A DNA stretch of 64,000 nucleotides, taken from Athripsodes cinereus. Its lineage: Eukaryota > Arthropoda > Insecta > Trichoptera > Leptoceridae. Within the stretch, counting starts at the first letter, position 1, and each line of letters starts with the position of its first letter. The position numbers were made by a program, and so were the translations under genes. The stretch lies in the NCBI GenBank assembly GCA_947579605.1, contig OX388322.1, positions 186,001-250,000 of the forward strand, in the 5' to 3' direction. Of this stretch, positions 1 through 64,000 are shown piece after piece. Under the pieces are notes generated by a model. That model saw nothing but the letters and a program-made list of their open reading frames with translations. It made no database searches and was not told the DNA's origin.

Positions 1-231
1 AATAAATAAATACTAAACTATACTATACCCTAATGCCGTGTCCCAAGTGGGGTAGGCAGAGAGAACGTAACGCCAAATAGATCTATCCTTACACACTTCC
101 TTCGCTTCCTCCACATTCATACAATTTCTAATGCACGCACGTCGGTTCCTCTTACTCAACACAAGGCCGTCCTTGAGAATTTGATCCACGTGATCAAACC
201 ACGAAGTTCTCGGACGCCCGCGTTTCTTCAC
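1..231 (-). pseudogene. LINE-A 3' end: reverse-transcriptase C-terminal tail
   Basis: On the minus strand this reads as the last ~70 residues of a non-LTR retrotransposon polyprotein. Visible motifs are GRPRTSWFDHVDQ, then LSKRNRRACIRN, then a C-terminal block ending SAYPTWDTALGY. The part after the reverse-transcriptase domain commonly has a GRPR..W..D/QV block in insect LINEs. The element is cut by the window start, so its 5' part is not visible. The 3' end at ~20-30 is a TATAG-type short repeat, the same tail as the other LINE-A copies at 19921-20099, 44797-45075, 53638-53872 and 59090-59455. The exact LINE clade is not assigned. Confidence 0.75.
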
Positions 232-861
232 ATCCTTATATTTAAATAAATGATGCTATGATTATATAAATAAATATTGAAAAAATTACAAATTGTTAAG
301 ACTACAAATAGTGTTGTCTACATATTTATTATAATTTTTCCATTCTGTTTGACCGACATATTGTCAAACACCCTATAAATAAACGTTTATAACGTGTATA
401 ATAATTATGTATATGTTTACGGTACTTAGTGTATGAAAGTACTTGATTAACTTTTTAATGTAATTTTGTAACAAACTAATAACTCTTTATGTACTTGAAT
501 AATTAATGATTCAATTTCATATTAAAATGGAAAGAACTCTAGTCGATATAGTACCTACCTACCTATTCACAGTTATGTTTATATTCTGAAGCAACTGAAG
601 CGGATAATGTAAGAACTACCTACTCCGTGCCACTGAATACTGAATACTGAATACCAAAGGTCACAGAGCACACTAAGATACTTGAATAACTTCTTTAGAG
701 TTTGCTTTCTCTCTAACACAAGTACGTATCTACACTTTGCGCAGATTTTATTAAAATATAAGTTTATTTATTTATTTATACATCATAAACGACACACTGG
801 CCATTGTCAATTAAGGTTAATATTCACACCATTTCACACTATTATATACCTATAAGTAGGT
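232..861. other. AT-rich spacer
   Basis: No coding signal or recognisable repeat was found. It contains short tandem words (TGAATAC at ~635-655, TTTA runs at ~762-780). Confidence 0.5.
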
Positions 862-874
862 ATACATATAAAAC
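862..874 (+). repeat. Left target-site duplication of the LINE-B insertion
   Basis: The 13-bp sequence ATACATATAAAAC occurs here and again at 1471-1483, exactly flanking the LINE-B insertion. It is the mark of target-primed reverse transcription. Confidence 0.85.
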
Positions 875-1444
875 GCCATAACGCCAGAGGGTGATCTCCG
901 GTCGGAATTACCAATCCGCATAGGGGCAGCTAGTGGGGCTTTCAATAACATGAACAAAGTTTGGAAGGCGTCTGGACTCAGCATCAGAACAATATGTCGC
1001 TTGTTCAATGCGTGCATCATCCCAATCCTTCTATATGGCTGTGTGTCTTGGCACTTAACCAAGGCTCAGGAGCGGAAGATACTAAGCTTTGAAAACAGGC
1101 GTCTTAGATGGATTTTGGATGACAAATGGTATGAACATGTTGCAAATGATGCTGTGCGCCGGCGCACCCAGCAGAGACCTGTAATCTCCGTAATACAGGA
1201 GAGACGATGGTCCTGGCTGGGACATGTTTTGAGAATGCCTAATGATAGTTGGCCAAAAAGAGCACTGTTTTTCCGTCCGCAGGGGTTCCGTCGGCCCGGG
1301 CGTCCCTCTTTCACAATACACCGTTCCTATGACAACGATATCAGAGCGCAAGGAATGTCGTGGAAAGAGGTGACGCAATTGGCACAGAGACGCTCTGAAT
1401 GGAGGAGGCTGGTTTCTGCCCTGTGCTCCCGAGAGGAGCGTTGA
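875..1444 (+). pseudogene. LINE-B reverse transcriptase, C-terminal portion
   Basis: The open frame begins right at the truncation point (GCC at 875), well before the first ATG at 950, so the true coding fragment is longer than a Met-initiated prediction. It starts in the thumb region after the catalytic palm. It shows LFNACIIPILLYGCVSW, a motif typical of LINE reverse transcriptases after the YADD block, then FENRRLRWILDDKWYEHV, then WSWLGHVLRMPND, a basic GFRRPGRPS block and a W..V..LA..R..W segment, and ends SREER-stop. No palm motifs A or C are present, so it cannot encode active enzyme. It has no internal stop or frameshift, so decay is limited to 5' truncation. Confidence 0.8.
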
Positions 1445-1470
1445 GGGCGATGATGATGATGATGATGATG
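875..1470 (+). mobile_element. LINE-B, 5'-truncated non-LTR retrotransposon
   Basis: A 596-bp insertion is bounded by the 13-bp duplication ATACATATAAAAC (862-874 and 1471-1483). It carries an open frame from 875 to 1444 followed by a (GAT)n tail at about 1448-1470. It is the longest LINE-B copy in the window. Other copies lie at 13660-13735, 38995-39133 (minus), 41548-41606, 50973-51317 and 63742-64000. The perfect duplication and open frame suggest a fairly recent insertion. Confidence 0.85.
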
Positions 1471-1483
1471 ATACATATAAAAC
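1471..1483 (+). repeat. Right target-site duplication of the LINE-B insertion
   Basis: ATACATATAAAAC, identical to 862-874, lies directly after the (GAT)n tail. Confidence 0.85.
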
Positions 1484-2777
1484 AAAAAAAAAACATTTAC
1501 ACAGTGCAAATTAATAAAAACCATACACAATAAAAATCATTAGTTGATTACAAAAATTGGTGTGCGAGTACGTAAATATTATAAAAAAATAAAAACTGTT
1601 TCCTAATATATTGGAACAATGTCAATAAATTCAAACTGTCACACACACCTACATGAAATTTAAGATAAATTTAAGCAACATAGGCAGGTATAAATCATCC
1701 TTGCTGGTTTTTAAGAAAAAACAACGAAAATCATTGCGGAATAATTTATGGTTTGAAACTAAGTTACATTTATTTTTAATATTATTGTCGGAATATTTAA
1801 ACTAAACATGTTAATATTAATAAGTTTAAAAATGTTTCATTCTATAAAAAGGTATTTATTGATGAAGAAATCTTTACTAGTTAATTATCTAAAATAAAGA
1901 ATTGTAAAAACAAAACCTTAAATAAATCTTGCATTGCTCTCTTTGTTTTTATGTATTTATTTACTTTCTACAATCAAACATCTTTACAACCCTTAATTGG
2001 CCTTTTTTCCTCAGATATGAAGGCGTGTAAAATCCAAGCAATTTTTTTGGATCTACTCTCACTTGTGATGATGTTTGGTTTCTTGTTATGTTGAAAACAT
2101 TTAATTTACGTTGATAACATTTAATAAATAGCTTGAAATTTTATAAATAATACCTACAATACTAGTGATAATAAAATAAAATACCTACCTACATAAAAAT
2201 ATTCAAGAATGATATCAGTTTGAGATGAGTAATTCAAATCGACCCAGACCAACCAAATTGACCTGTGGGATCATAAGTTTTAATTTGGAAGATGAGGGAA
2301 ATTTGCTGTTAATATAGATGTTGGATGAGTTACTTGAAAAGGTTCCCCACAGAAGAGTATTGCAGAAGATTGTTCAGGTCGTATTTGAAATTATAATTGT
2401 AGATAATGTTATCATGCAATGTTCCAACAGTAGATATAGATTTTATTTTATTTATATAATTGTTATAATGCACAACTCATATATTGTTGTAAAGTCCATT
2501 TTTTTTAAATAAATATTAAAGTTTAATAAATGCATATGAAAATATTCGTAAATTGAAAGTTCAGAGTATGATCCATATAGAGTGTTACCAATCTAATATA
2601 GTTTATTACATTTTGTATGAATGAAGGAATTTCAACCCAGACCCTGGGATATATTAAGGTTCTGTATGGAATATTCTCCCCTAATTTGTTTTGTCTTATG
2701 CTCTACCTTAAAAATAACGCCACATCAACATAAGATTTAAGATCATTAAAATATATAATAATACTCTGTACTTAATT
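1484..2777. other. AT-rich spacer
   Basis: Short open frames here have no recognisable protein features. I see no repeat structure beyond A and T runs. Confidence 0.45.
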
Positions 2778-2821
2778 CTTATAGGAATTAGTCATTTCAT
2801 AAAATGACTAATTCCTATAAG
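2778..2821. repeat. Perfect 20-bp inverted repeat with 4-nt loop
   Basis: Arms 2778-2797 and 2802-2821 are perfectly complementary, with loop CATA at 2798-2801. No T-run follows, so it does not look like a terminator. It may be the remnant of a palindromic mobile element. Confidence 0.85.
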
Positions 2822-3015
2822 ACAATGTTAATTCCGACAGACAATGTTAAATTAATTTCTGAATATAAATAAAAACACTTGACCAGAATGCAAAAAGTTT
2901 TCAAATGATTTATATTCATAAACTTTTACGTCATCTTAAATCACAATACCTGCTTTTGATTTCAATGCTGTACGTAAGTTTCAAGATTCTTTACTAACAA
3001 AAGCCTCCATTTAAA

Positions 3016-3769
3016 ACGAGTTTTCATGTTCCGAGTATACTTGGATCAGTATTTTCAAAGCGCACTCGGATAGGTACTTGACAATAATGATAAGATTACT
3101 GAACTGTCATTGTTCACTATTTCTGCAATTAGTAATTACAATTTCAAAAAAGTGAATAAAAAGTAAAATTTTTTTTTAGCTATATTGCATTTATTATAAT
3201 ATAAAATATGCAGATTTTTTTCTCAAAAAATCTCTTTGGTCGATAAGATTCCGATATTTTTTATCATTTTAATTTATAAATAAAATCTCAATCGTTTCAA
3301 ATGTAAAGAATACATTTCAGAAAAATAAAATTATTTCCAAATACACACTCATTTTTTGAAATTTATTTAATATCAACCTGATTTACATCCCACTTCTTTT
3401 CGTAAGTTTTCGAGTGTCCTGTACAAGGCAGCTAGGTGTTCGATAAAATAAAGACAGTTTACATCTTCAATGCAGCGATGAGGTTTGCCACCTATCCTGA
3501 ATGTCTTAATTTTTTATTGGCACGGAGAGGACAGCTTGCATGTTTATTGCATGTAGTTGGTCTGCTAACAGCCCCACTTGTGGGATATGTCGTGGTGGCA
3601 TAGTTTTAGTTGTAGTATACCAACACTATTCTTATTTATCATCACCTAGCCAGAGTTGTTTTTTTCATGATCTGAGTGAGCACAGAGCTGATGTTTTCAC
3701 AATTTGAGTGAAATCTGAGTTGTATCCAGAGATCTCAGAGCCGAGTTTACTCGGATGGTGAAAACTCGT
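3016..3769. repeat. Inverted-repeat pair flanking an R1 copy
   Basis: The arm at 3016-3043 (ACGAGTTTTCA then TCCGAGTA) is matched in inverse at 3741-3769 with a few mismatches. The enclosed ~700 bp contains an R1 repeat at 3387-3612. It could be a foldback element with R1 inserted later. No target duplication was recognised. Confidence 0.4.
3387..3612 (+). repeat. R1 dispersed repeat (copy 1)
   Basis: Sense copy running from the CCCACTTC..AAGTTTTCGAGTGTCCTG block to CCACTTGTGGGATATGTCGTG. R1 is ~240 bp, begins CCGTGGAGCACCCGG and ends GCCGTGATGGTATAG plus a TAG/TATAG tail in the best copies. This copy lacks the first ~30 bp. Confidence 0.75.
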
Positions 3770-3980
3770 CTCAGCATAAAGATTAAGTACTTAGTTTAAA
3801 CTAGGTAGATTGTCATCTTAGTCAAGTCTCAAGTTGTTTCCCAGAATTCTTTGTTTCTCAGTTGTTGTATGACGATAGTTATAATAACTCTGTGTATCGG
3901 AGCGAGAATATACTATGTCATGAGGAGCTATTTTTCAATAAGAACTATGCCCACAGTTATTCTCAACATAGCAACATTTT

Positions 3981-3983
<3 letters not shown>

Positions 3984-4069
<86 letters not shown>
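3984..4069 (+). repeat. Poly(A) run of 86 bases
   Basis: An uninterrupted A homopolymer. It is too long to be a simple AT-rich fluctuation, and may be the tail of a retroposed sequence whose body (upstream to ~3620) I cannot identify. The exact length may be affected by assembly. Confidence 0.8.
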
Positions 4070-4072
<3 letters not shown>

Positions 4073-4959
4073 TCTCACATTTTTGTTAACATGAAATAAC
4101 TGATGTGATTATTGTTTAAGATATTTAGAATATAGCAATAAAGATTTAAAAATTATCGTTACCACTGTTTCAGTGGATATATCTACGTTTTTTTTTCTTC
4201 ACACCCCACCACTCCAACCTTCTACTTGTTTTTAAACCCTTCCACTCCCATCTTTATCTTATTATTATTGTACTTGTTAATTAGTTTTACAATTTCGTTT
4301 GAAAATGGTGGATGTCTCCATTGAAACCGTTTGAATGATAATGTTTTAATATAAAATAATTAAAATTTATCTAACTATTGCTCTCAATTTATAAAAAAAA
4401 AAACTTAAAATGGTTTTGTTTCAAAAAAATATCACTATATTTTTTATTCCTGTACTTGCTCATACCTTTTCAAGATATGTAATTATGTTCGCTGTCGGTC
4501 GATCTGCAGCATCAGAACAATATCACTGATTTCAGAAGCAAAATGAAAACCGCCCTTTTCATTGGCGCCCTTGAGATGGTCTAAGAATCATAAAAAGACA
4601 CCAAAGAAACAAATTAGTCAATATCAAGAAAAGCATAGACAACTAAAACATTATATTTATAAGTCGTTTTGGTCCGAATTCGACATAATATAATATACCT
4701 CTGACATGAAAAACTTGGCAGAGAGCCACCAGTACCGCCCTAGCTGTCATCACCTGCCCATTTGCCCCTCTTTACGCTTCCATACAGAGTGTTGGAAAGT
4801 TCTTTGTAATATTATTATTTATATTTTCTTTACCTTCACCTGCTTTGTATAACACTGATTGTACCTACCTTTTTAATTCACATTTCTCCTAGTATTTTCC
4901 TTGTATAATATATTATTATCTAAACAAGAAATGTACTTGCGTTTACTACTATGTAGGTA
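4070..4959. other. Unassigned AT-rich sequence
   Basis: No gene is recognised. The segment around 4490-4600 contains a GTCGGTCGA word also seen near the ribozyme-bearing repeats (inverse at ~37372 and ~62600), so it may hold an old relic of that family. Confidence 0.3.
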
Positions 4960-5115
4960 CTACTACTATTACTATACCAACACGTCACATTTCACAAATA
5001 GTATAGCCAGCAGACCAGCTACGTGTAATAAATATGCAAGCTTTTCTCTATGTGTGAACAAAAAATTAAGACATTTAAAAGGGGTGACAAACCTCATTTC
5101 TGAAATAAAGATGTT
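4960..5115 (-). repeat. R1 dispersed repeat (copy 2, 3' part)
   Basis: An antisense, diverged copy with TAGCCAGCAGACCAGCT..TGTAATAAA..ATGCAAG and ACAAACCTCATT blocks. It is followed in opposite orientation by the next R1 copy at 5148. Confidence 0.6.
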
Positions 5116-5147
5116 TTAATATCTTCATTTAATATCTTACCTATACC

Positions 5148-5383
5148 AAAGAATTGGTCTCCCACTCTTCTGCGTAAGTTTTCGAGTGTCCTGTAAAAGG
5201 CAGGTGTTCGAAAAAATTAAGACATTTTACATCTTAAATTAAGCGATGAGGTTTGCCACCCATCCTGAATGTCTTGATTTTATATTGGCACGAAGAGGAC
5301 AGTTTGCATGTTTCTTATATGCAGCTGATCTGCTGGCTACCCCAGTTGTGGGATATGCCGTGATGGTATAGTATAGTATAGTA
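5148..5383 (+). repeat. R1 dispersed repeat (copy 3)
   Basis: A well-preserved sense copy from AAAGAATTGGTCTCCCACTC to GCCGTGATGGTATAG, followed by a (TATAG)n tail at 5368-5383. Confidence 0.85.
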
Positions 5384-6337
5384 TTTAATATCTTTATTTA
5401 AACATCGCTTGAAATTAATTTAACTTGATTTTGAACATGTTATGTCACCATTAACGTGGCCTGCAGCCTTCTGGTACAGTCTTTCTATTTAAATATCCTG
5501 GGTTGGATTACATCCTTTCTTGACCTACTCCACTCTCATGACAAGACAGTACCTAATTTTACTGTGAATGTATCTGGCGCGTGTTTGTTATTTATTTTTT
5601 TTATGTCAAGGAGATCCAGAATCGTCTTGAATGGAGGAGGCTTGTTTTTACATTGTTTTCATGAAAGAAGCGCCAGAAAGAAAAATAATAATTACATGTA
5701 TTTTAGTTGGTTTCTGGTCTTTAGAAATCTTTGTAAAGAAATAATATATAATAATAAAAAAAAAACAATTAATTACATTACAGCAAAATTCTGCTCATTT
5801 AAAGTAAATGCATAGTTTTCTTTATTCAGAAACTCTCAGCCAGCGGGGTTATACACAGTAGAGGTAATTAATATTTTCCATAAAGCGGAGATTCATTAAT
5901 TAAGAAAAATCCAAACAACAAATCCTTTTCTGTGATTCCAGTGGACGGCATCTCCGAGTATTTTAATTATTTTTAACGGTCGCAATGCGAATTAAGAAAA
6001 CGTGCAACCACCTGGAGCTAGTAACAACGCGACGAGTGGAATGCTTATATTACCTATACATAGATACTTTATATATATACACATTCTACTCGTCCACAAT
6101 AATAATATTAAAATCTCAGTTCTATGTAGGGACACCTTTACTTCTTATCAGAAATAATACCACGTGCCTTATGTTTAACCACATACATATTATAGAGACA
6201 TGTGTGCTGCTGGAATTACTGAAAGAAATTTATTAAAAAACTGACTCTTATCGTTTATTTTAGAAGGATTAACTATGTAACAGTTTTGAGACATTTTGAA
6301 TATTTTTGAACGAGTGTTGTACAATGCACTTCTGTTG
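5384..6337. other. AT-rich spacer
   Basis: Frames up to 119 codons exist (e.g. 5456-5815) but have low-complexity, AT-driven composition and no recognisable motif. Confidence 0.45.
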
Positions 6338-6434
6338 CTTGATTATTTAAATCATGATCGATTTCGATAAACCTTTACCATTAACGAGCGATACAATACT
6401 CCATACGAAGTGAATTACGATTTAAATAATCAAG
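6338..6434. repeat. Inverted repeat, 16-bp perfect arms
   Basis: CTTGATTATTTAAATC at 6338-6353 and its exact inverse at 6419-6434 enclose ~65 bp. Probably a decayed foldback element. Confidence 0.6.
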
Positions 6435-6894
6435 TTATGGAAGGGCATCGTCGAATACTCAAAACATTAAAAAAACTGCCTCATATTTATTTATTTACAT
6501 CTTTAACGGGGATACAAAAAGTCATATCACAAAAAATAATATTGATAAAAATTATACAAATTCAAAAGTAGACCAGCAAAGTCACTTACCTATTATTTTA
6601 TAATTAAATCAGTATGCTAATAATTACAATCATTTTCGATACGCAACAGAGCCAAGCATGTGGACTTCACAATAATCAGGGTTATTACATATGAAAAGAT
6701 AAAATCCAGTCTTCAAGATGTTAATGGCTTCGGAATCGTTAAATTCATTTGGAGAATACGTTTTCATTGAGAATACTACTACTAAATGAAGTACTATCTC
6801 GGTTCGAATATTTTTTTAAATATATTCTACTTATGTATATACATATTTATTAGAGTCACAAAAAGTATGCAAAATGCAAGAATAACGATATTGA
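6435..6894. other. AT-rich spacer
   Basis: Nothing recognisable was found. Confidence 0.45.
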
Positions 6895-7054
6895 GTTCGC
6901 CGGTAGCCCAGAGTTAAAGAGTCTAGCCCTCAGGTACAAGAGTTGCACGTTTCGATACCAGGTGGTGCCGGCAAACTCCCCTTTCAGGACACGAGCTCAC
7001 TGTTAAGTGTATAAGTGTGTATTTGGGTATATAACTAAAACCCAAATGCATCTT
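6895..7054 (+). mobile_element. SINE family S2 (copy a), tRNA-derived
   Basis: It begins CCGGTAGCCCAGAG (A-box-like), has a diverged B box near TTTCGATACCAGG at ~6951-6963, and ends with the family hallmark GTATTTGGG..AACCCAAAT at ~7018-7047. Related copies: 37456-37643, 57661-57840, 39359-39490 (minus) and a fragment at 21267-21320. It is the most diverged of the long copies. Confidence 0.65.
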
Positions 7055-7065
7055 TGATTCATTCA

Positions 7066-7106
7066 TACCATCACGGTATTTCCTGCAAGCGGGGTAGCCA
7101 GTGGAC
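7066..7106 (-). repeat. R1 repeat fragment (copy 4)
   Basis: It carries ACCATCACGGTATTTCC and GCGGGGTAGCCAG, the antisense 3' end of R1, directly after the S2 element. Confidence 0.55.
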
Positions 7107-7480
7107 ATTCTTTTTCTTTGGTTTCAATCTTGTGAATTGGTTTGCAGCAAGGCTCTGCATTTATCTTTCCATTAGATACGTTCTATCCTGCGAGATCAGC
7201 AGCTTATAACCTCGCATAGGCTTTCAAGGTATTCTCGACGAAGGCGCCACCAACGATTTGTTCTCTCAGTCATCTCTTCTATTATTTCTTGCAGAAAATG
7301 TTCGTGACGCGGACTAACTGCATAAACAATACATATTTGGACTAAAATAAATAAAATAAACTAAATAGGAGTCCTTGGACTCCTGAAATATCCGAGAAAT
7401 AAAGATATTTCAACATATTTGGACTCCTGAAATATCTGACAAAGTTATATTCACTGGTCAATTATAGATTTAATATATTT
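7107..7480. other. Unassigned sequence with a decayed coding-like block
   Basis: On the minus strand ~7175-7310 reads as a broken frame containing ERTNRWWRLRREYLESL, suggestive of a retroelement protein but too short to assign. At ~7375-7435 the words GGACTCCTGAAATATC are duplicated ~55 bp apart. ATTT at 7477-7480 is the left target duplication of the transposon that follows. Confidence 0.3.
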
Positions 7481-7512
7481 CTTTGATGGGCGGACATAAC
7501 AGTATAACTGCA
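7481..7512 (+). repeat. Left terminal inverted repeat of the transposon
   Basis: 32 bp starting CTTTGATGGGCGGACATAA. Its inverse is at 11454-11485 with one mismatch. Confidence 0.92.
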
Positions 7513-7830
7513 TTTTTGACCATTTTACGATTTATATGAGAAAATGTGCCTTGTGTATGCCTGCATCAATGGTCTTAACAGTATAGTTATACCAGTACTC
7601 AAAACATAAATAAACAACTTTGTGCCTAATAAACTAACTTATTATACTTGAGCTCATAAGTATAAGATCACTTATACTCGTAATGACAATTACCTCTTTA
7701 GCTCAAAGATTTGGTTCAAACAGAATAAAAATACTTATACTAGATGGTACACACGTGCAAAAAGTAACAAGAGAAAGTTCTTCGGTTTCATAAGTATAAG
7801 TGTATCTTATTCTGTTAAAGCCACCGATAA
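7513..7830. promoter_or_regulatory. Left subterminal motif array of the transposon
   Basis: Repeated AGTATAAG/CTTATACT-type words occur at ~7573-7590, ~7658-7682, ~7728-7742 and ~7788-7805, in both orientations. Clusters of short repeats just inside the ends are typical transposase-binding regions; the role here is inferred. Confidence 0.5.
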
Positions 7831-7982
7831 TACTTCTAATAATGTTTTATGTCGCTTGGCGTGCCTATCAACTTGTACTATTGTGACCGCCATGAAGTTT
7901 GTCATGAGTTACGAGTAGTTTAGACATTTGCTTTGCATTGTTGTGATTTTACTTGTGTTCCTCAATTAATTATCATTACAAA

Positions 7983-10900
7983 ATGAAAAGATCTCGGCGT
8001 TTTATGCAAATGATGAAGAATTTAAACCTTCCCAACAAGGCTTGTGGTAAGTATATAAACTTTGAATAATTTTTCCTATTTATATCAGTAAATTTAATAA
8101 TCCTACAAATTCTAACCTCATAAAAGTAGAATACCAAGGAGCACATTTAATCATATGCCAAATAGAAATTAAATTCATTTCCTCTATGGTTTTTTTCAAC
8201 TTCAGATCGTTTTTATATCATTGTTTATTATAAAATAGAGGAATACCTGTTTTATTTTAAAACCTTTCTATACCTAACCTATATGGTGTTTTATCTTTAA
8301 TATGATGGTGCCTTATTCTTTATCTGAGATTAATGTTAATGTATATTCAATTGATATTCTATAGGAGCTCTTAATGAAGGTGTTTTGGATTCCTCATTAA
8401 ATAATAGTAATGAAACCAACAATGTGCTAGTGGATACACTTTCACCAAGCAATGAGAAAATACAATCATTGTCAGATGACAGTGTTTTACAAGTTATAGG
8501 TATGTGCAATGTATCTATATATAAGTATCTATAATATACCTAACTATTATATTTAAATTTAAAAATACGTAAATCTTTTATTGGAAATTAAATGTTAGTT
8601 ATTGTGATATTGGATAAATTTAACATAATTTACAATAATTTGTTTTTCTAGAAACATGCTACGATGGTATTGTTTTGCAGCCCACAATAAATAATTTTGG
8701 CGAAACTAATTACTTGTCAATGAACACCCCATCAACAAGTAACGAAGTAATGTCATCGGTGTCTGATGGCGACAATGTTTTACACGTTCTAAGTATGTTC
8801 ACTATTCATCTCAAGAATAAGATATAAAAAAATATTTTTCATTTTGCTTGATCTGTTTTATCATAACATTATATAAATTTAAATTTCTCATAATATTGTA
8901 TGATATAATTGTTTCACATTTGATTACAATTTTCACAAAATATTTTCCAGGTGGACACCATCAGACTGTTTTGAAGCCCGCATTAAATAATGAATCTGAC
9001 ATTCTAGGAGGGGTTATCTCTTCAAACGATATTCTCATTGATGAATGCCCTTTAACAAATGGAAACGAAGAACTGATTGTAAGCAAAAACATTTTGGATA
9101 GTCTTGATAGCGATTTTAGTAGTGACGACACTGATAAAGACCCTAACTATGTTCCACACTGTGAAGATTTACTAAGTACCCATACGGAACCACAAAATAC
9201 ACTACTACCAGTTATCAGTATTTGTAACAGTCAAGAAAATGGAAATAATACTGATAATAATACAAAGGCGGTTATGAATACCAGAAAATACAGAGCAGAC
9301 AAAAAAACAAAAAGGAATACCGGTATATCTTATACCACCCTTAAGGGAAAAACTGTGAGAAATAGATGTATGAAAATATTACCTAATTGTCGTATGAAAT
9401 GTAATGAACGCATCCCTGAATTCATCAGAGAAATTTTTTTTACTGAATATTGGGCTCTTGGAGAGTACTCAAAAAGAGTAGCATATGTAGGAAGTCTGAT
9501 TGATTCTATGGAAACTGCTCGACCAATAAAGCGAACTACCAATGTAGTTATTATAAAAAATCGAAAATATACAAATAGGTTTTTTTTCAAAATACACGGA
9601 AAAAGGGAGAACGTTTGCCGAGGCTGTTTTATGAAAATATTAGATGAAAGTCAAATGTTTGTAACAACTGTCATCCAAAATAAAAATAAATCTTTGACAG
9701 GCTTGACTCAGGATGACAAGAGAGGAAGTATTGTGCCAATCCACAAACATTTTGATGAAGAACTGGAGAATGTGAGAAAACACATAAATTCATTTCCCTC
9801 TTACGAATCACACTACACCAGAAGAACTAACGACAAGAAATATTTACCTGCGCATTTAAACATACAATTAATGTACAATGCGTATCGTGAAAGCGTGACA
9901 ACAAAGCCTGTCTCACGCAAAACTTATTCTCAAGAATTCCACAAGCTGAAATTAAAATTTAAGTTGCCAAAAGTTGACACATGCCATCTTTGCGATGTTC
10001 TCAAAATGAAAATTGAGACAATCGCAGATTCAAATGAAAAAAATAATATTGAAAATGAGCAAAAAAATCACCATATTTTAGCAGATTCTGCATTTGTCTC
10101 TAAACAAGCAGATAAAGAGAGGGCCCAGAATGACAGTACTGTAGTCAGTTACACATTTGATTTGCAGCAGTGTTTGCCAACACCATATCTTAATAGCTCT
10201 GTATCGTTTTATAAACGACAATTGTGGACGTACAATCTAACTATACATAATCAAGCTTCCGGAGAAGTGACATGTTTTATGTGGCATGAGGCTGAAGGTG
10301 CAAGGGGTGCCAATCAAATTGCAACGTGCATGTATAAGCACCTCATGAATTTATCTGATGATATTAAGCATGTTGTACTCTATTCAGATGGCTGTGGTGG
10401 CCAGAATAGAAATTCTCACATTTCGTCAATGTTTTTAACATTAATGCAAGAAAAAAAAACAATTGAGATTATTGACCACAAGTTTATGGTCAGTGGCCAT
10501 AGTCATATGGAATGTGATGTTGATCATGGTTTGATTGAAAAACAAAAAAAAAAGAATGCTCTTCCAATATCACATCCTTGTCACTGGTACCACTTGGTTC
10601 GGTCGGTAGGAAAGACAAAATTTATAGTCAAGGAACTGATTCATAGCGACTTCATGGATTTCGCTTCACTTCTAAGATCTAAATTAGTCCTAAGAAAAAA
10701 AAATACAGCAGGAGAAGTTTACAAATGGCACAATATAAGATGGTTCAGGTATACACAAGAGCCCGGAGAAGTCTTTTATAAGGAAACATTAGATGTAGAA
10801 AGCGAATTTAAGTCTGTAAGTTTTTTGAGACGAGGAAATAGAAATCCTACACTTAAGCCAGGCAAATGTTATCATGATGTTCTTCCAATATCCAAAGAAA

Positions 10901-11019
10901 AGAAGAAGGATATTTTGGCGCTTTTACCGTTAATTCATCCTGTGTATCACGATTTCTATAAAAATTTAAAGGATGGTGATGTCCCAGACTCATTGCCGGA
11001 TATTGAAGAATTTGAATAA
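7983..11019 (+). CDS. Putative transposase, DUF7869-type, four exons, 802 aa
   Basis: Spliced from 7983-8046, 8365-8499, 8652-8792 and 8951-11019. Donors are GTAAGT, GTATGT and GTATGT; acceptors are ATAG, CTAG and CCAG. All three introns are phase 1 and the frame stays open to TAA at 11017-11019. Reading exon 4 alone from 8848 would take intron sequence as an N-terminus. The start ATG at 7983 opens MKRSRRF. Residues 1-230 are acidic and serine/asparagine-rich, with a 46-residue repeat (VLxxxINN-like motif at 28, 74 and 120). A basic patch lies at ~225-236 (KYRADKKTKR). Cysteine pairs C336/C339 and C458/C461 may bind zinc. Family hallmarks are DDKRG at 368-372, HINSFP from 391, FDLQQCLPTP around D517, YSDGCGGQNRN around D593 and GHSHMECDVDHGLIEK (D636, D638, E643). 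The last three blocks look like an RNase-H-fold acidic triad (inference). AATAAA overlaps the stop. Location between terminal repeats supports a transposase role. Function is not proven. Confidence 0.85.
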
Positions 11020-11453
11020 ATGATTTTATGTAATATCTGTGCTATTTTTTTTTTTTGCAAATAAACCTGTATTATTATTTCACAAAATAAAAATAAGTAT
11101 TTCTGAAAACAATGGTTTTAATAAGATAAATATGCGCTCTTTTGTCAGATTTTCAGTGGCACAAGTAGTACAAGATGGTCTCAGTAATATAGGTAGACTA
11201 TTTATATCATTAATTGAGCGGTACAAATAGTATAAGTTGGTTCTAGTAGTATAAGTGGATACATTTCTGTCCCATCTTTAATGGTTCAAATAGTATATGT
11301 TGAATATTTTTATTATTTGCATAAATAACACCAATGTGGTTAAATAGATGAAATAATCAGTAAATAATAAATCATTTCTCAAAATATGAGTTCTGTAGCT
11401 CAATAATTGGGTTCGTAATAATGTTTTTTTGCTCTCCTGAAAAGTTATACTTT
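11020..11453. promoter_or_regulatory. Transposon 3' region with right subterminal motif array
   Basis: Possible polyadenylation signals AATAAA are at ~11015 and ~11060. From ~11155 to 11300 there are repeats of the form (G)TACAAATAGTATAAGTTGGTTC, matching the AGTATAAG words of the left end, and another at ~11442. I infer transposase-binding sites. Confidence 0.5.
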
Positions 11454-11485
11454 TGCAGTTATACTCTTATGTCCGCCCATCAAAG
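11454..11485 (-). repeat. Right terminal inverted repeat of the transposon
   Basis: The inverse of 7481-7512 with one mismatch, followed by ATTT at 11486-11489, matching 7477-7480. Confidence 0.92.
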
Positions 11486-11541
11486 ATTTATTTGTAATAT
11501 GTACTGAATGACTGTATGTTTTGCTTGGATAATTAATAAAA

Positions 11542-11546
<5 letters not shown>

Positions 11547-11571
<25 letters not shown>
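11547..11571 (+). repeat. Poly(A) run before the S1 SINE
   Basis: An A run next to the 5' side of S1 copy a. It could be the tail of another retroposon. Confidence 0.6.
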
Positions 11572-11572
<1 letters not shown>

Positions 11573-11577
11573 ACAAT

Positions 11578-11820
11578 CGACCGGTGTGGCGCGGAGGCTA
11601 ACGCACTTGCCTTTGAGTCACGAGGTCCCGGATTCGATTCCCGGCCAGGACAAAATGAAAAATGACCTTTTTCAAATCGTCTTGGGTCTGGGTGTTACAT
11701 GTAGGTATATGTTTTCAGTGCGTTGTATATATAAATGTATCGTCGCGTTAGTACCCATAATACAAAATTCATATCTTAGTTTGGGACTAGCACGGTTTGT
11801 GTGAATTTTCTATACATGTT
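11578..11820 (+). mobile_element. SINE family S1 (copy a), tRNA-derived
   Basis: The tRNA-like head begins GACCGGTGTGGCGCGGAGG. It has an A-box-like TGGCGCGGAGG and a B box at ~11631-11643 (ATTCGATTCC, against consensus GGTTCGANTCC). The body carries GGGTCTGGGTGTTACATG and GTCGCGTTAGTACCCATAAT, shared with the minus-strand copies at 58476-58711 and 60255-60479. SINEs of this type are transcribed by RNA polymerase III and moved by a partner LINE. The partner is not identified. Confidence 0.85.
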
Positions 11821-13080
11821 TAAATGTTTAAAATATGCAAATTGTCCTCTCCATGTTCCGAGATTTCTAATAATCTGTTTTCTCTATTATCTTTTTCTAT
11901 TTAGCATAGACTCGAGTAGGTAACCAATATGCAATTATATCCTTTTTTTGTCATCTTATAATCCTCTTAGCATGGAGTTTGTGAGCAACGCGACACGGTC
12001 TTCAAGTAGATTTACAATATTCTATCTAAATATTGTACTCTCGGTAATATACTGTCTCACCTCAAGAATGCCATGTGATATACAAAATATTCGTAGCTTA
12101 GCAATTTTGTAGAATATCAGTTAGATTGTCACCGCATTATTTACATCGCGATTAAAACCGCATATTCTATGAATATCAAAATTACGTTGCAAGAATGGTA
12201 CTTTATTAAGATTCTAAAATAAGACTTTGGCGTTGTTAGGAATCAGAGATCATATCACGCAGACGACGGCTCTTTTTAGAGAACGAGTATAATATTTTTT
12301 TTTTTTTTGTTAAACAAACTTTTTCAATCACCTTCTGTTACATACTTCTAAACGACCCGTTCAATTACCAAACTGTATGTAAAAAGTTCTAAGTACGTAG
12401 CGTTATAGATAATAGTCTGTGGTCGAAAACTGTGCAAAAACTTTAATGATTTCATTTTCTCAACTGCCATATTTTATTGAAATAGTTTTTAGTGGCAATA
12501 AGACGTAGTAAACTTATAAAATTAGAAATGTTACTTTAGTATGAAATAATATAATATTGCAAAATTACACCACGTATGATGGTTCATTCACATTTGCACC
12601 ATCTGGTGAGTGGGATACATAATACCACAATGTCCCAATATAAACATACTTATTATTTTATAAAGGCAAACGTAGATACATACTTCTCTCGTTTCACTAT
12701 CTATAGTAAAAGATCACATACATATAATATTATGTACTGAAACAAATTTTAGTACATTGACACGTGAGTTTTGTTTAAAATACATGATTTGTGAATCGAT
12801 TACTTATTTTATTTATTTATTTATTCATTTAAAGCCTTAAATAAACTTTTCATACATAAAACCAAATATATCAAATATGTATACATATGTTTTTCATTTC
12901 ACACAATATTCATTATCAAGCTCATCAAATGAATATACAATCGCACCTTGCACACACATTAAAATTCATTTACTCTATAAACAACAAACATACAAGTATG
13001 TACTCTTCACATTTCAACTCTTCATCAATGACAATACTTATTTGATTAAACTTAAATTAAATTAAATTAATAACTAAAAA
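11821..13080. other. AT-rich spacer
   Basis: No gene or repeat is recognised. Short frames such as 12877-13065 are composition-driven. Confidence 0.45.
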
Positions 13081-13085
13081 CACTT

Positions 13086-13203
13086 CATTCACTGTGTTGG
13101 TGTTTAGGTAATAGAATTCCATATCGAAATAAATAAAACAAGCGTTTTATTCTACTATTGATATATGTATATAGTAGAATAAAACGCTTGTTTTATTTAT
13201 TTC
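13086..13203. repeat. Foldback repeat with perfect 33-bp arms
   Basis: Arms 13126-13158 and 13171-13203 are exactly complementary around a 12-nt loop. The flank (CACTGTGTTGGTGTTTAGGTA..TAGAATTCCATA) is shared with 46188-46222, which leads into a ribozyme-like motif there. Here the loop carries no ribozyme core. Confidence 0.85.
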
Positions 13204-13371
13204 AACTAAAAACACACAGCAGGAGAATCTTTGTCATATAAATAAAAATTAAGAACAGCAAAAATAATCATTTTTCAAATGTTTCGTGATTGACAATGTG
13301 GAATTCCATATTCATTATTAAATTAAAAATAAAAGAAACTTTGTTAACGTTTTAACTTATTTCGTTATAAC

Positions 13372-13415
13372 GTTTTCGGAACTAGATACTTTATCATCAC
13401 CATTATCAGTAACAA
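13372..13415 (-). ncRNA. Hammerhead-like motif, degraded core
   Basis: Reading the minus strand from 13415: stem I strand TTGTTA, CTGATAA (13403-13409; the consensus CTGANGA has lost its G), a long poorly paired stem II region, GAAA (13374-13377), then ACGT, T, A and TAACGA continuing to ~13362, which re-pairs with TTGTTA. The 3' half is identical to the good motif at 35809-35853. Probably an inactive relative. Confidence 0.5.
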
Positions 13416-13659
13416 TACTGTTAGTATTTTAATAAAGTTATTTTAGTGGAAAATACAAATTTTCTGTTATTTTTGAATTAATAAAAATAATCAGTCAGAC
13501 TATCGAGAAAAATTAAAGCTCTTTATAGATTACATACGTTTTCACATTTCAAAGATTTACAGTATCTGTAATAAAAGATAGACCTGAATGGGTCTTGCTA
13601 AATTGAAATACTGACAATGCCTAATAAAAGTTTGCCTAAAGCCTGTTTTCTTATTCACA

Positions 13660-13735
13660 CGATTCCCGACGACCTGGACGTCATTTTCTCAATACACCGT
13701 TCTTACGATAGCGATATCAGAGCGCTGGGAGGTAA
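13660..13735 (+). mobile_element. LINE-B 3' fragment
   Basis: It contains TCTCAATACACCGTTCTTACGATAGCGATATCAGAGCGC-like sequence, corresponding to ~1308-1350 of the longest LINE-B copy. It is short and diverged. Confidence 0.6.
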
Positions 13736-15362
13736 CTCAAATGGTACAAACAATCTTTGGATAGAAGGTGTTGATTTCTGTCGATTAGACGTTCTCATCT
13801 ATTAAATTATCAATTCAAAATACATGGTATTTATAGAATCGTGCAATAATTACATCGATTCTTGCTACATAGCATTTTAATAAAAAAATGGTTTACACTT
13901 TAAAGCCTCTTCAAATGTATGAGTTAATATTTTCGTAGAAAGATAGCTTATTTCATGTAAAGTGTATATATTATCAGTACTTATGTATAATATGTATGTA
14001 CATTGTACACTTTGTGTGGTTTAAGTCAATATTTTCGTATAATATAATATGCCTAATGTGCAGGTGCCTAATATAACAATATTAATATTTACATAATAAA
14101 CCAATATGATTCAGGTAAGCAGTACCTACATACATAGTGTCTGGGATAAGATAACAACGGGAGAGTTAATTATGTAGATAAGTAAAAAGGCATAATCGGG
14201 AAACATAATTATCAAGAAACTACTGATAAAGTAAAACAAGTCATAATATATATTTGTGGTTTTATATTAAAGTGTTCTAACTCTTGTGACTAATTTGAAC
14301 GCGCTTTACTTCTAAGATAGGTACACCGATTCCACGTTTTTCCTCCCTTACCAGCTTAAGCCAATTCGTAAGCGTCCTTTTCTATCCTTCAAGAATTTGC
14401 AACTTGTTATTGCAGCATTATGTCTCACGATATTCATGTAACAAAAACATACAACTTTACTGATACTGAGAACAAAGAAAAGGTTGAGATGTTGAAGATT
14501 GCTAAGAAATTCTACGAAAAACTTTACAGCTCGTAAATACCATTTAATAAAGAATATTATGCACGTGGTACCTACTCAAAACTGGAACTAAAATTGGTCT
14601 ATATCAATAGTCTTTTTTATGTTGTTTCTTCAAATAATTAAACATTCTTTTGGTGAATTCTATTTTGTTAAAAAGAACATTGAGAGTGTTTTGATATTAT
14701 AATATTTAGAAGACTATGGATAAGAACTAAAATACAGAAAATATTTCTAGTAAGTACAGTGAGATAGGAAATTTATCTGCATTATAATGAGAGACTCTCT
14801 ATGTATGAGTATTCTAAACTTATTTAATATCTGCATAAGTACGAGTACTTTTACTAAACTCATAACATATGTATGTAGGACTGTAGGTACCTACTCAATG
14901 TTAATAGTAATCATGATATCCAATAAACTCCTCTCTTTTGATAATAGTGAAACTTCATAGTAAATATCTACTAGCGTTTGACTAAAGTTGGATTATCTAT
15001 TGCAATCGAATGTAATTTTCTCCTTTCCGTCTGAACCTTTACCGGAATATCTTTAATTCGTAATCATTACTAAAAAAAATGACAAAAAAATATCGTACAT
15101 AAAGAAACTGACAGTCGGGACTATCTTCTCTTTCACAGTGCACCAGACCTAAGGCAACAATTTTGTCAGGAAGTTCATTATGCCGTGGAAAGTCGTGATT
15201 TTCGACATCTTGAATTCAATTTTGATTAGGTCTAATTTTTAATCCAATAGGCAACTTGTGTGCTTAAATTTAGTAGTTTCTGGCTACCTTTCTTATGAGA
15301 AAGATATGTTAAGACCGATATTCATGTATCTCGTCTAGGTGGTCTAATAAAAATACCAAAAT
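13736..15362. other. AT-rich spacer
   Basis: No gene is recognised. The stretch at ~14345-14370 resembles a few words (CTTAAGCCAATTCGTAAGCG) of foldback family M1 (36139-36650), so an old M1 relic is possible. Confidence 0.35.
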
Positions 15363-15530
15363 AATACGACGTTTGCGCAAAACCACTACTCCTACCAAGG
15401 AGTGAAGTGGTATAATGCTTTACCGGTGGATTGTAAGGATCTGGCAAATATTGGTATAGCTGAGTTTAAGCTGGCTTTAAAAAGTTTCTTAAGTAGATTT
15501 TTTAGATATGGATTTATTAATGGAAAATAG
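15363..15530 (+). pseudogene. LINE C-terminal fragment (YQGVKWYNALP type)
   Basis: Open in frame from 15363 to TAG at 15528-15530. It reads NHYSYQGVKWYNALPVDC.., then an alternating hydrophobic/basic helix (FKLALKSFLSRFF) and stop. The motif G.K.YN.LP followed by FK..LK is the usual C-terminus of CR1/Jockey-like LINE proteins. No start codon precedes it and the element is 5'-truncated. It is a different family from the fragment at 46403-46606. Confidence 0.65.
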
Positions 15531-16578
15531 ATTTGATTGTTATTTAATTTAATTAAAAGAATTAGTTTATTTGATTTAATCAACAGATTTATTCTGGTAC
15601 GTTTTTTTTTCCTTTTTTTTGAGTTTCATGGATATGTTTTAGTAATGTTTTGATAGTGTTTTCTTTTTTTATTTACTTTTTGATTTTTTTTTTGTAATAT
15701 TGTAACAATATAACTCACTTCAAAACACGAGATTATCTCTTTTTGAAGTGGAATCATTGAAATTCAATGTTCTATTTATATAAATATGTTAACTATGAAA
15801 AAAAATGTGTAAAAAAATAGATAAAATTAAAAGTAAAAAAAATACCGAAACAGATATTTCGGATTGCCACTAATGAATACCTGTTACTACTAAGAATATT
15901 GTACACCTGTTTGTTGTATTTCGGTAGGTTTTATTGCACACAACGGAGAACAAGTCTAAACTATTTCTAATAATACTATACTTATGTACATACAAATTAT
16001 TATGTAGGTACATTCACACAGATACAGGTATTTTGTTTTCAGGTACACATAATATCAGGTATGTAGATACAAAATAATAATTATTGTCAGGTGTTCACAC
16101 CGCAAACAGAATTCAGACACTGCTATATTATTATTATTGTCACTGAAATTAAATAACTTTTCAATATTACAGCAGTTTCTAATTTCAATTATTTCAAATA
16201 CTTTTCTTGTGAATGCTAGTTGGAAATATTATGATAGAGTCAACTTTAGTACAGAAATATTTGGGACTTTTGAAGTTTTCTATTTATAAGTATAATATTT
16301 GTTAATATTATTACTTCAAGACGTTTGATTCTTCAGTGCAACTCTTGATTTTCATCATTTAGCATTTCAAAAAGATTAAGTCATTATTTGCTAGACGGAA
16401 CGCCCTTAGAAATAGGATTCCAAAATAGGTTCGAATCACAAGTCTGAGTTATTTTTTATTTTTATATCGGTGCAGCTTTGCAATTTATTTAAATGTCTAC
16501 ATACGAGTAATATAATTTAAAAAAATCTTAAATACTTTCGATTAGATGGTCAACACTAGGAATTTAAAAAAAAACTAC
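15531..16578. other. AT-rich spacer
   Basis: The first part may be the 3' UTR of the LINE fragment just upstream. At ~15711-15750 there is a local inverted repeat with CACTTCAAAA / TTTTTGAAGTG words. Nothing else is recognised. Confidence 0.35.
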
Positions 16579-16801
16579 TACTATTTTACCATCACGGCAT
16601 ATCCCACAAGTGGGGTAACCAGCAGAACAGATGGATGTAATGAACATGCAAGCCATCCTCATGCAAGACGTGGGTGGCAAAACTCATCGCTGAATTTGAG
16701 ATGAAATAAATCTTAAATTTTTCGGACATCTACCTTTTACAGAACACTCGAAAACTTACGGAAAAGAGTGGGAGACCAATTCTTTACCGGGTGCTCCACG
16801 G
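16579..16801 (-). repeat. R1 dispersed repeat (copy 5)
   Basis: An antisense copy from ACCATCACGGCATATCCCAC to CTTTACCGGGTGCTCCACGG, with CTACTACTA tail sequence at its left. It faces the inverted copy at 17280-17530. Confidence 0.85.
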
Positions 16802-17279
16802 CACACCAAAAAAAACACACTTTAAAACTCCTTAGGTATTACATGTAATATTGCACAAGAAAAGTAAAAAGAGATTGAATGAAAGAATAAACACATTTAA
16901 AGTGAAATTATTTAGCGATCACTTTCCTCCATGAAACATTTAAACCTTTTTCAGAAATATAAAAAAACAACAAAATGGTAGACAAATAATAATAATAATA
17001 TTAAAAGAACATGTAAAAAATCACAAGTGATTGAACTGTAGGGATATAAAAAATAATACTGTAAAGTAAATTGGTACCTGTCTTATTCAATGCTGTTGAA
17101 CTTTAAGATAATAATAATAATTATTATTTCATGAAAGCCTTTTAAATTTTATTGGACTTTAGGTTAAGATTCAATTTAAAACATAATAACTCAGTTTTAC
17201 TTCTACCATCTACCTCTACCTACTATTATAATAATATTATTACTATAATATGTACAGGGTGGATAGTTTTGTGTTATAT
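16802..17279. other. Spacer between inverted R1 copies
   Basis: AT-rich, no coding signal. It lies exactly between the CCGTGGAGCACCCGG ends of two R1 copies in opposite orientation. Confidence 0.4.
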
Positions 17280-17530
17280 CCCGTGGAGCACCCGGTAAAT
17301 AATTGGTCTCTCACTCTTCTCCGTAAGTTTTCGAGTGTCCTGTAAAAGGCAGGCGTTTGAAAATATTAAGACATTTTACATCTTAAATTCAGCGATGAGG
17401 TTTGTCACCCATCCTGAATGTCTTGATTTTATATTGACACGGTGAGGACAGTTTGCATGTTTATTATATGCAGGTAGTCTGCTGGCTTCCCCACTTGTGG
17501 GATGTGCCGTGATGGTATAGTAGTAGTAGT
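17280..17530 (+). repeat. R1 dispersed repeat (copy 6)
   Basis: A full-length sense copy from CCGTGGAGCACCCGGTAAA to GCCGTGATGGTATAG plus (TAG)n at 17515-17530. Confidence 0.88.
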
Positions 17531-18555
17531 TTTTAACATGTTGAAACAATGGACCCACTTAGGTTTGTCCGCATTAATCTTTATGACAAGCTAAGCTTTG
17601 GGACGTCGTCCACTCGGAAGACTCTTAAAGAGATAGTTGGCACCTTTGCAAACAGACACCTAGATACAGATACCCTGGGGACTTAAAAAACGGAATAAGT
17701 ATTAGACCAGAATAAAAGTTGCATAAAAAACATTTTTAATAATTGTCCATCCTGTAGATTGCACGAATAGACTTGGTTGTTTCTCTCTCTCAGTCTGATA
17801 AAATGATAACAACCGACGGTAAGAACAGATTTAATAATACTATTATTATTATTTCAAATAGGACCTCAATAAAAATAATAATCTTATCAAATAATCAACT
17901 CGCTCACATAACGTTTACTCGCCGTAATCCTCTGCGACCGCTCACTCTTTATTTATTCACTTCACTCTAGTTACTTTAGTTTGTTTAGTTTTCGGTTAAA
18001 GTACGTACAACCTCCTCAATATAATTATAAGCATTATTATGTAGGTACTGAATGTTTTTACCCGATGTTGCTCGGGGAATAAGGAAAGTGTCAAACAAAA
18101 TAATAATGACACACCGCCTTTGTAACATGAATAATATTTTATCAACAAACATAAACCTAACAATTTACGCGTAATATTTACATTACATATTGTAAAAATC
18201 AGTGAATACAATCATCCCATTCTCTCTGTACAACTATTTCCTCAATACTGAAGATTGGGATTCTTCTTAAAACTTTTCATGAATTGTGTAATTGCTCTGC
18301 GTTGTAATTTTTTATTATTTGCAGTGTGCCAAACCATAGTGTTACAACATTTGTTTCATTTTATCCATCTATCGTTCTGATATATTCTATCTTGTTTTTG
18401 ATATGATTTAAAGTTTTCAGATTGTGTCAATAAAGTTTGTCAATATTTTTATATACAGATTTATCACTAAATTATGAGTGAATAGAACATACCATACCAG
18501 TACATACCATATTGTGTAATGGTGAATAGAAAAAAAACACAATTAATATAACTTC
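17531..18555. other. AT-rich spacer
   Basis: Nothing recognisable was found. Confidence 0.45.
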
Positions 18556-18579
18556 CAATTGACTTTATTAATTACGCAT

Positions 18580-18618
18580 ACTAGTGTTCAGAGACTCTCG
18601 ACTCCATCTTCAGGCGAT
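18580..18618 (-). ncRNA. Hammerhead-like motif, incomplete
   Basis: On the minus strand: ATCGC, CTGAAGA (18607-18613), a stem II hairpin GGAGTC-GAGA-GTCTCT with one mismatch, GAAC instead of GAAA, then the palindrome ACTAGT. The U of the cleavage triplet is not evident. Probably inactive. Confidence 0.4.
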
Positions 18619-18770
18619 TTAAAGAAAGGTTATACTTTTTTATTAAACTTATAATAAATAAAACGTTTTTTTAGTAGGTATATCCACATGACTTAATTTA
18701 ACACGAACTTCCACCAAGAACCGTGGGTTGAAAATATCTATTTAATCTTTAATATTTTTCTTCTAATCAC

Positions 18771-18812
18771 CTGCAGATGGAGTCGAGAGTCTTCAAATAC
18801 TAGTAAGCGTAA
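18771..18812 (+). ncRNA. Hammerhead-like motif, incomplete (inverse partner)
   Basis: CTGCAGA at 18771-18777, the same GGAGTCGAGAGTCTT hairpin, CAAA in place of GAAA, then TACTAGTA. It is the mirror of 18580-18618 in the other arm. Core substitutions differ between the two copies, so an intact ancestor is likely. Confidence 0.4.
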
Positions 18813-18830
18813 TTAACAAAGTCAATTGCA

Positions 18831-19640
18831 AGTTAACGAAATTGTGTTTCTTTTTTTAATTTTTTTAACTTTTACCTTATAATGGACTTTCAACAAGTAC
18901 CTACCTTCGGTCAATAATATCAAATTTTTTATATTGTGTAATGAATTTATTAAAATAATATTCTTCTCCGAAAACACATACGAAGGAATAAATTCATATT
19001 ATTTTCTTTTCTAATGTTTATTTATATATGTCCATAAATATTCTGGACAGTAAACATGACTTTCAAACTAGATTCATAAATTTATCTGAAATTTTAATAA
19101 ATAATTTTAGTCAGAATATAAATAAAACTCGACTGAAAACCGATCTGTGCTATTTTTCTAAGAACGAAAATAAAGAATGTGGTTTTCTGAGTATCGGATG
19201 GCTGCTGTGGTGGAATGATTTATTTATAGAATTTCAGAACGGAGATTGGTTCAGTAAGTTGAGATTTCAATAAAGATTCCAACAGTGCTTTATGCTTTGA
19301 CGCACTTACCTGTATTACATACATGAGTGAATAGGTACAACTTACAAGTTTATTGTGTGTAAAGAATTTAAGATTACTAAGTCTCTTAGTTTGAACTGTC
19401 ATTTACAAAATTTTATCTATTTATAAACATCAGATTTAATCAAAATTAATTTCTCAAGAATAAATTGAAGTTTAATTTAACGTTTTATGGATAAGAACTA
19501 AATAAAAATAATTGAATGTGAAAACAAAACCGTTTTAACAAAAACATTTTTCAGTGGAGGAAGCTTACGTCTATTCTGTTTTCCCAAGATGAGTAATGCA
19601 TGAGGTTTTACAACTGTTTTTTTAAACAAAAACATAAATA
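18831..19640. other. AT-rich spacer
   Basis: 18885-18920 repeats the GGACTTTCAACAAGTACCT..TTCGGTC word seen at ~38238-38265, part of the ribozyme-element neighbourhood. Otherwise nothing is recognised. Confidence 0.35.
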
Positions 19641-19642
19641 GT

Positions 19643-19862
19643 CTGCCCGTGGAGCACATGGCAAAGAACTGCTCTCCCACTATTTTCTATAAGTATTCAA
19701 GTGCTCTGTAAAGGCAGTTGCTTGAAAAAATAAAAATCATTTTACATCTTTAATTCAGCGATGAGCTTTGCAACCCATTCTGAATGTCTTAATTTTTCGT
19801 TGGCACAGACAAGACAATTTGCATGGTGTTTTGGCTTCCCTACTTGTGGGGAAGAGTAGTAG
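19643..19862 (+). repeat. R1 dispersed repeat (copy 7)
   Basis: A sense copy beginning CCCGTGGAGCACATGGCAAAG. Diverged, with a deletion near the 3' end, ending near TACTTGTGGGGA and TAGTAGG. Confidence 0.75.
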
Positions 19863-19920
19863 GTATACAACGTGTACATGCATAGCGCTTTCACTAAGGA
19901 ATTACCATCACCAAGACTGA

Positions 19921-20099
19921 GTATAACTACTATACTATACCCTCACGCCGTGTTCCAGGTGGGGAAGGCAGAGAGAAAAAACGCCATATAGATCTATCCT
20001 TACATACTTCTTTCGCTTCCTCTACATTCATACAGTTTCTCATACATGCACACCGATTCCTCTTACTAAAAACGCGACCGTCCTTGAGAATTTGATCTA
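19921..20099 (-). pseudogene. LINE-A 3' end fragment
   Basis: A minus-strand LINE-A tail: ACTATACTATACCCTCACGCC, then GGGGAAGGCAGAGAG and GATTTGATC-like coding sequence. It matches 59100-59275 and 1-190. Confidence 0.75.
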
Positions 20100-21219
20100 A
20101 AAAAACTGTATTAACATCGAATAAAACAAGTAAGTGTTCAAGGACAAGATATTTTAGCGTTTCTTCTCTCTGCCTATTTATTTACAAAAAAAAAGATTAA
20201 ACTTGCTATACCAAATTGCTTTCCTTATAATATTTTGTAGAATATTGGATATTTTTTTGTTAGTCTTTCGTTAGTTAATCCTCCATAAGTCTTTACTTTC
20301 TGTCCCTCAAGTTAGTTACATATAGTTAGAGTTGAGGCAGGAAAGAGTAGGTGGGAGGAACTTTTCATTTTTTTTTTCCGTAAAACATTATGAGAGTGAG
20401 CTTTATTCTAAGTTAAGTTACTTAGAAGAAACATAAGTAGGTATATCTCATTATATTTTAACTGAATACAATATACACGAAAATAAAATCTATCCTCTTT
20501 ATTGCGAAATCTATCCATCAGACGTTAAACATAGTTGGTAATGTGGCGCTCGTTTGCCCAAAAGTTGTGTGTTGAACTTTCATTCAAGATAGATTTTTGA
20601 TTTGACTTTAAACATTGCTTTCTTACTCCCTTTTCTGACAACAGAATATTGTTTACTATTAGGGTGGGTATTCGAAAAAATATATTCAATTTATTACAAA
20701 TCCATACACATTATTTTTTAATAAACGATAAAATCTATGCGATATTTCACTAGTAGGCAAAAGCATATAAATTTGCAATTTTTACAATATTTACAGTATC
20801 AAACAGTTATTACAAAATATTATGTAAATGAAATATACCTACGTAAAATAAGAAGACCAGCAAAGATTATAAATTTACCAGAGATGTTTAAGTCTTAAAA
20901 AAAACATCAAAGGTGAATGAATTATTATCTAAACAACATAAAATTTTATACTCAACACCTCGCAGTTTTAGAAATGAACAAGATGAAATGAAATAAAAAA
21001 AAAAAAAAACAAATTAGCCACCATTTATTTTTAAATAATCTTTTGTCAAACAAAATGGATGAGACAAATCAAAACATCAATTAAAATGTTAAAAAAATAT
21101 ATATAAGAAAAGGCAAGATAGATAAGTAGAACAAATGAAAACAAAGACATATAAAATTAATAAATAGATTCACAAAAGGCCAAGAAATAAGTAAATAAAC
21201 TATTAAAATAAAATAAGTA
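20100..21219. other. AT-rich spacer
   Basis: Nothing recognisable was found. A short A-rich run lies at 20995-21010. Confidence 0.45.
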
Positions 21220-21560
21220 ACCAATCAGATATCTCGATTGGAGAACCATGTTTACACAATGTAACACAAAGGTTGTATTTGGGTTTATAACAAAACCCAG
21301 ATATATATTTAAAAAAAAACATTGTGCAACATGTAATCGGAAGAAGTGAGAAAGGCGTCCCAACGTTTACGAAATGGTTCTAGGCTGGCTTAAGTGATCA
21401 CTTTCGGTGTCCATGGACAACGTTCACCAATTCCACCATTTTCACTGTCACGATGTAAGGTGGTCCACCAATCGAGAAATGCTTTAAACAAACCATAAAA
21501 GCGACCATCTTTTTGGGATCTTATATTTCAGAGCTCAAATGGATCGCGATCTACATTTTA
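21220..21560 (+). mobile_element. Foldback family M1, single-arm copy
   Basis: It matches the left half of 36139-36650: AATCAG..CTCGATTGGAGAACC, TAATCGGAAGAAGTGAGAAAGG, GGCTTAAGTGATCACTTTCG and GATCGCGATCT. It carries an inserted S2 SINE 3' fragment (21267-21320) in the middle of the ACACAATG..CATTGTGT hairpin. The second arm is missing. Confidence 0.75.
21267..21320 (+). mobile_element. S2 SINE 3' fragment nested in M1
   Basis: GGTTGTATTTGGGTTTATAAC, AACCCAGATATATAT and an A run match the last ~55 bp of S2. The insertion splits the M1 hairpin, so it postdates M1. Confidence 0.75.
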
Positions 21561-22372
21561 AATAAGTAAGTCTTCTGTTGATAAGACACAAAAAAAAATT
21601 AATAAATAAGCCAAGTAGATAAAAATATATGAAATTATGAAAAACAAAATATTATCTATAATCTTAATATCCCGTATCGTTATTGTAACGATTCCGTTAT
21701 AGTCGTACTCGTTACAATGAATTTCAACTGTATAGTATACTAAAGTTAGTCGTATAGAAAATTATTGTTAAGTATTTATAATACCACCTTTCAAAGTTTT
21801 TACCTTCATAAAATATTCCAATTTTATTTAAAAAGTACGAAAATACCTACAAAAAATAAGTTAGTACCTTTATAATATTTCTGAACTTTGCTGTTGTATA
21901 ATGCAGTGTTCCGCAAACTTTTTGAGTTCAAGTTGCACCTATCAAATCAAGAAATTTTAGAGGTACACCAAAGAAAAAAACAAATGTTATTTTTAACAAA
22001 GCGTCTCGCTCATAGCTCTCAACTATTTTTAAGTGTATTATCTGCACAAAACCTTCCCTTTTTTCCGCGGCACACCAAGTGATGACCACGGTACACCAGT
22101 GTGCCGCGGCACACGCTTTGCGGAACACTGGTATAATGGACAATCAGATGGGTACATGTATATTGTATGAATGTGAATACTAAATGTATAGGATATACCT
22201 TAATATTGAGTATCATTTCTTAGAAATCGTGAAGTTTATTATTAATTTATGTAACTTTATGCAGTAAACGGCTAATATAAAAAAAATATATACAACAATA
22301 AAATAGAAATATTAAAAGGTAATGTCATAACTTAGAAAATTATAACCCAACCTATGGAAAATAATACTATAC
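21561..22372. other. AT-rich spacer
   Basis: 21905-22135 contains an inverted pair: GTGTTCCGCAAACTTTTTGAG near 21907 and GCACACGCTTTGCGGAACAC near 22107, with GGCACACCAAG/GTACACCA words between. It may be a decayed hAT-type non-autonomous element. Nothing else is recognised. Confidence 0.35.
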
Positions 22373-22617
22373 TATACACTATACCATCACGGCATTTCCC
22401 ACAAGTGGGGTAGCCAGCAGATCAGCTGCATGTAAGTTACATGCAAACTGTCCTCTTCGTGCCAGTATAAAATCATGACATTCAGGATCGGTGGCAAACC
22501 TCAACGCTGAATTTAAGATGTAAAATGTCTTATTTTTTCGAACATCTGCCTTTTACAGGACACTCGAAAACTTACGGAGAAGAGTGGGAGACCAATTCTT
22601 TACCGGGTGCTCCACGG
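22373..22617 (-). repeat. R1 dispersed repeat (copy 8)
   Basis: A full-length antisense copy from TATACCATCACGGCATTTCCC to GGGTGCTCCACGGG, with a (TATAC)n tail at its left. Confidence 0.88.
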
Positions 22618-24168
22618 GATGTAAAATAAACCTGCCATTTAAATATATAAAATCTACAAAATCTATTTGCATTTAAAAATAATTAATCATTAATTTCAAT
22701 TGTCTTCCGTCTTGATCTCCACATGAAAAAACAAAACAATAATACAATCAAAATTAAAATAAAAATTATTTATTACTATGTCTACTAGTATCGGGTTTCC
22801 AGTTTGTTCTATCCTTTAACTACCCACTTATCTATCCATGCCATAACATCATCTCTCATTAATGGAATAGACATGAATCTGCGTATTAAAATCACACATT
22901 TCGTCTTCTTCTTGCCAAAAACTTTATTCAAGATGGAAAGGTCATCTATCACAACACTAGTACATACATTAATCTTTTATAATGTTTTGTCAACTCTCTA
23001 TGTGTGTCTCTGTAGAATAAATAAATAAATAAATACCTGCCTCTAATAGTTAATTAATGGAAAACAATAGAAAAAATGAGAGAATTATTATATTTGAGGT
23101 ACCATTATATACTTGTAGCCTTAAATCCCTTTACAATATTTTTGAGAAAAGTAAAGTAGCGTTATGAATAATATGTAGTACCTCCAAATTTTCAATTACA
23201 TTTCAAGTTAGATGTAAAAAAAATGTATAGTAAACATATGTAAGTGGATACATAAAATTAATAATATAACATGTCTACATGAGGTTATATTATACTATTA
23301 CGAATACAATATAATGTGTAAAGCTTTGCCTCATATAAAATAATACTATTATAAAGCCTAGAGTAGTTCAGTAACTTTATCACTCCCTAGGAAGTAACTA
23401 CACACATGTACACATACAATGTGATATTATAATATTACATATTAATAAATAATATCTACGCATGGATTGAAACTAGAAAGAGAGAATAAACTTTGTGCTT
23501 CTGTTTCTGGGCATATTTCATATTTATTCGTTTACATAACTACATAGGTACGTATCTCTTTCTATGATTACTTCTCGAACAAGTTACTTTCATAACAATA
23601 TAGTTACAGCGATAGACATATTAAAATACCTAGAATCACAAAACTTGTTTCGTTCAGTATAATATATAGTTAAGTTGTTCAGTAAACAACCTGAATGTAT
23701 GAAATTTTTACAATTTTCTCAATTTCACCATCAAATATTTGAGGAAATGCTCGATACGATTTTACCAAATTCGAATAAAATCCTCATGAGACGTTATTTT
23801 CGATGGTGATATTTATACCTATTCATAGCTGAAACTTTTTTGTGGATTCATTTCATGTTCATGTTACTCGCTGCTAAAATAGTGAGCCTTCCAGAATAAG
23901 GTTGCTCCCCACTCTTCATGCTATCAAGCGGGCTGTCCAAGACCAATCTCTAACTTAAAATTTGGCATCTGTTCCCTAGTCTCTTTTCTTACCTATTCTT
24001 CTCCTTTGTATCCTTAAAAAAAATATGAACGTTTTATAATATTGGATCGTTTGGATGAATTCGCACCTCTAGGATAAACTCGCACTCTGTATATTGATTG
24101 TATTGAAAATAATTGGATATCAGCTGTGTAAAATTGCATGACATCGATTAACAGTAATAAATAAATTT
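22618..24168. other. AT-rich spacer
   Basis: No gene is recognised. (AAAT)n at ~23018-23035. At 24068-24090 there is GATAAACTCGCACTCTGTATATTG, a word shared with ~31727, ~63190 and ~63470. Confidence 0.4.
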
Positions 24169-24470
24169 TTACTATGTTTATAGATTACGTACATAGATTT
24201 TTACTATGTTTAACAATTTTATACCACTTTGATTTCTCTTTGTAATGTCTTGACCAAATTTTTAACTTATGAATTTTAACTAACTGACTTTTTACTATGT
24301 TTAACAATTTTATACCACTTTGATTTCTCTTTGTAATGTCTTGACCTAATTTTTAAATTATGAATTTTAACTAATTGACTTTTTACTATATTTGACATTT
24401 ATATACCTTTGATTTCTCTTTGTGATGTCTTTACCAAATTTTTTTTAACATTTTTGTATCTTTTTTTAAT
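24169..24470. repeat. 91-bp tandem repeat, about three copies
   Basis: TTTTTACTATGTTTAAC begins units at 24198, 24289 and 24380, an exact 91-bp period. A partial start lies at 24169. The first two units differ by a few bases and the third is more diverged. Confidence 0.85.
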
Positions 24471-24650
24471 TATAACATGATTAATGTTATATTGTCTGTA
24501 AAACTTTCGTTTCTTTAGTCTAATTGTTTTGTGTCTTTTTTTGTAACAGATCATTCCTTTGTTTACATCTTTTGTATGTATACAGAGGTTTAACATGTTA
24601 AAGGCTTTGGCCGTAAATATTTGTAAATAAATAAATAAATAAATAAATGA
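24471..24650 (+). mobile_element. Retroposon 3' end with (AAAT)n tail
   Basis: AAAGGCTTTGGCCGTAAATA followed by (AAAT)n at 24625-24648 looks like a LINE or SINE 3' UTR and tail. The tandem repeats just upstream may belong to the same element. No coding part is visible. Confidence 0.45.
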
Positions 24651-27600
24651 ATAGTTTGAAAATAATAAAGATTTATTTAGAGCGGAGTCTTTCTGTGTTC
24701 TTTGAATCGCATATGTATAATGGCAAATGGATTCACAAATTCGAATTCACGTCATCGAGTTTGATAAATAATGTGTCATGCAACTCGCCTAGTTACGTGA
24801 CATTATATTCTAGTAAATAATTAAAACTTGCAATCCAGCCTACTAATTGTATAAGCATGACGAGTGTGCGTAACATTACAGCACATCATACAATCATAGT
24901 ACCGCAATGTGGTGTGTATTGTACGAGTATATATGTACAATTGTATAGGAAATATAGGTACCAACTGTGTAAATGTAAGTAGGATAGTGTACATACATAG
25001 TACATGTATATGGTCCCTGAACAGTCATAGAGTCCGCTCCGTTGGCAGCATAATGGATTTCATAACTATCCACTACTCACGTTATTACGTACGCCACTTC
25101 CACAACTTACATTCAGAGTAGGAGACTTTGTTATTACACATGAACTTTACACACAGCAGAGATAAACGAGTTACATGTCATTTTGATAATATGAATATCC
25201 ACACAGTTGATTGATGAGTCTGTCTAAAGGGTACTTGTGAATACTTGCAAATATATATATATTATTTTTCAAACTTAAATATTTTTTGATATCTACGTTC
25301 ATAAAAACCTTCAATAAATCTTAAATTTTTGACAAAATAGCTTGTGATCTTTCCACACATCTTTTGCTTACGTACATAGGTAGTATTTTTTACATCTTCG
25401 GTATTTCATGTCATGCTTCAGATAAATAATTATTTTTAGATTTTTTTGGAATGTTCGGCATAGACATAAAACAATATTTAAAAATCAAAAGTATCAAAGT
25501 TATGTGTAAGTTAGTTGACTTAAAAATTAATAATATTTTCTAAAGCAAAAATGATTAAGGTAGTTTGAGCTAAACTTACATTCCAATATTAAAACAATCA
25601 CCACATCATCCAAATATCTACCAATAATTTTCATGTTCATTAAAAATATTTAATTATTTACATAGTTTAATATTAAATACTAAAACTTTGATAAATTAAA
25701 ACCCATGAACATCTTGGTACAAGTACTAAGTTAATGAAACAAGTTTAATTTTTAGTTTGAAATGAATTGCAATTATAATAAATGTTTGCGTATAAAAAAT
25801 AATAATTAAACAAGTCATGAACAGACAAACACTTGCTTTGTATTCTGATATAAATCTTGATAAATCATTACACATTCGTTCAGTTGGTGTGGAAGAAAAC
25901 AAAGTGATTCGTGGAAATAATACTACTTTTATGCTAAAACAAGCGCGGAATACAACCTCAAGTACATTTCTCATTGAATTACTCCTGAATACAGGCAACC
26001 TCTATTACACGAGCCTTATAAGAATTTCCATAGACGACACTTCATATTGTAATAATGGAAATTATTATTGAATCTATTTATGTTTTATAATTAATTCATG
26101 CTTTTTATATATCTAATTGAAATAATAAGTGGAGAACCCGTGAACACTAATAACTAATTTCATTATTAACTTTCCGTAGCTTTAAATTAGATTCTCTGTT
26201 ATTAGAATTTATTTTTGTCTTATAATTTGTAAATATATTCTTAGTACTGTTTACTATTTATGAGAGATACGCAGTAGGTAAATTGAGAAAAAATATATAG
26301 TGATTTTGTTATCTGAATGTCTAGTTGAGATTTAAAATGCTCATAATGTTTCTATGTATTTCTATTCATAATAAGTTTTGTTCTTTCGGTTTCAGATATT
26401 ATTTACTTTTTTATCATTATTATGTATTATTGGAGTGGTTTATGTATCTTTGAGAACACTAAAAACTAAATTTATTCCATATGTTGTTACGAATAAATAA
26501 AATACTATTCAAACACTGATTATGCTTTCTTCTTTCTTTAAGTTCCTTTCTACATAATTCTACGTGTCTACATGAATTTTCTATGAGCACATAAATCTAC
26601 ATATCTACATGGTTCCTTCAAACATCTTATAATTGTTTCTTCAATAGCACATTATGTCAGTAGTTAAAGAGAGATTATGAAATCAAAGGTAACACATGTA
26701 AGTTAAACCTCGTTAGCCTTTTAAACTAACTTCATACTGCGAATATACTAAAGTTTGAAACAAGAGAAACATTTGTGACATGAGTGTTGAAATATGAGTT
26801 ATGTCATTCACGAGGACTATTAACATTGAACAATATATATTATATTATGTAAAACACTTTTATTGCAAGTCGTAATGCTTATAGGTATATCTGAACAGGG
26901 TATGAGTTCAGTCAAGCTGGGAAATGAAGCAAATGTATCTTACTCCTGTTATAATAACGTGAACCACGCCTGACTGAAAGGTTTATGCTCCATCCGGGAG
27001 ATGACGGGAGGCAATCGGGGTTAGTTTTTACGACTGGTAAAACTGGAGTTGAATTTCAAGAAGGGCTGATGGGAACAATATCACCAAGTAGAAACCATTG
27101 ACGGGGTGAAATTGTCAATAAAAGCGCCAGTTATATTTTATATTAAACGAGTTTAGCTTTTCATTTTTAAATGCATTGAAATTTGTGTTATTAATTTGAT
27201 GAAAATGTTTATTTAGTAAACGGAATGCTTTTTTTATATTGTATTAACACTCTGTTTCAAGTATTGATATAATGTCGTTTCTTTTTTAATTCTCCATAAA
27301 AAAAAACATTCACCATATTTGTATCAATTAACAATTTCGTAAGTTATATTTCTAAATGCATTAATACACAATATTAACATCATTTTCTAAAATTTGTTAT
27401 ATATTTTTACGCGGCGGCAGAATTGCCATCCACACTTCTCAGCATTGTACAACCAGATAAGTCTCCACATGATCAGTCATGGTCACACAAAAACTTTAAT
27501 AGTCTAGTGCCGGGAAAAATTCACCTATCCAGATATACAGGATATCAAAGGATTAAGCTCAAAACGCGGGATCAAAATACCAGCATTGTGCCTGAAATAT

Positions 27601-27687
27601 CTGTGTTCAAAAACTTTTTTACAATATTACAAGTGTTTATTATAATAGATTTTTGAATTTTAATATACAAATTAACCGGTAAATCTA
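24651..27687. other. AT-rich spacer, no features recognised
   Basis: About 3 kb with only short composition-driven frames (e.g. 25817-26071, 27423-27656). The relatively GC-rich patch at ~26930-27110 has no recognisable coding or repeat identity. Confidence 0.4.
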
Positions 27688-27946
27688 CTACTACTACTAC
27701 TACTATACCATCACGGCATATTCCACAAGTGGGGTAGCCAGCAGATCAGCTGCATGTAAGAAACATGCAAACTGTCCTCTTCGTGCCAATATAAAATCAA
27801 GACATTCAGGATGGGTGGCAAACCTCATCGCTGAATTTAAGATGTAGGTATAATGTCTTAATTTTTTCGAACACCTGCCTTTTACAGGACACTCGAAAAC
27901 TTACTCAGAAGAGTGGGAGACCAATTCTTTAGCGGGTGCTCCACGG
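27688..27946 (-). repeat. R1 dispersed repeat (copy 9)
   Basis: A full-length antisense copy with tail (CTA)n at 27688-27706, then ACCATCACGGCATATTCCAC, ending GCGGGTGCTCCACGGGG. Confidence 0.9.
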
Positions 27947-29476
27947 GGTAAAAAAATAATTATTTTATACCTTTCACAAAATTCACATGCATACCCCTCC
28001 TATCCTCTTTAGCTCCACTTCCTTACGAATTTTTGTAAATTATTTATTAAAGATTTCGGAGTTACCCCTGTAGCTGACATGACTTATTATTTGTCATATA
28101 TTTTGTTATACTTTTTGTATTGTTTTAAATTTCATGTTGTTGTATTACACTGATAACATTTTTATTGTTTTTAATTATTAAAGATTTTGTAGTACCTATT
28201 GTTATTTTTTTTTTGTATTGAAGATTGCTAAATGTTTTATCTTAATTTTATTTTATATGTATTGTAAAAGGCAATGCCATATATTGATTGAAATAATTAT
28301 TTTCTTCTTGTGTTTATATGTTAAATTGTACGGAGGGTAGAGAAATGATATGTATTGATGTCAATAAATTGTATTGAGTAAAGCATATTATTATATTTTT
28401 GACAGCCTTTTATAGTTTAATAAATAAATATATGATTTCTGTACGATTCAAGTATGCAGTACTAAAGAAAAAAAAATGTATAAGCGTATGGACGAGATTT
28501 CTCAATATATTTAATGTGTTTAAAAACGTGCATTAAAATAGCTTATAAGAATTAGCAATTTATTTCATGAAACATTGAATCTTTCTTACTAAGCAATTAC
28601 AGAAAATTCCTCAGATATTTCTTATTTAATGTCCAACATTCGTTACAAAAGACATAGAAATTTACAAAACCCGCAAATAACATTTTGATTTGGGACTCTC
28701 TTAATTACGGAAATACACCATTCCAAAACGTAGGCGGAACATAATCAAGTCCTGGTTATTTATTGCAAAATGCTGTTCACTTATTTCCTCCGACTGTGTA
28801 TTGGGGAATGTTTCTTAACTTTGCAAACAAGACCAGAATATTAATGCCCCTCGTCCATCTAGATACTGCCACAGTACCACATACTGCGATTCAGTATAGG
28901 TACATATCTAAGTATATTTATTTAAGAGTTTTCATATTTAATTTTATAAACTTTAGTTCTGACCTCTAGTGACCCATCTTTGCATAATATATAGTGTATT
29001 TACTATTTTTTGTTGTATAGTAATACAATGAATATACCTACCTATTTGTAGTGTTGTTGGTGATAAGTTTATTTTTCCAAAAGAGTGCAAAGATAAACGT
29101 CCATCAATTACTTTCATGAATAAAACGATAAACTTCTCTTCCCTAGTTCTTTTATTATGTTCATACAGTATATACCTATGTACATTATTATTATTATTAT
29201 CTAATATATATGTAGGTATGTAATACATAATAATATTAGATTAAGATTTCCTGATAGTTCATAGAGTATTTCAGGATAAAGAAATACTTAATTGTGCTTA
29301 TTATGTTGTATTAAAGAATGAAGATATGTTTGTATTAAGTAGCCTATAATCAATTTCAGAGGGTACTTGCATCTCAAAATATCACTAATATGTAATATGA
29401 CCCTAAAACTCACTATCTCTCTCTCAATAACTCAACTTAACCATATCCCTTCCCCTCCCTCCCCTCACCCCTATAT
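27947..29476. other. AT-rich spacer
   Basis: 28050-28380 resembles a retroposon 3' UTR (TTTTGTATTG and TGTAAAAGGCAATGCCATATATTG words) but no tail repeat is clear. Nothing else is recognised. Confidence 0.35.
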
Positions 29477-29835
29477 ATGAATATATATATATGTATATAT
29501 ATGTATGTATATGTGTATATGTATGTGTGTGTGTATGTATGTGTGTATTTGTGTTTGATCTATTTATATTATTTTGTTATGCTTTTTTGTTTTTGGTGCT
29601 TATGCCTTCTTTGGTTGTATGTACCTATATATATTTTACTTGTTTTTATTACGTCTTTTTTTTTTTCTTTTGTGTACTTGGATGTGTACATCAATTTTAA
29701 TTGTGTCTTGTATCTCTCTCACTTTTGGTTGGTTGGTAGAAATTGCCTAAAGGCAATAAACCCGCCATTTGTGTTATATTGTTTATTTCACAATAAAGAT
29801 TATTTTATTTTATTTTTATTTTATTTTATGTATAC
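29477..29835 (+). mobile_element. LINE 3' UTR with microsatellite and (ATTTT)n tail
   Basis: It starts with TATG/TGTG microsatellite DNA (29477-29550), then the 3'-end signature GAAATTGCCTAAAGGCAATA at ~29738-29757, an AATAAAG signal at ~29791, and a (TTTTA)n tail at ~29800-29830. The GCCTAAAGGCAATAAA-type hairpin end is common in CR1/Jockey-like LINEs. No reverse-transcriptase codons remain. Confidence 0.55.
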
Positions 29836-29852
29836 TTCTTGTTTAGTTATAC

Positions 29853-29911
29853 ACAGAGTTTAGCTGGCAAACAAGCTGCATGTGATAAAAATACAATTTG
29901 TCCTGTCCTAT
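29853..29911 (-). repeat. R1 fragment (copy 10)
   Basis: TTTAGCTGGCAAACAAGCTGCATG and TTTGTCCTGTCC match antisense R1. It is cut on the right by the LINE-C tail at 29912. Confidence 0.55.
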
Positions 29912-30483
29912 TCATCATCATCATCATCAGTTGCTCTACAGCCGGTTGTGAGCCTTGGCCTCCTCCAACATTCGCCTCCATCTCCCCCTATCTTGGCATG
30001 TACTTCTCCAATCCCTGATGCCAATGATGTCCACATCCTTCTGAACAACATCCATCCAACGGAGTTTGGGTCTACCAACGCTACGTCTACCTTGTGGTCT
30101 TGTATGGAGGATTTTTTTTGGCACTCTTTCCTCTCCACGTGCCCAGCCCATCTCAGTCTTCCAACTTTGATACATTTTACTATGTTGGGCTCATCGTACA
30201 AGTTGTAGACTTCTTCGTTGTATCGAATTCTCCAAACTCCGTTGTCCCGCATAGGTCCGAATATCCTTCTGAGTATCTTCCTTTCAAATATTAAAAGGGA
30301 TGCCTCATCCTTTTTACTCAAAACCCAGCATTCGGATCCATACATGAGTACTGGCCGCAGTAGTGTTTTATAAATAGTGATCTTTGTTCTTCTCGACAAC
30401 ACTCGAGATGTTAGATGTTTTTTTAATCCGAAGAAGCATTTATTAGCAGTTAAGATTCGGTGTTTTATCTTTTGCATGTTCAT
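29912..30483 (-). pseudogene. LINE-C reverse transcriptase, C-terminal portion, frameshifted
   Basis: Minus-strand LINE with a (GAT)n 3' tail at 29912-29929. The upstream frame (stop side 29908, start near 30483) reads MNMQKIKHRI..ANKCFFGLKKHL, SRRTKITIYKTLLRPVLMYGSE and GRLRWAGHVERKE. About 30115 the frame shifts, and the adjoining frame continues with PQGRRSVGRPKLRWMDVVQKD, IIGIRDWRS and GRWRRMLEEAKAHNRL. These blocks, in this order, are the standard C-terminus of insect LINE polyproteins after the palm domain. No catalytic residues are included. Confidence 0.8.
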
Positions 30484-30532
30484 TATAAACAGTTGGTAAC
30501 CAGCGAACTAACTGTTTATAATGAACATGCAA
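30474..30532. repeat. 23-bp inverted repeat at the LINE-C 5' junction
   Basis: TTGCATGTTCATTATAAACA.. at ~30473 is repeated in inverse at ~30510-30532, around a short spacer. The right arm is normal R1 sequence; the left arm abuts the LINE-C 5' end. Confidence 0.7.
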
Positions 30533-30625
30533 GTCGTACTCTCCATGACAAAAAAGTTTAGATATTCAGGATGGGTGGCATTCATCATCGCTGAAATTTT
30601 TAACATCTAAGAACATGATGTTTTA
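30489..30625 (-). repeat. R1 fragment (copy 11)
   Basis: TAACCAGCGAACTAACTG, ATGAACATGCAAG, TTCAGGATGGGTGGCA and TCATCGCTGAA match antisense R1; the 5' part is missing. Confidence 0.65.
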
Positions 30626-31159
30626 CGAATACAAAAATTTAATAAAAAAAGCGCGAAGCATTTTTTTACTGGAGTCTTACATACGTCAGGCTACCTTTTC
30701 TTAAACATAACTTTTTGTTTTATTTTATTCCAAATTTAATTATTTAAATTTCAAGTAGTTGAATTGTGACGCATCCGTGACCTTTCACATTAATGTATAT
30801 AAATACAAGTAACATTCTTGTATACCTACCTATATAATATTAATATTACAAGTACCAGACAGTCTCACATTAATTTTCCTTTGAAGTCGCTCCATCAGAA
30901 AGAGACACATACACATAGTGAAGTAGGTGAGCGAGAGAGAGAGAGGGAGAGATGTGACATTATCACGAATGTGACAGTTGTTCTGCTCCGTTGTGCTACT
31001 AAAGTCATGTTCACACCAAGCGAACAAATGTCACTCTACCTCTCTTTTCTTCCTGTTACCTTTACCCAAAAGAGATAGAATGAAGTTTTTTTACGAAACC
31101 TTTTATTTTTTTTTTATTTTAAATAAAGTTTACAATGATATCACAACAAAAAACAACAG
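30626..31159. other. AT-rich spacer
   Basis: A (GA)n microsatellite lies at 30930-30950. No gene is recognised. Confidence 0.45.
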
Positions 31160-31295
31160 AACAAAATTCTTCTTCTTAAAGTGCCATCTCAGGTCCCGAC
31201 GCCGACGTCAGCTGTTCCCCTAGCGTAGGCTTCTCTGTCCTGTGCTAGCCAGAACAACTTTTCCACCCTCCGGACTCCGGTCCACTCTCGGATAC
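31160..31295 (-). pseudogene. LINE-E 3' end fragment
   Basis: The minus-strand frame ending at the stop 31189-31191 reads REWTGVRRVEKLFWLAQDRE, then AYARGTADVGVGT-stop, followed by a (GAA)n-type tail (TTCTTCTTC at 31166-31177). It matches the C-terminal block of LINE-E at 57120-57232. Stops appear in frame just upstream of 31300. Confidence 0.7.
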
Positions 31296-32061
31296 AATAT
31301 TAGACACAGTTAAATGCTCCCTCCATAAGCAACTAAATGCTTGTGCGGAGGGTTGAATTTCAACAGTAATAAAATCTTTCTTTTCACACAAACACTCACA
31401 CACACAAGATACAGTAATATAATATTTTTATGCAAATTAGTGGCAATGGTGCTATTGGCCCAAATTGCTAAATTATCGCTGAAAGTAAGGCGCGCAATTG
31501 GGTTTTTTTTTTACAAAAAACCCAATTAAGTATTCATTTCTACATATATTATTATTGAAAGTACCATGAATAAAGTGCACTTGAACCAACCTAAGCCGAT
31601 TCGTAATTATCGAGACACCTCTTCTGTTTCCTATTAAGAGGTGTTTGAGGTCACCATTGAGCAATATTCTAATAATTCTCTATACTTTTGTACTTTTTCG
31701 TATTTTTTTTTTTTTTGGTTAATTGGAAGAGATAAACTCGCCCCTGTGTATTGATTGCATTTAAATTTAATGCATTTCTCTATACAATCGTATCTATTGT
31801 TATCAATGTACAGTAAAAAATAAATAAACATACTTGAGACTGATCAAGAATATCATAATTGGTAAAGGTCATTGAGAAAAAAAATAAGAGAAGGATAATT
31901 CTGATAGTGCTGATCTGAGCTCTATACACTCCTTTCAGCATTCGATTTTATTCTCACAACTTGTCTGCTTAAAATTGACTACTTACAGTTTCTGACGAGA
32001 TGCAAATCAGAGCTCTTTAGACTCTGATTTTGCCATTGATATTTCTCTGGGTATTATATAT
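31296..32061. other. AT-rich spacer with a retroposon-like tail
   Basis: 31725-31828 carries GATAAACTCGCCCCTGTGTATTG and ATCAATGTACAGTAAAAAATAAATAAAC, a 3'-end-like unit also seen at 63465-63570. Otherwise nothing is recognised. Confidence 0.4.
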
Positions 32062-33435
32062 ATAATGAGTTACAATCCATTGGATTGGTCTGCAACGAGT
32101 TTGGTTTTTCTTCTCCATTCGTCTCTATTCTCCGCCAGTCTTTTCAGCTCTACGTATGAGCCACAGTTCATATCACTCTTCAGTTGGTCCATATATGCGT
32201 CTCTTGGTCGGCCTCTGCCATTTGTCCCGTCGGTCTTACCCTCCGCGATGGCTATGAGTAGTCCTGGGTGCCTGATGTTGTGGCCAATCCAGTTAGCTCG
32301 TTGTTGGCTGATTCTCTTAAGGAGTTGCCTTTTTTCGCCTACCCTGGTTAATACTTCTTCATTTTCGACGTGCTCCGACCAATGGATCTTAAGCATGCGT
32401 CTGTAGCACCACATTTCAAAGGCCGCCAACCGTCCGCTTTCACTCTTGCTGATGGTCCATGTCTCACAACCATAAAGCAGAATGCTCCATACAAAGGCTT
32501 TAGTAAGGTTTTTCCTTACGCTTAAGTCAATATTTGGGGATTCCAATATCTTCGATTTTTTGTTAAAGGCAATCCTTGCCTGGTTTATTCTGCTTACAAT
32601 TTCCGATTTGGAGCGTCCATCCTGGTTTATTCTGCTGCCCAGGTACACGAATTCACTTACTTGTTTGATGCTCACTCCATTTATGGCAATGTTCGCAGTC
32701 GCTTCCTCTCTTCCAACGACCATACATTTTGTTTTTTCTTTATTTATTTTCATGTTGTACTTTGACAACAGTATACTTTCCATTTTTCCTAAGGCTTCCG
32801 TTCTCGGAGTCTGCGAGCAGTGCTATGTCGTCAGCATATCTTATCATGTCGACCTTTTTCCCATTTATTTTTACTCCTGTCCAGTTCTTCATTTCATCTC
32901 TCAGTTCATCAATGGCTCGCTGTATATAGCAGTTAAAGAGAGCTGGCGACATTGAGCATCCTTGTCTTACACCTTGTTCGACCCTTGCTTCTGCACAGCT
33001 CTCTCCGCTTTTAATCACAGCCATTTCGTTCTTGTATAAGCTCCAGATTGCTCTTCTGTCTTTATAACTCATTCCTATCTGGTTGAGGGTGTTAAAAAGT
33101 TGTTCCCATTCTACTTTATCGAATGCTTTTTCAAGGCCGATGAATGCTATGTATGTGTTTTTATTAATTGCTATTCTCTTTTCTAGAGTAAGTCTGAGAC
33201 TCAGGATTGCATCTCTTGTACCTGTCTCTTTGCGGAATCCAAATTGATCTTCTGTAAGTGTTTCGTTTATTTTATTTTCCGCCCTTTTCATTATAATGTT
33301 GGTGAGTATCTTAGAAGCGTGTGATATCATGCTTAAGGTTCTGTGTTGTTCGCACTTTGTAGTGCCTACTTTCTTAGGAAGCGCTCGTATCAGACATTTG
33401 GCAAAGTCCTCAGGTATCTCTCCTGTGTCATACTA
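32062..33435 (-). pseudogene. LINE-D reverse transcriptase, truncated and frameshifted
   Basis: Minus-strand non-LTR element, 5'-truncated near 33435. Upstream of the first Met the frame already reads GEIPEDFAKCLIRALPKKVGTTKCEQHRT in pieces, the usual fingers region. The first frame (33330 to 32740) has FGFRKETGTRDA, motif A as FIGLEKAFD, VRQGCSMSPALFN and motif C as YADD. The catalytic Asp expected in motif A (FID.EKAFD) is Gly here. A one-frame shift near 32790 then leads into KINKEKTKCMVVG, FVYLGSRINQDG, SILLYGCETWTIS, RANWIGHNIRHPG, RGRPRDAYMDQLK and a stop near 32070. The tail is a short TA run. The enzyme is dead by both point mutation and frameshift. Confidence 0.85.
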
Positions 33436-33838
33436 TGTCATGCCCGTTATTGTATTATTATTTGTCTGTTTTTATTCTCTTGTAATGTAATATTACTGTA
33501 ATGCTTAACTGACGAGTGCAAGTGCTTAAATTCGAGCCTGATGGATAAGAATAAAGAATAGAATTCGTTAAAATATTTGATTAATGTTGGTATGTATGTT
33601 AAAATATTTGATTAATGTTGGTATGTGTGTATTCAGCTTATTATACGAATGTACAGCACGGCAAGTTGTCACGGCCATGTCGTGCCTTAACTTGTCAGGT
33701 GTTTCTTATACTTAATATTATATTCTGATGGGAGGGAGGGGTGAGAGAATCTTCTTCGCCCATTCTTCTTTTTCTCTTTTTTCTTCTCAAAATACACACT
33801 ACTTTTTAACATTTTTAACACTACTTCATTTCTATTGA
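33436..33838. other. AT-rich spacer
   Basis: A 29-bp direct repeat, GTTAAAATATTTGATTAATG with its flank, occurs at ~33568 and ~33598. Nothing else is recognised. Confidence 0.45.
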
Positions 33839-33965
33839 AAAATAGTAGGAGACATCATTTCTATCGAATAAAATATTTAAACAAGTATTTCGTTCTACTA
33901 CAGATTAAAAAACGCGAGAGAGACGTCTTTTCACTTCTTAGGTCATTACCATTCTCTCGAGTTGT
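33839..33965 (-). repeat. Ribozyme-bearing repeat, family g (copy 1)
   Basis: Shares AAACAAGTATTTCGTTCTACTA and the GAGAGAGACGTCTTTTCAC block with the elements at 46188-46312 and 55837-56013. Confidence 0.55.
33905..33960 (-). ncRNA. Hammerhead-like motif, family g
   Basis: Minus strand: stem I CGAGAGA, a core-like ATGGTAA, then TGACCTAAGAAGTGAAAAGACGTC with A-rich GAAAA, palindromic stem III GACGTC, T, C, and TCTCTCG that pairs back with CGAGAGA (7 bp). The core departs from CTGANGA, so activity is doubtful. Support comes from two related copies. Confidence 0.4.
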
Positions 33966-34560
33966 TTATGTAATATAATATAAACAACCAATACATAAAT
34001 ATAATACCTATAAACTATTATATTATATAAACAATTATATAAATGTTAATATATTTTTCATATAATATAATAATAATATGATAAAACTAGATATTTAACA
34101 TTAAGATGTGAGAATATGATATTCTCTCCATTTCGTCTTTAGGACTACTTGCTTTTATTCCAAAACAGTAAAAATATCATCTGCATGCTTATATATCATA
34201 TTATGTATATTGTATCACTTAAAGTAGGTTCTGCACAAAGAAAATGTGAATACCTTCTTAAATTCCATTTTTATCATTCCTACTCTCACTTTAGGAGCAT
34301 ATTTTTTATTCTTTTGAATAAACTTTATCATTTCTTCTTACCAGCGAATATTTTATGAATGTGACTGCTGGTGTTTTCTGTAAAGTTCTTATATTACTAT
34401 AGTCAAATATTTTGGTTTTGTGTTGTTGTGGTTTTAGAGATGCGTAGGTGCTTTTTTTATATTCTGGAGAAGTCGCTCGATATTTATTTATTTATTTATC
34501 ACTAAAAAGCACAGTTCTTCAACTTTTTTTGTAAGAAGCAGGTATTCATATTATTGTTAT
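33966..34560. other. AT-rich spacer
   Basis: Nothing recognisable; TTTA runs at ~34480-34500. Confidence 0.45.
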
Positions 34561-34741
34561 TGATCGTGTTGAAACCCAGAAAAAACAATCAAACTGATCT
34601 CTAGTGCTGTGCAAAGCGCACAGCAGGTGGAGATGCGTCAAAAATATCCTCCATAACTCATGTGACAGGGCACAATGGACACTGCAACAAGTGTGGCATG
34701 GTCTGTGCTGCACCACGGTCACATGCTCCGGATTCGCCTCA
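34561..34741 (-). pseudogene. LINE-H 3' end fragment
   Basis: The minus strand closely matches 55385-55560. It carries CCGGAGCATGTGACCGTGG, ACCATGCCACACTTGTTGCA and TTTTTGACGCATCTCCACC, i.e. the CDCG..QTMPHLL.C zinc-knuckle region of the LINE-H protein. The reading frame is broken by small indels. Confidence 0.75.
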
Positions 34742-34807
34742 TCGTTATCTATACTTAAGGTATTATAATATGTATTCATAAGTATCACATTATAGGATAT
34801 TTGAAAT

Positions 34808-34925
34808 CTTGGGTTAAGCGATGATATATGCCAACCACACTGAATGTGCGAAAAGGACGGCTCGCATGTTTATTACATACAGATGGTCCGCTGACCACCC
34901 CACTTATGAGAGATGCCATGATGGG
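34808..34925 (+). repeat. R1 fragment (copy 12, 3' half)
   Basis: It contains TTAAGCGATGATATATGCCA, GCATGTTTATTACATACAG and CACCCCACTTATGAGAGATG. The foldback element starting at 34927 interrupts its end. Confidence 0.65.
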
Positions 34926-34926
34926 A

Positions 34927-35660
34927 CACTGAGAAAAATACTCACAACGAATCATTGGTACGTACTATCAGATAAGGACCAGAGATAGTACAAACTATAA
35001 TATTAACTCTTCGCAAACAAATCATTTGTAAATTTATCAACAATTTGTTTGCGAAGAGTTAATATTATAGATTCGTACTAATGAATTGTTCGTAATATCT
35101 CTGGTCCTAATCTGATAGTACGTACCAGGGATGTTGCGGATGTCGATTTTTACACATCCGCGGATGTGAATGCGGATGCGGATTTTTGAAGGCTCACATC
35201 CGCGGATGCGGATGCGGATGTTTAAGATGTTATAGAAAAAAAGTAGGAACTATCTTAATTGGTAGGCCCCACTGTCAAATATGTGACGAAATTGCTGCTA
35301 CAAAAATATTATGGATTTTTTGGCGAAATATTTTTTTCTTTTTTGTTATTTGCTAAAATAAAATAAATCCGAAAAAATAAAAACGTGTCGGATCTTGTCA
35401 CAAATTTTTTCGTTCCCATTGATTAATGTCAAGTGCGAACGGCACGCGCCTTTCGCCGGCCCCACCCCATTTCTTTCTTGTCGCAAATTGTCTTACATCC
35501 GCATCCGCATGAACATCCGCATCGATTATTGCGGATGCGGATGCGGATGCAGATGTCCAAATACATGCGGAAGCTCCGCATTTGCGGATGCGGATATTCG
35601 CAACATCCCTGGTACGTACTAATGATTCGTTGTGAAACTTCGTTATTATTTTTCTCAGTG
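34927..35660. mobile_element. Foldback MITE, split by a hAT-type MITE
   Basis: The ends CACTGAGAAAAATA (34927) and its inverse (ending 35660) are followed by ~90-bp arms. ACAACGAATCATT.GTACGTAC and CTATAATATTAACTCTTCG are matched in inverse at 35040-35125 and 35612-35650. Without the insertion at 35126-35611 plus one 8-bp duplication copy it is ~240 bp and almost wholly palindromic. The left arm lacks 10 bp present in the right. No clear target duplication of the outer element was seen. Confidence 0.75.
35126..35611. mobile_element. hAT-type MITE rich in GCGGAT repeats
   Basis: A 486-bp element with ends CAGGGATGTTGCG and its inverse CGCAACATCCCTG, flanked by the 8-bp duplication GTACGTAC at 35118-35125 and 35612-35619. 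A CAGGG terminus with an 8-bp duplication is the hallmark of hAT elements. Both subterminal regions are built from (GCGGAT)n in opposite orientation, so the ends can fold on each other. No transposase is encoded. Confidence 0.88.
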
Positions 35661-35744
35661 GAGAGATAAAAGGTAGCTGATGATTTGTTCATAAATAAAT
35701 AAAAGAGATAAATATTCTTTTTTTTGTAGTGTAACTTTGTGGAA

Positions 35745-36018
35745 ATGCATTAGAAAAGATTATTTATAAAAATAAAACACTGTTTTTTCCACTACAAGGA
35801 TTATTAACTTGTTATAACGTTTTCAACTGCAATACAGTCATCATCAGTAACAACAACACAATTTACTAAAGTCACAATCAAAGACATAAAACAATTAAAT
35901 ATTTAAAGGAGGAGTGGTTACAGTTGGTAGGGGGTGTGTGGAGGGTTACAACATCTAAACAATCCTCGTAGTGGAATAAAACAGTGTTTTAATTTTATTG
36001 ATAATCTTTTAAAAGAGA
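35745..36018. repeat. Foldback repeat with hammerhead motif
   Basis: Arms at ~35752-35806 (AAAGATTATTTATAAAAAT..ACACTG..CCACTACAAGGATT) and ~35960-36016 (inverse) enclose the hammerhead at 35809-35853 and a G-rich loop (GTTGGTAGGGGGTGTGTGG at ~35925-35943). Confidence 0.7.
35809..35853 (-). ncRNA. Hammerhead ribozyme motif, canonical core
   Basis: Minus strand in order: stem I TTGTTA (35848-35853), CTGATGA (35841-35847), T, stem II GACTG-TATTG-CAGTT (35825-35839, 5 bp with one wobble), GAAA (35821-35824), stem III ACGT (35817-35820, palindromic, no loop), T-A before the cut, then TAACAA (35809-35814) pairing with TTGTTA over 6 bp. All conserved core bases are present. The predicted cut is between 35815 and 35814. 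With a loop-less 2-bp stem III, efficient folding would need a dimer. Type I hammerheads like this occur in Penelope-like elements and retrozymes. Confidence 0.75.
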
Positions 36019-36138
36019 TACGTTATACTTTAATATTTTAAATAAGTAACACTGGTAAAAATTAACATAATTTTGTTATTTATTTTATTTTATTCTTCAC
36101 AGTTGGCACAATGGTTACTTTTCAAATCATTACAAAGT

Positions 36139-36650
36139 AATCAGAAACCTCGATTGGAGAACCATGTCTACACAATGCAACATTGTGTAGAATCTAATCG
36201 GAAGAAGTGAGAAAGGTGACCCAACGCTTACGAATTGGCTCAAGGCTGGCTTAAGTGATCACTTTCGGTGTCCATGGACAACGTTCACCAATTCCACCAT
36301 TCTCACTGTCACGATGTAAGGTCCACCAATCGAGAGACGCTTTATGCAAACCTTAGAAGCAACCATTTTTTTGGGATCTCATTTTTCAGATCTCAAATAG
36401 ATCGCGATCTCCCGTCTAAATGGCGCCGGAACAATTAAGTTCAATACTTTATCGACTGCTAGTTCGACCAGTCAGCAACAAATGTTTAGAATATTTACTT
36501 ATTATTAATTATTTACGACACCGAAAGTGATCACTTAAGCCAGCCTTGAGCCAATTCGTAAGCGTTGGGACACCTTTCTCACTTCTTCCGATTAGATTCT
36601 ACACAATGTTGCATTGTGTAGACATGGTTCTCCAATCGAGGTTTCTGATT
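36139..36650. mobile_element. Foldback element M1 with 134-bp arms
   Basis: Arms 36139-36272 and 36517-36650 are inverse repeats with only one or two differences (AATCAGAAACCTCGATTGG ... GATCACTTTCGGTGTC). Each arm itself contains a hairpin, CACAATGcAACATTGTG. The 244-bp interior includes GGGATCTC and GATCGCGATCTC. It has no coding capacity. A second, one-armed copy is at 21220-21560. Target duplication not resolved. Confidence 0.85.
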
Positions 36651-37455
36651 GGTTTTGTCATCTGCACCCAAATCCGGTTAAACAATAAAAAAATTAGTAA
36701 ATATTCTAAACATTCATTACAAAGTATCATGAAAATATCAGTTATACAATTCAGTGTATAATTTAGGAGCTTCTTCTGGAGAAACAAAAATGGGAATAAT
36801 TTGTGCATTAAAAAAATTGGTGTAACCTCAAACAAACATTTACTGAAACATGAGAATAAAAATAGGGACAGCTTGAAACATTAAATTATTTTAGAGTGTC
36901 AACATAAAATCAAAGGAGTATAATAGTACTGAACTCTTTTTAATTACTTGACACCGCAAGAAGAGAGTCTTTCCCTTTACCATCACTTGTTTGGCAATCA
37001 TCCCTCTATCTTTATAGCTCTTCTCATTCATCTGATACTGAGCTTATTGTTTAGTAAGTACCCACTGTAAGTTGGCAAAACTTTCTAGTAGTTAGTAATA
37101 GAAGATAATAAAATTATTCATTTTGTAAGCGATGAACTCGTTGCAAAGTAAGCAGACATTATTTGAAGACTTATTTTTTTTACTATTTGAAATTATTATT
37201 TACATTTACACTACAATTTACATAGGTTGCCTAATAAATTAAAAAAAAAAAAAAAACAATTTACATAATAAAACTGTAAGATACTTCATGATATGAATAA
37301 ATTAAAGAACCTCTACAAACAAAATGTTTTATACTTTTATCATGGTAATTGTTGTGTGTTTTATACTGTCGACCGACAGCACTTGTTGTAGGTTCGTGTT
37401 AAATTAAAAAAAAATAAAACACTAACGTTTAATTTATTTATTTAGATTTAAGTTA
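36651..37455. other. AT-rich spacer
   Basis: An A-run sits at ~37241-37257. GTCGACCGACAGCACTTGTTG at ~37368-37388 belongs to the sequence words found near ribozyme-bearing repeats (see 38238 and 62600). No gene is recognised. Confidence 0.4.
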
Positions 37456-37643
37456 AGAGTTCGTCGGTAGCCTGGAGGTAGAGTCTCGGCCTCGTGAACA
37501 AGAGGTCCGTGGTTCGATACCAGGTACTGGCAAACTCCCCTGTCACGACACAAGCTTTTAGTAGCTTACTGTGAAAGGTGTATAAGGTTGTATTTGGGTT
37601 TATAACAAACAAAACCCAGATAAGTATATCTTTTAAAAAAAAG
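37456..37643 (+). mobile_element. SINE family S2 (copy b), tRNA-derived
   Basis: Head GTCGGTAGCCTGGAGGTAGA with A box TAGCCTGGAGG, B box GGTTCGATACC at ~37511-37521, body ending GGTTGTATTTGGGTTTATAAC and AACCCAGATAAG, then an A-rich tail. Immediately followed by a hammerhead motif at 37648. Confidence 0.82.
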
Positions 37644-37647
37644 TGTT

Positions 37648-37688
37648 TTTTCACTGAGGATGGATGTAGTTTGAAAAGCTTTTGAAAA
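37648..37688 (+). ncRNA. Hammerhead ribozyme motif, plus strand
   Basis: TTTTCA (37648-37653), CTGAGGA (37654-37660), T, weak stem II GGAT-GTA-GTTT (37662-37672, mostly wobble pairs), GAAA (37673-37676), stem III AGCT (37677-37680, palindromic), T-T, then TGAAAA (37683-37688) pairing with TTTTCA over 6 bp. The core is complete; the weak stem II suggests partial decay. Confidence 0.6.
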
Positions 37689-37777
37689 TATAATACTTTA
37701 AGTGAAAGACACAGTGTTTTAATTTAATCAAACTAAATATTTAACTAACATTTAGTTCTTCCACAGTAAATTTATTA

Positions 37778-37823
37778 TTCGCGAGCCGACTTTCAAAAGC
37801 TTCCGCTGTCATCATCAAGCTAA
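37778..37823 (-). ncRNA. Hammerhead-like motif with mutated core
   Basis: Minus strand: TTAGC, TTGATGA (37812-37818; first C of the core changed to T), GACAGC-GGAA-GCTTTT with a weakened stem II, GAAA (37791-37794), GTCGGC, T-C, GCGAA. A clear relative of 62688-62735 (same GGAA loop and GGCTCGC end). Probably inactive. Confidence 0.55.
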
Positions 37824-37857
37824 AAGAAATTACATTCAAATACATGTTATTCATAAA

Positions 37858-37948
37858 AAACACTGACTTAGCTTGCATGTTCGTTGCACACAGTGAGTCC
37901 ACTGACTGCCTCTCACGTGGAAAACTCCGTGATGGTATAGATAGATAA
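37858..37948 (+). repeat. R1 fragment (copy 13, 3' part)
   Basis: CTTAGCTTGCATGTTCGTTG and CTCCGTGATGGTATAGATAGATA match the R1 3' end and tail. Confidence 0.6.
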
Positions 37949-38994
37949 AATAAGTTTATACTCTAAAGTTTAAATAAAAGTAGAAAGCACAATAGTGTTA
38001 AATAGTTATTATTTGTTCATCATGTTTTTTTTTTAGTGTAAACAAAGATAATCTTACTTAAATACTGATCATTGTCTCTGTGCTATAAATGTTGCTTGAA
38101 GGTTATAAATTAAATATGTATTTATGGAGTTGTAAAGCAATCCGAATTAAAACAAGATTCAATCAGAAGCAGATTTCTCAATTATAAACATTTTTGTTAG
38201 CGAAAAGTCTTCATAATAAGATAATATTATCTTGAAATGAACTTCCAACAAGTATCTTCGGTCGACAACATTAATGTTCTTCATAATAAATTTTGGTGAA
38301 TTATTATTGCTGAAAAACATCACATTCGACTGTTACTTTTACAGCTTTTGTCCAACGCGATCCCAGCGAAAACAAAATTAGCAATAGGTTCAACTATGAA
38401 GTTTTTTATCCTACTTGAGTATCTTTTTTATAACATTGAGTAAAAAAAGTTGGTTTTACTTTAGAAAATTATATCTCTATGCAGTCACATTGCGGACATC
38501 GTAATTCAGTGGAAAATAGATTTATTTTGTATAATGAGGCCTAAGATTGGATTGCCGGTTAAGTCCACAAAATCTTCATATAAAAGAATATTATTATGTT
38601 CGCAATCGGAGTCCCAGCATAGCCATCAAAGAAATCTTTATACATAAATATTTGTGTTCTATCTTATTTGAAAATTATTCAACATTCACATCACATACGA
38701 CGTGTTTGGAAAATTAATTTGATTTCATGCTCCTTCTTGAATACAAATTTATCAAATTAGGAAATAAGTAGAAGGATTATCAGCAAGCACACATACTTTT
38801 CCCAATAAAAATGGATTTTGATAAGTCAATGAAAAACATTGAAAACTTTAACACATTTTTAGGATGTAACTCAAAGGAACACGATATCAAAACATTAACT
38901 TTTTCGGTTAACTCAAAGAGATACAATATCACCATAACACCCTTGCAGGGTAGCCAGAAAAAAGCTAGTGATATTTACTTATGCTATCTTTATT
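37949..38994. other. AT-rich spacer
   Basis: 38238-38265 contains GAACTTCCAACAAGTATCTT then CGGTCGAC, part of the ribozyme-repeat neighbourhood. The frame 38811-38990 has no recognised motif and runs into antisense LINE-B. Confidence 0.35.
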
Positions 38995-39133
38995 CACTCA
39001 CTCATCGCCCTCAACGCTCTTCTCGGGAGCACAGGGCGGAAACCAGCCTCCTCCATTCAGAGCGTCTCTGCGCCAATTGCGTCACCTCTTTCCACGACAT
39101 TCCCTGCGCTCTGATGTCGTTGTCATGTATTGT
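38995..39133 (-). pseudogene. LINE-B 3' end fragment
   Basis: Minus strand: tail (TGAG)n at 38995-39003, then the stop-proximal codons for SALCSREER and RRSEWRRLV, upstream to the GACATCAGAGCGCAGGG region. It matches 1310-1450. Confidence 0.8.
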
Positions 39134-39358
39134 CAACATGTCATGTCAACGGTGTATTATACACTTATTAATTTGATCGTTGCATACAATTACAAATGCA
39201 TTGTCTCCTTTTAATTTGGTCAATATGTGTCCGTTTTTTATGATTTACATAGTTAACAATAACACGATTTTGCCGTTTAATCGCCATAGAATCTCGTCTC
39301 CAAAACCATTCAAATGTTTATTGTTTTTCAGTCTTCTTTTTCTTGAAATTTTTTTTTT
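39134..39358. other. AT-rich spacer
   Basis: Nothing recognisable was found. Confidence 0.4.
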
Positions 39359-39490
39359 AAAAAAAAAAGATATATCTGGGTTTTGTTATAAACCCAAATA
39401 CAACCTTATACACCTATCACAGTAAGCTAAAATCTTGTGTCGTGAAAGGGGAGTCTGCCGGCACCTGGGAACGAACCACGGACCCCGGCA
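39359..39490 (-). mobile_element. SINE family S2 (copy d)
   Basis: Antisense: A/T tail, ATATATCTGGGTTTTG, AACCCAAATACAACCTTATA, GTCGTGAAAGGGGAGTCTGC and GGGAACGAACCACGGACC (B box with one change). It is truncated before the A box. Confidence 0.78.
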
Positions 39491-39639
39491 GAAAATACCT
39501 CTCACTCACTTCTTGTTTTTCTCTTCTTGTTTGTTTTCAAATGTCTCGTATAAGGTCAAGGTATTCTTAAAAGATAATAAATAAAACAATGCACTACTTC
39601 AATTCAGTTATGTGGCTCATTTCTTAATGTCTTATTATT

Positions 39640-39735
39640 TATCAGTATGGAAAAAAACGACCTTTATGTTTATTACATGTTGTTAATCCACAAGCTAGTC
39701 CACTTGTGGGAGATATCGATGTGGGACAAGTACAA
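39640..39735 (+). repeat. R1 fragment (copy 14, 3' part)
   Basis: TTTATGTTTATTACATG, AGCTAGTCCACTTGTGGGA and ATCGATGTGGGA match the end of R1, strongly diverged. Confidence 0.5.
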
Positions 39736-40221
39736 TGTGTAAACAGTATATATAGAAATGTATAAGTATATATTATATAAGTAAAATAAACATTATAACG
39801 ATATACGGACCAACTACTAGTAAATCACGTTGGGGGAGTTTATCACTGCAATGTACTCAACTGGTAATTCTTCCAACTAACTCAGTTTCGCCCATAAAAC
39901 TTCTTATCTTTACGATTAGGATGTTGTTCATCAGATGGCTCGAGAGAGAGAGAGAGAGGGGGGGGGGGAATAAGGAACACAGATTGTCTAAAACAGAATT
40001 GCCTACTGTGCAGCAGAGACACAATGGATGTCTGAATTATCTTGTACTTTTAAAAATAATGTTTCCCCTCTATTCCTCCATTATTTCCTTTATTACTCCT
40101 ATTCATCTTACAGTCATTCTTGTCACGAAATACCCAGCATATTATAAATATTCTTTTTCTTCTGAAATCTTCTGAAAACTTGTTATTTTGAATAATTTTA
40201 TAAATATTACCTTTGATTTTT
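39736..40221. other. AT-rich spacer
   Basis: A (GA)n microsatellite followed by a G run lies at 39940-39968. No gene is recognised. Confidence 0.45.
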
Positions 40222-40330
40222 GTTACTTACTGCTAACCGCCTTCACTCCACTGAAGGATATAGACCTATTATTAACTCTTTCACGTTTATAAATCTCAAG
40301 CTCTTTTTCATCCTTTCATGATTCATTTTT
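40222..40330 (-). pseudogene. LINE-F 3' end fragment, decayed
   Basis: TTGTTACTTACTGCTAACCG and CCACTGAAGGATATAGACCT correspond to the antisense end of LINE-F (57247-57320), including the TAAG-type tail. Confidence 0.55.
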
Positions 40331-40371
40331 TCCACTCATCTAAACCATCGCATCTTATTTACACGCTAAAG

Positions 40372-40480
40372 TATAGCAATTTAGCGACGATGTATGTAAA
40401 CCATCTTGATTGTCTTCAATTTTATTGGTACAGAGAAAACGACTTTTATGATTGTTACAAGCAGTTAACTCCATTGTCGG
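40372..40480 (+). repeat. R1 fragment (copy 15), decayed
   Basis: TTTAGCGACGATGTATGTAA, ATCTTGATTGTCTTCAATTT and TTTATTGGTACAGAG align with the middle of R1. Confidence 0.4.
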
Positions 40481-40934
40481 TATGAGTAAATGAGTTAAGC
40501 AAATTTAAAATAAGAAACTATCATAAGTCATTTTAGTTTTGAGATGAGGTAATGGCATGTTAAATGAAAAAAAAAATGTTTAATAAATACAATGTCGGCG
40601 TGTATTATTTGAACTTTAATTAAGATGATATTGGAGAGAGTTTTAAAAGAGGACTGAAGACACACCATTTTGCTGGAAGTTTCGGGTGATGGATACGATA
40701 AACGGCGCCCTTGAGGTCATGTTATGAGTAAACGGCGCTTTACAAATTGTCCATATATATATATATATATTGGTAAATGACTTTTAGGCTTTGCAAACAA
40801 ATACAAACATAGGAAAAATGTTAGTTACTTTAATAGTTTTTGACAACTTTTATAGGAATAGTCTGATTTAGTGCGTTTTGGTTACAAACCCTTGATAAAA
40901 GGCTTAGAACAGACATCGCCAGCTTGTTTGGTAG
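40481..40934. other. AT-rich spacer
   Basis: A (TA)n microsatellite lies at 40753-40770. The tail of the tRNA-like relic may extend left to ~40860. Confidence 0.4.
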
Positions 40935-40965
40935 TGCCCCGAACGGGATTTGAACCCGTAACCTA
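40935..40965 (-). other. tRNA-like 3' half or SINE head fragment
   Basis: On the minus strand GGTTACGGGTTCAAATCCCG then TTCGGGGCAC forms a perfect 5-bp T arm with loop TTCAAAT, plus one acceptor-like strand. No matching 5' half (anticodon arm, opposite acceptor strand) is found upstream, so it is not a functional tRNA. Probably a truncated tRNA-derived SINE. Confidence 0.5.
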
Positions 40966-41547
40966 AAAAATAACATCGAGAAATGAAAATGTAAATTAAT
41001 TTTAATGTTTGAATCCTTAGGTGAAAACCTTTTCATTTCTGCTTACTACAACAAAATATCTAACTAAGTAGGTACATAATATCTATTGAGAACTACAAGG
41101 GTCATTAATTATTACATTTCCCTGCTCTACTTTCTTTTTCAAAAGGTTATCTACCCGTTGTCGTGTGATTTCGGAATAAGACCAATTAGGTACTGTGAGA
41201 GATTAAAAAACCAATATGATTTTAGATTCAAATTTCCATGCATTTATTCAAACACTTTTTTAATTGTACCAAGAACAATATCTTTCTTATGTCATATTCG
41301 AGAAACAGATCTCTCTTTGATGGGTGATATTTAAGTAACATTTGATCAATCAGTAGAATATTATTTTTTTATACTTAATCCCTTGAGTATTGATATACCT
41401 ATTTGGCTAATTTTCACTGGACATTCTTATAACGTGACTTGCCAAACACAGTGTTGTTTCTCTTGTACTTTTACAGCGATGTAGATTTTCATTGAGTGCA
41501 TAGGAAAAGGTCATTAGATTGGCGTAAAAATGTTTTGAATAAGGAAG
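40966..41547. other. AT-rich spacer
   Basis: Nothing recognisable was found. Confidence 0.45.
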
Positions 41548-41606
41548 CTGGTTTCTGTCCTGTGCTGCCAGGAGGAACGTTTAAAGGCGAATGATGATGA
41601 TGGCAT
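41548..41606 (+). pseudogene. LINE-B 3' end fragment
   Basis: GGAAGCTGGTTTCTGTCCTG, CAGGAGGAACGTTTAAAGGCG and a (GAT)n tail match the last ~60 bp of LINE-B. Confidence 0.65.
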
Positions 41607-42189
41607 GAATTTTAATTTTAAACTCTTTCAGTCATTTTTTCTCCGATAGTACCGAATCACCAAATTAATAATTTGATATTGAATATTCAGTGATTAAAAT
41701 AATCATATCAAAAATGCTCAATCTAATTTCACGCACCAAAGACAAGTTTTTTGTAAAGTAATATCTGAATCATTAAGCGTTGTTAGCTAAATCTATGAAA
41801 ATTGTTAATTCAGCGAATTTTGTTTAGTAAGTATTATTCTAATGATAAAAGCTTCCCGTGGGAGAATGTTTTGCGGTATTTTTGAAAATGAATTCATATT
41901 TTAAATATAACTAACCACATATTATTCTATTTATATAACTATTTTATAATAGACTAGGTATTTTAATTAAAACTTTACGCTATATATGTAGTTTGCAAGG
42001 GAAAGTCGTTAGTCGACCAATAACTCTGGGGTTATTTGTAAAATTTAACATATTTTAATTTTAAATTTTGGTGAGATAAATTCTATTTATACTATCGACA
42101 AAGACATAAAAAGATAGATATAGATTAGAAATTCACAGAAAAAATGGTAATGTAGCCAATCAAATCGTGCGGCCAATGTGCTAGGACTA
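41607..42189. other. AT-rich spacer
   Basis: Nothing recognisable was found. Confidence 0.45.
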
Positions 42190-42255
42190 CTTATCATGAC
42201 GTCTTCCACAAGAAGAATAACCAGTAGATCAACTGTGTGTAATGAAATGCTGTAA
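42190..42255 (-). repeat. R1 fragment (copy 16)
   Basis: TCATGACGTCTTCCACAAG, ATAACCAGTAGATCAACTG and GTAATGAAATGC match the antisense R1 3' end, diverged. Confidence 0.5.
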
Positions 42256-42373
42256 CGGTATTGTAACGGTATTCTTATGGTGCATTGAAAAAAAATGGCG
42301 TTTAGTTAAATTTTCAAGTGACTTTATTTATTTATAATTTGATAACATCCTCCTTATAGAGACAAGTTTCGTT

Positions 42374-42667
42374 TAATTTCATTAAATAAAATACAAAAAT
42401 ATATTATTGAGCACTGTTTAAACTCCACTTTGTTAGGTTAGATACCGAACGTTTTCGCCTATACTTGTAGGCATCTTCAGGGAAACTGAAATCTAAAAAT
42501 TGTGAGAGCTGTTGTTTATGTGGTGAGAAGGGTGCAGGAAGTGGGAGGGGTAATGGTTGATATGGAGGCGGGATGGTTGGCAGGAGTAGGATATACGAAC
42601 AAAGGAGATGAGGGTGGGATCTGTATATTTAAACAGTGCTCAATAATATATTTATTTAATGAAATTA
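42374..42667. repeat. Foldback repeat with hammerhead motif
   Basis: Arms TAATTTCATTAAATAAA..ATATTATTGAGCACTGTTTAAA (42374-42422) and the inverse at 42628-42667 (9 bp shorter) enclose the hammerhead at 42441-42486 and a G-rich loop (GGTGCAGGAAGTGGGAGGGG at ~42532-42551). Same layout as 35745-36018. Confidence 0.7.
42441..42486 (-). ncRNA. Hammerhead ribozyme motif, canonical core, imperfect stem I
   Basis: Minus strand: CTGAAGA (42474-42480), T, stem II GCCTA-CAAGTA-TAGGC (42457-42472, 5 perfect pairs), GAAA (42453-42456), ACGT (42449-42452), T-C, then GGTATC. Stem I pairs GTTTCC with GGTATC with two T-T mismatches. Core bases are complete. Confidence 0.65.
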
Positions 42668-44796
42668 AAAATGGATTTCCACAGCCAAAACACAAAAACT
42701 CTTGAATTATTAAGTCTCGTTTGGTTACAATGATTTCAATCTTGACCATTGAAAACCTTTTGGACGAAAAAATATTGTTCTTTTTGGCTAACTCTCAAAA
42801 TATGACCTTGTTGAACTATCGACAACGAATACCGAATAGTAACTGAACATCCGTTTCATTTCTAATTGTACGTACGAGTATATATAACATTTATATAATA
42901 AAGTTGTATACTGTATAATAGTAGTGAGAAAGAATGTGACAAGATATTATGATTGTTATAAGTAATATAGGTATTGTAGTGTACTTATTCTCCGTACATA
43001 AATGTCATAGTTGAAGGCTGTATCGAGACAAAGCAACATAAAGTGTTGTGACTTTGTGTAGATGTAATATTATACTACTATACCTATACCTACATAATTA
43101 TATTCACTTATTAGTGATCAAAATCACGGCAGCTGCTTTTCTTAGAAATTTCATTGAGTTGTTCAAAAATGACAGGTCTTAGTAGATAATAATAATAAAT
43201 GATATCCAATGAAGAGATGATGTTGTCTTCTAAATGAAATTCTAATAAAATCTATTATTAATCTTCTCCACCTACATTCATTTCATTTTGATTCAAGCTG
43301 CAGGTGACAATTTATCCATTAACAGATGATATTAACATTTTTCTATTTTATTTTTGACATTTTAATCTATTATAGACTAATTCTTACGACATTTCAACTA
43401 TTGACTACATTAAAATATTTGCACCATTTCTCATAGATTTATTTTTCTCTCTTCTATCTACTTGACATCTCCAAACTTAATTTTAATTTTAATTCTTGAC
43501 ATATTGCTAAACATTTCATTGACATTCTATACTATTTTGTGATTTGACTAAAATTATTGATATTTTGTATTGATTCCCATTTGTTTTTGTTTTTCGACAG
43601 TTTTTTGTTCTTATCTTGCTTCAGCAGTGTTGTTGATGAGAAATTTGATTTGTATGTTTTTTTGTATATTTTTAAACATGTAAAAGGCTCACGCCGTGGA
43701 TTTCTAAATAATAATAATAATTATGAATCCGTAATGCGAATACAAAAAATAATTTATTAAGAAAACTTCTATATTCTACTCAACTTTTACATAAACTATT
43801 AAAACTTCTTTCCCTTTAATGGAATTATTTTAAAATTTATTGATTGTTTGCATTCTTTCGTTTTATCTTAAAAAAAAATATGGCTAAGTTTAAAGCTAAG
43901 CTAAAAATGGCTCTTTCATATTTTTCCATTCGTCTCTTATGTGGATTATCCACATCCTACCGGCTACAGGATACAATATCGTTGGCCCACCTTTTCTGAG
44001 TTCTCTATTTTTAATCAACTTTTTCCTCCAAAACCTTCATATAATGAAAAATTTGGAATAGTCACCTGATCTATTTGTTGCTTGTTTGAATAAAACGATT
44101 CGTAGGAATAAATCATGAATCAAAATGTCTATAAGATATTTTGTTTCTTATTAATGAAAAATTAAAAAAAATAACGTTTAGGTGATTCAAAGTAATGTTT
44201 TTTACAAGAGGTAGTAGGACTATTCAACGAGGTTTGTGAGGGTACCTGTTCCAGATTTATTATATTAATAGGAATGCCTATATAGGTACGAGTAGATTAT
44301 TATATTGTCGCGAGATATGATAGATATTGTAATACGAGACGTGCCGGTATGAATTATGCTGATTGAGTTATTGTTTCCAATAAAAGAAAAGTCACAAGGC
44401 TGTCTCAGAGGCACGTACCCGAGCTCAGTACTCAGTACTCAGTGAGAGCGTATCGCAGTGAGAACATAATGCCTATCTAATTCTCTGTATACATATAACG
44501 CCCTATAACACATATACATCTATCTATCTATTCATACAAATGTTATTATTTTGTATACAAGCCGAATAAGCCTCAGATTTAATGGCACAACTATACATAT
44601 AATATACTATCTTTTAAAATACAGAAACAACTTTAAATATTTGCTGCTTTAACTCTCCTCAATCCTGAGCCGTTTATATCTAGATGTCACGATTATGTTT
44701 CCATGCTCCGGATTTTATTTCATGGTTTCCATTCTGTGAAAGTTTTGGTCCACTTTTCGTTTGAACTTGAATTATGTGAATTACTCTTCTATGTAT
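42668..44796. other. AT-rich spacer
   Basis: About 2.1 kb without gene or repeat identity. 43400-43720 is rich in TTTGACAT-like words (ATTTGACT, TTGACAT, TTCATTGACATT), which hints at an old degenerate tandem repeat. Confidence 0.35.
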
Positions 44797-45075
44797 CACT
44801 ATACTACACTCTCACGCCATGTCGCAAGAGGGGTAGGCAGAGAGAACGGGACACCATATATATCTATATTTACAAACTTTCGCTTCATCTACATTCATCC
44901 AGTTTCTCATACATGCACGCGGATTTCTCTTACTCAACACGCGGCCATCCTTAAGAATTTGGTCCTCTTGGTTCTAGGACTTCCGCGCTTCCTCACACCC
45001 TTTCTTTCAGATAAATAGATTCTCTTCGACATCATGCATTCACTCAACATGTCCAAAACATCCTTTCTTTAATTA
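44797..45075 (-). pseudogene. LINE-A 3' end fragment
   Basis: Antisense: ACTCTCACGCCATGTCGCAA, GGGGTAGGCAGAGAGAACGG, then RKRG-type codons (TTCCGCGCTTCCTCACACCC). About 13 bp are missing near 44968 compared with 59270, breaking the frame. Confidence 0.78.
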
Positions 45076-45162
45076 TCCATCACCTTTTGACCTTACAATA
45101 TGTCGAGAAATATATACACATTTTAATACATTTTTTTTTATTTCTACTTAATTTATATTTTG

Positions 45163-45405
45163 TTCTGTGGAGCACCAGGCAAAGAATTGTTTTCCCACTC
45201 TTTCCCGTAAGTTTTTCAGTGTCCTGTAAAAGGCAAGTGTTCGAAAAATAAAAACATTTTACATCTTAAATTTAGCAATAATGTTTACCACCTATACTGA
45301 ATGGCTTAATGTTTTGTTGACACGCAAACTGCAGGTTGCATGTTTATTACATACATTGGTCTGCTGGATACTCCACTTGTGGGATATGGCGTGAAAAGTA
45401 GCAGA
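45163..45405 (+). repeat. R1 dispersed repeat (copy 17)
   Basis: A nearly full-length sense copy: CTGTGGAGCACCAGGCAAAG to CCACTTGTGGGATATGGCGTG, diverged. Confidence 0.78.
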
Positions 45406-45943
45406 TTTTATAGTAGAGTCTGTGAACAAAAACAAATAACAGAAATAACAAAACTGTAGCAAATATTTAAAAAAATATATTAAAGTTACCCATTTATTTT
45501 TATTTCTCTACTGAAAATTCATCTGATTCCAAATAAGTCTAATGACCTTTAATTCGACACGACTGAAAATATATTCTTAAAATTATAAAATTCTTGAATA
45601 AACATTGGTTAAATAAGAACTTTGCCAAGCTTTCGCATTCAACGTTTGTTTTGAACAAAAACTATTATTAAAATAACGCAATTAAAATTTTGTTTATCGA
45701 TTATGTAATTATTTTTTTTTCAATAGAAAATATGATTAGGTTTTCCTTGTTACTAGACGTATCTAGATTAAACTAACAAGGCACCAGTAAATTACATGTA
45801 TAATTAATAAAGAGTTTTCGCGTACAATGCTAATCAATCATTGTTAATAATTAATTATAGTTTTATAGGAGACGCTTCTAATGACCTTCGTATAGTTGAT
45901 CAATATAACGTAAAATGTTATATGCCTACCTAATAACACTGAC
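45406..45943. other. AT-rich spacer
   Basis: Nothing recognisable was found. Confidence 0.45.
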
Positions 45944-46045
45944 TTACTTACTGCTAGCCTTTTTCTCTCCACTGCTGGATATAGACCTCTTCAAATCTTT
46001 TGCACACTTTCCTATCTCGAGCAACACGATACCACTGTTTTCCCT
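45944..46045 (-). pseudogene. LINE-F 3' end fragment
   Basis: Antisense of LINE-F: a CTGACTTACTTACTGC tail, then the reverse of codons reading FEEVYIQQWREKG. It matches 57247-57350. Confidence 0.7.
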
Positions 46046-46093
46046 AGTAATACTTGGTATAAATAATAAGACTTAGGTATATTTATGTATCTC

Positions 46094-46165
46094 TATGAAG
46101 TATTCCGTAGAGCGCTCGGTAAAAACACTGATCTCCCACTTTTTTCCGTGAGTTTTCGAGAGTCA
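46094..46165 (+). repeat. R1 repeat (copy 18), 5' part
   Basis: CGTAGAGCGCTCGGTAAAAA and TCTCCCACTTTTTTCCGTG. The repeat resumes at 46310 after an inserted ribozyme-bearing element, with ~100 bp of R1 missing. Confidence 0.65.
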
Positions 46166-46187
46166 TGTCTTGTTCTTTTATTCACTG

Positions 46188-46312
46188 TGTCGGTGTTAAG
46201 GTAGTAGAATTCCATACCGAAATAAATAAAACAAACTTTTTATTCTATTATTTGTTTATTTGACGAGAGAGAGACGTTTTTCGTCTTGTGAGGACATTGT
46301 CAATCTCTCTTT
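46188..46312 (-). repeat. Ribozyme-bearing repeat, family g (copy 2), inside R1
   Basis: CACTGTGTCGGTGTTAAGG, TAGTAGAATTCCATACCG and AAATAAATAAAACAAAC match the flank and left arm of the perfect palindrome at 13086-13203. Here it continues into the hammerhead-like block instead of the second arm. Confidence 0.6.
46262..46312 (-). ncRNA. Hammerhead-like motif, family g
   Basis: Minus strand: GAGAGA, TTGACAA, T, stem II GTC-CTCACAA-GAC, GAAA, AACGTC, T-C, TCTCTC pairing back to GAGAGA. Compared with the relative at 55889-55923, stem II has GTC/GAC where the other has GAC/GT(G), which looks compensatory. The core (TTGACAA) departs from CTGANGA. Confidence 0.45.
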
Positions 46313-46398
46313 TTGTTGGCACTGAGATGTTTGTTGCATGTAGTTGGTCTGCTAGCTACCCCACTTGAAGGATATCCATGATGGTATAATAAAGTAGT
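46310..46398 (+). repeat. R1 repeat (copy 18), 3' part
   Basis: TTTTTGTTGGCACTGAGATG to CCATGATGGTATAATAAAGT, the R1 end resuming after the insertion. Confidence 0.7.
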
Positions 46399-46402
46399 AG
46401 TA

Positions 46403-46606
46403 AGGCATAAATCACTAAGGTTTGATAACACTGACTCTGTCAATAGACTTGTGGTGCCGCGTAGAGGGGGTCTGGCTAACTTTGTTGACCGTGTTTTCTG
46501 TGTGGCCGGTCCGTTGCTGTGGAACAAAATTCCCTATGATTTGCGAACTCTGGAGAATGTGGAGGTGGTCAATTCGAGGGTAAAATTTTGGGCAGATTTG
46601 AGCTGA
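46403..46606 (+). pseudogene. LINE C-terminal fragment (VAGPLLWNKIP type)
   Basis: A 67-codon open frame without a start codon, ending TGA at 46604-46606. It reads RHKSLRFDNTDSVNRLVVPR, then RGGLANFVDRVFCVAGPLLW, NKIPYDLRTLENVEVVNSRV and KFWADLS. The F.VAGP.LWN.LP motif followed by FK/FW...L is the standard C-terminal signature of CR1/Rex/Jockey-type LINE proteins. It starts exactly after the R1 tail, so it is a short 5'-truncated insertion. Confidence 0.72.
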
Positions 46607-47087
46607 TCATTGCATGTGTTATTCCATTTCTAGTATTCAATTTTACAAATAAGGTTTATTTACTAAGCTTTCTCTGTATGCAATAAGTTAATTTTATATT
46701 ATTATATAATTATTAATTTTATGGTCTGATGAAAATAAAATTAATTACATTCTCTTTGTAGCAAAGCGAACAAAGTTTGAATACAACAAACAACATCGAC
46801 ATCAGACGAACGATATTGTCACCTATTGTCACTTATACGGAATATATTGAGAATAATAATAATCATACGAAAGGAGATTATCGAGGAAATGTAACATCTA
46901 TTCTGGTTTCTGTTTCATAGAGTTTCCGTAGAATATGTAATGTTTTAGATAGAAATAAAGTTTATACATATTTTATCGAAAAGACGGTTAGAGTAGAGAA
47001 ATGAATCGAAGATTTGATGTTTTCACTATCAAAAGGACATTTTTGAGAAAACTTGATATGTTTATGTTTATCTTACATATTATGTAG
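46607..47087. other. LINE 3' UTR-like sequence and AT-rich spacer
   Basis: The first ~150 bp likely belong to the LINE fragment just upstream. No features are recognised beyond that. Confidence 0.35.
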
Positions 47088-47650
47088 GCATCATGCCACT
47101 TCTGTCGCGGGGTAGACAGACTGAATTGAGGACCACTCCCTGGCATCATTGCACACACTTTTTGCTTCCATCACATCCATGCTATACATTATGCTCTCTT
47201 GTTTATTATACTCAGCATTGGCAGGCCACGTCTTCGAGTACAATTTCTCTCAGACATGTGTATATTATTTTTTGCCCCTCTATCCTCATTCATAATTTCC
47301 GCATGCCCAAACCATCGTAACATTTTCATTTTCATCTTGATCATAACACCAACTTCTATTGCACATCCTTCTTATATAACACTATTACGCACTCTATCTC
47401 TTTGACTTTTCCTAAACATTTTTCTCAACGATTACTTTTCTACTGAATTGATATCGCTTTCATTCTTCTTCATGAGTATGGATCCACGTCGCACTTGCAT
47501 ACATCAATATTGGCGCTAAGGTTAAAAAGCGTACCAACCTTTTAGCTATGATATATATTTCTCTATTCTCTATTATTGGCTGGATTGCACAATTTACCTT
47601 GTTGCTCGCAACTTTTTATCATTCAATATCGCTTTATGTTTAATATGGTT
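47088..47650 (-). pseudogene. LINE-J reverse transcriptase C-terminal part, heavily decayed
   Basis: Antisense pieces of a LINE polyprotein are visible in shifting frames: APILMYASATWIH-like codons around 47500, MKMLRWFGHAEI and RGAKNNIHMSERN around 47230-47330, and a GLPMLS/RQKWHDA end near 47100. The block order (LLYG.., RWFGH.., R.GRP..W) follows other LINEs here, but several frameshifts separate the parts. Similar to but distinct from LINE-A. Confidence 0.55.
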
Positions 47651-50600
47651 TTCGAATTTTACCGTTTTGTTTTTACACCTGCGTGAGTGACAATATAAAG
47701 AAAATAACTCAAGAGACTCCCCTCTAGTGTCACAATCTGTTGGCTATACAAATGAGGTGACTATTGAGCAACATTCAAAGCATAATATTTATCTTTGAAC
47801 ATGTAAATATCAAATGTAGCCTTATTAATATAAGTCTAAAATTATAAGATAAATTCACCTGAAATATTCTCAGTATTAAGAGAATCAAAATAAAATTTAC
47901 TTTCAAAATTCTAAGAAAACTCTCGAATAAGTCTATTAATAGGATGATGTGCGTTTTTATTTACACTTAAAAATAGAATTAGCTAATTTAAGCCAAATAT
48001 TTTCAATTTTGTAGTCACGTTGAATGATTCGGTATCAAATTATATCCACGCTTGTTTTCTTGTTTAACTTACGCAAGAATAAAATTTTTAATGTCCAGCT
48101 GATTTTGATGCGATTAAATAATGCTCGATTAAACAAATATATTTTGATAAAAAAAACATCGTACGAGTATACAAAATTTCAAAAACAACTAGGGAGAATA
48201 TTTTAAATTCAATACATTTCAGGATTTGGTAACTTTAGATTTAGTTGTAAATTATAAGAGATGTAAGTTAAACACAGTATAAATCATTGAAAATGTTCTC
48301 ATTCAAACAAATTCATAAATCATTTAATATTACATTACAAAACTGTCAATTTATACAAGTCACGTCTGTCAGTTCATCCGGACAAGCTATGAAAAATATA
48401 AATCAAAGTTCAAATCTATGATATATCCAGCACAAGTTCGTTTGCACTTCTAGTATCTTCATTTTATATAATTTTATATTATTCTTTATACATGCACTGT
48501 AATAATAATAATATAAAGAAACTACTCACTTGGTGAAGATTCTCTCCGAATGGAGGAGGTGACTATAGTCAAGAACATTTTCGGAACTTAATCTGAACAT
48601 AATTGTCGGTCCATGGCATTATCTGAACGTAAATAATGTTCGAATAAATGTATACTGTAACTGACAATCTCAAAACAGGCGAAAGTCCAGTGAGATGTGC
48701 CAGTGATAGTCCATGTGTGAAATTATTAATAATAACAATATATAAATAAATTCAAATCTGAACATAATTTTCGGTATAAAACATTTTTGGACCATGATTA
48801 TCGCATTTTTGTTAGTAACAAAATGATTTTTTTTGTTAATCCTAAAAATATTTATTGCTTCATCTGGTGAACAAAAAAGTGGTCATTTATATATTTATTT
48901 ATTTGCATAATAAACTTACTTTTAAAATAGTCTTTGCAGCACAGTGACATAAAAAACACACATGTAACAAACACAATCAACATAATAAGATACCTATTCG
49001 TACAATGAAAACAAAAAAATGACAGCAGAAACTACATCGGATTCTCAATGAAAAGCATGTATGTAAGCTTCAAGCAAATCTATAATTAATATAAAATATA
49101 ATTTAAACCAACATCTCTACTGTATCACTGAGATGATATTTATTTAGAATTTGCTACATATTATTATTTCCTGAAAGTCCTGTATAAAAACCTTTAAAAA
49201 TTACGATTTCAATGAAGAAAGCTTTTCTGTTAAACGCCATTCAAAACAACCCCTAGACTCATCTTCTTCTGATCTCATTACGTATTGGAGATAATTAAAC
49301 CATCTGCTGTCTTTCCATTTCTTGATTACAAAAAAATACAGAATTACAATACTTATATATAAAAAAAATTGACAATATAATATCAAGGGTGTGATATTCC
49401 GTTACAGAATATCATAATTGGGTTAAAATATAAAAGGAAATCACCCATTTATATTGAAAATATGCTCTGTGATTCCTATGAACCTTTTTAATAATGTCTA
49501 ATTGAGTCGACACATATGTACTCAGAGAGGTTGTAACAAAAAGTGTTTCTTCTCTATACAGCTGTGGGAACTATAGAATATTCCATCCAGTCAATACTTA
49601 CATAATTGTATGGGATTAAATGTATTAGGATAATGATAATGATACACAATAATAGAACATTGATTGGAACACACACGTGACTGTGAGTGTGAATGTGTAT
49701 GTGAGAGAGATTTGATTGGGTCGGTGTGTCCCAAATAATCCTTCGTTAAGAACGAAAAGTAGTTAGTGAGGCTATAAGATAAATCTATAGGATGAAATTC
49801 TCATCGCTACGGAAGGTCAATTTATAAATAATTATTTTGTTACACAATTTGCGGACTGAAAAACAGGGATGATTATTGTATCAAAATCTATACTTTTGCA
49901 GTATCTTCCGCAAGTGCATATCTACTGAATTTACTACATATAAAAATACTGACCATCCTTTCTGCGCCTTGAAAAAAAAATTGTTAAAAATAATACAATC
50001 ATGAAATTTAAGTGGTATATTTCATCACTATATTGTAGATTTAAAATGTAATGTATAAAAATCTCGTGTCACGGTGTTTATTATTATACTCCTCTGAAAC
50101 GGCTGGACCAATTTTGATGATATTTTGTGTGCTTATCGGGTAGGTCTGAGAATTGGCCAACATTTATTTTTCATGCCCTTAAAAGTTCAGGATGGTCTAC
50201 CCCGAATTTTTTTATTTTTACTTTTTGATAAAAACTTTTATTTTTATTTTTTTATAGTGAGACATATAAAAATACATACAGTCCTAAATTTTCATCCTTC
50301 TACCATCAACCCCTATTTTTCAATAGCGATATTAGTAATCTAGAAATTATGTATATGGCTAAACAATGTTTGCCGGCTCAGTTAGTAGGTATTTTATAAG
50401 TGTTTCTCGAATACCGGGTTTTTATGTAGGTAAATCATACTTGAAAACTTACGTAAAAACATTTTTAAAAACTTATTATTTGTGAGGTGCTCAACTCATA
50501 CTTAGGTTTAAGAATAAATACAAAAACAGGAAATGTTTTCCAGTTACCAGTGGAAAAGTTATTCACGTGGTTCAGATAATTGTTTATGTCTGTGTTTCTA

Positions 50601-50972
50601 AAATAAGGATGCTGTAAAGTATCTCTCGTGGAGAAATAAGGATTTGTTTACAAAGGACAATGACTTCTGAAAGCTTTCTAATAATAAGTATAACACCTAC
50701 AATACATATAATAACTAAAGTTAGTTAGTTAGAATGTTACGATGTTATCGCTACATAATATTGTGTAGTTAGATTTGTAACAGATAAAAATACCTGCTTT
50801 AACCTTTTTTAAGCTTGCTTACTTTCAGAATATTGAATTAAAATTAACAATATTTATGTAACAAGTTTTATTTTTTCTATTAATTTAGTGAAATGACGTC
50901 CCAATTACATCACGTAATATTTGAATAGGTACTGAACGTTATGAATTATGTTAAAGTGATTTTGTTAACATA
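47651..50972. other. AT-rich spacer, no features recognised
   Basis: About 3.3 kb with no coding motif or clear repeat. A TG/GA-rich patch lies at 49675-49710. Confidence 0.4.
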
Positions 50973-51287
50973 ACAGGAGAGACGATGGTCCTGGCTGGGA
51001 CATGTTTTGAGAATGCCTAATGATAGTTGGCCAAAAAGAGCACTGTTCTTCCGTCCGCAGGGGTTCCGTCGGCCCGGGCTTTCACAATACACCGTTGGCC
51101 AAAAAGAGCACTGTTCTTCCGTCCGCAGGGGTTCCGTCGATCCGGGCTTTCACAATACACCGTTCCTATGACAACGATATCAGAACGCAAGGAATGTCGT
51201 GGAAAGAGGTGACGCAATTGGCACAGAGACGCTCTGAATGGAGGAGGCTGGTTTCTGCCCTGTGCTCCCGAGAGGAGCGTTGAGAGC

Positions 51288-51317
<30 letters not shown>
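50973..51317 (+). pseudogene. LINE-B fragment with 68-bp internal tandem duplication
   Basis: It begins ACAGGAGAGACGATGG (equivalent to ~1195 in the longest copy) and ends in (GAT)n at 51289-51317. The segment from GGCCAAAAAGAGCACTG to CAATACACCGTT is present twice, starting 51029 and 51097, a 68-bp tandem duplication that shifts the frame. Otherwise nearly identical to 875-1470. Confidence 0.85.
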
Positions 51318-51318
<1 letters not shown>

Positions 51319-51449
51319 GGTGCATAAGTAGTAATTACACATAATCTATACAAAGAATAAAGTAATTATTAATTCAATTACGTTTTGTGATGCACGACAA
51401 TAATAAAATACGACAATACATAGTTAACATAAAAAAGTTCATACGATCA
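51318..51449. other. AT-rich spacer
   Basis: Nothing recognisable was found. Confidence 0.4.
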
Positions 51450-51648
51450 CGACACTTTTCACTAGTGCGGTAACCGGTAGACCAACTAAATGCAAAAAAA
51501 TATGCAAATAGTCCTCTCTGTGTCAATAGAAATAAAGAGATTCAGGACGGGAGGCTTACCTCTTCTCTGAACTGAAGACTTTGAACGTGATGTTTTACGA
51601 ATACTTGCCTCTAACAGGACACCTACTCAAAAACAACAAGAAAAGAGT
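51450..51648 (-). repeat. R1 dispersed repeat (copy 19)
   Basis: Antisense, diverged: ATCACGACACTTTTCACTAG, AGATTCAGGACGGGAGGC and ACAGGACACCTACTC. The LINE-G insertion follows directly and removes its end. Confidence 0.65.
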
Positions 51649-51654
51649 AAAAAT

Positions 51655-53094
51655 GTTGTATACTTAAAGGAAGCCGTTGTATGTCCGATATACAAGAGTG
51701 GGAAAAAAGATGATATAGGGTGCTATAGACCCATAAGTTTATTAAATTCACTATCGAAAGTAATTGAAACAGCCGCTAAATGTAGATTATTGGATTTCTT
51801 TGAAAAAAATAATATTTTATCTGAAAAACAATTTGGCTTTCGCAAAAACAGGGGTACACAAGAGGCGATTGGTTATCTCACACAAAGAGTTGTCAATATA
51901 TTAGATAAGGGGGAAAAATGTATTACTGTATTTCTTGATCTCGCAAAAGCTTTCGACACAGTCTCCCATGCATTGTTGTTAGCAAAGCTGTCGAAACTGG
52001 GGATTCGTGGAACGGCACATAAGTGGTTTTCTGACTATTTGACTAGCAGGACACAAAAAACAAAAATTGGAAATTACTTGAGTGACAGGGCGCACATCAG
52101 GTTCGGAGTCCCACAGGGAAGCGTACTGGGTCCAATTCTCTTCCTCACGTACATCAACGATCTGACGAATATTGTCCTGGATTACGGAGATGTAGTGTCA
52201 TTTGCTGACGATACGGCACTTATTTTTCATGGTGGAACATGGGACAGTGTTCATGAGAGGGCAGAGAGGGGACTGAGTCTGGTGAAGAGATGGCTGGACT
52301 CTAATCTACTAACTCTCAACGTGGACAAAACTAATTACATGACAATCAATATAACAAACAGAGACGATGACTATGTAAAAAATAAAACAATTAAAATACA
52401 CAACTGTGACACTGTTACCGCAAACATACTACCATGCAATTGTCCAATCACTAAAAAAGTAAGAAATGCTAAGTACCTCGGTATATTGATCGATGAAAGA
52501 TTCGGCTGGAAAGAGCACATTGCAAATACAGCAAATAGACTCAGAAGTACCTTGCACGTCTTCAAAGAGGTGAGGAACATGCTGCCTATCAGTATGATGA
52601 AGACCGTATACTTTGCTCTGGTGCATAGTATTTTGTCGTATGGTATTCTTGGTTGGGGGGGAGCTGCACTGACAGCTCTGGATCCATTAATAAAGGCTCA
52701 GAAATCAATTATCCGAGTAATCAACAAAAAACCTTACAGATTCCCATCAGCTGCTCTCTTCCAACAATTCGGTGTATTGGACATAAGACAGACATATACA
52801 AAAAATATAATCTTACACTACATTAAGCACGGGCACTTACAGACACAGATAACGCACAATTTATCGACAAGATGCAGAAATAAACAATTTTACAAAGTAC
52901 CAAAAACGAGGACCAAATTTGCACAAAGACATTTTACTTTTCAGGCACCAAGACTCCTTAACAAAATACAGGACAATGTACTGACTAAACGACAAATGAC
53001 AAACAACTCCTTACCTAAAAGACTCATTACGGACTGGTTGCTTAAAATTGGACGCGGCGAGACAGAACGTATACTTAACTACATACCGGCTTAG
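51655..53094 (+). CDS. LINE-G reverse transcriptase, 5'-truncated but open
   Basis: An open frame runs from the truncation near 51655 to TAG at 53092-53094 (~480 codons, no start codon of its own). Domains in order: fingers (AVVCPIYKSGKKDDIGCYRP, ISLLNSLSKVIE), EKQFGFRKNRGTQEAI, palm motif A FLDLAKAFD with its first Asp at 51937-51939, RFGVPQGSVLGPILFL, motif C FADD (Asp codons 52207-52212), LNVDKTNYM, a thumb with KYLGILIDERFGWKEHI, SILSYGILGWGG, and a basic C-terminal region ending LNYIPA. Both catalytic blocks are intact. It lacks an endonuclease domain, so this copy cannot transpose by itself. The sequence is of the Jockey/CR1-like group; the exact clade is not assigned. The long undisturbed frame suggests recent insertion. 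Confidence 0.88.
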   Translation, partial: VVYLKEAVVCPIYKSGKKDDIGCYRPISLLNSLSKVIETAAKCRLLDFFEKNNILSEKQFGFRKNRGTQEAIGYLTQRVVNILDKGEKCITVFLDLAKAFDTVSHALLLAKLSKLGIRGTAHKWFSDYLTSRTQKTKIGNYLSDRAHIRFGVPQGSVLGPILFLTYINDLTNIVLDYGDVVSFADDTALIFHGGTWDSVHERAERGLSLVKRWLDSNLLTLNVDKTNYMTINITNRDDDYVKNKTIKIHNCDTVTANILPCNCPITKKVRNAKYLGILIDERFGWKEHIANTANRLRSTLHVFKEVRNMLPISMMKTVYFALVHSILSYGILGWGGAALTALDPLIKAQKSIIRVINKKPYRFPSAALFQQFGVLDIRQTYTKNIILHYIKHGHLQTQITHNLSTRCRNKQFYKVPKTRTKFAQRHFTFQAPRLLNKIQDNVLTKRQMTNNSLPKRLITDWLLKIGRGETERILNYIPA

Positions 53095-53508
53095 CCTCTT
53101 CGAGCGTCTCTCATACAGTGCCCTTGGGTTTGTATATGTGTTGTGTATGTTTATATGGTTATACGCGTTTATAAATGTTTAACACTCATCGTGTGGGTGG
53201 GTGTGGGCGTGTGTGGGTGCGGGTGTGTGTGTGTGTGTGTCTGTAGTACATGTGTGTGCATGGGTGTAAATGTATATAATGTGCATATTATTGTTCTGTC
53301 TTTTTATTTAGTTTTTTCTTTATTTTATGTTAATTAATTAAGTTTTTTAGTTAACGTTACTTTAACTAAGAGCAATGTTCTTTGACCACACATAAATTGA
53401 TCTACCTTAGTACGGGCTGTAGCCTAGTTAGGTGAATCATATAATGAATATGTTAAAATTGAATTTATTTATATCAATAAAGCTGTTATTATTATTATTA
53501 TTATTATA
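51655..53508 (+). mobile_element. LINE-G element, 5'-truncated, with 3' UTR and (TTA)n tail
   Basis: It covers the coding frame to 53094, a ~390-bp 3' UTR containing a TG-rich microsatellite (53190-53260) and AATAAAG near 53478, and a (TTA)n tail to ~53508. It was inserted into an R1 copy at its 5' side. No target duplication is obvious. Confidence 0.82.
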
Positions 53509-53637
53509 CATAATATGATGTAGGTATTTTGATTTCCATGATTTGGGTCGTTTTTTATCTTTAGACAGTAAATGTAGCCAAAAAAAACAATATATTGTTG
53601 AAAATGTTCTATCCGAAATGACACAGAGGATATACTA
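53509..53637. other. AT-rich spacer
   Basis: Nothing recognisable was found. Confidence 0.4.
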
Positions 53638-53872
53638 GATAAACAGAAAGAGGGGTGTGCGAAAGCTCAGACGTTTAAGAACCACGTGGGTTTATCACGT
53701 GGATCAAAGTTTCAAGGGCGGACGGGTATTGAGCAAGAGAAATCAAGTGCGTTTATGAAAAATTGAATTAATGTAGAAGAAGTGGAAGACGTATTTAAGG
53801 ATAGATCAATATGGCATTCTATTCTCTCTGCCTACCCCACTTTGAATATGGTATGAGATATAGTATAGTATG
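53638..53872 (+). pseudogene. LINE-A 3' end, sense strand
   Basis: The only plus-strand LINE-A copy: GAAAGAGGGGTGTGCGAAAG, GTATTGAGCAAGAGAAATCA, ATTCTCTCTGCCTACCCCAC and a TATAG-type tail at ~53855-53872. The frame has several stops. Confidence 0.75.
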
Positions 53873-55019
53873 GTAGCCTTCATGAGTATACCTACGTATA
53901 AAATGAGGGGTAAATAAGTACCTACCTTTATTGTGATCAACCAGAAAGTTCAGGCATACGATAATCACGTGATTTGACCACGTGAATCAAATTCAAATCA
54001 AAACACGGTCCCGTATTGAATAACAGAAATTATAATATAACAATTTTCTCATTATTGATAAACAATATTTTATGCTCAGTAAAGGCTGTCAGCTCTGGAG
54101 CCAAGACTGTAGAGAATACGACGCAGCCCACATGGGTTAAGATTTATCAATACACCGAGCCATACGAAAAGTTAAGTAAGTAATAGTAAATATAAAAAAA
54201 AAATAATAAGCAACTTGTGAAAAATATTTATTTACATAATTAAATTGGCTATTTTAAACTTTTTGCCTACACGAAAAACCACAAATATAATGATTTTTAA
54301 AGTTTTCACATATATTGTACAATTTCAAAGAACACGCACTATGCATATTATGTAGATATTTATGTATGTAGTTATGGTATAATCATACCCCATAAAATAT
54401 TATTTGTTATTATATACACACACATGCAGTCTCCCCACACTCTGTTCTTTATTATTTTAGTATAGTTTTTATTATTTCACCACATTATTATGTTATTATT
54501 AGTAATTCCTACATATTGTATATAATATTACTAATATTATGAAATAGTATTGCGTTATATCGTACAATATTAAAAAAAGTTTATTGTAATAATGATCGGT
54601 ACGTATTATAAAGTACCCACTTATGTTTTTGTCTACACAACTATCATTTTTATTTTATTAGCTCATAAATACATATATTGTTAATATGAAAAGAATATTA
54701 GTTTTTTTCATAATTAACTCCCGTCAACTTTTGTCTAAATTGTTTCTCTATCTCGTGTGGCCTAATTTTGTAGGAATTGTTCAGAAATGAATCCAGTAGT
54801 CACCATCATGTCTATTGAAATCACCTGTCTGCTATAATGAATAGTAGGTTAGTCTCTAAAAAGTTGATATATCTAACCATCTTTATAAGCCGTAACTATA
54901 TTTGTGATTATTAATCACGTTCCACAGTTTGTGGAACAAATTCGATCAACTTTAATTCAAAATGGCTTCAGATTGTAATTAAACGACCATTGTATTCAAA
55001 TAAATAAGGACGTATCAAA
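53873..55019. other. AT-rich spacer
   Basis: 54040-54175 has a moderately GC-rich patch (GTCAGCTCTGGAGCCAAGAC) without recognisable identity. Otherwise nothing was found. Confidence 0.35.
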
Positions 55020-55535
55020 ATGATTTCATTTAGAGAAGAATATTTAGTAGTGGTCCCGGCTAACCGACGAAGTGTAGCAACCGACTGTGAGAGAACTTCA
55101 CAAGAGACAGACTCAAAGCATCTCCTATTTAACCATGTTCCCCCACCACAACGTCTCAGTTCTAGACGATCATTTTTAAACTCCTCATCCTCACTGACGG
55201 GCCCTGCTCCCTCTGAACGCCTACCTAGGTGGGCGGAGGATCCAAAAATAAGCGAACCTTTCCTAGCCCAAGAACACCTTGCTGCAGGAGGCGATCTAGA
55301 CTATGGGACATGGAAAAACCTAAATCGACTGAGATCTGGTGTGGGAAACTGCCGCGACAATAGAGAACGATGGGGCTTCCTACAGGACGAATCCGGAGCA
55401 TGTGACTGTGGTACAGCACAGACTATGCCACACTTGTTGGAGTGTCCATTGTGCCCTGTCACTTGCACTATGGAGGATATTTTTGACGCATCTCCACCTG
55501 CTGTGCGTTTCGCACAGTACAGGAGATCAGTTTGA
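55020..55535 (+). pseudogene. LINE-H C-terminal part with cysteine knuckle
   Basis: A 171-codon open frame. Its second half reads GTWKNLNRLRSGVGNCRDNR, ERWGFLQDESGACDCGTAQT and MPHLLECPLCPVTCTMEDIF. The W..LNRLR.G.G.C...L..WG and C.CG..QTM.HLL.CP.CP pattern is the terminal zinc-binding region of a LINE polyprotein family widespread in animals. The first half (PPPQRLSSRRSFL) is also LINE-like. Reverse-transcriptase palm motifs are absent, so this is a 5'-truncated remnant. A (AAAT)n tail follows at ~55558-55572. A close minus-strand copy is at 34561-34741. Confidence 0.78.
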
Positions 55536-55631
55536 TTGGTTTTCAGAGTTTCGACACGATAAATAAATAAATAGTAGTGGTCTGACTGTCTAGATAATAG
55601 AAACATATCCAGCAATTCAACTACTTACTGC

Positions 55632-55840
55632 TATACCATCACGACATATTACTCTAGTGGGGGAGCCAGAGGGGTAGCAGCATATATTAAACAAGTGGTT
55701 AGGCTCTCTGTACCATAAAAAAATTAAGACATTCAGGATGGGTGGCATAACTGAATGATTTGTGTAGATGTACCTAAAGTGTATTTTTTTTAACACCTGC
55801 CTTTTGATGGACAAAGAGAAAAGAGAAGGAGACCTAATTA
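55632..55840 (-). repeat. R1 dispersed repeat (copy 20), split
   Basis: Antisense: ATACCATCACGACATATTAC to AGAAGGAGACCTAATTA. The last ~20 bp of R1 (TTGCTGGGTGCTCC at 56026-56041) lie beyond the inserted ribozyme-bearing palindrome. Confidence 0.75.
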
Positions 55841-56013
55841 TGTAAATTGAAACAAGTGTTTCTTTCTACTATAGATTATTGATTCCGAGAGAGACGTCTT
55901 TCCACTTATCAGGTCATTATCAATCGGAATCAATAATCTATAGTAGAAAGAAACACTTGTTTCAATTACATAATTATCGAATTCTACTACGTGTGCAGAG
56001 ACACAATTAATAG
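55837..56013 (-). repeat. Ribozyme-bearing palindrome, family g (copy 3), inside R1
   Basis: Arms 55841-55888 and 55924-55970 (47-48 nt) are inverse repeats differing only by a one-base insertion, around a 35-nt loop. GGAGACCTAATTA on the left and GGAGACGTATTAT at ~56012-56025 may be a duplicated target (R1 normally has GGGAGACCAATTC there), but the related copy at 33839 also carries GGAGAC, so this could instead be part of the element. Confidence 0.75.
55889..55923 (-). ncRNA. Hammerhead-like motif at the tip of a 47-bp hairpin
   Basis: The minus-strand loop reads TTGATAA, TGACCTGATAAGTG, GAAA, GACGTC, T-C. The palindrome arms would be stem I. Core position 3 is T instead of C, and position 8 is A instead of G, so catalysis is uncertain; a 4-nt deletion relative to 33905-33960 shortens the stem I base. 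Confidence 0.45.
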
Positions 56014-56025
56014 TAGGAGACGTAT

Positions 56026-56868
56026 TATTTGCTGGGTGCTCCAATGCTCATATTTACCGAACATCTGAAAATGGCAATTTTAACCTGAAAACATGGTATG
56101 CCATTAGCAGGATCACATAACACACATTCTTCGCTTAAAAATCCAAATACATTCATGAACAAACCAATTAATTGAAGAACGGGAAAAACATTTATGGATT
56201 TTGATGTGTAGGTACACTGTACAGGAAGCAAAAATTTTACTATTAGAACAGTAATAGTTTGTACAGATCGATTGTTGATTATCCATATAATGGCCTTCAA
56301 CACGTTAAAGAACAATTTAGATTTTCGTACGCTATAAACATTATTATAACCATAATAAAAATAATATTGATTACATATTATACTGCTTATTATAATACCT
56401 ACTCACGAATAACATAATAAGGTATACTCGTATAGTGTATACTTCAATATAAGAGGCATATTTACTAACGGCATATATACAAACAAATAAACAAACATAA
56501 TATTATATTATGAGTGAAACGATAAGTAACTACTAATCTACATAAATACGTATTTATTTAGTTACGTACCTATATTAGTGAATTTACATAATTTTATTGA
56601 ATTTTTACACACACAAAATAACATAAGTACATAATGTTCGTGCTTTACTTAAAGGTAATCAAATATTTTACACTTGTAGACAACGTATCGATTTATCACA
56701 AAAAGAATATCTTAATCTTTCATCATTTTATTAGTTCACTATCGCTATATCAACTTCATGGATGATTAATATGTATGTTTTTACATATGTGTGTATTAAA
56801 TATATTATATGATTATTCATAATTTTATTTTTTTAATAATACTTAAAGCGAAGTTTTTTTTTGTCCTT
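56026..56868. other. AT-rich spacer
   Basis: Nothing recognisable was found after the R1 end at ~56041. Confidence 0.45.
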
Positions 56869-57250
56869 GAAGCGTTTGAAATGTGGATCCACCGTAGAAT
56901 GCTAAGAATATCCTGGACCGATATGATAACAAATATTGATGTTTTACGTAGACTTGTTTGTGACTAGAGAATTGTTCACCACCGTTAAACTCCGTAAAAT
57001 ATTATATTTTGGCCATGTAATGAGAGGTATCAAGTACACTATACTCCAGCTCGTCATGAAGGGGAAGATCAAGGGCCGCAGAGGGGTTGGCAGAAGACAG
57101 CTCTCCTGGCTTCGAAACATTCGACAGTGGACCGGTGTCAGAACCGTGGAGGAGCTGTTTTGCGCCGCCCAGGACAGGGAGGCTTTCTCTCAAATGGTCG
57201 TCAACGTCGGGGGGACCCGGCAGGACACATGAAGAAGAAGAAGAAGAATA
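56869..57250 (+). pseudogene. LINE-E C-terminal part, frameshifted
   Basis: The first frame from 56869 reads EAFEMWIHRRMLRISWTDMI then TNIDVLRRLVCD and a stop. The frame 56936-57232 continues with ELFTTVKLRKILYFGHVMRG, ILQLVMKGKIKGRRGVGRRQ, LSWLRNIRQWTGVRTVEELF and AAQDREAFSQMV. The FE.W.YRR.L.I.WT block followed by LGH..R and RRG.GR...WL.NIR.WTG is a LINE polyprotein C-terminus. It ends in (GAA)n at 57232-57247. One frameshift near 56960. Confidence 0.8.
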
Positions 57251-57520
57251 ATACTTACTTACTTACTGCTAGCCTTCTTATCTCTTCTGCTGGATATAGG
57301 CCTCTTCAAAAGGTTTTCATACTTTTCGATTTCGAGCAACACGACATCACTGTTTTCCCACCGTCTGGACAATATCGCCAACCCATCTTTTTGGGGTCTT
57401 CCAACACTTCTTTTGTCCTCTCACGGCTTCTATTCAGGAAGTCCACCTGGCATCCTCTCGCCTTGCCACATGACCAGCCCACTACCATTTCAGCTTGGAG
57501 ACTATATCATCAATGTCGAC
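57251..57520 (-). pseudogene. LINE-F C-terminal fragment
   Basis: Minus strand, starting with a (TAAG)n tail at 57251-57264 directly against the LINE-E tail. Codons in broken frames read KLKW.WAGHVARRED, then KRSVGRPQKRWVGDI, then FEEAYIQQKR near the end. The same family as 45944-46045 and 40222-40330. Two LINEs of opposite orientation thus meet tail to tail at ~57248. Confidence 0.72.
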
Positions 57521-57660
57521 GACTTTTGATTTTTTGTCAGATGGTTTTATTTCTAAATGGCTTGAACATGTAGATCAAGCTGAAAATTCCAATTTCATTC
57601 GTTTTTCTCTTTAGACTGTTTTCGTGTTATATTATAAAAAAATAATTAATAAAATAAATT

Positions 57661-57840
57661 TCGTCGTCATCGGTAGCCTGGAGGTAGAGTCTCGGCCTTC
57701 TGAACAAGGGGTCCGGGGTTCGATCCCAGGTGCCGGCAGACTCCCCTTTCACGACACAAGCTTTAAGCTTACTGTGAAAGGTGTATAAGGTTGTATTTGG
57801 GTTTATAACAAAAACCCAGATATATCTTTTAAAAAAAAAA
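57661..57840 (+). mobile_element. SINE family S2 (copy c), best preserved
   Basis: Head ATCGGTAGCCTGGAGGTAG with A box TAGCCTGGAGG at ~57673, B box GGTTCGATCCC at 57717-57727, body CTCCCCTTTCACGACAC and GGTTGTATTTGGGTTTATAAC, AACCCAGATATATC, and an A tail to 57840. The tRNA-like head (TCGNGG/CCGGCAG context) shows derivation from a tRNA gene; the exact tRNA is not assigned. Confidence 0.87.
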
Positions 57841-58475
57841 TGATCAAGAACGTCCTTAAACAAAGATTATATAAAATCCTTTTCATATGTCAGATCAAAA
57901 TAGATTATATGCCTTACAGGACAAAAAAGGTTAAATATAGATATTAGAAATTTCAATATAGTAGTAAAAATTTCAGTAGCTCCAGGCGAAGTTATACAAT
58001 GCATGAAATATTAATCAAAACTTTGGAAACTAATTATTACGTGAAGTTTATTAAAAATTTAAATGCATTTTTTCAGCATGTTAAATTAACAAGTAAAGGA
58101 AAATGTAATCACGCTGTCAGGAAATATAAAGTTATATGGATAACTTTGACGTGTATAAAAGCTTCGTTTATTATTGATCGTATCTAAATGTATAAAATAA
58201 AGTTCTGTTAATACATTATTATTTTATAATATTGTTAAATAAATTCATATAATACATTTCATTTATGATGCAAATCCGTGTTTTACTTTTTTATTGAAAC
58301 GAAGTAAACATTTATATGTGCCCGCTTTCAAATACGAGTATAAGGGCGGTGAACAGAGCTTATTTATTATATCTATAGTTAAATGTGTCAACATCATAAT
58401 TTAATGTTTTACTGTTGAAAATTATCAATATTTCAAGAGAATTAAGATAACATAACATAACAATTTACATAACAA
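57841..58475. other. AT-rich spacer
   Basis: Nothing recognisable was found. Confidence 0.45.
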
Positions 58476-58711
58476 CATGTATAGACAATTCACACAGACC
58501 GAGCTGGTCCCAAATTAAGATATGAATCTTGTATTATGGGAACTAACACGACGATAGACATATATACAATGCACTAAACACATATACATGTAACACCCAG
58601 ACCCAAGGTAATTTGAAAAAGGTCATTCTTCATTTTGTCCTGGCCGGGAATCGAACCCGGGACCTCGTGACTCAAAGGCAAGTGCGTTAGCCTCCGCGCC
58701 ACACCGGTCGC
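58476..58711 (-). mobile_element. SINE family S1 (copy b)
   Basis: Antisense: GACAATTCACACAGACCGAG, TAACACCCAGACCCAAGG, GGGAATCGAACCCGGGACC (inverse of a perfect B box GGTTCGATTCC) and CTCCGCGCCACACCGG. It shares full length with 11578-11820. Confidence 0.9.
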
Positions 58712-58845
58712 CACAGATTAAACTGGAAGGGAAAAAAAATCCGCAGAAGGTAAAGTTTCCATTCAGAAAATTTGATTTTTATGAAATGAAAAGGACGACT
58801 CGCATAATATTCATTAAATGTGTTTAGTCTACGTGTTACTCTACT

Positions 58846-59077
58846 ACTACTATACCATCACGGCATATCTCACAAAAGGGTAGCAAGTAGACCAACCACA
58901 TGTAATAAACGTGCGCACTATCCTCTCTTTGCCAACAAAATATATCATTCAGGATTGGTAACATATATTATTTCCCATCCCCAAATTTAATATAGATTTT
59001 ATTAGAATTCTCGCCTTTTACATTACACACGAAACTTAATAAGAAGAGTGGGAAACGTATTCGTTACTGGGTGGTCC
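58846..59077 (-). repeat. R1 dispersed repeat (copy 21)
   Basis: Antisense with (CTA)n tail at 58846-58853, ACCATCACGGCATATCTCAC to ACTGGGTGGTCCG. It abuts LINE-A at 59090. Confidence 0.8.
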
Positions 59078-59089
59078 GTTACTGGTTAC

Positions 59090-59455
59090 TATCTATTCTA
59101 TCTATCTATTCCCTCACGCCGTAACCCAAGTGGGGTAGGCAGAGAGAACGGAACGCCAATTAGATCTGTCCTTACATACTTCTTTCGCCTCCTCCACAGT
59201 CATAAAATTTCTCATGCACGCACGTCGATTTCTCTTACTCAAAACAGGGCCTTCCTTGAGAAATTGATCTACCTGTTCAAGCCATGTAGTTCTCGGACGC
59301 CCGCGCTTCCTCACACCCCTCCTTTCAGCCAAGTATATCCTCTTTGTCATTCTTTCCTCTTCCATTCGTTCCACATGACCAACCCATCTCAATTTATTCA
59401 CACGCATTCTATCTACAACACACCTTTTGCATCCAGTCATTCATCCACTCATTAG
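59090..59455 (-). pseudogene. LINE-A C-terminal part, longest open copy
   Basis: The minus strand carries an open frame from ~59440 to ~59114: MTGCKRCVVDRMRVNKLRWV, GHVERMEEERMTKRIYLAER, RGVRKRGRPRTTWLEQVDQF, then RNRRACMRNFMTVEEAKEV and SVLSAYPTWVTA. It contains the LRWVGHVERM and GRPRTTW motifs of LINE C-termini and no palm domain. The tail at ~59090-59110 is a (CTAT)n repeat. It is the reference copy for the four decayed LINE-A fragments in this window. Confidence 0.82.
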
Positions 59456-59882
59456 TTACTATAAAGGTACTTGTGAAAATTCTGTGCTGGTGTAAATATA
59501 AATACATACCTTTATATTTTTGATTTTTTTGTCAAGTTTATATATTTGTCTCTCTTTATGTTATACTAGCTGGCCCGGCGAACTTCGTACCGCCTAAGAA
59601 TCAATGAACGATTTCATACATACATCTTCTTCCCCTTGTCCTAGTTCGGTCGGGGGCCCATTGCCCCTAAGTATCTCCTCCAGAGATAACTGTCCACCGC
59701 TGCTTCCAGGACCTCTGGCCACTCCAAACCAAGCCTTTCAACACATGTTCGACACCTGCCCTATCTTCTGCCCTCTCCCACTGACTTTATGAATGATTAA
59801 TATTATTAATCTCTTTACAAACTCCCGTAATTGTCAAAGTGTGTCATCGAAGGTATAGTGTAAAAAAATATAATTCATTTGG

Positions 59883-60237
59883 AACTTTCGCAGTTTAGCG
59901 GCCCCACCCGTTGTCGAGTACTTTTTTCCATGTAAAAGTAATATTTTCGAAACTTGAGGAAATTGTTGCCATATGGTGAATTATTTTTTGGTCACCAAAG
60001 TTTTGGAAAATTCTTTTATAGGAAAAAAAATTCGCAACTATGAAACTTGAGCGGCCCCACCCGTTGTCGAGTAATATGTACGGAATTTTAGGAAATTAAT
60101 TTTCGAAGTGGATTTCTTTGCCGGCAAATTAAAATAATTCTACATATGGCAACAATTTCCTCAAGTTTCAAAAATATTACCTTTTTTATGGAAAAAAAGC
60201 ACCCGATAACGGGTGGGGCCGCTAAACTGCGAAAGTT
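59883..60237. mobile_element. MITE with ~95-bp inverted arms
   Basis: The left arm from AACTTTCGCAGTTTAGCGG and the inverse ending at 60237 match for ~95 bp with scattered changes. Shared internal words are GAAACTTGAGGAAATTGTTG and CCCCACCCGTT. A third copy of GCGGCCCCACCCGTTGTCG lies at ~60051 inside. No coding capacity. Confidence 0.8.
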
Positions 60238-60254
60238 ACATTAATTTTTTTTTT

Positions 60255-60479
60255 ACATAGACAATTCACACACATCGAGCTAGTCCCAAACTTAGATGAA
60301 TCTTGATTATGGGTACTAACGCGACGATACACACATATACAATGCACTATATACATATATATGTAACACCCAGACCCAGGACAATTTGAAAAAGGTCATT
60401 CTTCACTTTGCCCTGTCCGGGAATCGAACCCGGGACCTCGTGACTCAAAGGAAAGAGCTCCGCGCCACACCGGCCGACA
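60255..60479 (-). mobile_element. SINE family S1 (copy c)
   Basis: Antisense, close to copy b: GACAATTCACACACATCGAG, TAACACCCAGACCCAGG, GGGAATCGAACCCGGG and CGCGCCACACCGGCCGAC. A few bases are missing between the two promoter boxes (AAAGGAAAGAGCTCC). Confidence 0.88.
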
Positions 60480-60754
60480 TGAACAATTTATGTTGAACAA
60501 TTATACTTAACTCAGATTTGTTTATAAATTATCTGCAGTACGTAATATAATTATGTAGGTACTAATTTTTTTTGTCAGGTAGATTTTACCTATTCATTTA
60601 AAATTTATAAAAATTCTTTCCATGATTTTTTAAAAATTGAAATATCAGAACTACAGATGTTAAATTGTATGGATAACGATTCTAATTTGAGAATGTATAG
60701 AAATATTTATCTTATAAATAGGCCAATCTATAAAAAAAACTTCATTGTTGATTT

Positions 60755-61654
60755 TGTATAATTCTCCATATTGCATTTATTATTGAAATTAAAAATGTAT
60801 GGCGTAAATAATTTTCTTCGTAATTTTTCTTCTCTGTCTGCAAATTTCACTACACAATCTTGCATCAGAACTACCTACATGAACACATTCTTATTTTCAT
60901 CTTTAATAGCACAATTTTTGGTTCAATAATAATTTTCCATCTGCAAAAATAAAATACAATTTCAAATATAATCTGTGCACGTCCACACTGTGACAGAAGA
61001 TCTATCGATACATAAATATTAGTCGAATAATTCGGTAGTTACATGGCAATAGGTTGTATCTCGCATTTTTTGCGTTTTCAAGTTTGTTAATGTTGTTGTT
61101 GTCCATAAAATGCTCAAAATAGTGTAATATTTGATGTGGCAAAAGGATATGTCTCTTTATAGTCAGAATAAAGAGAGAAAAGACGTAACTTATTGACATG
61201 TAGAAAGATTGTTTTCATCAACATGGCAAAAAAACTCAAATATTTTTAAACTGCAAGAAATTATTTAGTGAATGTTACATACATCTTGTAGAAGAAATTA
61301 TTAAGAGAATGTGACATCTATCTTGTAGAAATAATAATTACCTTCATTTTGATATATAAATGCTCGAAATTTGGCTGAAATATCTCTTTTGCAAACTTTG
61401 TTTTTGCTCTCCTGTAAAATTATGTTTTAGTGAGATACAACCTATTGCCATGTAACTACCGAATTTTAGTAAACAAATATTAGTACACATTTCGTTCATA
61501 TTAGTTAAAGTAATTTGGTTCTTAATATAGCAGAACCTACGGATTATTTTAGCACAATGCAACAGGCGACGTGGGGGCGCTAATAGCGGCATAACTCTCC
61601 ATATTGTTTTTATTTTTGAAATTAAAAATGTATGGCGTAAATAATTTTCTTCAT
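60755..61654 (+). repeat. Direct repeat of ~65 bp, 830 bp apart
   Basis: CTCCATATTG..TTTATT.TTGAAATTAAAAATG and TATGGCGTAAATAATTTTCTTC occur at ~60764-60824 and ~61597-61654. The intervening DNA holds a MITE. It suggests an internal duplication of the host repeat. Confidence 0.75.
61029..61465. mobile_element. MITE with perfect 34-bp terminal inverted repeats
   Basis: AATTCGGTAGTTACATGGCA begins at 61029 and the exact inverse of 34 bp ends at 61465. No transposase. A 10-bp AAATATTAGT flank occurs on both sides (61013-61022, 61475-61484) but not adjacent to the termini. Confidence 0.8.
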
Positions 61655-61810
61655 ATTGTTTCTTCCCGTGAATTTGTAAGATGTTTTAATAGCCTATAGT
61701 TTATTCCAGGCGGAGAAGAATCCAACAAATCAGAGATCATTCAAATCGGTACAGCCATTCTTGAGTTATAAGTGTTGTAACACACACGACTTCCTTTTAT
61801 ATATTAGATT

Positions 61811-61925
61811 CTCATAGCATGTGCCGTAAGTGGGACAACTGTTGGATAAACTGCATTTTATAAACATACAAGTTGTCCTCAGTGTGTCAAATAAAAAATA
61901 ATTGAAGACAAATCGATACCTTAAT
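61811..61925 (-). repeat. R1 fragment (copy 22), decayed
   Basis: CATAGCATGTGCCGTAAGTG, AACATACAAGTTGTCCTCAG and GTGTCAAATAAAA align with the antisense R1 3' half. Confidence 0.45.
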
Positions 61926-62125
61926 TCGCAGATTGGGTAACTCCATTTTTTGACAAAATGACTTAATGATGCCATAATGTTGACTGTATTCCAACACACA
62001 TGCTAGGTAAATTTGAAGAATCCAACGTTATTACAAATGCCCTAAAAAACACCTCAAGAAAATTGGGTAACTCCAATGTTAGTATTTACAACGCTGCAAA
62101 TTGGGTAACTCCACCATTCTGTATG
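61926..62125 (+). repeat. Interspersed TTGGGTAACTCCA motif, three copies
   Basis: (A/G)ATTGGGTAACTCCA occurs at ~61933, ~62062 and ~62100 in the same orientation. Spacing is irregular (129 and 38 bp). No known identity. Confidence 0.6.
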
Positions 62126-62595
62126 GAGACTTGCGAGAGATAGGTTGTGTATTAGGAATATTTTACAAAAAAGTGGTTTTGGATATCTTATCCTGTAAAA
62201 AAATGTTAGATAACTGTAACCATAAGTATCAGCTTTATTTTCTTAAAATTTTTAAAGTTTTTTTTTATCATTTGCTCCTTATGTGATGTAGTTAATATGT
62301 AAGGTACTCACATTTTAAATAATGCAACTTTTGCAAGAGCTACTACGGGGAATTTAATTATTACTGGATATGTTTGCGCACAAATTTTGAAGCTGATTTA
62401 CTAATATTGTATTGTTTTTTAACACATATTATATTATTTTTTAGTCAAATAAAAAATCTAGGTTTTAATACTTAAATAAACGACTTTATTTTTTGATATA
62501 TTAGGATTTGTTGAATCATGATTATTTTTAAATAAGCTCAAAATCCGAAGAACTGAACGTGTATCTACATACATTACCTACTTATCATAAGTTTA
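62126..62595. other. AT-rich spacer
   Basis: Nothing recognisable was found. Confidence 0.45.
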
Positions 62596-62760
62596 ATTTC
62601 TCGACCGACGGTTCTTGGTGGAAGTTCATATTAATAATTTTTAAAATGAAACACGATATATAGTTATTCCACTATTGACATTATTTATTTTGCGAGCCGG
62701 CTTTCAAGAGCTTCCGCTCTCATCGTCAGGCAAAAGTGAAATGTTTACTCATCATTTTAT
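62596..62760 (-). repeat. Ribozyme-bearing repeat (d type)
   Basis: TCTCGACCGACGGTTCTTGG, TGGAAGTTCATATTAAT and TTATTCCACTATTGAC lead into the hammerhead at 62688. The first word is shared in inverse with ~18705-18730, and ATTCCACTA with the foldback at 35745. Confidence 0.55.
62688..62735 (-). ncRNA. Hammerhead ribozyme motif, best copy
   Basis: Minus strand in order: TTTTGC (62730-62735), CTGACGA (62723-62729), T, stem II GAGAGC-GGAA-GCTCTT (62706-62721, six pairs with one wobble, GNRA-like loop), GAAA (62702-62705), stem III GCCGGC (62696-62701, palindromic), T-C (62695, 62694), GCAAAA (62688-62693). Stem I is a perfect 6-bp pair. Every invariant hammerhead base is present. The predicted cut lies between 62694 and 62693. 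It is a type I hammerhead with a loop-less stem III, as reported for Penelope-like elements and retrozymes. Confidence 0.8.
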
Positions 62761-62955
62761 AGATGAATAGCAGACTAAAGACTATGGTTAAATTAGTAAC
62801 TGAAAATTGAAGGAGTGAAGAAAATCGTATGAGTGAAACAAATCCCAGAAATCATGATTTTCTACAAATTTATCAAAGACAATTCGAATTTTTATAATGG
62901 AATTGGCCCATCATATTACTTGATAGTGGTAATCTTGCAGAAATCCAAAATATAA

Positions 62956-63168
62956 ATACCTACTGATGATAATAATTTAGATAATAATGCGACACAAGGG
63001 ATATTGTTAGATGCACAGGCTAATGCTATTGATCATAATATTGCAACAGAGAAGGGCAGCATAAGAGTCAACATCTCGTTAGTCCCATATTCAGAACATT
63101 CAGATTCTGATGAAAACTCTGAGACTTCTCTTGGAAAAAGGATGAATCATGGAGTAATAAAAATTTAA
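62956..63168 (+). pseudogene. Unrecognised acidic open frame, no start codon
   Basis: About 70 codons are open from 62956 to TAA at 63166-63168. It reads DNNATQGILLDAQANAIDHN, IATEKGSIRVNISLV and EHSDSDENSETSLGKR. The acidic/serine run next to a basic residue pair looks protein-like rather than random, but I do not recognise it. AATTTAG at 62974-62980 could be a splice acceptor. It may be an exon relic of a gene or transposon. Confidence 0.3.
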
Positions 63169-63741
63169 AATTCAAATTTAAAAAATCAAAAAGAGGTGTG
63201 ATAAACTCGCCCTCTGTATATTATTATTATTATTTATAAGATTACGGCAACACAACCCGATTTGTGCCAAGTACTTACAATATTTTAGGAAGATGTCACG
63301 TAATATTAGGCATCAATTTATAAGATAATAAAATTTCTTTTTGCGGATTTTAAAATCTTGATATATACAGAGAGGGCATCAGTGTGCAAGAGGTAAGACA
63401 CTTTGATCGGATACTGGACTTCAGCTATCTCATAATACAAGTCGTAAGAGTCTCTTATTGGGCAACCGACCTCTGTATATTGATCACACCTAATTTGAAA
63501 GCATTTTTTTTATAAAATTGTATATATTGTGATCAATGTACAGTAAAGAATGAATGAATAAATAAATAAATTGCCTCAAAGGAAGAAAAGCCTTGGCCCA
63601 AAAAATATTGTCTGCTTAAATAATCTAAACGAGACTGAAAATATCTTCACGAAAATGGACTCAGGACTACCACGATATCTAAAATAATGCTCCACACGAA
63701 TTATTATTTTCACATTTTGTCACTCTTCATTATTTTTGTCT
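63169..63741. other. AT-rich spacer with retroposon-like tail
   Basis: ACCTCTGTATATTGATCACACC and TGTGATCAATGTACAGTAAAG followed by (AAAT)n at 63550-63570 form a 3'-end-like unit shared with 31725-31828. AAACTCGCCCTCTGTATATT at ~63193 may be a second copy. Confidence 0.4.
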
Positions 63742-64000
63742 AGCTATCAACGAGCATATCTCTAAAGGTGCAACTTTTTTGTTCAACTATGTTCAACTCC
63801 GTGATACAGGATAGACGATGTTCCAGGCTGGGTAATATCCTGAAAAGGCTAATTGGCCAAAAAGAGCACCGGTCTTCCGTCCGCAAGGATTCGTCAGCCC
63901 GTGATTTCCCTCTTTCACAATACACCGTTCTTATAACGACAACAGCAGAGCGCAGGAAATATCGTAGAAAGAGGTGACGCAATTGGCACAGAGTCGCTCT
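63742..64000 (+). pseudogene. LINE-B fragment, runs off the window end
   Basis: From ~63750 codons read NEHISKGATF-like, then a diverged VIQDRRCSRLGNILKRL, GCCAAAAAGAGCACCGG, TTTCACAATACACCGTTC and GAGGTGACGCAATTGGCACA. It corresponds to ~1125-1395 of the copy at 875-1470, with several indels. The 3' end lies beyond 64000. Confidence 0.78.

Follow-up and report, generated by a model that had tools for sequence, protein, structure and literature searches.

The window, i.e. the 64,000-nucleotide stretch of Athripsodes cinereus DNA analysed here (contig OX388322.1, positions 186,001 to 250,000), contains a 4005-bp element at window positions 7481–11485. This DNA transposon is intact and arose recently (Table 1). 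Its terminal inverted repeats (TIRs) are identical in 31 of 32 positions, and a 4-bp target-site duplication (TSD), ATTT, lies directly outside both ends. An earlier note, made from the letters alone, had described these 32-bp, one-mismatch TIRs, the duplication and a single four-exon gene; the end-to-end comparison agreed with its description to the base. The first 19 TIR bases had only two matches in the window at ≤3 mismatches, namely the two ends, with a shuffle mean of 0.00 (n = 100). Identical 4-mers at the spacing of the element occurred at 0.65% of window positions, and the AWWT form at 5.6%. Because of the 0.65% baseline, and because an empty site elsewhere in the genome carries one ATTT, the ATTT duplication is beyond chance.

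The four exons joined at GT..AG borders into a frame of 802 aa with zero internal stops, in keeping with the gene structure noted earlier. Exons 1–3 should be regarded as a model built on splice signals; protein conservation is concentrated in exon 4. The Pfam family PF25273 (DUF7869) matched residues 550–650 of the protein. Membership is marginal, since the 576-aa part encoded by exon 4 scored 26.2 bits and the full protein 24.1 bits, against a curated cut-off of 26. In a Pfam scan of eight DUF7869 members, PF25273 matched all eight at E below 1.

Rfam gave no match within the window. Just beyond the right flank, after a poly-A run, a tRNA-like stretch at ~11577–11652 was seen by eye as a candidate SINE head; ARAGORN did not call it, and the sole tRNA called in the window was a tRNA-Lys at 60409–60483. 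Judged by eye, the open frames at 950–1444, 29908–30483, 32070–33330 and 51790–53094 resemble fragments of retrotransposon reverse transcriptases.

Table 1. Features of the element in window coordinates, with the terminal sequences of the related families B–F.
Feature	Position	Strand	Remark
TSD, left copy, ATTT	7477..7480	.	single ATTT in empty paralogous sites
Left TIR, 32 bp	7481..7512	+	31/32 identical to right TIR
Left AGTATAA words, 6 copies (putative sites)	7501..7799	both	starts 7501 (in TIR), 7642, 7659, 7672, 7735, 7793
Exon 1 (model)	7983..8046	+	GT donor at 8047
Exon 2 (model)	8365..8499	+	splice signals
Exon 3 (model)	8652..8792	+	splice signals
Exon 4, including stop codon	8951..11019	+	well-conserved part of the 802-aa protein
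RNase H-like catalytic core, residues 506–650 (predicted)	10126..10560	+	
D517 codon, first catalytic Asp (predicted)	10159..10161	+	conservation; register with HIV integrase D64
D593 codon, second catalytic Asp (predicted)	10387..10389	+	conservation
D636 codon, most likely third catalytic acid	10516..10518	+	conservation; register with HIV integrase E152
E643 codon, probably not catalytic	10537..10539	+	K in one clade
Right AGTATAA words, 4 copies (putative sites)	11229..11465	both	starts 11229, 11248, 11445, 11459 (in TIR)
Right-end box TTTCAGGAGA, 44–53 nt from end	11433..11442	-	4/6 families, nearly same distance
Right TIR, 32 bp	11454..11485	-	pairs with left TIR
TSD, right copy, ATTT	11486..11489	.	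directly abuts right TIR
Family B, terminal sequence			CGACACCTGAAAGG
Family C, terminal sequence			GAAGGGCTGTGGG
Family D, terminal sequence			CTGTACCTCAGGGG
Family E, terminal sequence			GAATTGATTATTTGA
Family F, terminal sequence			GAATCGATGAATG

Predicted fold and catalytic residues

The confident AlphaFold2 model contained an RNase H core resembling that of retroviral integrases; the earlier note had proposed to look for an RNase H core around D517, D593 and E643. All three residues were present under these numbers. Conservation was assessed in 360 proteins, collected with three queries as the best 120 each of 309, 585 and 218 matches. With gapped rows omitted, D517 was found in 336/336 aligned proteins, D593 in 355/356 and D636 in 348/349. 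Moreover, D517, D593 and D636 were all retained in each of the seven further DUF7869 proteins compared from the host genome, which are 21–33% identical to the window protein. The position of E643 was occupied by Glu in 118/119 and 107/109 proteins of two of the sets and by Lys in 118/120 proteins listed with the family F query; within this genome, the family E and family F proteins (loci L049 and L050) also have Lys there.

We read the register with the integrases from the ends of the alignment ranges, which assumes no gap within the last helix. For the catalytic residues we take the numbers to be D64 and E152 in HIV integrase, D128 and E221 in PFV, and E157 in ASV. In the HIV alignment, core residue 5 corresponded to residue 57, which places D517 on D64, and core residue 145 to residue 166, which places D636 on E152. 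The same core residue corresponded to 235 in PFV (D636 on E221) and to 171 in ASV (D636 on E157). The first range end in PFV (core residue 1 on 116) leaves D517 one residue off D128 and counts against this register. A whole clade has Lys in place of E643, whereas D636 is retained and coincides with HIV E152. Judged by conservation and the model, the catalytic set is therefore most likely DDD (D517-D593-D636), and the third acid proposed earlier most likely has to be moved from E643 to D636.

The integrases of HIV, SIV, PFV and ASV, as well as Mos1 and SETMAR, share the RNase H core and the order of the catalytic acids with our model. Identity in the structural alignments was, however, ≤15%, and the third acid of the retroviral integrases is Glu, in contrast to Asp here. 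Mos1 is a DD34D enzyme, and its alignment to the whole model had an rmsd of 7.8 over 226 residues. The target duplications of retroviral integrases, Mos1 and SETMAR are unlike those described below. With the whole model as query, Foldseek returned zero matches at E < 0.001; for the core alone, the top rows belonged to HIV reverse transcriptase and PRP8, in each case the RNase H domain, and not to transposases. The viral predicted structures yielded one match at E < 0.001; it was a giant-virus transposase of the IS4 family, and its TM-score was low. The profile search of solved-structure sequences yielded no DDE enzyme, its best match (E 0.027) being a DnaJ-type protein. C260, C264, C336, C458, C461 and H487 were also conserved in the listed relatives and look zinc-binding.

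Dispersed copies and empty sites

The earlier note had suggested a genome search for additional elements bearing the same ends, as well as for empty ATTT sites; the host genome contained both. The 716-Mb assembly contained four further copies of the window family (family A) with both ends, each flanked by its own 4-bp TSD, so that such duplications do occur at other loci. Within aligned blocks of more than 400 bp, the copies on C25, C21 and C12 shared 99.4–100% identity with the window element; two short blocks were 98.5% (C25) and 94% (C12) identical. Their flanks read ATAT/ATAT (C25), ATAT/ATAT (C21) and AAAT/AAAT (C12). The gene was damaged in all three: exon 4 had gaps with stops in C25; C21 lacked exons 1 and 2, along with the beginning of exon 3, and had one stop in exon 4; and part of exon 1 was absent in C12. 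The window copy is therefore the only intact one of these four. The copy on C8 is older and longer, with ATAT on both sides; its ends, 10.9 kb apart, were taken as one element with insertions, the middle of which was read in part. Matches with a single end were excluded from the copy and TSD counts.

MITE-like short derivatives on C3, C15 and C4 were decayed, and none of the three had a matching TSD. Nested in the C25 copy (C25:9612900-9621300, L009) is an insertion of ~3.07 kb that has TTAA close to its ends and, by eye only, resembles piggyBac; another insertion there measures ~256 bp.

For the empty-site search, the flanks of the window element were joined with one ATTT and compared with the host genome, and the best 40 of 1189 candidates were scored. 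Thirty-nine of the 40 crossed the junction unbroken at 96–100% identity, and the remaining one was the locus itself. These unbroken repeat copies with a single ATTT indicate that the element jumped into a repeat copy and duplicated ATTT. The insertion context (~7450–7480 and 11490–11543) is a high-copy interspersed repeat with at least 39 further matches over ~87 nt. In the corresponding search for an insertion of family F, introduced below, 38 of the 40 scored matches were other places, all crossing the junction; the six sites fetched each had one ATT at the junction, preceded by A, G or T.

Related families, target sites and shared terminal motifs

In the genome scan with PF25273, the best 150 of 404 candidates were scored and all were above the cut-off, giving at least 150 matches in the host, with the window copy outside these rows. 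None of 14 control genomes had a match. Many of the scored matches fell into groups of equal open-frame length (552–694 codons). We sampled five such groups through two copies each; for one group the flanks of a further seven copies were added, and for another an end that had been missing. All five proved to be TIR elements with distinct ends, families B–F. Including the window family, the TIRs of the six families measure 30–38 bp and the elements 2585–4018 bp. The terminal bases differ among the families, although visual inspection shows a similar start in E and F and a few common bases in B and D. For family B, the left end had 19 genome matches, 15 of them at 99–100%, so amplification is recent. 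Family B copies (L042, L043, L052–L069) vary in length near the right end, beside a ~150-bp direct repeat.

Both ends were preserved in 20 copies (A 5, B 9, C 1, D 2, E 1, F 2), and all 20 were flanked by identical 4-bp sequences: ATAT in 11, AATT in five, ATTT in two, and AAAT and AATG in one each. Nineteen of these TSDs have the AWWT form, the exception being the AATG of one family B copy. This count omits L044 (family C) and L048 (family E), neither of which showed a left TIR, and the MITE-like L014/L025, L015 and L027 with mismatched flanks. hAT elements make 8-bp duplications, and we rejected this superfamily in view of the 4-bp TSDs. A piggyBac or Kolobok element would share the TSD length of 4 bp, yet this identity is exceedingly improbable: passages of PMC9587614 give TTAA-specific targets for both, whereas TTAA was seen in 0/20 TSDs, and none of the eight proteins had a Pfam match to their transposases.

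The two noncoding ends of the window element (965 bp) contain the word AGTATAA 10 times, against 0.54 expected, a count equalled in 0/300 shuffles. In the intervening 3037 bp of exons and introns it occurred 0 times, against 0.75 expected. These words are candidate binding sites of the transposase.

Families A, B, D and E have CAGGRGA in common, 47–48 nt from the right end, despite their different TIRs, and families B, D and E share TGAC.TTTT, 46–47 nt from the left end. When 11-mers with ≤2 mismatches at the same place were considered, the right end gave 4/6 and the left end 3/6 families, and in both cases 0/300 shuffles gave as many. When 8-mers were used instead, 1/300 shuffles attained the value of the right end and 0/300 that of the left end. 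We must also note that the idea of shared boxes arose from inspecting the very ends on which it was then tested. The boxes are a lead and no proof, and the ends may also share a distant origin. A further reading is that the DUF7869 elements form a very large arthropod lineage that is still amplifying and recognises its ends in a way of its own, and that may merit a superfamily apart from Sola2. We consider this rather unlikely. On that account, the asymmetric pair, TTTNCAGGRGA ~45 nt inside the right end and TGAC.TTTT ~46 nt inside the left, would be a common internal signal by which the transposase tells left from right.

Proposed assignment to Sola2-type transposons

We interpret the element as an autonomous Sola2-type cut-and-paste DNA transposon, whose gene encodes a DDD transposase of the Pfam family DUF7869, and place the probability of this reading at about 0.87. 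The ends, the nearly always AWWT 4-bp TSDs, the empty sites, the near-identical dispersed copies and the conserved acids were observed directly; together with the predicted RNase H core and DDD set, they support the transposase function that the earlier note had attributed to this family, and the single gene almost certainly encodes the enzyme moving the element. The first guess of the note, Sola, fits the printed target site, the 4-bp TSD, the DDD triad and the size. According to passages of PMC3627910, Sola2 makes 4-bp AWWT duplications, which include ATAT, AAAT and ATTT in amoeba elements; the TSDs reported here are alike in length and in AT-rich form. Sola elements are described in parts of PMC10741241 as having a DDD transposase, mostly 2–9 kb in length and with TIRs very variable in sequence, and the present families are alike in all three respects. 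On the strength of target, TSD length and triad as printed, the element is most likely of the Sola2 type, a known kind, and DUF7869 most likely the transposase of Sola2-like elements, the likeness to Sola2 being one of printed features only.

There are also differences from Sola2. The TIRs of 30–38 bp compare with 12–13 and 21 bp given for the amoeba elements in passages of PMC3627910. Moreover, the window element has no second open frame of ≥120 aa, hence no Fanzor-like partner of that size. Could DUF7869 then constitute its own cut-and-paste superfamily, sharing the AWWT target and DDD with Sola by chance? We regard this as unlikely. Sola2 was compared by printed description only, and the terminal bases differ across the six families, both of which speak for separation. 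However, target site, TSD length, DDD and element size all match what is printed for Sola and Sola2, and the printed Sola TIR range of 11–1124 bp covers the lengths found here. Sola elements are also reported from moths, as insertions in a baculovirus (PMC4735498, PMC8634313), and from a wasp as Sola2-derived MITEs (PMC7822920), and Sola1–3 MITE families are described in insects in passages of PMC5199201.

A gene captured as a passenger, in an element moved by another transposase, is very improbable. One gene per element is in itself no proof of a transposase role, and the scan for further genes covered the window element alone. Nevertheless, the window element has no open frame of ≥120 aa other than the DUF7869 gene, the encoded protein has an RNase H core with the DDD set, and such a gene is present in all six families, whose ends differ.

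As a Sola2-type enzyme, the transposase would bind the TIRs and nearby AGTATAA words, perhaps through its N-terminal region, where the conserved Cys and His residues lie. The DDD site would then cut the element out, and the excised element would be joined to a target of the form A-[AT]-[AT]-T that has been cut in a staggered fashion. Host repair would convert the 4-bp stagger into the 4-bp duplication. We infer that the element is currently active.

The tie between DUF7869 and Sola2-type elements and the corrected triad appear to be new; neither the name DUF7869 nor the accession PF25273 was found in the literature searched. If the assignment is true, the Pfam family gains a function, and most DUF7869 proteins are transposases or their remnants, to be masked and not counted as host genes. 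The revised triad offers concrete residues to test, and the internal boxes common to several families offer concrete sites. With at least 150 matches and several near-identical families, candidate transposon tools and tests of horizontal transfer between insects come within reach.

Among the matches listed, the closest insect and arthropod PF25273 proteins reached 59% identity, and the relatives with an organism name were from insects and one spider; none of the listed matches could be linked to the published amoeba Sola2 elements. They belong to the same sequence family and are annotated only as a domain of unknown function. Pattern scans of viral contigs and of bacterial and archaeal genome contigs, and tblastn against phage records, revealed no relatives. 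Many insect relatives are annotated as 'uncharacterized protein' or 'DUF7869 domain-containing protein'. Two relatives from Callosobruchus analis have extra Pfam domains, PF13359 in one and PF01490 beside PF25273 in the other (P0335 and P0324), and are perhaps gene models that fuse neighbouring genes.
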